A stretch of DNA of 42,453 nt. It comes from Myxococcales bacterium (lineage in GTDB: Bacteria; Myxococcota; Myxococcia; Myxococcales; Myxococcaceae). The notes under the pieces were generated by a model, which saw only the letters and a list, made by a program, of their open reading frames with translations, made no database searches and was not told the DNA's origin. Position numbers and translations under genes: made by a program. How positions within the stretch are numbered: the stretch's first letter is position 1; every line of letters starts with the position of its first letter. The stretch covers positions 1-42,453 of the forward strand of contig JACPVI010000050.1 of NCBI GenBank assembly GCA_016191815.1, in the 5' to 3' direction. Of the stretch, positions 1-42,453 are shown piece by piece.

Positions 1-2211
1 ACCCACCATCTGCCCGAGTCGCGCGACCTTCCGTGCCCCGCGCCGAGCGGGCCCGATCACAACTTCTGGTACGTGCGCGACGGGTTCAACGTCGAGATGA
101 GCGAGCTGAACGCCTGCCACTCCTGCGGGCTCTCCTTCGGGGAGCTGAGCCCGGCCTCGTTCTCCTTCAACAACCCGCTGGGGATGTGCCAGGCCTGCAA
201 TGGGCTGGGAACCCGGCCGGAGATGGATCCGGATCTGATCGTGCCGGACCCGACGCGCTCCATCCACGAGGGGGCGGTGGAGCCGTGGGCCAACGGCATG
301 GCGCGCGGCGAGGGCTGGACCGCCGAGCTGGTGGATCAGCTCGCCCAGTCTTTCGGGATCGACCTGGACCGGCCGTGGAAGGAGCTGTCCAAGCGCGAGC
401 AGGACCTGGTGATGTTCGGATCCGAAGGCCGCGAGTTCACCATGCGCTGGGGCGGCGGCGGGAAGTGGCGAATGGACTGGGAGGGCCTGGTCCACAAGCT
501 GATGCGCGGCTTCAAGTCCACCCAGTCGGAGAGCATGCGCCGCTGGTACATGCGCTTCTTCTCGGACAAGCCCTGCATTACTTGCAGTGGCGAGCGGCTG
601 AGGCCCGAGTCGCGGGCGGTGCGGGTGCACGGGAAGACGATCGTCGAGCTGTCGCGGCTCACCATCGGCGAGGCGCTGGACTTCCTGGGGAAGCTGCCGC
701 TGGGTGCGACCGAGGCGAAGATCGCCGCCGAGCTGTTGAAGGAGATCAAGAGCCGGCTCGGCTTCTTGGAGAACGTCGGGCTCTCCTATCTCACCCTGGA
801 CCGCAACGCCGCCACCCTCTCGGGAGGAGAGAGCCAGCGGATCCGCCTCGCCTCGCAGATGGGCTCGGAGCTGACCGGGGTCATCTACATCCTCGATGAG
901 CCGTCGATCGGCCTCCACCAGCGCGACAACGGAAAGCTGCTCGCCACCCTCAAGCGGCTGCGCGACCTGGGCAACACGGTGATCGTGGTGGAGCACGACG
1001 AGGAGACGATCACCTCCGCCGACTGGGTGATCGACTTCGGCCCCGGTGCAGGAGAGCTGGGCGGGGAGATCGTCGCCGAGGGCACTCCGGAAGAGCTGAC
1101 AGAGAACCCGCGCAGCCTCACCGGCGCCTACCTCGCCGGGCGGCAGCAGATCGAGCTCCCGGAGCGGCGGAGACCGCGCGGCAAATCGAAGCTGGTGATC
1201 GAGGGCGCCAAGGAGAACAACCTCAAATCGGTGACGGTGGAGCTGCCGCTCGGACTGTTCGTGGCGGTGACCGGAGTCTCCGGAGCCGGGAAATCCACCT
1301 TGGTGAACGAGATCCTCTACCCGGCGCTGGCGCGGGAGCTGTACGGGAGCCGGGAAGTGCCGGGGAAGCACCACGCCCTCCGGGGAATCGAGCACCTGGA
1401 CAAGGTGGTGGACATCGACCAGAAGCCGATCGGCCGCACTCCCCGGTCGAACCCGGCCACCTACACCAAGGTCTTCGATGCAATCCGGGAGGTCTTCGCC
1501 CAGACGCCGGAGGCCCGGGCCTTCGGCTACACCCCTGGCCGGTTCAGCTTCAACGTCAAGGGCGGGAGGTGCGAAGCTTGCGAGGGCGACGGTGTCAAGT
1601 TGGTGGAGATGCACTTCCTCGCCGACGTGTATGTCCCGTGCGAGGTGTGCCAGGGCAAGCGCTTCAACGAGGCCACCCTGAGGGTCCGCTACAAGGGGAA
1701 GAACGTCGCCGAGGTGCTGGAGATGAGCGTGCGCGAGGCGACGCAGCACTTCGCCGTGCACCGCGACATCATGCGGGTGCTCCAGACCCTAGGCGACGTC
1801 GGGCTCGGCTACATCCGGCTGGGGCAGAGCTCGCCCACGCTGTCGGGCGGCGAGGCGCAGCGGATCAAGCTGTCCCGGGAGCTGTGCAAGGTCGCCACCG
1901 GGAGGACGCTCTACATCCTCGATGAGCCGACGACCGGGCTCCACTTCGACGACATCCGGAAGCTCTTGTCGGTGCTGAACCGGCTGGTGGACGCCGGCAA
2001 CACGGTGGTGGTGATCGAGCACAACCTCGACGTGATCAAGAACGCGGACTGGATCATCGACCTGGGACCGGAGGGAGGCGCCGCGGGCGGGAAGGTGGTC
2101 GCCCAAGGCTCCCCAGAGCAGGTGGCCGACCTGCCCCAGAGCTACACCGGACGGTACCTAAAGCAGGTCCTCGAGCGGCGGCGGGCGCAGAGGGCGGCGG
2201 GCGGCTCGTAG
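1..2211 (+). CDS. uvrA: Excinuclease ABC subunit A (UvrA), 5' end outside window
   Basis: Damage-sensing ATPase of nucleotide excision repair; it loads UvrB on damaged DNA. The frame is open from base 1, so 736 residues are visible and roughly 220-250 N-terminal residues, including the first Walker A, lie upstream. Visible features are the first zinc module (CHSC at residue 39, then a second Cys pair before NGLG), the first ABC signature LSGGESQRIRLASQ with Walker B YILDEPSIGLH, the second Walker A GVSGAGKSTL, the second zinc module (CEAC ... CEVC) and the second signature LSGGEAQRIKLS with YILDEPTTGLH. Two complete ABC halves with both zinc modules fit a repair-type UvrA. It stops 7 bases before the stop of the convergent gene at 2219. 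The segment before the first zinc module resembles family members only loosely. Confidence 0.97.
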   Translation, partial: THHLPESRDLPCPAPSGPDHNFWYVRDGFNVEMSELNACHSCGLSFGELSPASFSFNNPLGMCQACNGLGTRPEMDPDLIVPDPTRSIHEGAVEPWANGMARGEGWTAELVDQLAQSFGIDLDRPWKELSKREQDLVMFGSEGREFTMRWGGGGKWRMDWEGLVHKLMRGFKSTQSESMRRWYMRFFSDKPCITCSGERLRPESRAVRVHGKTIVELSRLTIGEALDFLGKLPLGATEAKIAAELLKEIKSRLGFLENVGLSYLTLDRNAATLSGGESQRIRLASQMGSELTGVIYILDEPSIGLHQRDNGKLLATLKRLRDLGNTVIVVEHDEETITSADWVIDFGPGAGELGGEIVAEGTPEELTENPRSLTGAYLAGRQQIELPERRRPRGKSKLVIEGAKENNLKSVTVELPLGLFVAVTGVSGAGKSTLVNEILYPALARELYGSREVPGKHHALRGIEHLDKVVDIDQKPIGRTPRSNPATYTKVFDAIREVFAQTPEARAFGYTPGRFSFNVKGGRCEACEGDGVKLVEMHFLADVYVPCEVCQGKRFNEATLRVRYKGKNVAEVLEMSVREATQHFAVHRDIMRVLQTLGDVGLGYIRLGQSSPTLSGGEAQRIKLSRELCKVATGRTLYILDEPTTGLHFDDIRKLLSVLNRLVDAGNTVVVIEHNLDVIKNADWIIDLGPEGGAAGGKVVAQGSPEQVADLPQSYTGRYLKQVLERRRAQRAAGGS

Positions 2212-2218
2212 CCCGTTT

Positions 2219-2884
2219 TCAGCGCTGCGGCGGCGGGCGCACGCCCAGCTGCTCGGCGAGGAGCGCCATCCGGGTGCGGTTGCGCTGCCCGAGCTTGCGG
2301 TAGAGGTTGGACACGTGCGCCTTGACCGTCCGTTCGGTGATGCCGAGCAGGGCGGCGATCTTGAGATTGTCAGCGCCGGAGGCCACCCAGGAGAGCACCT
2401 CGCGCTCGCGCGGAGAGAGGCTCCGCAGTGGCTCGGGCTCGGGTGCCGGCGCAGAGGAGCCCGGGCCGAGCCCCAGGGCATCAATCGGCGCGAGGCGCTC
2501 TCCGCGCGCCACCGCCTGGACGGCGTCCAGGAACGCCTGGCGACCGGCCGAATGCCTGTCCAGGTAGCCCGCTGCGCCGGAGCGGAGGCACTCCTCCGCA
2601 TCCAGGCCGGCGCCACCCGAAACCACCAAGATCTGGAGGTATGGCACTCGCGCGCACGCGAGTCGCACCAACTCGGTGCCACGGCCCCCTCGAGGGCCGA
2701 GGTCCATCACCGCCACGTTGGGCCGCTCGGTGGCGAGCTGGTCGATGAAGCTGGCGGCGGAGTCATGCGCGGCCACGACCTCTAGCCCAGCGGTGGACAG
2801 CTCCCGGGAGAGCCCTTCGCGGAGGAGTCCGTCCTCCTCGAGGATGGACACCCGCACCGGACCGCCCGCGCGTTCAGCAGTCAC
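2219..2884 (-). CDS. NarL/LuxR-family response regulator
   Basis: Two-component transcription factor of 221 residues. An N-terminal receiver (about residues 10-125) keeps the acidic pocket (LEEDG) and the phospho-acceptor Asp61 in VAVMDLG, plus the switch Ser in LVVSGG; the usual Lys is replaced in GYLDRH. A Pro/Glu-rich linker leads to a C-terminal LuxR helix-turn-helix (LSPREREVLSWVASG, then ITERTVKAHVSNLYRKLG). I chose the GTG at 2884 because AAAGGAG lies about 7 bases upstream and the longer frame runs into the neighbouring genes. No histidine kinase is adjacent, so the partner is unknown. Tail-to-tail with uvrA. Confidence 0.9.
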   Translation of the reverse strand: MTAERAGGPVRVSILEEDGLLREGLSRELSTAGLEVVAAHDSAASFIDQLATERPNVAVMDLGPRGGRGTELVRLACARVPYLQILVVSGGAGLDAEECLRSGAAGYLDRHSAGRQAFLDAVQAVARGERLAPIDALGLGPGSSAPAPEPEPLRSLSPREREVLSWVASGADNLKIAALLGITERTVKAHVSNLYRKLGQRNRTRMALLAEQLGVRPPPQR

Positions 2885-2982
2885 TGCGCCGCTCCTTTGA
2901 CAAATGGGGGCGGCAACCTCGCAGCAGAGCGCCGCGCGGCACAAGGAGCTTCTGCGCATCGGGCTCCGACGTGTCCGGGCAT

Positions 2983-3429
2983 TCACACCTCTCCTGTCGG
3001 CCCGACGACGATGCCCTTCCCGGAGAGCCACTCCCGGGCGCGCGCGAGGAGCCGGGCGCGCTTGAAGGCTTGCCACGCCTTCAGCTCTTCCGGAAGGTGC
3101 TCGAGGACGTTCTTGAAGCGGCGGTGGGGGCGCGGGCCGGAGAGGGCGATCTCCAAGGACTCCCGGAGGCGCACGTCCGGCAGCGCACGGGCGAAGGCCT
3201 GCATGTCTTCGAGGAGGTGACGCTCCTCGGCGGGCGGCACCGCGAGGTAGCGCTCGGGGAGGGAGGAGATCTCGTCCAGGCTGGGGCCGTCGACCTCGGC
3301 GGGATCGTACTCGGAGGTGACCAGGATGGTCTTGCCGGTCTGGGCGTCGAGGTACCAGCGCAGATCCGGACCGGGGACGCGGTCCATGGCGATGCAGAGG
3401 TCTTCGAGGTCGATCTGGAGCTGCTTCAC
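2983..3429 (-). CDS. UPF0158 family protein
   Basis: Acidic protein of 148 residues. The N-terminus (IDLEDLCIAMD, then RWYLDAQTGKTILV) matches my knowledge of the uncharacterised UPF0158 family, in which a short N-terminal segment with a Trp-Tyr-Leu-Asp strand is followed by a helical region with conserved FKNVL and WQAFK-type motifs. Both are present here: FKNVLEHLPEELKAWQAFK. No catalytic residues can be assigned and the family has no settled function. It starts 21 bases after the stop of the peptide transporter gene, so the two may be cotranscribed. Confidence 0.8.
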   Translation of the reverse strand: MKQLQIDLEDLCIAMDRVPGPDLRWYLDAQTGKTILVTSEYDPAEVDGPSLDEISSLPERYLAVPPAEERHLLEDMQAFARALPDVRLRESLEIALSGPRPHRRFKNVLEHLPEELKAWQAFKRARLLARAREWLSGKGIVVGPTGEV

Positions 3430-3450
3430 GGCGCCCTCGGGGCACGGGGC

Positions 3451-5355
3451 TCAGTGCGATGCCGCCTGCTGCAGGTAGGTCTTTCCCTTGTAGAAGTAGG
3501 CCAGCACCGCGAACACCAGCGCCGCGGCGATCATCAGCCCGGCGAATACCCAGAAGAACTGCGAGAGTGGCAGCGACTTCTCCAGCGGAGCGAGGAAAGC
3601 CACCAAGAGGTTGCCGAACGCGATGAAGAGGAGCCAGAAGCTCATGATCGTCGACTTCATCGCGCGCGGGGCCTGCGTGTAGGCGAACTCGAGGCCGGTG
3701 ATCGACACCAGCACCTCGGCGGTGGTCATGATGAAGTACTGCACCGCCTGCCACAGCGCGTGCACCTGACCGTCGCCGGCCGTCTCGATGATCTTCTGCA
3801 AGATGGCGGCGCTGGCGAAGGCGAACCCGGCGAGGATCATGCCCACGGTCATCTTCTGCAGCGGTTTGACCTCGATGCCACGCTTCTTCAAGGGCGCGTA
3901 CACCAGCACGTTGATGCCGGGGATGATCATCATCACCATCAACGGGTTGAGCGCTGAGAGCTGCGAGGCGGTCATCTGAATGGAGTCCGACGGAGGCACG
4001 CAGGCTCCAGCGACCAGCCCAATCGTCACGGTGAGCGCTGCCGCGCCCGCGGCGACGATCAGTCTTGTCCGGCCCGCCAGCGGTCGATTCGCGATCCAGC
4101 AGAACAGCCAAATGCCAGCGTAGATCGACAGGCTGAGCGTCGCCGCGACTGCCCACGCGCCCACCGCCGCCGATACCGGCAGGACCAGGTTCATGTGCTT
4201 GGCTTGCTCCACCCACGTGGAGGCGTGCTGATCGAACAGCGACCAGAACACCATCACCATCGAGAACACCACGATGACCCGCAGCACCGCGGGCGGACCA
4301 TCGCCGGCCTCCGCGCCCAGCTCGCGCCGCGCGGGGTCGAACAAGGTCTCGCCCTGCTTGCGCTTCGATCGGAGCGCGTAGATCAGCACCGGGAGGAAGC
4401 TCGTCCTGTCGGGTTGGATGCGCTGGCGAACGACGAAGAGCAGGATGCCGGCCACGACCGCGGCGATGCACGCCACCGGCAGCCACCAGCTCGCGGCGAA
4501 GAAGCCGAGCACCGACGCCTGATCGCCTGCCGCCGCCTGGTAGCGCTCGAACATCACGAAGTAGCCAAGGATGGTGCCGAACAGCGGAGCGAAGAACAGC
4601 GTCGTCACCAAGCTGTCCAAGAGCCCCAGCTTGAGACTCGACTGCGGCGGAACCCTGATGAACTTCTTGCGGCCGAGCCAGAAGACGATGGTGGCCACGG
4701 CCATCAGGATACCGGGGACGCCGAACGCCAGCTCGGGGCCGACCTCGTCGTACAAGATCGGGATCAGGATCGTCGAGAAGAACGAGCCGTAGTTGATGAT
4801 GAAGTAGAAGACCTGGAAGACCTTGGTCACCAGGTGACCGGTCTCCTTGGTGAACTGATCGCCGACGTTGGCCGAGACGCACGGCTTGATGCCGCCCGAG
4901 CCGAGCGCGATGCAGAACAGGCCGACACCCATCGCGGTGAGGGCTTTCTCGGGGTGACCGGAGCTGCCCAAGCGTCCTGCGACGGCGAGGATGCCGTGCC
5001 CCACGCAGTAGAGGATCGACACCCAGAAGATGACGTTGTACTTGCCGAGGAGGCGGTCCGAAAGGATCGCCCCAATCAGGGGGAATGCGTAGACCCCGGC
5101 AACGAAGAGGTGCACCATCTGCGTCGCCTCTGCCTTGGAGTGCGCCAGTTGCGCCACCGGCACCATCGCCTCGGGCACGAACTTGGTGAGGAGGGCGACC
5201 AGGTACACGTAGAGGATGGCCTTCATCCCGTAGAAGCTGAAGCGCTCGGCTCCCTCGTTGCCGACGATGTACGGGATGCCCGAGGGGAAATCGTCGCTCT
5301 TGGGAGGGGGCGCCGCTTCGGAGGCGGCCTTCAGCGCGGTGGCTGGCGCGGTCAT
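3451..5355 (-). CDS. POT/PTR family proton-dependent oligopeptide transporter
   Basis: Inner-membrane di-/tripeptide:H+ symporter of the major facilitator superfamily, 634 residues with many hydrophobic segments. The N-terminal family motif is present as EGAERFSFYGMKAIL (ExxERFxYYG type, carrying the proton-coupling Glu/Arg). The second motif appears as YFIINYGSFFST (FINxG type). It is longer than the roughly 500 residues of typical bacterial POTs because of extra loops and two added helices in the middle. The ATG at 5355 lies just before the first hydrophobic segment, preceded by a short polar N-terminus. The substrate cannot be read from sequence. Confidence 0.93.
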   Translation of the reverse strand: MTAPATALKAASEAAPPPKSDDFPSGIPYIVGNEGAERFSFYGMKAILYVYLVALLTKFVPEAMVPVAQLAHSKAEATQMVHLFVAGVYAFPLIGAILSDRLLGKYNVIFWVSILYCVGHGILAVAGRLGSSGHPEKALTAMGVGLFCIALGSGGIKPCVSANVGDQFTKETGHLVTKVFQVFYFIINYGSFFSTILIPILYDEVGPELAFGVPGILMAVATIVFWLGRKKFIRVPPQSSLKLGLLDSLVTTLFFAPLFGTILGYFVMFERYQAAAGDQASVLGFFAASWWLPVACIAAVVAGILLFVVRQRIQPDRTSFLPVLIYALRSKRKQGETLFDPARRELGAEAGDGPPAVLRVIVVFSMVMVFWSLFDQHASTWVEQAKHMNLVLPVSAAVGAWAVAATLSLSIYAGIWLFCWIANRPLAGRTRLIVAAGAAALTVTIGLVAGACVPPSDSIQMTASQLSALNPLMVMMIIPGINVLVYAPLKKRGIEVKPLQKMTVGMILAGFAFASAAILQKIIETAGDGQVHALWQAVQYFIMTTAEVLVSITGLEFAYTQAPRAMKSTIMSFWLLFIAFGNLLVAFLAPLEKSLPLSQFFWVFAGLMIAAALVFAVLAYFYKGKTYLQQAASH

Positions 5356-5783
5356 GGTCGGTCCCTTTGCCGAATCGGCTCAGTGCCTTGGGGGCCGGGC
5401 CTTTTACGCCGTGCCCGCCTTTGTTTGCATGGAAAAAGCGCGGAGGGCTTGCCTGCTGGGCAGGCTGCACGGGCCACCACTCACCGCGCAGCGTGCCTCC
5501 CGAGGCGCCCGGTCAGGAAACGCCGGCTCGCTCCGCGCCCGTGCCGAGTGCGTGGTCCGGGCGATGAGAAGCCTTGGCTTGTCGCGGAGCGGGCTGTGTG
5601 CAGGTCCGGGCGATGGGGGGCAGGAGGCCTCGGCTTCTCGCGGAGCGGGCGGCGAGCTGGGACCGAAACGTCGGGAGGCACCGCCTCGCGCGTGGCTGCC
5701 CGCCTTCCGGCGCTCTTGTACCAGGCGGCCCAGTCGCCTGAGCGGACCAGTCGCTTGTCCACCGCGCGTGCCGGGGTAAGACT
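5356..5783. other. Non-coding interval between divergent genes
   Basis: This 428-base stretch separates the peptide transporter from the PEGA-protein gene. Frames are open because of high GC, but none has a recognisable protein, a convincing start or consistent codon use. It must hold the promoters of both neighbours, though I could not assign -35/-10 boxes. The only clear structure is the direct repeat at 5554-5650. Confidence 0.6.
5554..5650. repeat. Imperfect tandem direct repeat, two units
   Basis: Unit 1 is 5554-5594 and unit 2 is 5603-5650. Both begin GGTCCGGGCGATG and end GTCGCGGAGCGGGC (unit 2: CTCGCGGAGCGGGC); unit 2 carries about 7 extra bases in the middle. The middle shares GGCCT/GCCT followed by TCGGCTT/TGGCTT. 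No function is evident. Confidence 0.7.
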
Positions 5784-7268
5784 GTGCGGTCGATGGTGCC
5801 GGGAACGTCTAGGCAACTCCTTGCTGTCTGGTGGGGGCTTCTTTCGGGGCACGCCCTGGCGGGGAGTACCGGAGTGGTGGCGACAGGGCGCTGCGAGCAG
5901 GAATCGCTTGCGGTGCACACACGGGCGTTGCGGAGCGCGCTGCAGGGGAGGCCGGGGCTCTCGTTGCAGACTGAAGCGGAGTCCGCGCGGCTGTTGGGTG
6001 GGGTTCCGCGAGGCTCTCTGGCGGACGTGGAGCGGGTGATCGCCGGGGCGAGGGCGGACTACTACGAGGAGAATGCGGCGCGGGCGGAGCGAACGCTCGT
6101 GGCGGCTGCGGAGGACCTGGAGCTTCTGCCGCCGACGCCCGAGCGCTGGGAGGATCTGCTCGAGGTCCACACCTTGCTGGCGTGGATCCGTTCGAGTGCG
6201 GGGAGGGTGGAGGAGGCGGAGGCGACGCTGGAGCGCCTCTACCGGCTTGATCCCGACTACGGGCCGAGTGTGAACGCGTACCCGACCTCGCTGCGGAACC
6301 TGGCCGCGCGGGTGCAGAAGCGGATGAAGGCCGAGGCGCGAGTGGCGCTGACGGTGACGACTCGGCCGGAGGGGCTTTCGGTATTCGTGGGGGGCCGTGG
6401 AGTGGGGAAGGCGCCGGTGACGGTGATGTTGCCGCGGGGCGAGTACGGGGTGGAGGCGAGTTGGGGTGGGCGGCGCGGGTTGCCTCGGGTGGCGCGTGTG
6501 GGGCAGGACGCGTCGGTGGAGCTTTCCGCGGGGCTCGAGGGGGCGGTGTGGGCGGGACATGGCCCGTGCCTGGCTGCGGCGGCGGCTCGCGAAGAGCGAC
6601 TGACGATGCTGGTGCGGATGGGTGCGTTGCTCGGGGTGGACGCGCTGGTCGCGGTTCGCCAGGAGGAGCCGTCGGAGGGCGAGCGGTACCTCGTGGTATC
6701 GACGGTGGAGGTTCGCTCGGGGGAAGAGGCTCGGGAGGCGAAGGTGAAGCTGTACGCTGCCGGGTTGCCTCCTGGGAGCGTGGAGCGGTTGGCGGACTTC
6801 GTGGCGACCGGGGAGGCAGTTCCGCCGGTGGAGGCGACGCGGGGGCAGGTGGCATCGGCGCGGCCGGCGGCTGCGCCCGCGGACGCTCCGAAGGAGGCGA
6901 AGCTTGCGCCAGCTTCGGTGCCTGGGGTGGTGGCGGCTCCTGGGGGAGATCAACGGCGCGTTCCGGTTGCGGGCTACGTGGCGGGTGGGGCGGCGGCTGC
7001 GCTTGCGGCGGGGGCGGCGGTCTTCTACGCGCGCGCGTTGGCGGACGAGCGGGGACTCGAGTCGATGCGGGGAGCGGGCGCCTTTGCGGCGGGAAGTGAG
7101 GATCAGGTGCGGCAGCTTGACGGGAGTCTGGCGCGCAACCGCACGGCGGCGGTGGGGTTGGCGGGAGCGGCGGTGGGCGCGGGTCTGACGTCGGCGGCGC
7201 TGTTCCTCTTCGGGGGCGGGGCGGCCGGCGAGGCTTCGCCGGAGTCCGGAACGGGGCAAGCGCGATGA
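5784..7268 (+). CDS. Exported PEGA-domain protein with TPR-like N-terminal half
   Basis: Protein of 494 residues. An N-terminal hydrophobic segment ending HALAG looks like a signal peptide. Residues about 80-180 are helical and Ala/Glu-rich, with the repeated look of a TPR region (ERTLVAAAEDLELLPPT, then EATLERLYRLDPDYG). A PEGA-like beta segment follows at about 190-240 (TTRPEGLSVFVGGRGVGKAP ... LPRGEYGVEA); PEGA domains are carbohydrate/envelope-associated surface modules common in myxobacteria. Two Ala/Gly-rich hydrophobic stretches near the C-terminus could be membrane segments. GTG 5784 gives the longest start; ATG 5793 is the alternative. Its stop overlaps the next start (ATGA), so the pair is translationally coupled. 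Confidence 0.8.
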   Translation: MRSMVPGTSRQLLAVWWGLLSGHALAGSTGVVATGRCEQESLAVHTRALRSALQGRPGLSLQTEAESARLLGGVPRGSLADVERVIAGARADYYEENAARAERTLVAAAEDLELLPPTPERWEDLLEVHTLLAWIRSSAGRVEEAEATLERLYRLDPDYGPSVNAYPTSLRNLAARVQKRMKAEARVALTVTTRPEGLSVFVGGRGVGKAPVTVMLPRGEYGVEASWGGRRGLPRVARVGQDASVELSAGLEGAVWAGHGPCLAAAAAREERLTMLVRMGALLGVDALVAVRQEEPSEGERYLVVSTVEVRSGEEAREAKVKLYAAGLPPGSVERLADFVATGEAVPPVEATRGQVASARPAAAPADAPKEAKLAPASVPGVVAAPGGDQRRVPVAGYVAGGAAAALAAGAAVFYARALADERGLESMRGAGAFAAGSEDQVRQLDGSLARNRTAAVGLAGAAVGAGLTSAALFLFGGGAAGEASPESGTGQAR

Positions 7269-9169
7269 GCAAGCGGGCGTGGAGGGTGTCGGGGTATGGG
7301 CTCTTGGTGCTGGCGTTGCCGGCGCTGTTGGCGGACTGCGCCGGGCGGCGGAGGGAGTGTTCAGAGGATGCGGAATGTCCGGCGGGGGCGTACTGCTCGC
7401 GGGAGTTGGGGTTCTGTTTCGGGCGAGGAGAGAAAGACGGGGGCGGGCAGGGCTCCGGTTCCGACGCGGGCGCGGATGGTGGCCAGGACGCTGGCCCGCG
7501 GGTTCAGCAGCCCATCTGCACCGCGGGCCGCTGGTGCTGGGTGAACCCGTTCCCGCAGGGGAATCCGCTGCTGGACGTATGGGGCTCCTCGGCGACGGAC
7601 GTGTGGACTGTCGGCTATCACGGGACGGTCCTTCATTGGGACGGAGTCGTTTGGTCCTCCCATAGCTTTGCCGTCAATGACGTCCTCTCCGGCGTTTGGG
7701 GCAGCGGGCCGGCCGACGTTTGGGTGGTAGGCACAGGCGGCAACATCCTTCACTTCGACGGTGAGCGGTTCGAGCGAGTGACGAGTCCTGTTGGCGCCGA
7801 CCTGTTCGGAGTCTGGGGTTTCGGCCGTGACGATGTGTGGGCGGTTGGCGCCGGGGGAACCGTCATTCATTGGGCGGGGTCGAGCTGGGCACCGGTTCAG
7901 GTCGGAGTGAGCGACGATTTGTTCTCTGTTTGGGGCAGCTCGCCGGCGGATATCTGGAGCGTGGGCGCCAACGGGAGAGTGATCTATTTCAACGGGACCG
8001 CTTGGGATCCGATTACCAACTTCACGTCCAGTACGCTGTTCAGGGTTCGTGGCAGTGGGGAGAAGGACGCGTGGGCCACCTCCCAGGTCACGGTCTATCG
8101 GTGGGACGGCCTCACCTGGTCACCAGCGGCATCGGGGATGGGCAACTTCTTCGGCGTGTATTCGTTGAGCGCCGACGATGTGTGGATCGTGGGTAGTGGT
8201 GGCGCTTCCGCTCACTGGACCGGGAATTCCTGGACAACAATTGCTACGCAGGCCTTGTCCCGCCTCTATGGGCTCTGGGCGTCGAGCCCAACGGATTTGT
8301 GGGCGGTGGGTATGGACGGGACGACCATTCGGTGGAACGGCACGACCTGGACCAATCTGTCCCGAAGCGCGACGCAGAGTTCGTTGCGATCGGCTTGGCT
8401 GAGCGGGCCGGGGGACCTGTGGGTGGTGGGAACCGAGGGAACAATCCTTCGATGCAATCGGCTCTCTGGCTGCCTCAAGCAGACAACTGGTTCCTCCGAC
8501 GCCCTGTTTGGCATTTGGGGGCGATCCATCACTGACATTTGGGCGGTGGGATCTGCCGGAACCGTTGTGACCTGGAATGGCTCAAGTTGGTTCTCCAGGA
8601 AGTTTGGTTCGGCGTCATTCCGTGCAATCGGCGGCACGCGAGGGGAAACGTGGATCGTGGGAGAGAGTGGACTCGCGCTGCGCAGTGCAGACGGAGGCTC
8701 CCTCGAGCCCTACACGAGTGGTTCCGATGCGGGTCTCAACGCGCTCTGGGTGAGCGACGGGGGTACAGTTTTCATGGTGGGCGAGTCCGGCACCGCGCTC
8801 AAGTGCGACCCCGGGTCGCCTTGTGGCGACACCAACAGCGGGCTCGCGACCGAGCTCTTCGCTGTTTCCGGGTCAGGCGCGACCGACCTATGGGCGGTAG
8901 GAGCCCAAGGCGGAGCGCTTCAATGGGATGGGGCCCGTTGGGTGGCGACACAAAGCACGCTCGCAGCCGACCTCCGGTCTGTCTGGGCAACCGATCCGAC
9001 GCAGCGCTGGGCCGCAGGAGCCAACGGCACAATCGCGCGCTGGACTGGTGAACAGTGGACGGTGCAGCTCAGCGGCGTGGGCCAGCACTTGTGGAGTTTG
9101 GCGGGAACTGGCGCCTCAGACTTGTGGGTCGTTGGAGACAATGGTGTGGTGCTGCAGTTCCGACCGTAG
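7265..9169 (+). CDS. Exported 14-repeat beta-propeller protein
   Basis: Protein of 634 residues. The N-terminal signal sequence ends LPALLADCAG; the Cys could be lipidated, although Asp at -1 is not a canonical lipobox. A short Cys-rich stretch (CSEDAECPAGAYC) and a Gly/Asp-rich linker follow. From about residue 100 to the end I count 14 copies of a 38-40 residue unit built on LFxVWGSSPxDVWAVGxxGT followed by (V/I)xHWxGxxW. Fourteen such units would make two seven-bladed propellers (inference). The repeat region has more A/T at third positions than its neighbours. It is coupled to the PEGA-protein gene by a 4-base overlap, suggesting a joint envelope or surface role. No enzyme motif seen. Confidence 0.82.
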   Translation: MSKRAWRVSGYGLLVLALPALLADCAGRRRECSEDAECPAGAYCSRELGFCFGRGEKDGGGQGSGSDAGADGGQDAGPRVQQPICTAGRWCWVNPFPQGNPLLDVWGSSATDVWTVGYHGTVLHWDGVVWSSHSFAVNDVLSGVWGSGPADVWVVGTGGNILHFDGERFERVTSPVGADLFGVWGFGRDDVWAVGAGGTVIHWAGSSWAPVQVGVSDDLFSVWGSSPADIWSVGANGRVIYFNGTAWDPITNFTSSTLFRVRGSGEKDAWATSQVTVYRWDGLTWSPAASGMGNFFGVYSLSADDVWIVGSGGASAHWTGNSWTTIATQALSRLYGLWASSPTDLWAVGMDGTTIRWNGTTWTNLSRSATQSSLRSAWLSGPGDLWVVGTEGTILRCNRLSGCLKQTTGSSDALFGIWGRSITDIWAVGSAGTVVTWNGSSWFSRKFGSASFRAIGGTRGETWIVGESGLALRSADGGSLEPYTSGSDAGLNALWVSDGGTVFMVGESGTALKCDPGSPCGDTNSGLATELFAVSGSGATDLWAVGAQGGALQWDGARWVATQSTLAADLRSVWATDPTQRWAAGANGTIARWTGEQWTVQLSGVGQHLWSLAGTGASDLWVVGDNGVVLQFRP

Positions 9170-9184
9170 GCGCGCGGCGCTGAG

Positions 9185-12091
9185 TCAATTGGTCGCCGCA
9201 GACTGCCCGTTGACGCCGGGATTCCCGGGCGAAGCGCCACCCAGCCCGCCATTCCCGAACGTAAAAGTGGTGTTGGTGACCGTAGGGGTGCTGTTTACCT
9301 TGTAGAGCCCATAAGACACTCCGCCGGCACCGCCGCCGCCGTGTCCTCCGGCACCGCCAGCGCCGCCAGCGCCACCCCTGCCTCCCGCGCCGACCTCACC
9401 GGTGCAAACCTGCCCACCGGCCCCGCTTCCTCCGCCCCCACCACCGCTTCCACCGCCGCTACCCGAACCGCCGTTGCCGCCGTTCCCACTGGAGATGGAA
9501 CAATTCTCGATGCGAGCACCGATGGAATTCACCAGGAAGACCCCGAACGACGCCCCGCCTGAGCCGCCTCCATTACCGCCGAAGCCGCCACATCCGCCCG
9601 CCCCACCGCCGCCACCGCCATTGCCGTTACCGTCGTCCACAAAAATCCCACCTTGGCCGCCGCCGCCGCCGCCGCCGCCACCGCCGTTACCGTGAACGCC
9701 TCGCCCACCGGGAGATCCACCGATCCCGAGCCAGAAGCCATTGAGTACGGACCCGCCGCTGCCCCCGGCACCGTTCACTCCGGCACCTCCGCCGAGGCCG
9801 TTGCCTCCGGCGCCTCCCGGCTGCCCAGTGCTGCCACCGGCACCGCCTGCTCCACCGAGCGTTCCTCCAGCACCTGTTCCGCCTGGTTGCCCCGAATTGC
9901 TTCCGTAGTTCCCGCCCTGCCCTCCGGCCCCACCTCCACGCGCGCAACTCGAGGCCCCCGCTGATCCTCCTGGACCGCCGGGAATGTTTTGATCACAGGA
10001 GCCAGCGCCGCCGTTGCCGCCTGGACCGCCGGGCGCGCCGGCAACGCCAGGTGCCCCGTTGCTCCCGCTCCCCGCCGAGCCACCCAGTACCGTGCAGCGC
10101 CGAATCACAAGTCCGCCACACGCATCGCAATGCACTCCGTAGGTCGAGGCCTCGAGCGCTACGGTATCGAGTGCTCGAATGGTCAGGTGATCGATCACCG
10201 TCGCGCTGGTGATGTTTGAGCCGCCCACTGCGATGACCCGGGAATTGACCACGGCGCCGTTTTGCACGGTCACTGCGTACGAAGCGCTGCGCTTCCAGCC
10301 GTTCGCCCGAGAGTAGCCACCGAAGACCGAGATGCTGTTCACGAGAGTCACCTGCTCGGCGTAGATGCCTTCGGAGACGTAGACGTGCGGCTTCGCCGAG
10401 GAGGCAGCACCGATTCCGGCGCCAACCGTCCTCTTGGGTGCGGCCATAGTGCCAGGATTGAGATCGTCGCCGTCTGCTGACACGAAGACCGCCCGCGAGA
10501 TATCGCCGTCAATCCCGTCGCAGTTCTGATCTGCGTAGCCATCATCGGGGTTGTCGGGCCCAGCTTGGACCGTGCAGGTGTATTCGCACCCGTTCGTCGG
10601 ACTTCCGTCTAGGTCGATGAATCCGGGAGAGCATGTGTATCCGCAGGCCCCGGTCGTGCATGTCGCGACTGCATTCGCTGGCACAGCGCAGGCGTTGTTG
10701 CAGGCCCCGCAGTGGGCGAGGTCGGTGTTCGAATCAATCTCGCAGCCGTCGGAGACCACCCCGTTGCAGTCCTTGAACCCCGGGTTGCAAGCACCGATGG
10801 CGCACCCGCCCGCTACGCAGGCCGGCGTCGCGTTCGGCGTCGCGCAGGGCTGATTGCAACCGCCACAGTGCGCCAGGCTGGCCATCGTGTCCGTCTCGCA
10901 CCCGTTCGGGTACGTCTGATCGCAGTCCCCCCAACCCGGGTCGCACCCGTTCACCCCGCACACCTTCGCCACGCACTTGTACGCCGCCACGTGCCCGTTC
11001 GGCACGTTGCACGCGTTCCCACACATCCCGCAATTCGACGGATCCGTGTTGAGGTCGAAGTCCTCGTCCACCCCCTTGTCGCAGTCATTGTCGTTCCCGT
11101 CGCACGCCTCCACTCCCCCGTTCGAAAGCGTGCACTGGTACTCGCACCCATCCGTCACCAACAGGTTGACGTTCCACCATCCCGCATTGCACTGCTTGAT
11201 GCTGCAGACCCCTCCGTCGCACAGCGGCACCGCGTTCGGCGGCGCACAAGGGCTGTTGCACGCCCCGCAATGCGCCAGGTCCGCCAGCTTGTCGAAACCG
11301 TTGTCGCTCGCCCCATCACAGTCGTTGTCCTTGTCGTCGCAGATCTCCGTCCCCGCATCCCCCGCCACGCACGCCTGCACCTGTCCGTTCGCACAGTTCG
11401 CCACCGTCCGCCGGCACCCCCCTGCCCCACAGCTCGTCTCCCCGAGGTCCTCGTCCGTCTTGCCGTTGCAGTCGTCATCGACTCCATTGCACACCTCGGA
11501 GGCGGGCACCCGCGCGCTGCACCCCCCATACCCCGCCGGCGGAAGACACACCCTCACCCCCGTGCAGCTCCCAAAGCCGTTCTTCTCCTCGCAGGGCACC
11601 TCCTGGCCGCCGGTGTACGAGGTGCACTCGCAGGTCCCGCTCATCGGCTGGCACTGGCCAGGCACCAGCGCCCCCTCGGGGGTCCGCGCCTCCGCACACC
11701 TGAAGCTCGAAGGACAGGTGCCATCGAACGAGCAGTCCCGCCCGCAAAAGCGCTCCGCCCCCAGCGCGATGCACCGGTCCGCCACGTACGGACAATCGGA
11801 GTCCGCCGTGCACGGCTTGCAGAGCCCCTCCCGCTCCGGCACGCAGCCGTATCGCTCGAGCCCCAAGAGCGTGCAGATCTCGTTCGACCTGCACCCGTCG
11901 CCGCACTTGCGCATGCACAACTTCTCGGCCCGCGGCAGCGCGTCGCACAGCCCCGTCTCGCACTCGTCGTCCAGCTCGCAAGGCACGCCCTCGGGCTTGA
12001 GGACGATCTTCGGCTTGCGATCCCCGCACTGGCAGCCCGCCCATACCGACACGAGCAGTCCCCAAAAAACCCAGCTTCGCTTCGTGCTCAT
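9185..12091 (-). CDS. Large lipoprotein: Cys-rich MopE-like modules, beta-helix and Gly-rich tail
   Basis: Surface protein of 968 residues. The signal peptide ends in a good lipobox (SVWAGCQCG). Residues about 35-180 are Cys-rich. Next come Asp/Asn/Cys motifs typical of MopE-type metal-binding repeats (CNGVDDDCNGKTDE, CDDKDNDCDG, CDGNDNDCDKG), interleaved with four copies of a roughly 45-residue module starting LAHCGxCNxxC and ending DGCE. A region like a pectate-lyase-type parallel beta-helix follows (VFVSADGDDLNPGTMAAPKR, then YVSEGIYAEQVTL). The last 300 residues are extremely Gly-rich with GGxGG runs, broken by short beta-helix-like strands. SD sequence before ATG 12091 is weak. Convergent with the propeller gene, 15 bases apart. 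Confidence 0.85.
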   Translation of the reverse strand: MSTKRSWVFWGLLVSVWAGCQCGDRKPKIVLKPEGVPCELDDECETGLCDALPRAEKLCMRKCGDGCRSNEICTLLGLERYGCVPEREGLCKPCTADSDCPYVADRCIALGAERFCGRDCSFDGTCPSSFRCAEARTPEGALVPGQCQPMSGTCECTSYTGGQEVPCEEKNGFGSCTGVRVCLPPAGYGGCSARVPASEVCNGVDDDCNGKTDEDLGETSCGAGGCRRTVANCANGQVQACVAGDAGTEICDDKDNDCDGASDNGFDKLADLAHCGACNSPCAPPNAVPLCDGGVCSIKQCNAGWWNVNLLVTDGCEYQCTLSNGGVEACDGNDNDCDKGVDEDFDLNTDPSNCGMCGNACNVPNGHVAAYKCVAKVCGVNGCDPGWGDCDQTYPNGCETDTMASLAHCGGCNQPCATPNATPACVAGGCAIGACNPGFKDCNGVVSDGCEIDSNTDLAHCGACNNACAVPANAVATCTTGACGYTCSPGFIDLDGSPTNGCEYTCTVQAGPDNPDDGYADQNCDGIDGDISRAVFVSADGDDLNPGTMAAPKRTVGAGIGAASSAKPHVYVSEGIYAEQVTLVNSISVFGGYSRANGWKRSASYAVTVQNGAVVNSRVIAVGGSNITSATVIDHLTIRALDTVALEASTYGVHCDACGGLVIRRCTVLGGSAGSGSNGAPGVAGAPGGPGGNGGAGSCDQNIPGGPGGSAGASSCARGGGAGGQGGNYGSNSGQPGGTGAGGTLGGAGGAGGSTGQPGGAGGNGLGGGAGVNGAGGSGGSVLNGFWLGIGGSPGGRGVHGNGGGGGGGGGGQGGIFVDDGNGNGGGGGGAGGCGGFGGNGGGSGGASFGVFLVNSIGARIENCSISSGNGGNGGSGSGGGSGGGGGGSGAGGQVCTGEVGAGGRGGAGGAGGAGGHGGGGAGGVSYGLYKVNSTPTVTNTTFTFGNGGLGGASPGNPGVNGQSAATN

Positions 12092-12322
12092 GCCGTCCTC
12101 GGAAGTGCCAGACGCGGGCCAGCCTCCGACGGCGGCGCGCGGCGCGCGATTATACGGGTCTCCAGCTCAGGGATGCCAAACCCACCGTCCCGAACGCGAG
12201 ACCTCCCTCCTGCTCTCCGGAGCGACACCCCGGCGTCTCGGCGGACAAGAAAACCGGCGGGGCCGAATGTTTTGGCGCCAGGGGTGGTTGGATTCGGTTA
12301 GAAGGGCGAGGCGAGGAGCGCC

Positions 12323-13249
12323 ATGTCAGAGCACGACTGCGAGCAGGAGATCCTCCGGCTGAAGAAGGAGCTGAACGCGGTCATCCTGGCGCACTACTAC
12401 CAGGAGGGGGAGGTCCAGGACCTGGCGGACTTCGTGGGGGACAGCCTGGCGCTGGCGCAGGAGGCGGCGCGGACGAGCGCGGAGGTGATCGTCTTCTGCG
12501 GCGTCCACTTCATGGCGGAGACGGCGAAGATCCTCAACCCGGGCCGGCTGGTGCTGCTGCCGGACCTGGCGGCTGGCTGCTCTTTGGCCGATCGCTGTCC
12601 GCCGGAAGCCTTCCGCGCGTTCAAGGAGCGGCACCCCGGAGCGTTCGTGGTGACGTACGTGAACAGCTCGGCGGCGGTGAAGGCGATGAGCGACGTGATC
12701 TGCACCTCCTCGAACGCGGTGAAGATCGTGAACCGGGTCCCCAAGGAGCAGCAGATCATCTTCGCGCCGGATCAGCACCTGGGGCGCTACGTCTCGAAGC
12801 AGACGGGCCGGGAGCTGGTGTTGTGGCCGGGCAGCTGCATCGTCCACGAGATCTTCAGCGAGCAGAAGCTGGTGCAGCTCTTGGTGGAGCATCCGGACGC
12901 CGAGGTGGTGGCGCATCCGGAGTGCGAGGAGCGGGTTTTGGCTCACGCGCACTTCGTGGGATCGACCAAGGCGATCCTGGAGCACGCGGTGAAGAGCGAG
13001 AAGAAGAAGTTCATCGTGGTGACCGAGTCGGGGATCCTGCACCAGATGCAGCGGCGGGCTCCTTACAAGACGTTCATCCCGGCGCCGCCGGACAGCGGCT
13101 GTGCGTGCAACGAGTGCCCGCACATGAAGCTGAACACGATGGAGAAGCTCTGCCTCTGCATGCGGGATCGGAGGCCGGCCCTGGAGCTGCCAGCAGGGCT
13201 GAGGGAGGCGGCGTTGGCGCCGCTCAAGCGAATGCTCGAGTGGAGCTGA
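12323..13249 (+). CDS. nadA: Quinolinate synthase A
   Basis: Condenses iminoaspartate with dihydroxyacetone phosphate to quinolinate in de novo NAD synthesis, using a [4Fe-4S] cluster. It has 308 residues, the usual length for the shorter NadA type. The N-terminal HYYQ motif ([21 protein letters not shown]) is intact, and the three cluster-ligand regions are present: Cys86 in AAGCSLAD, Cys172 in WPGSCIVHE, and the Cys260/262/265 group (CACNECPHM), of which Cys265 aligns with the family ligand. GAGGAG sits 4 bases before the ATG. nadB and nadC are not nearby. The methyltransferase gene follows after 10 bases. Confidence 0.97.
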
Positions 13250-13259
13250 GCGAGCCGTC

Positions 13260-14060
13260 ATGCGCCGCGTCATCCTGGCGATCCTGCGCTGTCCGAAGTG
13301 CCGGCGCGGAGGCCTGTTGCCGGAGTCGGACGTCGCGGAGCTGGCGTTCGGGCCGATCCGCTGTCCCGAGTGCCACGCGAGCTTCCCGGTGGGCGAAGGA
13401 GTTGCGGATCTGGTGACCGAGCGCGGCGTTCCCGGGACGCTGCAGCGCGGGCTGGAGCAACCGCTGGTGGCGCGTTCCTACGAGCGGTACGTGCGTCCGG
13501 CGTTGCAGGTGGCGATCTCGCGGCGGCGCTTCGACCGAGACAGCGAGTACCTCATCTACCGTTCGCTGCTGGGGAAGCCAGACGGCCCGGTGTTGGACTT
13601 GGGGTGTGGCACGGGCCTGTTCGCGAGGCGGCTGGCGCGAGACCCGGAGGTGCCCGCAGTGGTGGGGATGGACGTGTCGAAGGCGATGCTCGAGGAGGGG
13701 GTGGCGCAGGCGCGGGAGGCGGGGGTGATGGTGGACCTGGTGCGGGCGGACGCGCCCTACCTGCCTTTCATGGACCATTCGCTGGGCGGGGTCTTGCACT
13801 CGATGTCCTTGCACCTGATCTCCGACGCCACTCGGCTCTTCATCGAGGTGGGGCGTGCGCTGAGGCCTGGAGGCCGGTACGTGGCGAGCACCTATCTGCC
13901 GCGGCCGTACTTGGCGGACTGGGTGCATCGCCGGGCGGGGCTCCATCCGCGGGGCGAAGACGAAATCCGCAGCGCGATCGCCTCGGCAGGTCTGGTCAAC
14001 TTCCAGCGAATTCTCTTGCCGCCGTTCCTGGTGGTGAAGGCGGAGAAGGCGGCGAGGTGA
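13260..14060 (+). CDS. Class I SAM-dependent methyltransferase with N-terminal zinc ribbon
   Basis: Protein of 266 residues. It opens with a Trm112-like zinc ribbon (two CPxC pairs, CPKC and CPEC), followed by a Rossmann methyltransferase domain with motif I VLDLGCGTGLFARRLA at about residue 112, motif II VVGMDVSKAMLEEG and the post-motif Asp in VRADAPYLPF. This arrangement is common in bacterial methyltransferases annotated as Trm112/UbiE-like. The substrate is unknown. It lies 10 bases downstream of nadA and is probably cotranscribed, but a link to NAD synthesis is not implied. The gene is followed directly by a large inverted repeat. Confidence 0.88.
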   Translation: MRRVILAILRCPKCRRGGLLPESDVAELAFGPIRCPECHASFPVGEGVADLVTERGVPGTLQRGLEQPLVARSYERYVRPALQVAISRRRFDRDSEYLIYRSLLGKPDGPVLDLGCGTGLFARRLARDPEVPAVVGMDVSKAMLEEGVAQAREAGVMVDLVRADAPYLPFMDHSLGGVLHSMSLHLISDATRLFIEVGRALRPGGRYVASTYLPRPYLADWVHRRAGLHPRGEDEIRSAIASAGLVNFQRILLPPFLVVKAEKAAR

Positions 14061-14064
14061 AGCG

Positions 14065-14207
14065 AGTCGAGGGCCGAGGGTCGAGCGTCGAGCGCATCCG
14101 TCCAGCGACGGTCAAGCGACTGGACGGCTGAGAGTCGACTGACGACCGTCGAACGCTGGACGCGACTCGACGGGTCGCACTCGACCCTCGACCCTCGACC
14201 CTCGACT
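14065..14207. repeat. Long nested inverted repeat (hairpin-forming intergenic element)
   Basis: The outer arms 14065-14092 and 14180-14207 are complementary at 26 of 28 positions and built of GTCGAGG-type heptamers; the right arm reads as repeats of CTCGACC. Inside, 14099-14107 (CGTCCAGCG) pairs with 14154-14162, and 14107-14113 (GACGGTC) with 14144-14150. The whole 143-base stretch can therefore fold as one long interrupted hairpin. It fills almost all the space between two convergent genes. It could act as a bidirectional transcription barrier, or be a copy of a dispersed palindromic element. Confidence 0.85.
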
Positions 14208-14209
14208 GG

Positions 14210-14557
14210 CTAGATAAATACGCCGGCCGTCGCGTCCCGCCGCGCCTGGCAGGGCACCTTCAGCGGATCGGGCACGCCGCGCAGCGACTCGATGATGCGC
14301 ACCTTCTCGGCACCGCACTTCGCGCACTGGCAGTCGCCCTTCTTGCAGGTGCACTCCGCGGCGTTGCCGCAGGAGCACTTGCCCACCACGCCCTCGCTCG
14401 CCTTGAGCTGCTTGGCCGCCTCCGCCTTCTGGGGCGCCTTCAGGCCCTTGCCCTGGCACGAGCAGCCCTGAACCTCGCAGGCCCAAGCCGGCCCCGCGCC
14501 GAGCAACAGCGCGCCAAACGCCACCGCAGTCGCCAGTTTTCCGAGCGTGCGAAGCAT
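14210..14557 (-). CDS. Small exported Cys-rich, metallothionein-like protein
   Basis: Protein of 115 residues. A clear signal peptide ends LGAGPAWAC. The mature part has Cys in metal-binding spacing: CEVQGCSC, then CSC, CTC, CQC and CAKC between residues about 60 and 82, separated by Lys- and Ala-rich segments. This looks like a secreted or periplasmic metal-binding protein similar to bacterial metallothionein-like proteins. No catalytic motif is visible. ATG 14557 is supported by GGGAGG 5 bases upstream. The stop lies 3 bases from the inverted repeat at 14065-14207. Confidence 0.82.
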   Translation of the reverse strand: MLRTLGKLATAVAFGALLLGAGPAWACEVQGCSCQGKGLKAPQKAEAAKQLKASEGVVGKCSCGNAAECTCKKGDCQCAKCGAEKVRIIESLRGVPDPLKVPCQARRDATAGVFI

Positions 14558-14697
14558 GGATGCCTCCCAGGGGCCTCTCGAGCGGACAGCCGGCGGCCTT
14601 GTAGCCGATCTCCGGGCGAGATGCCAACTCGCCTGACCCGGGATGGCATGCCGGAGTGCAGCTCCTCCCGAAAAGGGCGTAGTTTCCCCGCCCGCCC

Positions 14698-16263
14698 GTG
14701 AACTCGCGTTTCCTTCGGCTCGCCTACGGCGCGGCGCTCCTCATCGCGGTGCTGCCACTGTGGGCTGGCCGCCACCTGCCCTTCGTCGACTTGCCGCAGC
14801 ACCTCCACCTCATCTCGGTGCTGCACCGGCTCGATGACCCCACCACCCTCTACCCGGAGCTGTTCGAGCTGCGCGGCCAGCTCACCCCCTACCTCGGCTA
14901 CTACTACGCGGTGAGCCTGCTCAACTGGCTCCTCCCCCTCGAAGCCGCCAATCGCGTCTTCCTCTCGGCCTACGTGGCCGGCCTGCCGCTGTCCTTGGCC
15001 TTCCTCTTGCGAAGCTTCCGCCGCCCCGCCTGGCCAGCTCTACTCGCCCTCCCCTTCGCCTACGGCGACAGCCTCGCCTGGGGCTTCCTCAACTACTGCT
15101 CCGCCCTGCCGCTGGCTTTCCTCGCCTGCGGCCTGTTTGCCCGGGCCATCGCCGACCCCCCGCGCCGCCTTCTGTGGGCCATCGGCCTGGGCTTGTGCCT
15201 TTTGGCGGTCCTCCTCTTCCACGTTCAGGTCTTCGCCTACCTCGGCGTGGCCCTGCCGTTCCTCCTCGCCACGACGTCCGCCCCCGAGGACCCAGGCGCC
15301 ACACTCTCCCGCCGCCTCGCCGCGCGGAGACACGCCCTGGCGGCCGTGGTGCCCGCGGCCGCTCTCTTCCTTTTCTGGGTGGGCCTCCGCCTCGGAGCGC
15401 CGACCGAGGTCCAGTACGGGGCGCCCTGGAAGGCTTGGGGGCCGCTCCTCTCCAAGGAGAACCTCTCCTTCAACCCGTTCGAGCAGAACCTGGCCCAGCT
15501 TCCACGCGTGCTCGCGAACATGCTCCGCGACGGCACGGATCGCTACGGGCTCTACGCCGCCCTCGCAGTCGCCGCCCTCGCGCTCGCCGCCGCCCTGGTG
15601 CCGCGGTGGCGCGCCGAGCGGGCCGAAGGCCCCGTCGAGCGCTTCCGGATGCTCGGGCTCGCCGCCATCGCCCTCCTCCTCTACTTCGCGCTGCCGTTCG
15701 ACATCCGCGGGTACATGTACTACCTCAACACCCGCTTCGCGCACCTGGCGGCGCCATTGGTCCTCGCCTGCGTGCCTGCCCTCAGGCCGGAGGCCCAACG
15801 CACTCTCACCGCCCTCGCCGCGGCGGCCTCCCTCGCCCTCGGCATCCCACTCGCGCGGGGATTCGCGGAGTTCGACCGCGAAGCCTCCGCCCTCGACGAG
15901 CTTTCGATGAGCACCGGCCATAGGCCGAAGGTGATGGGCCTCATCTACGACACCAGCTCGAGGGCCGTGGGCCACCCGGTCTTCCTTCACGCCTCCACCG
16001 TGCTCGCGCGCGCCAAGGGCGGCGCCACCAACTTCAGCTTCGCCCTCACCCCGCACTCTCCCCTCAAGTACCGCGGGAGCCCTCCTCCCACCTTCCCCAG
16101 CGAGTGGCGGCCCGATCAACTCGACTACCGCGCGCAGGGAGGGGCGTATGACCACTTCGTTCTGCGGGGCGCGCACCCCGCGCAGGTGTTCGGGCCTCTC
16201 TTGAGCTCGGAGCTATACGTCGCCGCACAGTCGGAGGGCTTCTGGCTGGTGAGGCGGAGGTGA
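14698..16263 (+). CDS. Polytopic membrane protein, GT-C glycosyltransferase-like
   Basis: Integral membrane protein of 521 residues with about ten or more hydrophobic segments spread over the first 410 residues, and a soluble C-terminal part. Early after the first helix there is an Asp/His-containing loop (PFVDLPQHLHLISVL), as seen where GT-C lipid-linked sugar transferases keep catalytic acids. I do not recognise a specific family, so glycosyltransferase is only a fold-level suggestion. GTG 14698 is the first usable start; no Shine-Dalgarno sequence precedes it, so the start is uncertain. It is divergent from the Cys-rich gene with 140 bases between them. Confidence 0.75.
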   Translation: MNSRFLRLAYGAALLIAVLPLWAGRHLPFVDLPQHLHLISVLHRLDDPTTLYPELFELRGQLTPYLGYYYAVSLLNWLLPLEAANRVFLSAYVAGLPLSLAFLLRSFRRPAWPALLALPFAYGDSLAWGFLNYCSALPLAFLACGLFARAIADPPRRLLWAIGLGLCLLAVLLFHVQVFAYLGVALPFLLATTSAPEDPGATLSRRLAARRHALAAVVPAAALFLFWVGLRLGAPTEVQYGAPWKAWGPLLSKENLSFNPFEQNLAQLPRVLANMLRDGTDRYGLYAALAVAALALAAALVPRWRAERAEGPVERFRMLGLAAIALLLYFALPFDIRGYMYYLNTRFAHLAAPLVLACVPALRPEAQRTLTALAAAASLALGIPLARGFAEFDREASALDELSMSTGHRPKVMGLIYDTSSRAVGHPVFLHASTVLARAKGGATNFSFALTPHSPLKYRGSPPPTFPSEWRPDQLDYRAQGGAYDHFVLRGAHPAQVFGPLLSSELYVAAQSEGFWLVRRR

Positions 16264-16270
16264 GGCGGCA

Positions 16271-16289
16271 CCCTCTCCCCTCGGGAGGG
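16271..16289. terminator. Weak hairpin between convergent genes
   Basis: CTCCC (16275-16279) can pair with GGGAG (16283-16287) around a 3-base loop, between the stops of the membrane protein and PfkB genes. There is no T-run on either side, so an intrinsic terminator is doubtful. Confidence 0.25.
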
Positions 16290-16298
16290 CGACTCACA

Positions 16299-17195
16299 TC
16301 AGGAGCTGCTCGCCTGGTTCACCTCGGCCAGATCCGGCATCCCATCGCGGGCGCCGTAGCTGCGGCACTTGAGCGAGGCGGCGGTGACCGCGAACCGCAG
16401 CCGATCTCGCAGCGGCATGCCGCCGATCCACCCGTAGGCGAACGCGCCGCGGAAGACGTCTCCCGCTCCGGTCGGATCCACCACCTTCACCGGGTGGGGC
16501 TCCACCCTGACCGGGTCGCGGCCTTGCTCTTGTCCCACCGCCCCGTCGTCGCCCAGCGTCACCACCGCGCACTTCACCCCGAGGGAAAACAACTCCTCGA
16601 GGCTCTTCGGCACCAGGGGCGACAGCTCGCGGGCGAAGCCTTCGCTGGCGATGACCGACTCGCAGGCGGCGGCGAGCTGAGCCATGCCCTCGGCCATCGC
16701 GTGAGCGGTGAGCAACGTCCGCACTCCCTTCTGCCGCGCCGCCTTCACCAAGGAGAGCTGCGCCTCCGGAAACGCGCCGTCCACCAGGAGCAGGTCGATT
16801 CCCTCGACCGCATCGGCCGGAAAGTCCTCCGCCTTGGGGACCTGCCAGTCTCCGCGGGTGAAGAACACCGTCCTCCGCCGTCGCTCCTCGTCCAGCGCGA
16901 TGAAGGAGACCGGGCTCACCCCGCCCTGCTGCCGCTTGAGGTAGGCAGGGTCCACTCCGGCGTCGACCAGGCTCTGCGCCGCGAAGTCGCCGAGGAAGTC
17001 GTCCGGCAAGACTCCGCCAAACACGGCCCGCCCGCCGAGCTTCGCGAAGGCCACCGCCGAGTTGGCCGCTGGGCCACCTCCCTGCAGGGCGAAGGCCGAC
17101 AGCTCCTGCCTGTCCCCCAGCCGGACGGGATACCGAGGTACAGCCCCCACCAGGTCGACGCTGGCTTCCCCCACGAAGAGCGCGCGCGGCACCAT
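16299..17195 (-). CDS. PfkB-family carbohydrate kinase
   Basis: Ribokinase-like sugar or nucleoside kinase of 298 residues. The N-terminal PfkB signature region is seen as QGGGPAANSAVAFAKLGG, then GDF-type substrate loop, and the C-terminal signature with catalytic Asp as VVDPTGAGDVFRGAFAYG. The substrate (ribose, fructose, ketose or nucleoside) cannot be decided from these motifs, and no sugar transporter or catabolic gene lies next to it. The ATG at 17195 gives a family-like N-terminus (ALFVGEASVDLV) although no good ribosome binding site precedes it. Confidence 0.92.
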   Translation of the reverse strand: MVPRALFVGEASVDLVGAVPRYPVRLGDRQELSAFALQGGGPAANSAVAFAKLGGRAVFGGVLPDDFLGDFAAQSLVDAGVDPAYLKRQQGGVSPVSFIALDEERRRRTVFFTRGDWQVPKAEDFPADAVEGIDLLLVDGAFPEAQLSLVKAARQKGVRTLLTAHAMAEGMAQLAAACESVIASEGFARELSPLVPKSLEELFSLGVKCAVVTLGDDGAVGQEQGRDPVRVEPHPVKVVDPTGAGDVFRGAFAYGWIGGMPLRDRLRFAVTAASLKCRSYGARDGMPDLAEVNQASSS

Positions 17196-17283
17196 GGCTA
17201 CATACTAGGAGACTTGACAGGGAAAGGTCAGCTTGCGGCCGAACGAGCTTGAAACCGGCGTCAGTCCCGCTACAAGCCCGCAC

Positions 17284-18480
17284 ATGAAGAGCGCTGATCC
17301 GCGCGCCCTCCTCGATGCGCTGCTCTCAGGCGCGGAGCTGGCGTTCCCACCCGAGACGACGGGGAAGGCGAGAACCCTCGCCCAGGCCGAAGAGCCACCT
17401 GCGGCCGAAGTGGCGTCACTCCCCGAGCCGCTGGCGCTCGCGGTCCTCGAGTCGCAAATCCGACAGCGGAGGAGCGCCTTGGCGGAGGCCCTGGCGGAAT
17501 CGGGCTCCAAACCTCTTGCCAAGGCCGCCAAGCGAGCGCTCTACCAGCTTCGGTCGCTCGGCCTGGAGTTGCCCGAGCGCCGCGCTGACCGCCCACCGCA
17601 GCCGCAGCCGGCGCCCGAGACTCGGGAGGAATTCCCCTTCCTCCTCTCCCCCGTCACCGGAACGGGCGAGCGGGCGCTGCTGGCGGCGCGGCCTCGGCGC
17701 GGCGGAGGTCTCGAGGTGCTGCAGATCGTCTTCGACGACGAGCAGGGCATCCGCGAGCTCTCCGCCGCCGAGGTGGGCCGCGGCGCCTTGAGGAAGCTGC
17801 TCAAGGAAATCCGCTCCAAGGACGGGCAGCACCACCTGGAAGTCTCCGCGGCCGAAGCCAGGGAGGCACTCGGTGCGGCGTGGGCGAAGAACCTGGCCTC
17901 GCGAACGCCGCTCCCGAAGGAAGCCGAGGAGGACCTGCGGCATCTGGGCGTTCAGCCGAACGAGCGAGCCTTGGCGCTCCCTCTTCCCGAGGAGGGAGAT
18001 GCGGGCCTCGCCCTCGAGGGACACCAACTGCACGGACAGCCGGAGCTGACTTCCTGGCTGCCCCCGGAGAAGCAGCTGCGGGTCCTCTCGCAAAGGCTCG
18101 AGGAAGTGACCGCGAGCCCGCTCCAGCTGACGCCGGAGCAGAAGGAGGAGCAGCTCTTCCAGAAGGTGCGCGCCACTGCCGAGGAGTTCTTCACCCCGGA
18201 GGCGAAGCGCCTCTACGCCGGCCGGCTGTGGGCGATGGCCAGCTACTTCGAGCGCACCGGCCGCCCTGGCCCCGGGGCGATCGCCAGGGCCGAAGCGCGG
18301 CGGCTCTTCCACCTCTCGCCGGGTATCTCCCGCTTCTCGGAGTTCCTCTTCGAGAAGGTGCTGATCCTCGCCCGAAGGGCGCGCGCGGGGCAGGCGATGC
18401 CCGGAATGGGCGAGCGGCTGGAGGAGCCGCGGCCGGCGCCCAAGGAGCGCCGGAGCCCGGGCGGGCTGATCATCCCCTGA
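17284..18480 (+). CDS. Conserved-looking hypothetical protein
   Basis: Protein of 398 residues from ATG 17284; an upstream in-frame TTG at 17233 would add 17 residues that look non-coding. It is rich in Ala, Glu, Leu and Arg, mostly helical, with a Pro-rich hinge near residue 115-125. The middle (about 125-210) has a possible beta-rich core (ERALLAARPRRGGGLEVLQIV); the C-terminal 130 residues are helical with long charged helices. No signal peptide, membrane segment or catalytic motif was found and I do not recognise the family. A cytosolic role is likely from composition alone. Confidence 0.75.
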   Translation: MKSADPRALLDALLSGAELAFPPETTGKARTLAQAEEPPAAEVASLPEPLALAVLESQIRQRRSALAEALAESGSKPLAKAAKRALYQLRSLGLELPERRADRPPQPQPAPETREEFPFLLSPVTGTGERALLAARPRRGGGLEVLQIVFDDEQGIRELSAAEVGRGALRKLLKEIRSKDGQHHLEVSAAEAREALGAAWAKNLASRTPLPKEAEEDLRHLGVQPNERALALPLPEEGDAGLALEGHQLHGQPELTSWLPPEKQLRVLSQRLEEVTASPLQLTPEQKEEQLFQKVRATAEEFFTPEAKRLYAGRLWAMASYFERTGRPGPGAIARAEARRLFHLSPGISRFSEFLFEKVLILARRARAGQAMPGMGERLEEPRPAPKERRSPGGLIIP

Positions 18481-18489
18481 CGGGGCGGG

Positions 18490-18670
18490 TCAGTCGGGCT
18501 TTTTGAGCACGTCGCGAACCACGCAGAGGTTGCCCTCGGGCAGCTCCCGGGCACCGCCCTGCAGTCGGCGTCGGAGGAGCAGTGGCTGCCGATGCGCGGA
18601 CCACAGGCAGCGCGGCCGCCGCCAAGAGCAGCGAGCCCACCAAGAGCCAAAGCCTGGAACGCCCGACCAC
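18490..18670 (-). pseudogene. Frame-disrupted small exported Cys-rich protein (candidate)
   Basis: Three reading frames in sequence give one plausible small protein. A hydrophobic signal segment starts near GTG 18670 (RLWLLVGSLLLAAAALPVV). It shifts near 18594-18600 into a Cys-rich part (GSHCSSDADCRAVPG), then shifts again at the G run 18546-18548 into ELPEGNLCVVRDVLKKPD and a TGA at 18490. Third-position G/C moves from frame to frame at the same points. Adding one G to the run restores ...AVPGELPEGN. It is therefore a decayed gene or one with sequencing errors. A natural single-frame gene is less likely. Confidence 0.4.
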
Positions 18671-18710
18671 GGCGAGAGGATACCGGTGGCTCGCGAGCCT
18701 GTCGTTAGGC

Positions 18711-19256
18711 TCAGGCCCGGAGGAGCGATTCCAGGTTGCGCTCCTCCCAGCGCCGAGCCCGCTCGAAGTCGCGGAAGCGCCGCTCGTGAGCTTGGAACTC
18801 GGGAGGGTGGATGCTCCTCCGTTCTCCCCTGCGCCGGGCAGGGTAGAGGTGGTGGAGCATCTCGTGGAAGACGATCCACTCGAGGAAGTACCGGGGCACA
18901 TAGGGCCGATCGAGCGCTGGGTGGATGCGGATGAGGCGCGCCTCCCCGCAGTACGAGCCCATCTTGATGCTCTTCCTCGGCCGCCGCCGCGACACCCAGG
19001 GACCGAAGGTGATGTGAGCGCGGACCCGGTCCCGGGAATAGCGGCGGTTGAGCGCCCGGAAGATGCACGAGAGGTCGTGGTGGCGGCCATGCGGGTTGAG
19101 AGGCAGCTTTCCCCTCAGCGCCGCAGGCGAGCGCCGCCGGATGAAGGCTCGGTTCTCCTCGATGAAGCGGTCCAGCGCCGCCGAGCTTTTCGGAACCCCG
19201 CACAGCACGTAGCGACGTGCCGCGCTCTCGGAGCGGCCGGACTTCGCGCGCACCAC
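18711..19256 (-). CDS. SprT-like zinc metalloprotease
   Basis: Basic protein of 181 residues. The zinc-binding HExxH motif is in VFHEMLHHLYP, followed about 20 residues on by a third His ligand in PEFQAHERRF, the spacing expected of the SprT/WSS1-like family. Family members act on DNA-protein crosslinks or are uncharacterised; the Arg-rich N- and C-termini fit nucleic acid contact, but that is inference. The start is a tandem GTG GTG at 19256/19253 with no strong ribosome binding site. No signal peptide. Confidence 0.8.
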   Translation of the reverse strand: MVRAKSGRSESAARRYVLCGVPKSSAALDRFIEENRAFIRRRSPAALRGKLPLNPHGRHHDLSCIFRALNRRYSRDRVRAHITFGPWVSRRRPRKSIKMGSYCGEARLIRIHPALDRPYVPRYFLEWIVFHEMLHHLYPARRRGERRSIHPPEFQAHERRFRDFERARRWEERNLESLLRA

Positions 19257-19336
19257 GGCGGCGATTGTAGAGCGGCAGGCCAGCCTGTAAACGGAGCCGC
19301 GCTCGTTCGGAGAGCGGGCGAGCGCGGGAGAGAGGC

Positions 19337-21373
<2,037 letters not shown>

Positions 21374-21410
21374 CGGTGTGCCCTGGAGCCTAGGTGGGCC
21401 CGCCTCGGTG

Positions 21411-22259
21411 CTAGTACTTGTAGAAACCCTCGCCCGACTTCCTTCCCAGCTTACCCGCTCGCACCATCCTCTTGAGAAGCTGCGGTGGGCGGAAGGTCTC
21501 TCCGCCCAGCTCCCGGTGGAGGTACTCCGCGATGGAAAGGCGCACGTCCAGCCCCACCAGGTCTCCCAGCCTGAGCGGGCCCATGGGGTGGCCGTAGCCC
21601 AGCTCCATCGCTCTGTCGATGTCCTCGGGGGTGGCCACGCCCTGCTCCACCATCCTTATGGCCTCCAACCCGAGCGCCACCCCTAGCCGGGAGGAGGCGA
21701 AGCCCGGGCTGTCCTTCACCACCACGAGCTGCTTGCCCATGCGACCGGCGACCGTCCCCGCCGCCTCCACGGTGGCGTCGGAGGTCTGGTAGGCGCGCAC
21801 CAGCTCGCACAGCTTCATCAGGTGCACCGGGTTGAAGAAGTGCATGCCCAGTACCCGCTCGGGGTGGCTGGCGGCGGCGGCGATCTCGGTGAGGGAGAGG
21901 GAGCTGGTGTTGGAGGCGAGGATTGCCTCCGGGGAGCAGATTTGGGAGAGCTGGCGGAGGAGGGTCTGCTTGAGCGCCAGCTCCTCGGGCGCGGCCTCCA
22001 CCACGAGCTGGCAGGCGGCGAGCTCGCGCAGCTCGGCGGTGGTGGAGATGCGGGAGAGCGCGGCGGCACGCTCCTCGGGGCGGACCTTGCCCTTTTGCAC
22101 GCCGGCGTCGAGGTTCTCCCGGATGCGGGCCAGGCCGCGCTCGGCGAGGTCGGCGGTGAGATCGAAGAGGACGGTGGAGTAGCCGGCTTGGGCGGAGACC
22201 TGGGCGATGCCGTGGCCCATGGTGCCCGCGCCAACGACGCCGACGGTGGTGATGTCCAT
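21411..22259 (-). CDS. 3-hydroxybutyryl-CoA dehydrogenase (3-hydroxyacyl-CoA dehydrogenase family)
   Basis: NAD(P)-dependent oxidation/reduction of 3-hydroxyacyl-CoA, in butyryl-CoA/PHB or fatty-acid metabolism. It has 282 residues, the standard single-domain-pair length. The N-terminal dinucleotide fold is VGVVGAGTMGHGIAQV; the catalytic region has SNTSSLSLTEIA, then the active-site His in HFFNPVHLMKLCE; the C-terminal domain has PGFASSRLG and GPLRLGDLVGLD. ATG 22259 is chosen because GGGAGG lies 5-7 bases upstream. The thiolase at 40990 could act in the same pathway but is 19 kb away. Confidence 0.95.
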   Translation of the reverse strand: MDITTVGVVGAGTMGHGIAQVSAQAGYSTVLFDLTADLAERGLARIRENLDAGVQKGKVRPEERAAALSRISTTAELRELAACQLVVEAAPEELALKQTLLRQLSQICSPEAILASNTSSLSLTEIAAAASHPERVLGMHFFNPVHLMKLCELVRAYQTSDATVEAAGTVAGRMGKQLVVVKDSPGFASSRLGVALGLEAIRMVEQGVATPEDIDRAMELGYGHPMGPLRLGDLVGLDVRLSIAEYLHRELGGETFRPPQLLKRMVRAGKLGRKSGEGFYKY

Positions 22260-22449
22260 GACGCCCTCCCCGGAGAGGCGCAGGGTACCCCAGCTTCGGC
22301 CCATTTTTTCTCGCCCGCGCCGGGGCCGTTGTCAGTGGCAGACGCCTGGGCAGCACTCGGGGGTACACCCCTGGACCGGCGGGACCTCGGCGTCTACCGG
22401 GTGCGCAGGCGCAACTCCCACCTGATCCCCACTCCTCGAGCTCCGACGC

Positions 22450-22782
22450 TCACTCGTCTTCGAGGGTGCCGATCCGGCGTTCGTGATCTCGCACGCTGGC
22501 GCCGACCGTATCGCGCAGGTTGTCGATTCGCTTGTCGACCCGGTCGAATCGCCTGTCCACCTCGTTGAATCGCCTGTCCACCTCGTCGAATCGCTTGTCC
22601 ACCTCTTTGAATCGCTTGTCCACCTGGTCGAAGCGGGCGATCACGCCGGCGAAGCCCTCCCGCAGTGCGCGCTCGAGCCTGTCGAGCCGGCCGGCGATGT
22701 CGCCTGGGCCATCGGCCGAGCCATTCCCGCGCCCGTTGCCCGAGCCATTGCCGCCGCCCTCGCGCCTGTCGCTTGGAACCAC
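22450..22782 (-). CDS. Small coiled-coil protein with perfect heptad repeats
   Basis: Protein of 110 residues. After a Gly/Asn-rich N-terminus, residues about 35-105 form a continuous coiled coil of heptads such as FDQVDKRFKEVDKRFDEV, with Val and Phe at the core positions and alternating Asp/Lys/Arg outside. No other domain, signal or membrane segment is visible. The DNA carries five in-phase 21-base units (22524-22628). It starts from a GTG at 22782, 14 bases after the SNF2 gene stop, and is probably in the same transcript. Confidence 0.72.
   Translation of the reverse strand: MVPSDRREGGGNGSGNGRGNGSADGPGDIAGRLDRLERALREGFAGVIARFDQVDKRFKEVDKRFDEVDRRFNEVDRRFDRVDKRIDNLRDTVGASVRDHERRIGTLEDE
22524..22628. 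repeat. Five tandem 21-bp units encoding heptads
   Basis: Units at 22524, 22545, 22566, 22587 and 22608, each near (C/T)GAATCGC(C/T)TGTCCACCTC. The period of 21 bases equals one coiled-coil heptad of the 22450-22782 protein. The first unit is the most diverged. Confidence 0.88.
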
Positions 22783-22796
22783 GGCTTGATTCTAGC

Positions 22797-25628
22797 TCAG
22801 CCGGCTCTCCTGGACATCGCCTCGGCGAAGGCGGCCAACTTCTGCCAGGCCCCGGCAGGCACTTCCGGCAGCTCCAGCCGCACCCGCCCGCCCTCCCGCG
22901 ACACCGTCACCGGGAGACGATCGGGCAAGATGGATGCCGCAGCCGGAGCGACCATCGCCAACAGCCCCGAGAAGAGCGGTGCGGCGTCGAAGACCAGGCC
23001 GGCCGCGGTCGACTTGAGACTCGTCGCATCGCCGCTCGAGAGGTCGGCAGGCGCGCGGGAGGCCGAGACCTCCGGCGGCGCCATCGGCCGATGCACTACC
23101 TCCGGCTCTACCACCTCCGGCGGCACCATCGGCGGAGGCACCGGCACCGGCTTGTCCACCGGCTGGCGCAGCTCGCCCAGCGAAGCCGAGGCGCCCTTCC
23201 CCATCAGCGCCTTTAGCCGCTCGCGCAGCCCGCTCGCCCCGGTGCCGTCGCCGAAGGCGATCTCGTCCGAGGTGCCGCGGAACAGCCCGTCGAACAACTC
23301 TCGCTTGTGCTGCACGGTGAGCGAGATGCGCTCCTCGATGGATTCCGCGCTCACGAAGTTCACCACCCGCACCGGCCGGCGCTGCCCCATCCGGTGCACC
23401 CGCCCGACGCGCTGCTCCAGCACCGCCGGGTTCCACGGCACCTCCAGATGGAAGACCACCGAGGCCGCCTCCTGGAGGTTGAGCCCCACTCCTCCCGCGT
23501 CGGTGGAGAAAAACACCCGCGCCAGCGGGTCATCGTGGAAGTCCGCGATCGCCTCAGCCCGCTCCCGCGAGCTGAGGCCTCCGTGGAAGAAGAGCGGCCT
23601 GACCTTCTTCGCCTCCATCACTGGACGCGCCGCCGCCGCCGCCAGCCTTAGCATCCGCTCCCATTGGGAGAAGACCACCACCTTGCAGCCCGGCTCATCG
23701 AGGAAGTCCTCCAGCGCCTGCGCAAACTCGGCGAGCTTGGGCGAGGGGAAGGCCTTGGCGGTGCGCTCCGGGAAGTTGCCTCGGCGCACTTCGTCCTCGA
23801 TGGTGGCGAACTCGTAGAGCGCCATCCCGTTGGCCAGCATCCTCGCGGTGGTGAGCAGCGACATCACCCGGAGCACGTCGGCCTCGGTGAGGTACTTCTT
23901 CACCAGGATCCGCGCCACCTGGGCAAGGCAGTCGTCGTGGGGCGCCTTCTGGGTAGCGGTAAAGGGGACCAGGTAGGTCTTCTCGCTTCGCGGCGGGAGC
24001 TGCGAGAGGACACTGGATCGCTCCCTCCGGATGAAGGTGGGCGAGAGCCGCCGCCGGATCAACGAGAGGCCGCCGAACCCCAAGAGCTTCCCCTTCGCAT
24101 CAAGCTGGCCGAACTCGGGCACCAGCCGCCAGGAGGGCCCGAGCACCCTGGGGTCCAAGTACTCGGCGATGGAGTGCAGCTCGGAGAGCCGGTTCTCCAG
24201 CGGAGTTCCGGTGAGCACGAACGCGAAGGGGGTGCGCAGGGCCTTCACCGCCTTGGCGGTGCGGGTGTTCCAGTTCTTGATCCTCTGCGCCTCGTCGAGC
24301 ACCACCAGGTCGAACCGGCCGGCGCGCAACTCCTTGATGTCGCGGATCAGCAGCTCGTAGTTGACCACCAGCACCGCCCCGTCGGAGGAGAGGTACAGCC
24401 TTCGCCTCGTCTTCCGCCCACCGTCCACCACCACCACCGGGACCTCCTTTCCGAACGCCTTCTCCGCCTCCTTCGCCCACTGGAACTTGAGCGAGGCCGG
24501 GCAAACCACCAGCGTGCGCTTCACTTCGCCCAGTTCGGCAAGGAGCCTGCCCGCGGCCAACGCCTGGAGTGTCTTTCCTAGGCCCATGTCGTCGGCGATC
24601 AGAGCCCTCCCAGCCGTCGCGGCGAAGAGGACGCCTTCCTGCTGGTACGCATGCAGGCGCAGCTTCAGCGCTTCGGACATGCGCGCCCAGGCCTCGGGCG
24701 GCGCCTCCACGCCCGAGTGGGAGCGGCGCACTCCTTGGCAGAACGTGCGCATCCGCTCCTGGCGCGCGCCTTTCTGCTGAAGCCCGCGCAATAGCCCCAG
24801 CACCTCCGGGCGCACCCCCGCGCCGCGGGGCAAGGTGGAGAGCAACTTCTCCACCTTCCGCGCCGCCTGGTGGGTAGCCAGATCCTTCAGCAGGCGGCTT
24901 TCGGGATCGAGGAAGCCTTCGCCGTCGAGCACCGCCGCGAAGGCAGCCCTGGGAGCGTCCTCGGGGAAGATCGCCCTGATGTCGCGCAAGGGCGCGTGCA
25001 CCCTCCCGCGCGTGTCCACCGACTGGATGAACACCACCGGCTTGTCCAGCGGGCGCTGGGCTTCCGGCTCCTTGGAAAGGAAGAGGATGTGCTTGCAAGT
25101 CCCCAGCTCCGACGAGGTGAAGTCCGCGCAGGTGCAGAACGACGCCTCGCGCGAGAGGAAGACCTCGTAGATGGCCTCGGTGCGCGGAGAGCGCAGCGTG
25201 AAGTGCTCCCTCCCGCGGCCCGGCGAGGCCACGATCCGGAAGCGGGTGGACTTGGCTGACGCTCGCCGCTGCTCCAGCTCATTTGCGCGCGCCTTCGCGA
25301 TGGCCGAGTCCTGGGCCGCAGCTTGGTGCTCCACCGGCTGAGGCGCCTTGAGGGCCAGACACGCGGCCACCGCGTGCTTGCAGACCGGCTCCCAGTCGAA
25401 CGGGCAGGAGCACTCCGCCGAGAATCCCTCTCCGCCGAAGCGCAACTTGACCAGGTAGGGCTGCTCTTGCGTCCCCGCGACATGCGCCACCGCTCGGCCC
25501 GGGCCGACCTCCTTGACGGACAGGACCGCCCCCGCGGCGTGGTACTCCTCTCCGCGGAGGAAGACTCGAGGGCTCGCCGATGCCTTCGCCGCCAGCACTG
25601 GATCTTGAAGCTTCGCCGGAACCGCCAT
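22797..25628 (-). CDS. SNF2-family helicase with two SWIM zinc fingers
   Basis: Superfamily 2 DNA translocase of 943 residues. A first SWIM motif is at Cys73, Cys75, Cys83, His85 (CSCPFDWEPVCKH); a second lies at Cys165, Cys167, Cys178, His180 (CTCADFTSSELGTCKH). The SNF2 ATPase follows, with Walker A DDMGLGKT (346-353), DEAQ box (445-448) and the C-terminal helicase motifs FSTDAGGVGLNLQ and QRVGRVHRMGQ. A Pro-rich linker and a short C-terminal helix end the protein. Such proteins remodel protein-DNA complexes or RNA polymerase, but the target is unknown. ATG 25628 has AGGAGGGG 4 bases upstream, so the 19-residue extension is not needed. Confidence 0.95.
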   Translation of the reverse strand: MAVPAKLQDPVLAAKASASPRVFLRGEEYHAAGAVLSVKEVGPGRAVAHVAGTQEQPYLVKLRFGGEGFSAECSCPFDWEPVCKHAVAACLALKAPQPVEHQAAAQDSAIAKARANELEQRRASAKSTRFRIVASPGRGREHFTLRSPRTEAIYEVFLSREASFCTCADFTSSELGTCKHILFLSKEPEAQRPLDKPVVFIQSVDTRGRVHAPLRDIRAIFPEDAPRAAFAAVLDGEGFLDPESRLLKDLATHQAARKVEKLLSTLPRGAGVRPEVLGLLRGLQQKGARQERMRTFCQGVRRSHSGVEAPPEAWARMSEALKLRLHAYQQEGVLFAATAGRALIADDMGLGKTLQALAAGRLLAELGEVKRTLVVCPASLKFQWAKEAEKAFGKEVPVVVVDGGRKTRRRLYLSSDGAVLVVNYELLIRDIKELRAGRFDLVVLDEAQRIKNWNTRTAKAVKALRTPFAFVLTGTPLENRLSELHSIAEYLDPRVLGPSWRLVPEFGQLDAKGKLLGFGGLSLIRRRLSPTFIRRERSSVLSQLPPRSEKTYLVPFTATQKAPHDDCLAQVARILVKKYLTEADVLRVMSLLTTARMLANGMALYEFATIEDEVRRGNFPERTAKAFPSPKLAEFAQALEDFLDEPGCKVVVFSQWERMLRLAAAAARPVMEAKKVRPLFFHGGLSSRERAEAIADFHDDPLARVFFSTDAGGVGLNLQEAASVVFHLEVPWNPAVLEQRVGRVHRMGQRRPVRVVNFVSAESIEERISLTVQHKRELFDGLFRGTSDEIAFGDGTGASGLRERLKALMGKGASASLGELRQPVDKPVPVPPPMVPPEVVEPEVVHRPMAPPEVSASRAPADLSSGDATSLKSTAAGLVFDAAPLFSGLLAMVAPAAASILPDRLPVTVSREGGRVRLELPEVPAGAWQKLAAFAEAMSRRAG

Positions 25629-25746
25629 GCGCCCCTCCTGGAAAAACGGGCGGCGAACTGTGCCACGCACGCGCGTGATCCACAAGATATGGGGTCCGGC
25701 TCGGGTCCGCCCCCCACAGATGGAGTCCGCGCCGTGGCCGGCGCCG

Positions 25747-26157
25747 CTAGGAAGTCAGCCACCCCTGCTCGGCGAGCGCCACGCGCACGAAGTCTCGAAT
25801 CTCAGTGGCGTTGGCCACCTCTTCGCGCGCGCCTTGCTCGGAGAACCTGAAGGCGCGGGCGTAGTCGGCCTCCTCGCGGTATTTCTGCAGGCCCGCGAGC
25901 AGCTTGGAGAGCCGAGCGGGAGCCTGGCCCGGCCGAACGAAGTGCAGGTAGAGCAGATCGTGCACCCCGTGGTGGCTGCGCGCCTCCAGCCCCAAGGTCA
26001 GCAGCAGTGCCTGCGCGTAGTGCAGCGCGCAGTAGTACGCCCGGCTGACCGCGTCGTCCCATAGGGCGGCCTGGAGGCAAAGCCCGGCGGCCTTGAGGCT
26101 TGCCTCGCCCTTCTCCAGTTCCAGCTCGATGTTGCGGCGGCGGTTTTCTTGCGTCAC
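25747..26157 (-). CDS. hepT: HEPN-domain toxin (HepT/UPF0332 type)
   Basis: Small helical protein of 136 residues, the expected size of a minimal HEPN RNase toxin. The HEPN active-site motif is seen as Arg39 and His46 in SRAYYCALHYAQALL, that is R-x6-H followed by Tyr. GTG 26157 overlaps the TGA of the nucleotidyltransferase gene by 4 bases, so the two are translationally coupled with antitoxin first. In MntA-HepT systems the nucleotidyltransferase silences the HEPN RNase by AMP transfer to the Tyr near the motif, and a Tyr is present (Tyr47). Confidence 0.85.
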   Translation of the reverse strand: MTQENRRRNIELELEKGEASLKAAGLCLQAALWDDAVSRAYYCALHYAQALLLTLGLEARSHHGVHDLLYLHFVRPGQAPARLSKLLAGLQKYREEADYARAFRFSEQGAREEVANATEIRDFVRVALAEQGWLTS

Positions 26158-26501
26158 GGCACCACCCCATCGGCCTCGATCTCCGCAGCCAGGCGGTACT
26201 CCCGGCTGCGCAGCTCCTCGTACTCGGCAGTGGAGAAGGCCAGCGGCGAGAGGTGGATTAGCCGGTCGAAGAAAACCTCTTCGGCCAGCTCGAAGATCTC
26301 CCGTCGCTCGCGCTCCTTGAGCTCGGCCACCACCACCAGAACGTCGACGTCCGAATCCGGTCCCCAATCGCCGCGGGCGTAGGAGCCGAAGAGTAGAAAG
26401 TCTCGCAGCCGCTCACCGAATCGAGCGCCAAGCCGGGCCCGCAGGTCGAGGACCGCATCGCGGACCGCTCCTGGAATCTCTACCGAGCGAGCAGTGCCCA
26501 T
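26154..26501 (-). CDS. mntA: MNT-domain nucleotidyltransferase antitoxin
   Basis: Minimal nucleotidyltransferase of 115 residues. The catalytic motif GSx10DxD is complete: Gly39-Ser40, ten residues, then Asp51 and Asp53 (LFGSYARGDWGPDSDVDVLV). A further acidic residue in FFDRLIHLS is a candidate third metal ligand. Partner of the HEPN protein at 25747 and encoded upstream of it. From family knowledge, such proteins AMPylate the toxin. Whether this one is active cannot be seen, but no motif residue is missing. Confidence 0.87.
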   Translation of the reverse strand: MGTARSVEIPGAVRDAVLDLRARLGARFGERLRDFLLFGSYARGDWGPDSDVDVLVVVAELKERERREIFELAEEVFFDRLIHLSPLAFSTAEYEELRSREYRLAAEIEADGVVP

Positions 26502-26547
26502 GCCGCAAATGTAGCGGCCCGCTTTGGCCCCAGCAACGCGAGCCCGC

Positions 26548-28359
26548 TCACTCCTGGGGCACGTAGCGGCGAAAGCGCTCCGAGAAGCCGAGGTAGATCC
26601 CGTAGGCGGGCGCGCGCGTGTCGAGGTGCATCGCGGCGCCGAACTGAAGCACCGACTCCACCGCGAACGCGCCGGTGAACGAGCGATCGCCGCTGAGCTG
26701 GAACATCGGCAGCTCCAGGTGCCAGCCGAACTCCGGGACCCAGCTGAAGATGGCCTCCCGGCCCAGCATGAACTGCAGGGAGAGCGACTTTCGCAAGATG
26801 ATCAGCCGCTGGAACTCGCCCAGCCCACCGCCCGCCGCCACCTCGGCGAAGCGGTAGGCCCACTGACGGTTGATCAGCGCCGCTGGCGCGGCCACCAGGA
26901 TCAAGTCTCCGGGCACCAGCACGTAGGGCATTCGCACCCGGAAACCGAAGCCCACGCCGCGCCGGCCCACCGCGTACGCGTGCATGCTGGTCACCAGGAA
27001 CAAATCGGCAAACATCTGCCCGTCCATGAACTGGCTGAACGCACCCTCGAGCGCCAGCCCGGCTCCCAGGCTCAGCCGCAGCCGGACGTCGGAGTGGCCA
27101 AGCTCGCGGCCTTGGAGCAACGCGAAGCCGTTGGCCTCCAGCCCCACTCCGATGAAGGGCCCCACCTCGCCGCGAAGCCTTGGCATACCGTACCTGCGCG
27201 AGAAGGGAATCGGCTCTTGCCGGATGATCTCCTGGATAAACTCTTCGCCGGCCAGTTGCCCCAACTCGGACGGGATGCGGACCGAGGGATCGCAGACCGA
27301 CAGCGGGCGCTCGCCGCCGGGAGGGGGGAACGCCGCGACAACGGACCCGCTTCCCTCGAGGGCCCGCGAGAGCTGCGAGAGGCTGGAGGCCACCGCGGCC
27401 GCGGTCCGCTCCTCGTCGAGCTCACTCAGAAACGCGTCGCCGTGGGCGGCGTACAGGTCCCCCGACCAGGTGCGCACGTCCAGACCGCGCTCGGAGTAGT
27501 AGTCGTGCGAGCCGAGTCGCTGGCCCACGTCTCCCCAGGTCCCGGCCACGTGCCCGGACGAGAACGCGTCCTCGAGGAAGTGCAGCGCGAAGCCCTCGGC
27601 CGCCAGGGCCTGCCAGAGGCGAGCCGCGCCCGCCGGGTCGCAGTTGAACGCGCCCTCCTGGTGCTGGCAGCCGGCGGCGGTGGCAGCCGCGAGCGCCAGC
27701 CGGTGGTAGTGGGCGTACACCGCGACCGCGTTGAGCCGGTCTCCGGCCAACAGCGCAGAGGAGAGGTAGGCGGTCAGATCCGTTGCGAGGGGCGGCGCTC
27801 GTCCCTTCGCCGATTCGCCCTCGAGCGGAGGCAAGAAGTGCGACCAGTTGGCCTGCGCGCGCGCCACCAGGTCAGGGTCGAGGCTCTGCAACGCGAGGTT
27901 GTGCTCGCGCCAGGCGTCCACCCGGTCGGGGCCGCCGGGGTCGAGCAAAGCCATTTCCATCGCGAGATCGCGCGAATTGACCAGGACTCCGCCGATCCAG
28001 TCGGCGGACTCGATCACGGCCGAGACTTCGGCCGGATCACAAGCGTGGTCGCCCGCGATCGCGCCGAGCGTGGAGAAACCGGCGCACCAGCGGGCCTGGT
28101 CCTGCACTGATTCAGCCGAGACCCCTAGGTCGATCCGCTTGCAGTAGCGATCGCCGTTGGGGCGGGCGGCGGTGGCGGCGGTCCAGGCGGCTTGTAACCG
28201 GTCTTTCGCCTCGGGCGGCAACCGCCGGACTGCCTCCGACCCGATGCGATCGTGCTCGAAGAACAGCCACGCCGCCGCGGGGCGTGCCGCCAAGAGGCAG
28301 GCCAGCGCCACGATGGTGGCGGCGCGGCGCGCAGCCCGCAAGGGAGGCTCTGGCAGCAC
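26548..28359 (-). CDS. Exported zinc phospholipase C/S1-P1-like protein with beta-rich C-terminal half
   Basis: Protein of 603 residues from GTG 28359 (TTG 28341 also possible). A signal peptide ends RPAAA, so the mature protein would begin with Trp31 and have His36 as residue 6: the N-terminal Trp/His spacing of S1/P1 nucleases and zinc phospholipases C, whose free Trp amine binds zinc. HFLEDAFSSGH (His260-x3-Asp-x5-His270) is the matching central motif, and GDHACD lies upstream. The C-terminal 240 residues are a separate beta-rich region, ending FRRYVPQE, that could form an outer-membrane barrel. Activity (phosphodiesterase or nuclease) is inference. A likely partner gene is 38 bases upstream. 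Confidence 0.72.
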   Translation of the reverse strand: MLPEPPLRAARRAATIVALACLLAARPAAAWLFFEHDRIGSEAVRRLPPEAKDRLQAAWTAATAARPNGDRYCKRIDLGVSAESVQDQARWCAGFSTLGAIAGDHACDPAEVSAVIESADWIGGVLVNSRDLAMEMALLDPGGPDRVDAWREHNLALQSLDPDLVARAQANWSHFLPPLEGESAKGRAPPLATDLTAYLSSALLAGDRLNAVAVYAHYHRLALAAATAAGCQHQEGAFNCDPAGAARLWQALAAEGFALHFLEDAFSSGHVAGTWGDVGQRLGSHDYYSERGLDVRTWSGDLYAAHGDAFLSELDEERTAAAVASSLSQLSRALEGSGSVVAAFPPPGGERPLSVCDPSVRIPSELGQLAGEEFIQEIIRQEPIPFSRRYGMPRLRGEVGPFIGVGLEANGFALLQGRELGHSDVRLRLSLGAGLALEGAFSQFMDGQMFADLFLVTSMHAYAVGRRGVGFGFRVRMPYVLVPGDLILVAAPAALINRQWAYRFAEVAAGGGLGEFQRLIILRKSLSLQFMLGREAIFSWVPEFGWHLELPMFQLSGDRSFTGAFAVESVLQFGAAMHLDTRAPAYGIYLGFSERFRRYVPQE

Positions 28360-28397
28360 GACCGAGCTCGGCCGGCACGCCGCACTCGCCCAGCGGC

Positions 28398-29081
28398 TCA
28401 GCCGACGAACTGCACGTGCAAGCGACAACTGACCCCCAGGAAGAAGTACTGCTGCGTCGGAGCAGCGACCCGCTGGCAGCTCGTCGGGCCGTTCCCTTGT
28501 GACGCGCACGACTCGACTCGCCACCAGGGCCCCCAGATTGCGGTGGCGCCGACCGCCACCGTCCGGCCGACGAACACGTCGAGCCCCGCGATCAGTGGGA
28601 GAGCGGCGCCGGTCACCGCGTCTCGTTGCACGGTCGCGTCGATCTCCGCCGCGCGGGTGTCCTGGCGGACGTAGGCGAACAGATCGAGACCCGCGCCCAG
28701 TGACAAGTCCAGGGTGTCGAGGCGCCAGATGCTCAACGGGTGCACTCTTGCGATGAGGCCTCCCGCCGCGGCGCTGGCGTAGGCCGTCGTCCCCTCGGGT
28801 AGGCCTCGAGTGCCGAGCCACTGGTGGACGACATGGAGGCCGAGGTCGAGCGGCCGGAACAGCCGATAGGTGGCCACGACATGGATCGCCGCCGAGGGGT
28901 GCCGCTCACCGGGCGCCCAACCGAAGTCCGAAGGGTCGCTGCCCTCCGAGAACCCGCCCCAGCCGACGATGATCGATGGATCAAAGCCAGTGACGTCCTG
29001 CTCGTGAACCGGCTCGGCCAGCGCGAGAGGCGCGGCAACGACGATCGCCCCGGCGAGGAGGCGGCGAAGCATGGAGCCCAT
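28398..29081 (-). CDS. Outer-membrane-like beta protein
   Basis: Protein of 227 residues. Signal peptide LRRLLAGAIVVAAPLALA, then alternating polar/hydrophobic strands with glycines and aromatic residues (IIVGWGGFSEG, VATYRLFRPLDLGLHVVHQW, LSLGAGLDLFAYV), typical of small outer-membrane barrels. No enzyme motif. Two ATGs, 29081 and 29072, precede the signal; I use 29081. An upstream extension has a composition unlike the gene and is rejected. It lies 38 bases upstream of the phospholipase-like gene on the same strand, suggesting a two-gene unit. Confidence 0.7.
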   Translation of the reverse strand: MGSMLRRLLAGAIVVAAPLALAEPVHEQDVTGFDPSIIVGWGGFSEGSDPSDFGWAPGERHPSAAIHVVATYRLFRPLDLGLHVVHQWLGTRGLPEGTTAYASAAAGGLIARVHPLSIWRLDTLDLSLGAGLDLFAYVRQDTRAAEIDATVQRDAVTGAALPLIAGLDVFVGRTVAVGATAIWGPWWRVESCASQGNGPTSCQRVAAPTQQYFFLGVSCRLHVQFVG

Positions 29082-29311
29082 GCCCGAGGAGATTAACTGA
29101 CTCGGCTTGGCCCAGAGCCAAAACGTTGTCCCCGACGTGAACGTGGTCGTGGTCGGCGAGGTGAACGTTGTCGGAAGCCACGTCGCCGTCGCCGCCCACT
29201 TCATACTCGCCCACTCGCTCACGTCGTCGAAAGGACGCTCGATCAAGGCGAGAATGTTTGGTGTGCCCAGCGCGGTGCACAAAGCTCCCGAGCGCGGCTA
29301 GCCTCCCGCTG

Positions 29312-30238
29312 ATGAGACAGCCCAAGGTCAACACGCTCTCGAGACTCGCCGTCGCGCTCACGCTCGCCGCTGCCTGCGCCACCACGCCGAGGGCTCCTCC
29401 GGAGACGCACGCCCAGCCCATCGCCGCCCGGGTCCTCGAGGCCAAGCGCTCCATCGAGTCGCTCCCCATCTGCCGGGAGGAGGGCTCGTGCCGCTTCCTC
29501 GCCTTCTGGGACTTCGACGGGACCCTCTTGAGGGGCGACTGCTCCGAGGGCCTGAACGAAGAGGGGCGGGCGGTCTACCCCGGGCTGGCGGAGGTGGCAA
29601 TCCGCCGCGGGCTGTCGAAGAGGTACGGCCCGGGCGAGTTGCCCCGCTTCTGGCGCGAGTACCGGGCGCTGGAGGAGCAGGACCCGGTCGCCGCCTACCG
29701 GTTGCTGCCGCTCGCCTTCGCAGGGGCTCGGCTCGAGGATGTCCATGCCCTCGCGCGCGAGCATTTCCACCAGGCGCTCCGCGCCCACTATTTCCGCTCC
29801 TCACTCGACATCTTCCGAGCGCTGGAGGCGGCCGGCATCGAGAACCACGTCATCTCGGCGTCGCCACACTTCTTCGTCACCGCGTCGTCCGACACCCTCG
29901 GGCTCCCGGCGGAACGGATCCACGGCATCCGCCTCGGCGTCGCCGGCGGCCGTCTCACCGAGGAGGTTTTGGAGCCGGTCACCTACGCGGCCGGCAAGTC
30001 GCAGGTCGTGCAGGAGATCGCCGAGCGGATCCACTCCTCGGGCCCGCAGGTGTTCCTGATCGCCGGCTTCGGGAACAGCTACCACACCGATGGGGACTTC
30101 CTCTCCCTGATCGCCTCGCGGAAGCTTCCCGCGGGAAGCCCGGTGGTGGTGATGATCAACGGCGATCAGAAGAAGGCGGGCCAGCTCGAGGGCGCCTTCC
30201 TCGAGGTGCGCCAGCGGGAAACCGTCGAGGGACGCTAG
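29312..30238 (+). CDS. HAD-family phosphatase lipoprotein
   Basis: Protein of 308 residues. The N-terminus is a lipoprotein signal with lipobox LAAACATT. The HAD motif I is WDFDGTLLRGD (nucleophile and acid Asp, then Thr), motif II Ser appears in NHVISASPHFF, the Lys of motif III is plausible in AAGKSQVV and motif IV acids in YHTDGDFL. A complete HAD catalytic set with export to the envelope suggests a periplasmic or surface-anchored phosphatase; the substrate is unknown. ATG 29312 is chosen because upstream residues do not look coded. No good Shine-Dalgarno sequence is present. Confidence 0.83.
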   Translation: MRQPKVNTLSRLAVALTLAAACATTPRAPPETHAQPIAARVLEAKRSIESLPICREEGSCRFLAFWDFDGTLLRGDCSEGLNEEGRAVYPGLAEVAIRRGLSKRYGPGELPRFWREYRALEEQDPVAAYRLLPLAFAGARLEDVHALAREHFHQALRAHYFRSSLDIFRALEAAGIENHVISASPHFFVTASSDTLGLPAERIHGIRLGVAGGRLTEEVLEPVTYAAGKSQVVQEIAERIHSSGPQVFLIAGFGNSYHTDGDFLSLIASRKLPAGSPVVVMINGDQKKAGQLEGAFLEVRQRETVEGR

Positions 30239-30254
30239 GGAAGCCGCCCGGGGC

Positions 30255-31673
<1,419 letters not shown>

Positions 31674-31736
31674 CCGTAGCTCAACAGCCAAGCGCCCAAG
31701 AAACGTTCGGACAGCCGACAGCGGGTCGCACTCGCG

Positions 31737-31751
31737 TTCAGTTACACTGAA
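31737..31751. promoter_or_regulatory. Perfect 6-3-6 palindrome, candidate enhancer/operator
   Basis: TTCAGT-TAC-ACTGAA, six-base arms and a 3-base spacer. It lies about 64 bases upstream of the regulator start and about 94 bases upstream of the -24 element at 31845, a usual distance for an activator-binding site of a sigma54 promoter. A following A-run could instead make it a weak terminator on the minus strand, but no gene ends there. Confidence 0.5.
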
Positions 31752-31844
31752 AAAAGTGGAGCCTGGATTACCGCTTGGTGACGCTACCGCATCGCCTCGT
31801 TACCGTACTGCAACTAGCTAACCGTTCGTTACGGTGACAGATTC

Positions 31845-31859
31845 TGGCACATGACTTGA
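31845..31859 (+). promoter_or_regulatory. Candidate sigma54 (-24/-12) promoter
   Basis: TGGCAC (31845-31850), five bases, then TTGA (31856-31859). The consensus is TGGCACG-N4-TTGC. Spacing and the -24 half are exact; the -12 half has A for C. A start about 12 bases beyond 31859 would leave roughly 21 untranslated bases before the small gene at 31893. Confidence 0.6.
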
Positions 31860-31880
31860 TGGTGGTCAATTCGCCAACGC

Positions 31881-31887
31881 AAGGAGG
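31881..31887 (+). promoter_or_regulatory. Strong ribosome binding site
   Basis: AAGGAGG, 5 bases before the ATG at 31893. It is the reason for accepting the 60-codon gene. Confidence 0.75.
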
Positions 31888-31892
31888 CCGGA

Positions 31893-32075
31893 ATGGGAAG
31901 CGAGTTCGCTGGAACCGAAGGAGACGGGCTGTGCTGCGACGGCGACTTGGACTTCGACTCTCAGGTGGAGTCGAACCTATGGCGGCGGGCGCTGGACGGC
32001 GAGCCAGAAGCCTTGAGGGCCCTCGCCGAGAGTCTGGAACCCATCGATGAACGGGAGGTTGGAGTCGGCGACTAG
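31893..32075 (+). CDS. Small, highly acidic protein
   Basis: Sixty residues with 17 Asp/Glu and only 4 Arg, no Lys or His. Residues 11-28 are the most acidic and contain a Cys-Cys pair (GLCCDGDLDFDSQ); residues 29-50 would form an amphipathic helix (LWRRALDGEPEALRALAESL). No signal or membrane segment. It sits behind a candidate sigma54 promoter and a strong ribosome binding site, 20 bases before the pseudo-receiver. An adaptor, inhibitor or anti-activator that binds a basic surface is possible. I do not recognise the family. Confidence 0.72.
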   Translation: MGSEFAGTEGDGLCCDGDLDFDSQVESNLWRRALDGEPEALRALAESLEPIDEREVGVGD

Positions 32076-32095
32076 CCGGTTCCAGCGCTTGCGCC

Positions 32096-32563
32096 ATGCA
32101 AAAGGGGACGAACGAGGGCTGGCGGGCGGCCGAGCAGATGCGGGGGCCCGCGCTCAACCCGCTGAACGCCGGCTTCCTGCAGCCGGAGGAGCCGAGGGTG
32201 GTGGTCCTGGCGGACGACGACGACGACGCGCGCGCGTCATTGCGGCGGGCGCTGGAGAGCACCGGCGCCCGGGTGGTCGAGCTCTCCGATGCGCTGGAGC
32301 TGGTCGACTACATCGAGCTGGCGGAGGCGGAGGAGTTCTGGCCGGACGTGGTGATCGCCGCCGCGAGGATGCCCGGAATGGAGGCGACCGAGCTTTTGGA
32401 GCGGATCCACGATTGGGATCCCACCCTGCCGGTGGCGCTGATCATCCGCGAGCGCGACGAGGTGGCGGGGGCGCTCCGCCATCGGACCGGAGCCGACTTC
32501 GTGCTCCGCCGGCCGGTCGACTCGCGTCAACTGGCGGCGCTCGCCACCGTGCTGGCGGCCTGA
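32096..32563 (+). CDS. Stand-alone pseudo-receiver domain protein
   Basis: Protein of 155 residues, a CheY-like fold alone. The N-terminal acidic pocket is exaggerated (VVVLADDDDDARASLRRAL), but the phospho-acceptor position is Ala89 (PDVVIAAARMPGM), the switch Thr is Arg118 (LIIRERDE) and the Lys is Arg139 (VLRRP). It should therefore not be phosphorylated and probably signals by binding. An extra 30 residues precede the domain. It follows the small acidic gene by 20 bases and is likely in its operon; no clear Shine-Dalgarno sequence, so coupling is plausible. Confidence 0.8.
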   Translation: MQKGTNEGWRAAEQMRGPALNPLNAGFLQPEEPRVVVLADDDDDARASLRRALESTGARVVELSDALELVDYIELAEAEEFWPDVVIAAARMPGMEATELLERIHDWDPTLPVALIIRERDEVAGALRHRTGADFVLRRPVDSRQLAALATVLAA

Positions 32564-32599
32564 GGCCGCGCGCATTCGCCGGGACGCGGGCGCGATCGC

Positions 32600-33421
32600 T
32601 CACCGGAATCGGCCCGACAGCCCGAGCACTGCGCCCCTTCCGTCGGGGCTGGCGAAGGCAAGCGGGACGAGCTCGACGGCGCCCTCGTCGCCACCGCCGT
32701 CGAAGGAGCTCTCGTGTCCCACGAGGGCGCCCACCGCCGGCAGCGCGATCAGCGCCAGCGCGAGCGGGCTCGGCACGGGCACCGGTGCCCAGGGCTGGAA
32801 CATTGCGATCAGCGCCAGGACCGCCGCACCGGCACCCAGCAGGCCGCCAATCACCGCGGCCCGCAAATCGCCCTCGTCCCCGAGCAATTTGGCGGCGAGG
32901 TGGGCGCCTCCGCCCGCTCCGACTCCCATGCCCGCGGGGATGCCGAGCAGAAAGCCGAGGGTGCAGCCGAGCTGGGCGCCGAAGCCAATTCCCAGGAAGC
33001 AGCCGGTGATGGGGCCGATCACCATTCCCGCCAGCTCGCCGATGAGCCCGAAGGTGAAGCCGAGCCCGATTCTCGCCACTCGCTGGTCGCCCCTCCCGTG
33101 AAAAAGCGACCTCCTCGGCAGCGCGCGGCCTTGCTCACCGGGCGCGGGCGGAGGCGCGGTCTCCTCGACATCCGGCGGCATCGGCGGCGGCGTCAGCTCG
33201 CTCGGGGGAGGGAGAGGCGGAGTGGGCAGCGCCTCCTCGACGTCCCGGACTGACGGCGGCGGCACGGGCTGCTCCTCGTCGGCTGGCGGAGGCAAAGGCG
33301 GCGGCGTCAGCTCTTCGACCGGCGCCGGCTGCTCCTGCGCGATGATAGGTCCAGGCGCGAGCAACGCCAGCGTCAAGGACACCGCCATCGGACCGGCGCG
33401 CGCCGGCCAGAGCCGTTTCAT
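32600..33421 (-). CDS. Exported Pro-rich protein with glycine-zipper hydrophobic core
   Basis: Protein of 273 residues. Signal peptide ends PGPIIAQ. Residues about 30-95 are a Pro/Glu spacer (LPPPADEEQPVPPP). The second half has several Gly/Ala-rich hydrophobic segments with Gly every third or fourth residue (FGLIGELAGMVIGPITG, GLLGAGAAVLALIAMF), which may be transmembrane helices or glycine-zipper segments. Envelope location is likely; the function is unknown. ATG 33421 is chosen at the signal peptide. It lies 116 bases downstream of the giant MYXO-CTERM gene. Confidence 0.7.
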   Translation of the reverse strand: MKRLWPARAGPMAVSLTLALLAPGPIIAQEQPAPVEELTPPPLPPPADEEQPVPPPSVRDVEEALPTPPLPPPSELTPPPMPPDVEETAPPPAPGEQGRALPRRSLFHGRGDQRVARIGLGFTFGLIGELAGMVIGPITGCFLGIGFGAQLGCTLGFLLGIPAGMGVGAGGGAHLAAKLLGDEGDLRAAVIGGLLGAGAAVLALIAMFQPWAPVPVPSPLALALIALPAVGALVGHESSFDGGGDEGAVELVPLAFASPDGRGAVLGLSGRFR

Positions 33422-33537
33422 GCCGCGCGCGGATGCAGGAGGCGAGCCGCGGCCGCTCCGCTGGGGCTGGGGCTCGCTTTGGGGGCCGATGCGCACGCTG
33501 GCTCGCAGCTTGCGCACGATCGTTCTCAAACCCTCGC

Positions 33538-36500
33538 TCAGTCCCGCCGCCGCCGCCGCAAGAGGACCGCCAGGGCGAGCAGGCCCCACAGCCCCACCTC
33601 CACGCCGGAGGAGCACCCGCAGCCCTTCTTCACGTTGACGTCGGAGGGCCCTCCGTCCGGGGTGAGCTGGCCGGCATCGTTGTCGGGCTGCGTCCCGGAG
33701 TCGGGGCAGTTGCAAGTGCAGGTCCAGGTGCCGTTGTCGCAGGTGTCGGTGGGCGTGCAGCCCTGCGGGCAGGCCCCGCAGGGGTTCGCGCCGCAGCCTC
33801 CGCCGGCGTCTGCTCCGCCGTCGCTATCGGGTCCGCCGTCCGCCGCCGGCCCGCCATCGGTGCCGCCGTCGGGCGGGAAGACGCACACGTTCCCGGTGCA
33901 GCTCGCGCCCGGAGGACAATCAGCCGAGGTGAGGCAGCAGCCCGAGATGGGAGAGCTGCTGCAGCTGCCTCCCACGCCCGAGCAGGTGTCCAGCGAGCAA
34001 GGGTTGAGGTCATCGCAATCCGCCGAGGAGTTGCAGCAACCCACCAGGGGCGAGTTGGAGCAGACGTTGGACGAGCAGCTGTCCGTGGTGCAGGCGTTGG
34101 AGTCGTCGCAGTCGGAGGCCACGTTGCAGCACCCCGCCACCTTGGTGTTGGTGCAGGTCCCTCCGGTGCCCGAGCAGGCGTCGTTGGTGCAGGCATTGCC
34201 GTCGTTGCAGTCGGCGGCGCTGTTGCAACAGCCGGCGATCTGCGAGTTGGAGCAGAGGCCTCCCGCCCCGGAGCAGGTGTCCTGGGTGCAAAGATTGGGG
34301 TCCGTGCAGTCGGCGTTGGTGTTGCAGCAGAGCGGGATGGCCGGGTTGGAGCAGGTCCCTCCCAGCCCCGAGCAGAGGTCCTGGGTGCAGGCGTTGCCGT
34401 CCCCGCAGTCGGCGGCGGTGTTGCAGCACAGCGGGATAGAGGGGTTGGAGCAGGTGCCGGCCGCGCCGGAGCACACGTCCGAGGTGCAGGCGTTGCCGTC
34501 CGCGCAGTCCGCCGCGGTGTTGCAGCAGCCCGGCTTGGCGGGGTGAGTGCAGGCGCCGCCTCCGCAAACGTCGTTGGTGCAGTTGTCGCCCTCGTCCGGA
34601 CAGGGGCCGGTGTTGTTGGTGTAGGCGCAGGCCCCGGTGTCGAGGTTGCAAACCTCGTCGGTGCACACGTTGCTGTCGTTGCAGGAGGCAAGCGAACAGG
34701 ACGCGTAGCGGCGCTGGTAGGAGCGAGTCACCCCGCTCCGGCTGGACTGGTAGACGACCAGCACTTGCCCGCCCGTGCCGCGGGCGAGCGCGGGGAAGCG
34801 GTCCGGGTTGGTCCCGGTCGAGACGGCAAATTTGGTCGCGTCCACCAGCGCGGTGGCGGTGGGCGCGGTGGCGCTCACCCGCATTCCGTAGAGGTCGTAC
34901 TCGTTGCCTCCCAGCCGGTTGTCGTCCCACACGATGAGGAAGTCGGTGCCGTCATACTCCGCGGCCGGGGCCACCTGGCCCAGGACGTCCTTGTCCACCG
35001 CGATTCCGCCCGTGCCGGCCGGCCCGTCGGTGAGCGCGCCGCCGGTGGTGACCCTCGCCGCGAAGATGTCCGGCTGGGTGGTGTTGTCGCGCAGGTCCTG
35101 CCAGGCGACCAGGTAGGTGCCGCCCCCGAACGCCACCGCAGGCTGGAGTTGATTGGAGCCTGGCGGCGTGGCGATCGGAATCCCCGCCCCATCGAGCACC
35201 GTACCCGCGTTCGACACCCGCGCTCCGTAGATGTCGGAGTTGGCTGCGGCGTTCCGCGTGTCCTGCCAAGCCACGAGGAAGTCCGTGCCGTCGGAGGCGA
35301 CCGAGGGCTGGGTCTGCCCGTTGGCCGCGGCGCTGATCATGAAGGGGCTGCCGGCCTCCAAAGCTCCGGCGGCGGAGACGCGCGCCGCCTGGATGTCGGT
35401 ATTGAACGCCCCGGCCTGCCAGGCCACCAGGAAGCGGGTACCGTTCCCCGCCACCGAGGGCGCCTGCTGGGTGAGCGCGCCGACGCCGATGGGCAGCCCC
35501 ACCGCCGCGGAGTCGAGCACGGTCCCCGCGGGCGAGACGCGGCAGCCGTAGACATCGTAGTTGCCGCCGCCGTTTCGGGCGTCGCGCCACACCACCAGGT
35601 AGACGCCCCCGGAGAAGGCGACCGATGGCTCCCACTGCTCGGCGGAGTTGTTGTTGATGAGGATGCCGTTGTTGTCGAGCACCGCTCCGGTGGCGTCCAC
35701 GCGCGTGCCGTAGACGTCAAAGCCGGTGGCGCCGTTCCGGCTGTCCGCCCACACCACCAGATAGCCGGTGCCGTCGGAGGCCACCGCGGGCAACGCCTGC
35801 GCGTTGGGTCCGGTGGACACCGCGATGCCCAAGGGATCGAGCACCGCCGAGCCGCTCGGAGGCACCCTCGCGGCGTAGATGTCCTGGGTGGTGGAGGGGT
35901 TTCGCGAGTCGGCCCACACGGCGAGGAAGTTCGTCCCGTCGTAGGCGAGCGCCAAGGTCTGCTGCATGTTGGCCGCCGCGCTCACCGGGAAGCCGGTGGT
36001 GGAATCCGGCAGCACCGTCCCTCCGGCCTGCGGGCGCGCGGCCCAGATGTCGGTGCCGCCGCCTCCACCGGGCCGGGTGTCCTCCCAGAGCACCAGGAAG
36101 TTGGTCCCGTCGCTGAAGGCGCGCGGGGCGGACTGGCTGTTCGCCGCGGTGTTGATGGCGAAGCCGGCGGAATCGAGCACGCTCAGGTTCCCCGAAACCA
36201 CCTCGGCGCGAGCGCCGTAGACGTCGGTCTGGCCGCCTCCCGGCCGGGCGTCGCCCCAGGCCACCAGCCAGCGCCCGGCGGAGTTCACCGCCACCGTGGG
36301 CGCCGACTGCTCGAGCGGCACGTTGGAGATCACCACCCCGGTGGGTTCCTGCACCACCCCGGCCGAGGTGACCCGGGCGCCGTAGATGTCGCTCTGGGTG
36401 GTGGCGTTGTTCCTGCCGTCCTGCCACACCACCAGGGCGATGTTGCTCGCCGAGTCGGTGGCCAGCGCGGGCACCTGCTGCGGGCTGCCCGCCACCAGGC

Positions 36501-37677
36501 TGATGCCGAAGCCGTTCCCGTCTTGCCGGGCGCCCGCCGGTGAGATCCGGCCGCCGTAGACGTCGGCGCTTCCGTTGCGGAAGTCGGTCCACACCACGAG
36601 CAGGTTGGTGCCCAGGCGGGCCACCCTCGGCTGGTAGCGGAAGGAGCTGCCCACCGCGGTCACCGCGAGCGGGGTGGAGTCGAGCACGCTGGCGGAGGGC
36701 GACACTCGCACCGCGGAGATCTCGGTGGAGCCGGCTCCGCCCCCGCTGGTGAAGACGAGGAAGTGATTGGCGCCGTCGAAGACCGAGCCGACCGGGTCGC
36801 CCATGAAGGCGCTGGAGGTGGCGATCGCGAAGCCGTCCACGTCCACCACCGTTCCGGTGGGAGCGACGCGTGCGCCCCAGATTTGCGGCGGGAACCCGAG
36901 CCGCATGTCGCGCCAGGCGACGAGGTAGTTGGTTCCGTCGAAGCTCACCGCCGGGCCGAACTGGGTGGCCACCGCCGGGGTGGTGACCTGCGCTCCCAGC
37001 CCAGCCTCGGGGCCGATGGTGGGATCGATCACCACCGGGTAGGCGGCCGACCGGAGAAAAGCTCCAGGGACTCGGAGGGCGATCGCTCCCCCCTCGAAGG
37101 CGGCGGGCACCCACAGCTCCGCTCCGCGAGCGTCCCGCACGGTGGCGTGCCCATAGCGCACCCGCTCGCCGCTTGTCGGATCCTCGAAGACGAGGCCTTC
37201 GGCCCCGCTGGAGGAGAAGCGCATTCCCTCCACCGCGCCGAGCAGCGTCAGGTCCTCGGAGAGAGGAGAGCGGAGGACCCACGACTGCTCGGCCTCGCCG
37301 CCGCGCGCCTGGATCGACTCTGACAAGAGCCCTCGATCGAAGGCGACGGAGTTCCCGTCGGCCAACGGGCAGGCGGGGGCGGCGGGAAGCTCGAGCTGCC
37401 TCTCGCCGATCCGTGCGCGGTCGAAGCGGATCCGCAAGGACGAGCCGGTGCCCAGGGGCTCGTAGGCCACCGTCCCCTCCGCCACGCGGAGCCGGTAGTT
37501 GTTTCCTTGGGCGAGGACGCCGTTTCCGTCGGACAGGAAGCGGTGCCGGACGCGCTCCATCGCCGCCTGGGGAGAAAACGGCAATCCCGGGGGAGAATCG
37601 GCGGCCCTGTTCCGGCCCTCGCTCGAAGCCCCGGCCAGCAGCGCGATGGCTGCCGCCAAAGTCAGGCGCGAATTCAT
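33538..37677 (-). CDS. Giant exported repeat protein with MYXO-CTERM sorting tail
   Basis: Protein of 1379 residues. The signal peptide starts at ATG 37677, which has GGGGAGGG 7 bases upstream. Residues about 215-985 hold 14 units of 51-58 residues, each with DGTNFLVVWxDxRxG then DIYGARVxxxGxVLD. A Cys-rich array follows: six 31-33 residue modules of the type CCNTAADCxDGNACTxDxCSG plus a shorter seventh. The C-terminus is GCGCSSGVEVG, a hydrophobic stretch and RRRRRD, which is the MYXO-CTERM sorting signal (Cys motif, transmembrane helix, Arg cluster) and implies surface processing. The function is unknown; adhesion or scaffolding is possible. Confidence 0.92.
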   Translation of the reverse strand: MNSRLTLAAAIALLAGASSEGRNRAADSPPGLPFSPQAAMERVRHRFLSDGNGVLAQGNNYRLRVAEGTVAYEPLGTGSSLRIRFDRARIGERQLELPAAPACPLADGNSVAFDRGLLSESIQARGGEAEQSWVLRSPLSEDLTLLGAVEGMRFSSSGAEGLVFEDPTSGERVRYGHATVRDARGAELWVPAAFEGGAIALRVPGAFLRSAAYPVVIDPTIGPEAGLGAQVTTPAVATQFGPAVSFDGTNYLVAWRDMRLGFPPQIWGARVAPTGTVVDVDGFAIATSSAFMGDPVGSVFDGANHFLVFTSGGGAGSTEISAVRVSPSASVLDSTPLAVTAVGSSFRYQPRVARLGTNLLVVWTDFRNGSADVYGGRISPAGARQDGNGFGISLVAGSPQQVPALATDSASNIALVVWQDGRNNATTQSDIYGARVTSAGVVQEPTGVVISNVPLEQSAPTVAVNSAGRWLVAWGDARPGGGQTDVYGARAEVVSGNLSVLDSAGFAINTAANSQSAPRAFSDGTNFLVLWEDTRPGGGGGTDIWAARPQAGGTVLPDSTTGFPVSAAANMQQTLALAYDGTNFLAVWADSRNPSTTQDIYAARVPPSGSAVLDPLGIAVSTGPNAQALPAVASDGTGYLVVWADSRNGATGFDVYGTRVDATGAVLDNNGILINNNSAEQWEPSVAFSGGVYLVVWRDARNGGGNYDVYGCRVSPAGTVLDSAAVGLPIGVGALTQQAPSVAGNGTRFLVAWQAGAFNTDIQAARVSAAGALEAGSPFMISAAANGQTQPSVASDGTDFLVAWQDTRNAAANSDIYGARVSNAGTVLDGAGIPIATPPGSNQLQPAVAFGGGTYLVAWQDLRDNTTQPDIFAARVTTGGALTDGPAGTGGIAVDKDVLGQVAPAAEYDGTDFLIVWDDNRLGGNEYDLYGMRVSATAPTATALVDATKFAVSTGTNPDRFPALARGTGGQVLVVYQSSRSGVTRSYQRRYASCSLASCNDSNVCTDEVCNLDTGACAYTNNTGPCPDEGDNCTNDVCGGGACTHPAKPGCCNTAADCADGNACTSDVCSGAAGTCSNPSIPLCCNTAADCGDGNACTQDLCSGLGGTCSNPAIPLCCNTNADCTDPNLCTQDTCSGAGGLCSNSQIAGCCNSAADCNDGNACTNDACSGTGGTCTNTKVAGCCNVASDCDDSNACTTDSCSSNVCSNSPLVGCCNSSADCDDLNPCSLDTCSGVGGSCSSSPISGCCLTSADCPPGASCTGNVCVFPPDGGTDGGPAADGGPDSDGGADAGGGCGANPCGACPQGCTPTDTCDNGTWTCTCNCPDSGTQPDNDAGQLTPDGGPSDVNVKKGCGCSSGVEVGLWGLLALAVLLRRRRRD
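33960..34560. repeat. In-frame ~99-bp tandem repeats (Cys-rich modules)
   Basis: These encode the seven Cys-rich units of the MYXO-CTERM protein. On the minus strand each unit begins TGCTGCAACACC or a close variant. Period is near 99 bases, one unit being shorter. They are coding repeats, not CRISPR. Confidence 0.8.
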
Positions 37678-37830
37678 CTGAATCCCTCCCCGGCCCGTAT
37701 GTGCGGAGAGGCTAGCCGAGACCACGGTCCGAGCCAAAGGCGGTGGTGGCTGGCGCACCCACACCCGGCGCAGGGCCCCTTCGCTCCCCATCCTGCAAGC
37801 TCGGCGGCCGAGTGGGCCGGCAGAGGTTCC

Positions 37831-37849
37831 GTATTGCAGATTGCGCTAC
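37831..37849. promoter_or_regulatory. Possible operator upstream of the DUF1778-GNAT pair
   Basis: GTATTGC-AGATT-GCGCTAC is an imperfect palindrome (5 of 7 paired positions) 38 bases before the antitoxin start. Ribbon-helix-helix antitoxins commonly repress their own operons. Confidence 0.3.
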
Positions 37850-37886
37850 AGAGGGCTACCCTTTCTCTCGAGAGGAGCTTTCCCTG

Positions 37887-38186
37887 ATGTCCAAACCCGC
37901 GAGGAGGGAATACCCGCTCTCGATGCGCCTCCCGGGCGCGGACATCTCGCTCATCGATAGGGCGGCCACGCTGCGAGGACGGTCGCGGACCGATTTCGTC
38001 CGAGAGGCCGCGGTCAGGGCGGCCGAGGAGGTGCTGATGGACAGCCTCCCAATCCGGATGTCCGTCCGGGGCTTCGCCGCCTTCACTCATGCGCTCGCGG
38101 CACCGCCCAAGCCGGTGCGGGAGCTGGTCGATTTGTTGAAGCGCCGGGCCCCCTGGGAGGCTGGCGGGGAGAAAAAGGGCGACTGA
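37887..38186 (+). CDS. DUF1778-family ribbon-helix-helix antitoxin
   Basis: Protein of 99 residues. The N-terminal ribbon-helix-helix region (YPLSMRLPGADISLIDRAA, then RSRTDFVREAAVRAAEEVL) matches DUF1778 antitoxins of the TacA/AtaR type, followed by a C-terminal tail that would wrap the toxin. ATG 37887 has AGAGGAG upstream. The GNAT gene begins 9 bases after its stop. From family knowledge it neutralises the acetyltransferase and represses the operon. Confidence 0.88.
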   Translation: MSKPARREYPLSMRLPGADISLIDRAATLRGRSRTDFVREAAVRAAEEVLMDSLPIRMSVRGFAAFTHALAAPPKPVRELVDLLKRRAPWEAGGEKKGD

Positions 38187-38195
38187 GAGGAGCCC

Positions 38196-38708
38196 GTGGC
38201 GATCAGCGCTCCCGAAATCCTGACCGCTGCGCACGGCGTCTCGGCCTTTTCCTGCGGCAAACCGGCGCTGGACCACTGGCTCAAGACGCGCGCCCTGTCG
38301 AATCAGGAGCGCGGCTTCACCGCAGTGCTGGTGGTGCACGAGGCCGGGCGGGTGGTCGGCTACTATGGGCTTTCGCCGACGGCAGTGGTGCGCGTGGGGA
38401 TGCCGCGCTCCATTCGGACCGGGCAGCCCCCCAACCCCGTGCCGTGCTTCCTCTTGGGCCAGTTGGCCACGGATCGCGCCTGGGCCGGGAAGGGCATCGG
38501 GAGCGGGCTCTTGAGGCACGCGCTCGAGCGGTGCGTGGCGGCGGCCCAACTCGTCGGAGGGAGAGCGGTAGTGGTCAATGCCGTGGACGAGGAGGCGGCG
38601 GCCTTCTGGCGCCGCCGTGGATTCCTTCAATCGAAAGACGACGCGCTGGTGCTCTTCCGGTCGATCGCCGACATCGCCGCGTCCCTATTGGAAGCGGCCC
38701 GCCGGTAG
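38196..38708 (+). CDS. GNAT acetyltransferase toxin
   Basis: Protein of 170 residues, typical of TacT/AtaT toxins that acetylate aminoacyl-tRNA. The acetyl-CoA loop is WAGKGIGSGLLRHAL, preceded by the beta-4 strand LLGQLATD; the C-terminal FWRRRGF is conserved in GNATs. The catalytic Tyr region cannot be pinned without alignment. GTG 38196 has AGAGGAG 3-5 bases upstream. Paired with DUF1778. Confidence 0.88.
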   Translation: MAISAPEILTAAHGVSAFSCGKPALDHWLKTRALSNQERGFTAVLVVHEAGRVVGYYGLSPTAVVRVGMPRSIRTGQPPNPVPCFLLGQLATDRAWAGKGIGSGLLRHALERCVAAAQLVGGRAVVVNAVDEEAAAFWRRRGFLQSKDDALVLFRSIADIAASLLEAARR

Positions 38709-38727
38709 GCAGGCGCGGAAGCTCGAC

Positions 38728-39807
38728 TCAGGGCCCGGCGTCGGCTCCGGCGAAGTCGACGGCGCAGTCCTGCGGGTAGAGCACCATCGTGTAGGTATTG
38801 GTCGTCCCCGGAACGAAGCCGGCATCGCGCCGGCAGTTGCCGGCAGTTCCCCCGTCGTAGCAGGGGGCGTGGGTGAAGGAGTCCCACACCCCGCGGATGC
38901 CATTGGGGAAGCTCACGTTGCCGCCGTCGAGCTGCATCGCCCGCCAGTCGCAGCGGACCTCGACTCCGCCGTCGGTGAGGGAGCGGTCGTAGGTCTTGTA
39001 GTTGTTGACCAGGATTCCGCCGCTCACCTCGAAGCCGAAGTAGACCGAGTCGTTCGCCTTCAAGCTCACCCGCTTGAGGGCGGTGGGGCTGGGGTCGGCG
39101 AGGGACAGCGGCCCCTGGATGAACACTCGCGTGCCGGCCAGGCTGATGTTCGGACGCGTCCAGCCTCCGTCGGCGTTGCCGAAGTCTCCCGTCACCGGGT
39201 TGTCGTTGGGGGCGGTGGTCTGGCCGACCTTGGTGATGGTCAGCTTGCCGCTGTTGACGCCCGGGCAACCGAACTGGCTCTTCAGGGTGAAGCGGTAGCC
39301 CACCCGGTCCTCGAACTTGGACTGGGTGCCCACGTAGCCCGCGATGTCCAACACGTCGCCCACCTGCGGGTTGTAGGGCCCGGGCGGGTCGGTGAAGTAC
39401 TTGTCGACGTAGATTCCCTGGTTGGGGTTGCTCGGGTCCACCACCCAGAACTGGGTGTCGTAGTCCCCGAGGTTTCCGCGGAAGGAGTTGTCCACCGCCA
39501 CCACCACCACGCCCTTGAGCGAGAGCAGGTCGGTGCAGAAGGTGGCCTGCTTCGCCTCGGAGATGGTGACCACCCTGGCCCCTCCGTCGGAGCCGCCGTC
39601 CGTCTGGCCCGCGTCGGTGCCACCGCCTCCGCCTCCGCCTCCACCGCCGCCCCCGCCCCCGCCGCCTCCGCCATAGCCGCCCCCGAAGCCTCCGCCGAAG
39701 CCGCCGGAGTCCCTCCCGGCGTCCGGCTGGGTGCGGCTGGGGCCGCACGCGAGAATCGAGGCGGCCAGGGTGAGCCCCGCAAAGACCAGCGTGTCGCGGA
39801 TCCTCAT
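38728..39807 (-). CDS. Poly-glycine lipoprotein
   Basis: Protein of 359 residues. Lipobox ASILACGPS. Residues 35-63 are almost pure Gly, broken by Phe and Tyr and then an unbroken run of 18 Gly. A folded part follows with paired Cys and repeated beta-rich stretches (LLSLKGVVVVAVDN, QVGDVLDIAGYVG, AGTRVFIQGPLSL) that suggest a surface beta domain with OB-fold-like features. Function unknown. ATG 39807 has AGGAG 5 bases upstream. Convergent with the GNAT gene, 19 bases apart. Confidence 0.82.
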   Translation of the reverse strand: MRIRDTLVFAGLTLAASILACGPSRTQPDAGRDSGGFGGGFGGGYGGGGGGGGGGGGGGGGGGTDAGQTDGGSDGGARVVTISEAKQATFCTDLLSLKGVVVVAVDNSFRGNLGDYDTQFWVVDPSNPNQGIYVDKYFTDPPGPYNPQVGDVLDIAGYVGTQSKFEDRVGYRFTLKSQFGCPGVNSGKLTITKVGQTTAPNDNPVTGDFGNADGGWTRPNISLAGTRVFIQGPLSLADPSPTALKRVSLKANDSVYFGFEVSGGILVNNYKTYDRSLTDGGVEVRCDWRAMQLDGGNVSFPNGIRGVWDSFTHAPCYDGGTAGNCRRDAGFVPGTTNTYTMVLYPQDCAVDFAGADAGP

Positions 39808-39949
39808 TGCTTCTCCTGTGGATTTTCGGTTCGGGTGCCTCTACAAGCGCGCCGGGAATTCCGAGCCGCGCCGCCGGCCGCAGCGCCACCTTATACAGTG
39901 CGCGCCGCGAGCGCCTCAAGCCGCCCGGCGCGGGCCGCGAGGAGTCGCC

Positions 39950-40978
39950 ATGAAGGCCGTTGCGTTCGACCACCACGGAGACGAGAGCGTCCTCACCGTG
40001 CGCGAGCTGCCCGAGCCCAGGGTGGGTGCAAACGACGTCCTGGTGCGGGTTAGGGCGGTGGCGCTGAACCATCTGGACATCTGGGTGCGCAAAGGCTGGC
40101 CCGGGCTCAAGCTCCAGATGCCTCACGTGCTCGGCAGCGACGTGGCCGGAGTGGTGGAGCGCCCCGGCCCGGAGGTGACCGACCTCCATCCGGGCACCGA
40201 GGTGCTGCTGAACCCCGGGCTGTCATGCGGCTCTTGCGAGCGGTGCCTGCTCGGCGAGGACAACCTCTGCCGAAGCTATTCCATCATCGGGGAGAACCGC
40301 TCCGGCGGGTACGCGGAGCTCGTCTCGGTGCCCAGGCAGAACGTGCTGCCCAAGCCGAAGAACCTCTCCTTCGAGCAGGCGGCGTGCCTTCCGCTCACCT
40401 TTCTCACCTCCTGGACGATGCTGGTGCGGCGGGCGCAGCTCAAGATTGGCGAGACGGTGCTGGTGCACGCAGCCGGCTCCGGAGTGGGGAGCGCGGCGGT
40501 GCAGATCGCCAAGCTTCTCGGGGCCACGGTGATCGCCACCGCCTCCAGCGGGGAGAAGCTCGGCAAGGCCCGGGAGCTGGGGGCGGACCACCTCATCGAC
40601 TACTCCAAGTGCGACTTCCTGGAGGAGGTGAAGCGGATCACCTCCCGGCGGATGGTGGACGTGGTGTTCGAGCACGTGGGCTCGGCGACCTTCGACAAGA
40701 GCGTGGCCTGCCTCCCCTACGGCGGGCGGCTGGTGACCTGCGGCGCCACCAGCGGCTACGAGGTGAAGCTCGACTTGCGGGCGCTGTTCTTCAAGCGGCT
40801 GTCCCTGCTCGGCTCGACCATGGGCTCGAAGGGAGAGCTCTTCCGCGTCTTGCGGCTGGTCGAGGAGGGGAAGCTCCGGCCGGTGCTCGACCGGGTGCTC
40901 GCCCTGGAACGCGCCGCCGAGGCCCACCGGCTCTTGGAGGACCGGGCGCAGTTCGGCAATATCGTGCTCGTGCCTTAG
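39950..40978 (+). CDS. MDR-family quinone-oxidoreductase-like dehydrogenase
   Basis: NAD(P)-dependent medium-chain dehydrogenase/reductase, 342 residues. The structural-zinc Cys set is complete (Cys93, 96, 99, 107 in [15 protein letters not shown]), but the catalytic-zinc Cys and Glu positions are not ([18 protein letters not shown] in place of GHE), so it acts as a zinc-free quinone-oxidoreductase-type or enoyl reductase-type enzyme. Nucleotide fold [20 protein letters not shown] is intact. ATG 39950 is preceded by GAGGAG. Its stop is embedded in the ribosome binding site of the thiolase, 11 bases before that ATG: one operon. Confidence 0.92.
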
Positions 40979-40989
40979 GAGGATTTCCG

Positions 40990-42189
40990 ATGAGAGAGGC
41001 GCTGATCATCGACGCTTTGCGCACGCCGATCGGCAGGCACCGGGGCGCGCTGCGGGAGGTGCGACCGGACGACCTGGCGGCGGCGGCCATCTCGGCGCTG
41101 CTCGCCCGAAACGGCGTCGCGAGCCAACAGGTGGAGGAGGTGTTCTTCGGCTGCGCCAACCAGGCGGGAGAGGACAACCGCAACGTGGCGCGGATGGCGG
41201 TGCTGCTCGCCGGGCTTCCGCAGTCGGTGCCCGCGGTCACGGTGAACCGGCTTTGCGGGAGCGGGATGGAGGCGGTGATCCAGGGCTGCCGGATGATCCG
41301 GTTGGGCGAGGCGGAGGTGGTGGTTTCTGGCGGAGTGGAGTCGATGACCCGGGCCCCCTGGGCGATGCCCAAGCCGGCCGACGGTTTCCCCACCGGGAAG
41401 TGGGAGGTCTACGACACCTCGCTCGGCTGGCGCTTCCCCAACCCGAGGCTGGCGGCCCAGTTTCCCCTCGAGCAGATGGGGGAGACGGCGGAGAACCTCG
41501 CCTCCGAGTGGCGCATCTCGCGCGAGGACCAGGACGCCTTCGCGCTGGGCTCGCACCAGAAGGCGGTGGCCGCCGCCAAAACGGGCCGGTTCAAGGACGA
41601 GCTGGTGCCGGTGGAAATCCCGCAGCGGAAGGGGCCGCCGGTGGTGGTGACCGAGGACGAAGGGCCGCGGGCGGATTCGTCTTTGGAGAAGCTGTCGGCG
41701 CTCAAGCCGGCCTTCCGCGAGGGAGGCAGCGTCACCGCGGGGAACTCCTCCAGCCTGAACGACGGCGCGGCGGCGGTGCTCTTGATGTCGGAGTCCGCGG
41801 CCAAATCGTGCGGCAAGCGTCCGCTCGGGCGGTACGTCAGCTCGGGCGCGGCGGGAGTCAGCCCGAGGACGATGGGCATCGGCCCGGTCCCGGCGACCAA
41901 GAAGGCGCTGCAAGCTTCCGGCTGGAGCGTGGGGCAGCTCGAGCTGATCGAGCTGAACGAGGCCTTCGCCGCACAGTCCTTGGCCTGCATGCGGGACCTC
42001 GAGCTGGACCCGGCGAAGGTGAACGTGAACGGCGGAGCGATCGCCCTCGGCCATCCCTTGGGCTGCAGCGGCGCGCGGATCCTCGCCACCCTCCTGCACG
42101 AGCTGCGGCGGCGGTCGGCGCGGCGGGGGCTGGCCACCATGTGCATCGGCGTGGGCCAGGGCATCGCGATGGCGGTGGAGGCGGCCTGA
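40990..42189 (+). CDS. Acetyl-CoA acyltransferase (thiolase)
   Basis: Thiolase of 399 residues, standard length. It has the acyl-enzyme Cys89 ([12 protein letters not shown]), the NEAF motif, the active-site His in [16 protein letters not shown] and the second Cys in MCIGVGQG. It condenses or cleaves acyl-CoA, so it is either degradative (3-ketoacyl-CoA) or biosynthetic (acetoacetyl-CoA); the sequence alone does not decide. AGGAGG precedes the ATG at 40990. It pairs with the dehydrogenase before it and with the acyl-CoA dehydrogenase at 21411 in possible pathway terms. Confidence 0.95.
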
Positions 42190-42194
42190 CGCGC

Positions 42195-42392
42195 GTGGGG
42201 CACCGCTTTCTCGAGGGGCTTCGGCCCACCTTGCACATCGCGCATCGCGGAGGCGCGGCGCTCTCGCCGGAGAGCACCCTGCACGCCTTCCGCGAGGCGG
42301 TGGAGCGGTGGAGAACCAATAGGCGTTTGCGCGGCGACGGTCGAGACAAGCAGGGCCTCGGGCTGGTGAGCGCCGCGCAAACGTCGGGTTGA
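42195..42392 (+). pseudogene. Truncated glycerophosphodiester phosphodiesterase
   Basis: The first 40 residues (LHIAHRGGAALSPESTLHAF, then REAVERW) are the N-terminus of a GDPD TIM barrel with the catalytic His-Arg-Gly motif. After Trp-Arg-Thr at about 42317 the similarity ends and the frame reaches TGA at 42392, giving only 65 residues of the roughly 230-300 expected. No other frame continues the domain, so the gene is broken by rearrangement, insertion or a misjoin. GTG 42195 is 5 bases after the thiolase stop. Confidence 0.7.
42324..42383. repeat. Perfect 13-bp inverted repeat at the GDPD breakpoint
   Basis: CGTTTGCGCGGCG (42324-42336) and its complement at 42371-42383, with a 34-base loop. 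It starts seven bases after the last GDPD-like codon. Outside the arms, AACC (42314-42317) and GGTT (42387-42390) are also complementary. Confidence 0.8.
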
Positions 42393-42453
42393 ACGATGGC
42401 CGCCGGCACGCGCCCTGCTAATGGGCACGTCGGGCGCGGCTGGTGCCCTCGTG

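Follow-up and report, generated by a model that had tools for sequence, protein, structure and literature searches.

The nested palindrome at positions 14066 to 14206 of the window (the whole 42,453-nucleotide stretch of Myxococcales DNA that was analysed) belongs to a family of intergenic palindromes that is specific to this genome; in most copies of the family a heptad end adjoins a stop codon, and the element takes up almost all of the spacer between two genes. The family is a well-defined variant of the heptameric, REP-like repeats found at the 3' ends of genes, and it is new as a variant. Judging from sequence, we regard it as an evenly balanced question whether the element would function as a boundary at the 3' ends of messages, including protection or attenuation of the mRNA.

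The element at 14066-14206 is an imperfect palindrome of 141 bp without strand, consisting of two monomers with their heads outward; its edges were set by comparison with other copies and are common to 29 full-length copies. The original prediction had described a 143-base nested inverted repeat between convergent genes, with outer arms pairing at 26 of 28 bases, further pairing of inner arms, and arms built from a heptamer repeat, and all of this was borne out. Read from the sequence, the outer arms 14065-14092 and 14180-14207 do pair at 26 of 28 bases, the longer arms 14061-14095 and 14177-14211 show 89% pairing over 35 nt, and the inner arms pair further in. The left array of four GTCGAGN heptads (14066-14092, plus strand; from the sequence and the 29-copy consensus) reads GTCGAGG GCCGAGG GTCGAGC GTCGAG, and the right array (14180-14206, minus strand) consists of three CTCGACC heptads followed by CTCGAC. 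Between them lie the left inner units GTCCAGCG (14100-14107) and GTCAAGCG (14111-14118), spanning 14100-14118 on the plus strand with the family consensus CCGTCNAGCGNCCGTCCAGCG, a GTCGAC palindrome without strand at the centre (14134-14139; consensus GGTCGACC), and the right inner units CGCTGGACG (14154-14162) and CTCGAC (14166-14171), spanning 14154-14171 on the minus strand according to both the sequence and the family consensus. The predicted folding energy is -91.1 kcal/mol for the plus strand and -104.7 kcal/mol for the minus strand, and on neither strand did any of 200 dinucleotide shuffles fold as well (z -7.57 for the plus and -9.25 for the minus strand), which answers the folding calculation that had been proposed as a check.

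The left flanking gene (13260-14060, plus strand) encodes a SAM methyltransferase (Pfam Methyltransf_25, 3.2e-19), and the right one (14210-14557, minus strand) a 115-aa cysteine-rich protein without a Pfam match. The two genes are convergent and both stops, a TGA at 14058-14060 and a TAG on the minus strand at 14210-14212, face the element, leaving as non-element intergenic sequence only 5 bp after the TGA on the methyltransferase side and 3 bp to the TAG on the cysteine-rich side. Rfam 15 gave no matches above the gathering score in the window. Elsewhere in the window, tandem 99-bp repeats are found at 34048-34542.

It is clear that the element is not present in a single copy. BLAST of the element against its own genome gave 77 matches, counting both strands. 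The full-length copies that were read number 29; they measure 136-145 bp between the outer heptads and share 62-83% pairwise identity (median 72%). A covariance model built from these copies gave at least 41 distinct two-armed loci, i.e. the 29 full-length copies and 12 longer ones of approximately 151-203 bp; the number comes from a hand count of 82 both-strand rows and is a floor, since only 150 of 9961 candidates were scored. Approximately two dozen single-arm copies were read as well (11 plus 13 arrays). The pattern GTCGAGNGTCGAG has 249 matches in this genome compared with 1 for the reversed control, and the earlier suggestion of a dispersed palindromic element is thereby confirmed. In a 662-kb sample of the genome that includes the window, none of five clusters of three degenerate heptads fell within called genes; elsewhere one partial copy (L041) and one array in L195 are exceptions located inside a called gene.

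Each arm is a monomer of approximately 70 bp with four GTCGAGN heptads followed by GTCNAGCG units; the common 141-bp form is two monomers placed tail to tail, and single monomers are also present. The family consensus is nearly identical to its own reverse complement and the left and right arms show the same spacer preferences, so the arm is the repeat unit. The GTC-AG positions hardly vary, whereas the seventh base and the inner N positions approach saturation: with column classes chosen after the alignment had been seen, copies differ pairwise by 6.5% in core columns, 62% in spacer and N columns and 49% in the centre. Spacers 3 and 4 are mostly C or T in both arms, which is a statement about composition only, and the element ends are mostly R-GTCGAG...CTCGAC-Y, where the hyphens mark the element edges.

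Conservation of an RNA structure was considered, and the copies show little sign of it. The six facing spacer pairs are complementary in 77 of 174 cases, less often than the shuffled mean of 85.9, and compensatory covariation was not clear in the 29 copies, where 12 pairs with double changes compare with 12.8 after shuffling. The covariation score (0.093 against 0.086 in shuffles) was reached by 55 of 500 shuffles; the share of paired cells was 85.2% against a shuffled 84.4%, and only 8 of 500 shuffles reach that share. The sequence is thus held more than the helix as such, either copy by copy or at the level of the source copies. At the heptads it is sequence and not pairing that is conserved, which suggests that the repeats are read by a protein in addition to forming the hairpin. 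As an alternative, the element could be a platform of double-stranded DNA whose heptads are bound by a nucleoid or regulatory protein, with the palindrome as a by-product of paired sites. The conserved GTC-AG cores with facing spacer bases that vary without pairing, and the four-heptad arrays in both arms, are what such a platform would present; most heads nevertheless adjoin stop codons, for which a pure DNA site would have no need, and we consider this explanation improbable.

The placement of the family is best described from the 29 full-length copies, of which 12 lie between convergent, 15 between co-directional and 2 between divergent genes. The convergent class is enriched compared with 81 of 512 background junctions (P 9e-4). 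Of 39 gene ends on the stop side, 35 lie between -2 and +10 bp from the element, three lie inside it and one (L031) is 19 bp away; counted per copy, 23 touch a stop, three contain one and three do neither (L031 and the two divergent copies). Background values for stop proximity were 6.3% for random intergenic points and 45.6% for random junctions, and the abutment is significant even against the latter (P 9e-9, resting on the hand count of 35 of 39). Gene ends were taken from a home-made ORF caller, and the infB stop alone was checked against orthologues. In all 12 convergent spacers, one of which (L021) depends on a low-scoring ORF, at most 10 bp remain besides the element, compared with 22 of 81 convergent gaps in the background (P 1.6e-7). 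Of 39 stops on the element side 19 are TAG, whereas the background has 160 TAG stops among 519 (P 0.015), and several element ends provide the G of the TAG stop. Among the single-arm arrays the heptad end touches a stop in 8 of 13 (L197-L200 and L204-L207), while L195 (three arrays), L196 and L202 are exceptions. At L016, L019 and L030 the neighbouring gene runs 30-64 bp into the element before its stop, so that the element would encode its C-terminus.

If the element is a boundary, it would form a stable hairpin immediately behind the stop codon when transcribed from either side. Such a hairpin would protect the upstream mRNA against 3' exonucleases and would slow RNA polymerase down or attenuate it, and where the genes converge the symmetry of the palindrome would serve both strands. 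The existence of the family, the spacer preferences common to both arms, the conservation of the core columns, abutment to stops and the convergent enrichment count for this reading, and the role of a transcription barrier that had been proposed for the window copy is plausible from its placement. The 15 of 29 copies between co-directional genes count against it. So does the rarity of T-tracts, found at 2 of the 58 ends of the 29 full copies, together with the lack of clear covariation. The element shares with intrinsic terminators a GC-rich hairpin behind a stop codon, but it has no T-tract as a rule, is far longer and belongs to a repeat family; a scan found no terminator-like site at the window copy, and the original view that this is not a simple terminator is supported. 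A strict scan found a hairpin with a T-tract at only 7 of 514 background gene ends, so this genome shows few canonical terminators in any case. Hairpin clusters have been reported as terminators in a paper with a section according to which U-trails are not necessary (PMC8355165).

One junction could be compared with orthologues aligned on both sides. The copy at L027 lies between infB (Pfam IF-2) and a DUF503 gene, presumably ylxP, and the gene order around it is kept in relatives. In our genome the infB-DUF503 spacer is 153 bp, of which 144 bp are element (L027:2058-2201); in 12 relatives, where stop and start codons align with ours, it is 36-141 bp and contains neither GTCGAG nor CTCGAC. A plain insertion would have kept the old spacer; the alignment shows that the element replaced the spacer that the relatives have. 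By eye, the relatives carry a purine-rich, Shine-Dalgarno-like sequence before the DUF503 start that our genome does not have and that was apparently removed. The replacement counts for a boundary, while the copy itself counts against one, because a strong terminator between genes of conserved order would be costly.

The next long conserved gene after infB-DUF503 is pnp, identified by its PNPase domains, and a single-arm copy lies behind it. A terminator scan requiring perfect stems passed three of eight relatives at this site (G008, G013 and G016) and failed our own stretch; by eye terminators are present in five of the eight, G010 and G014 having a hairpin with a weaker T-rich tail. We count the pnp site in favour of a boundary. 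In G020 another gene follows directly after pnp. Two relatives (G007 and G008; L282 and L283) carry a different repeat behind pnp, with CCCTCTCCC/GGGAGAGGG and CCCTCTCCCTCTGGGAGAGGG...GGGTGAGGG palindromes, and a member of another genus (G011; L287, C29:1450-1900) has a long tandem hairpin of CGGGAN hexads at the pnp end. CGGGAN as a parallel dispersed family in that genome is unsupported, since the strict pattern gave 2 matches against 2 in the control.

According to Di Nocera et al. 2013 (PMC3733652), most REPs lie no more than 20 bp from a 3' end and have convergent or co-directional neighbours, and our family shows the same placement. It also resembles the GTAG and CGTC families of REPs and REPINs in being dispersed, in forming inverted dimers and in that an element end can supply TAG, but the REP unit described there is a palindrome of 20-40 bp, unlike our arms of approximately 70 bp and dimers of 136-145 bp, and our ends lack the GTAG or CGTC tag that marks the base of the REP stem. 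In the same text GTAG REPs are tied to RAYTs, and another report links REPs within 15 nt of the ORF end with translational control (PMC12306157). In the literature searched, the one listing on myxobacteria and REPs was unrelated as judged by its title, no title named the GTCGAG unit, and the 13-mers of the family were themselves not found. REPs are also known to affect mRNA stability. MITEs are short, palindromic, dispersed and non-coding, and our element is like them in all four respects; it differs in that no target duplication was detected and in that its ends are tandem heptads.

These likenesses raise the alternative of a selfish, REPIN-like mobile repeat, spread by a transposase and surviving best behind stops, where its copies do little harm. 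Dispersed inverted dimers with single monomers, the 3'-end intergenic placement shared with REPs (PMC3733652), and the confinement of the family to its own lineage as far as sampled would all be expected of such a repeat. However, a search for the transposase family Y1_Tnp (RAYT) gave 0 matches in our 98.8% complete genome, while 5 of 14 control genomes were positive; no target-site duplication was found at the copies (P 0.96 adjacent and 0.76 anywhere in 14 bp); the copies are old, as seen from their median identity; and the infB-DUF503 spacer was replaced and not added to. We find this alternative doubtful. RAYT mobilisation was rejected on the same transposase result. Of 20 other genomes chosen for GTCGAG hairpins 12 have Y1_Tnp; G071, with 215 heptad-pair matches, has none. 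Mobility at the present day is unsupported, also considering that 59 relatives from its family or order, none of them congeneric, showed only weak matches among the matches listed.

Heptads of this kind have been described in Xanthomonas (GGGAATC) and Nostoc (GGGGA(C/T)T), with a 7-bp unit that has variable positions (GGGANTN) and is mostly present four times (PMC4692102). In Xanthomonas they form 70 and 75 inverted pairs in two genomes (Rehm et al. 2015, PMC4692102) and are intergenic, strongly biased to or over the stop codon and rare between divergent genes. Our family has the same tandem 7-bp unit, commonly in four copies, and the same inverted pairs and stop-codon proximity; its own features are the unit GTCGAGN, the fixed architecture of approximately 141 bp and the conserved inner units. 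The quadruplex-capable G-tracts of the Xanthomonas heptads are not kept, as spacers 3 and 4 indicate by composition. Transcripts start or stop more often at the quadruplex-forming heptads than at controls (PMC4692102), but the authors could identify no role in gene regulation, which counts against a boundary. Rehm et al. 2015 also refer to earlier work in which heptamers were over-represented (PMC4692102), and polymerase slippage as a proposed origin of 7-nt repeats is quoted there and in PMC4679880.

As far as sampled, the family is restricted to its lineage. Within its phylum a three-heptad match was present in 3 of 194 other genomes, one of which (G037, of the same order) has 14; in unselected samples, three-heptad arrays occurred in 4 of 195 genomes of this phylum, our own included, against 3 of 195 for the reversed hexamer, and in 11 of 396 genomes of the Acidobacteria-record phylum, the centre genome included, against 13 of 396. 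Outside that centre genome the number of matches was 56 against 33 in the control, G522 alone accounting for 26. A strict two-arm pattern found 64 stretches in other genomes, titled Planctomycetota, Acidobacteria, Verrucomicrobia, Alphaproteobacteria, Rhodocyclaceae, Gemmatimonadaceae, Prevotella and others, and 20 of 20 genomes selected by the GTCGAG pattern itself had 6-273 heptad-pair matches against 0-7 in the control. The inner sequences of these stretches look unrelated to ours by eye, and homology across phyla is not claimed, because neither unselected sample gave an excess of genomes over the reversed control. Two Brevundimonas records (L189 and L193) share a similar inner sequence between their heptad arms.

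Two features of these stretches, their stops and the presence of hairpins with other units, played no part in the selection. An ORF stop lies within 20 bp in 29 of the 64 stretches, against 7.4% of random placements; a codon-trained gene call located 20 of them within called genes, which is probably too many because the caller was trained on little sequence. In 462 kb from these chosen genomes, 15 further heptad hairpins have units other than GTCGAG (L138:4694-4822, L165:3512-3586, L176:4056-4166 and others), with a stop within 60 bp in 10, five of them within 20 bp. Hairpins at other periods numbered 0 at 5, 1 at 6, 1 at 8 and 0 at 9-12, and tandem arrays of at least four units numbered 85 at period 7, a total to which the selected GTCGAG arrays contribute; periods 4-6 and 8-12 had no more than 1 each. 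Heptad-armed hairpins could be a class of 3'-end boundaries found across phyla, in which unrelated bacteria use their own 7-base units and a process stepping by seven lays both arms, plants them behind stops and can overwrite older spacers and terminators; we think this unlikely. The same 15 hairpins and the near exclusiveness of period 7 would also suit a mutational by-product, where 7-nt slippage, as quoted in the two papers above, and inverted duplication make heptad hairpins wherever selection allows. Slippage, however, does not give copies that share spacer preferences and a 141-bp inner sequence, and no heptad hairpin of another unit was found in the 662 kb of our own genome; we regard a by-product as very improbable.

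The heptameric 3'-end repeats of Xanthomonas and cyanobacteria have been little studied, and they are here extended to another lineage in a sharper form, whose two-monomer architecture is fixed, whose conservation is position-specific and which offers a junction that can be compared with the spacers of relatives. That a spacer was replaced and not inserted into has a bearing on how REP-like repeats reach the ends of genes. Should the period-7 hairpins of other phyla prove to be the same phenomenon, the preference of bacterial repeats for seven, an old observation, would acquire a location and perhaps also a function.
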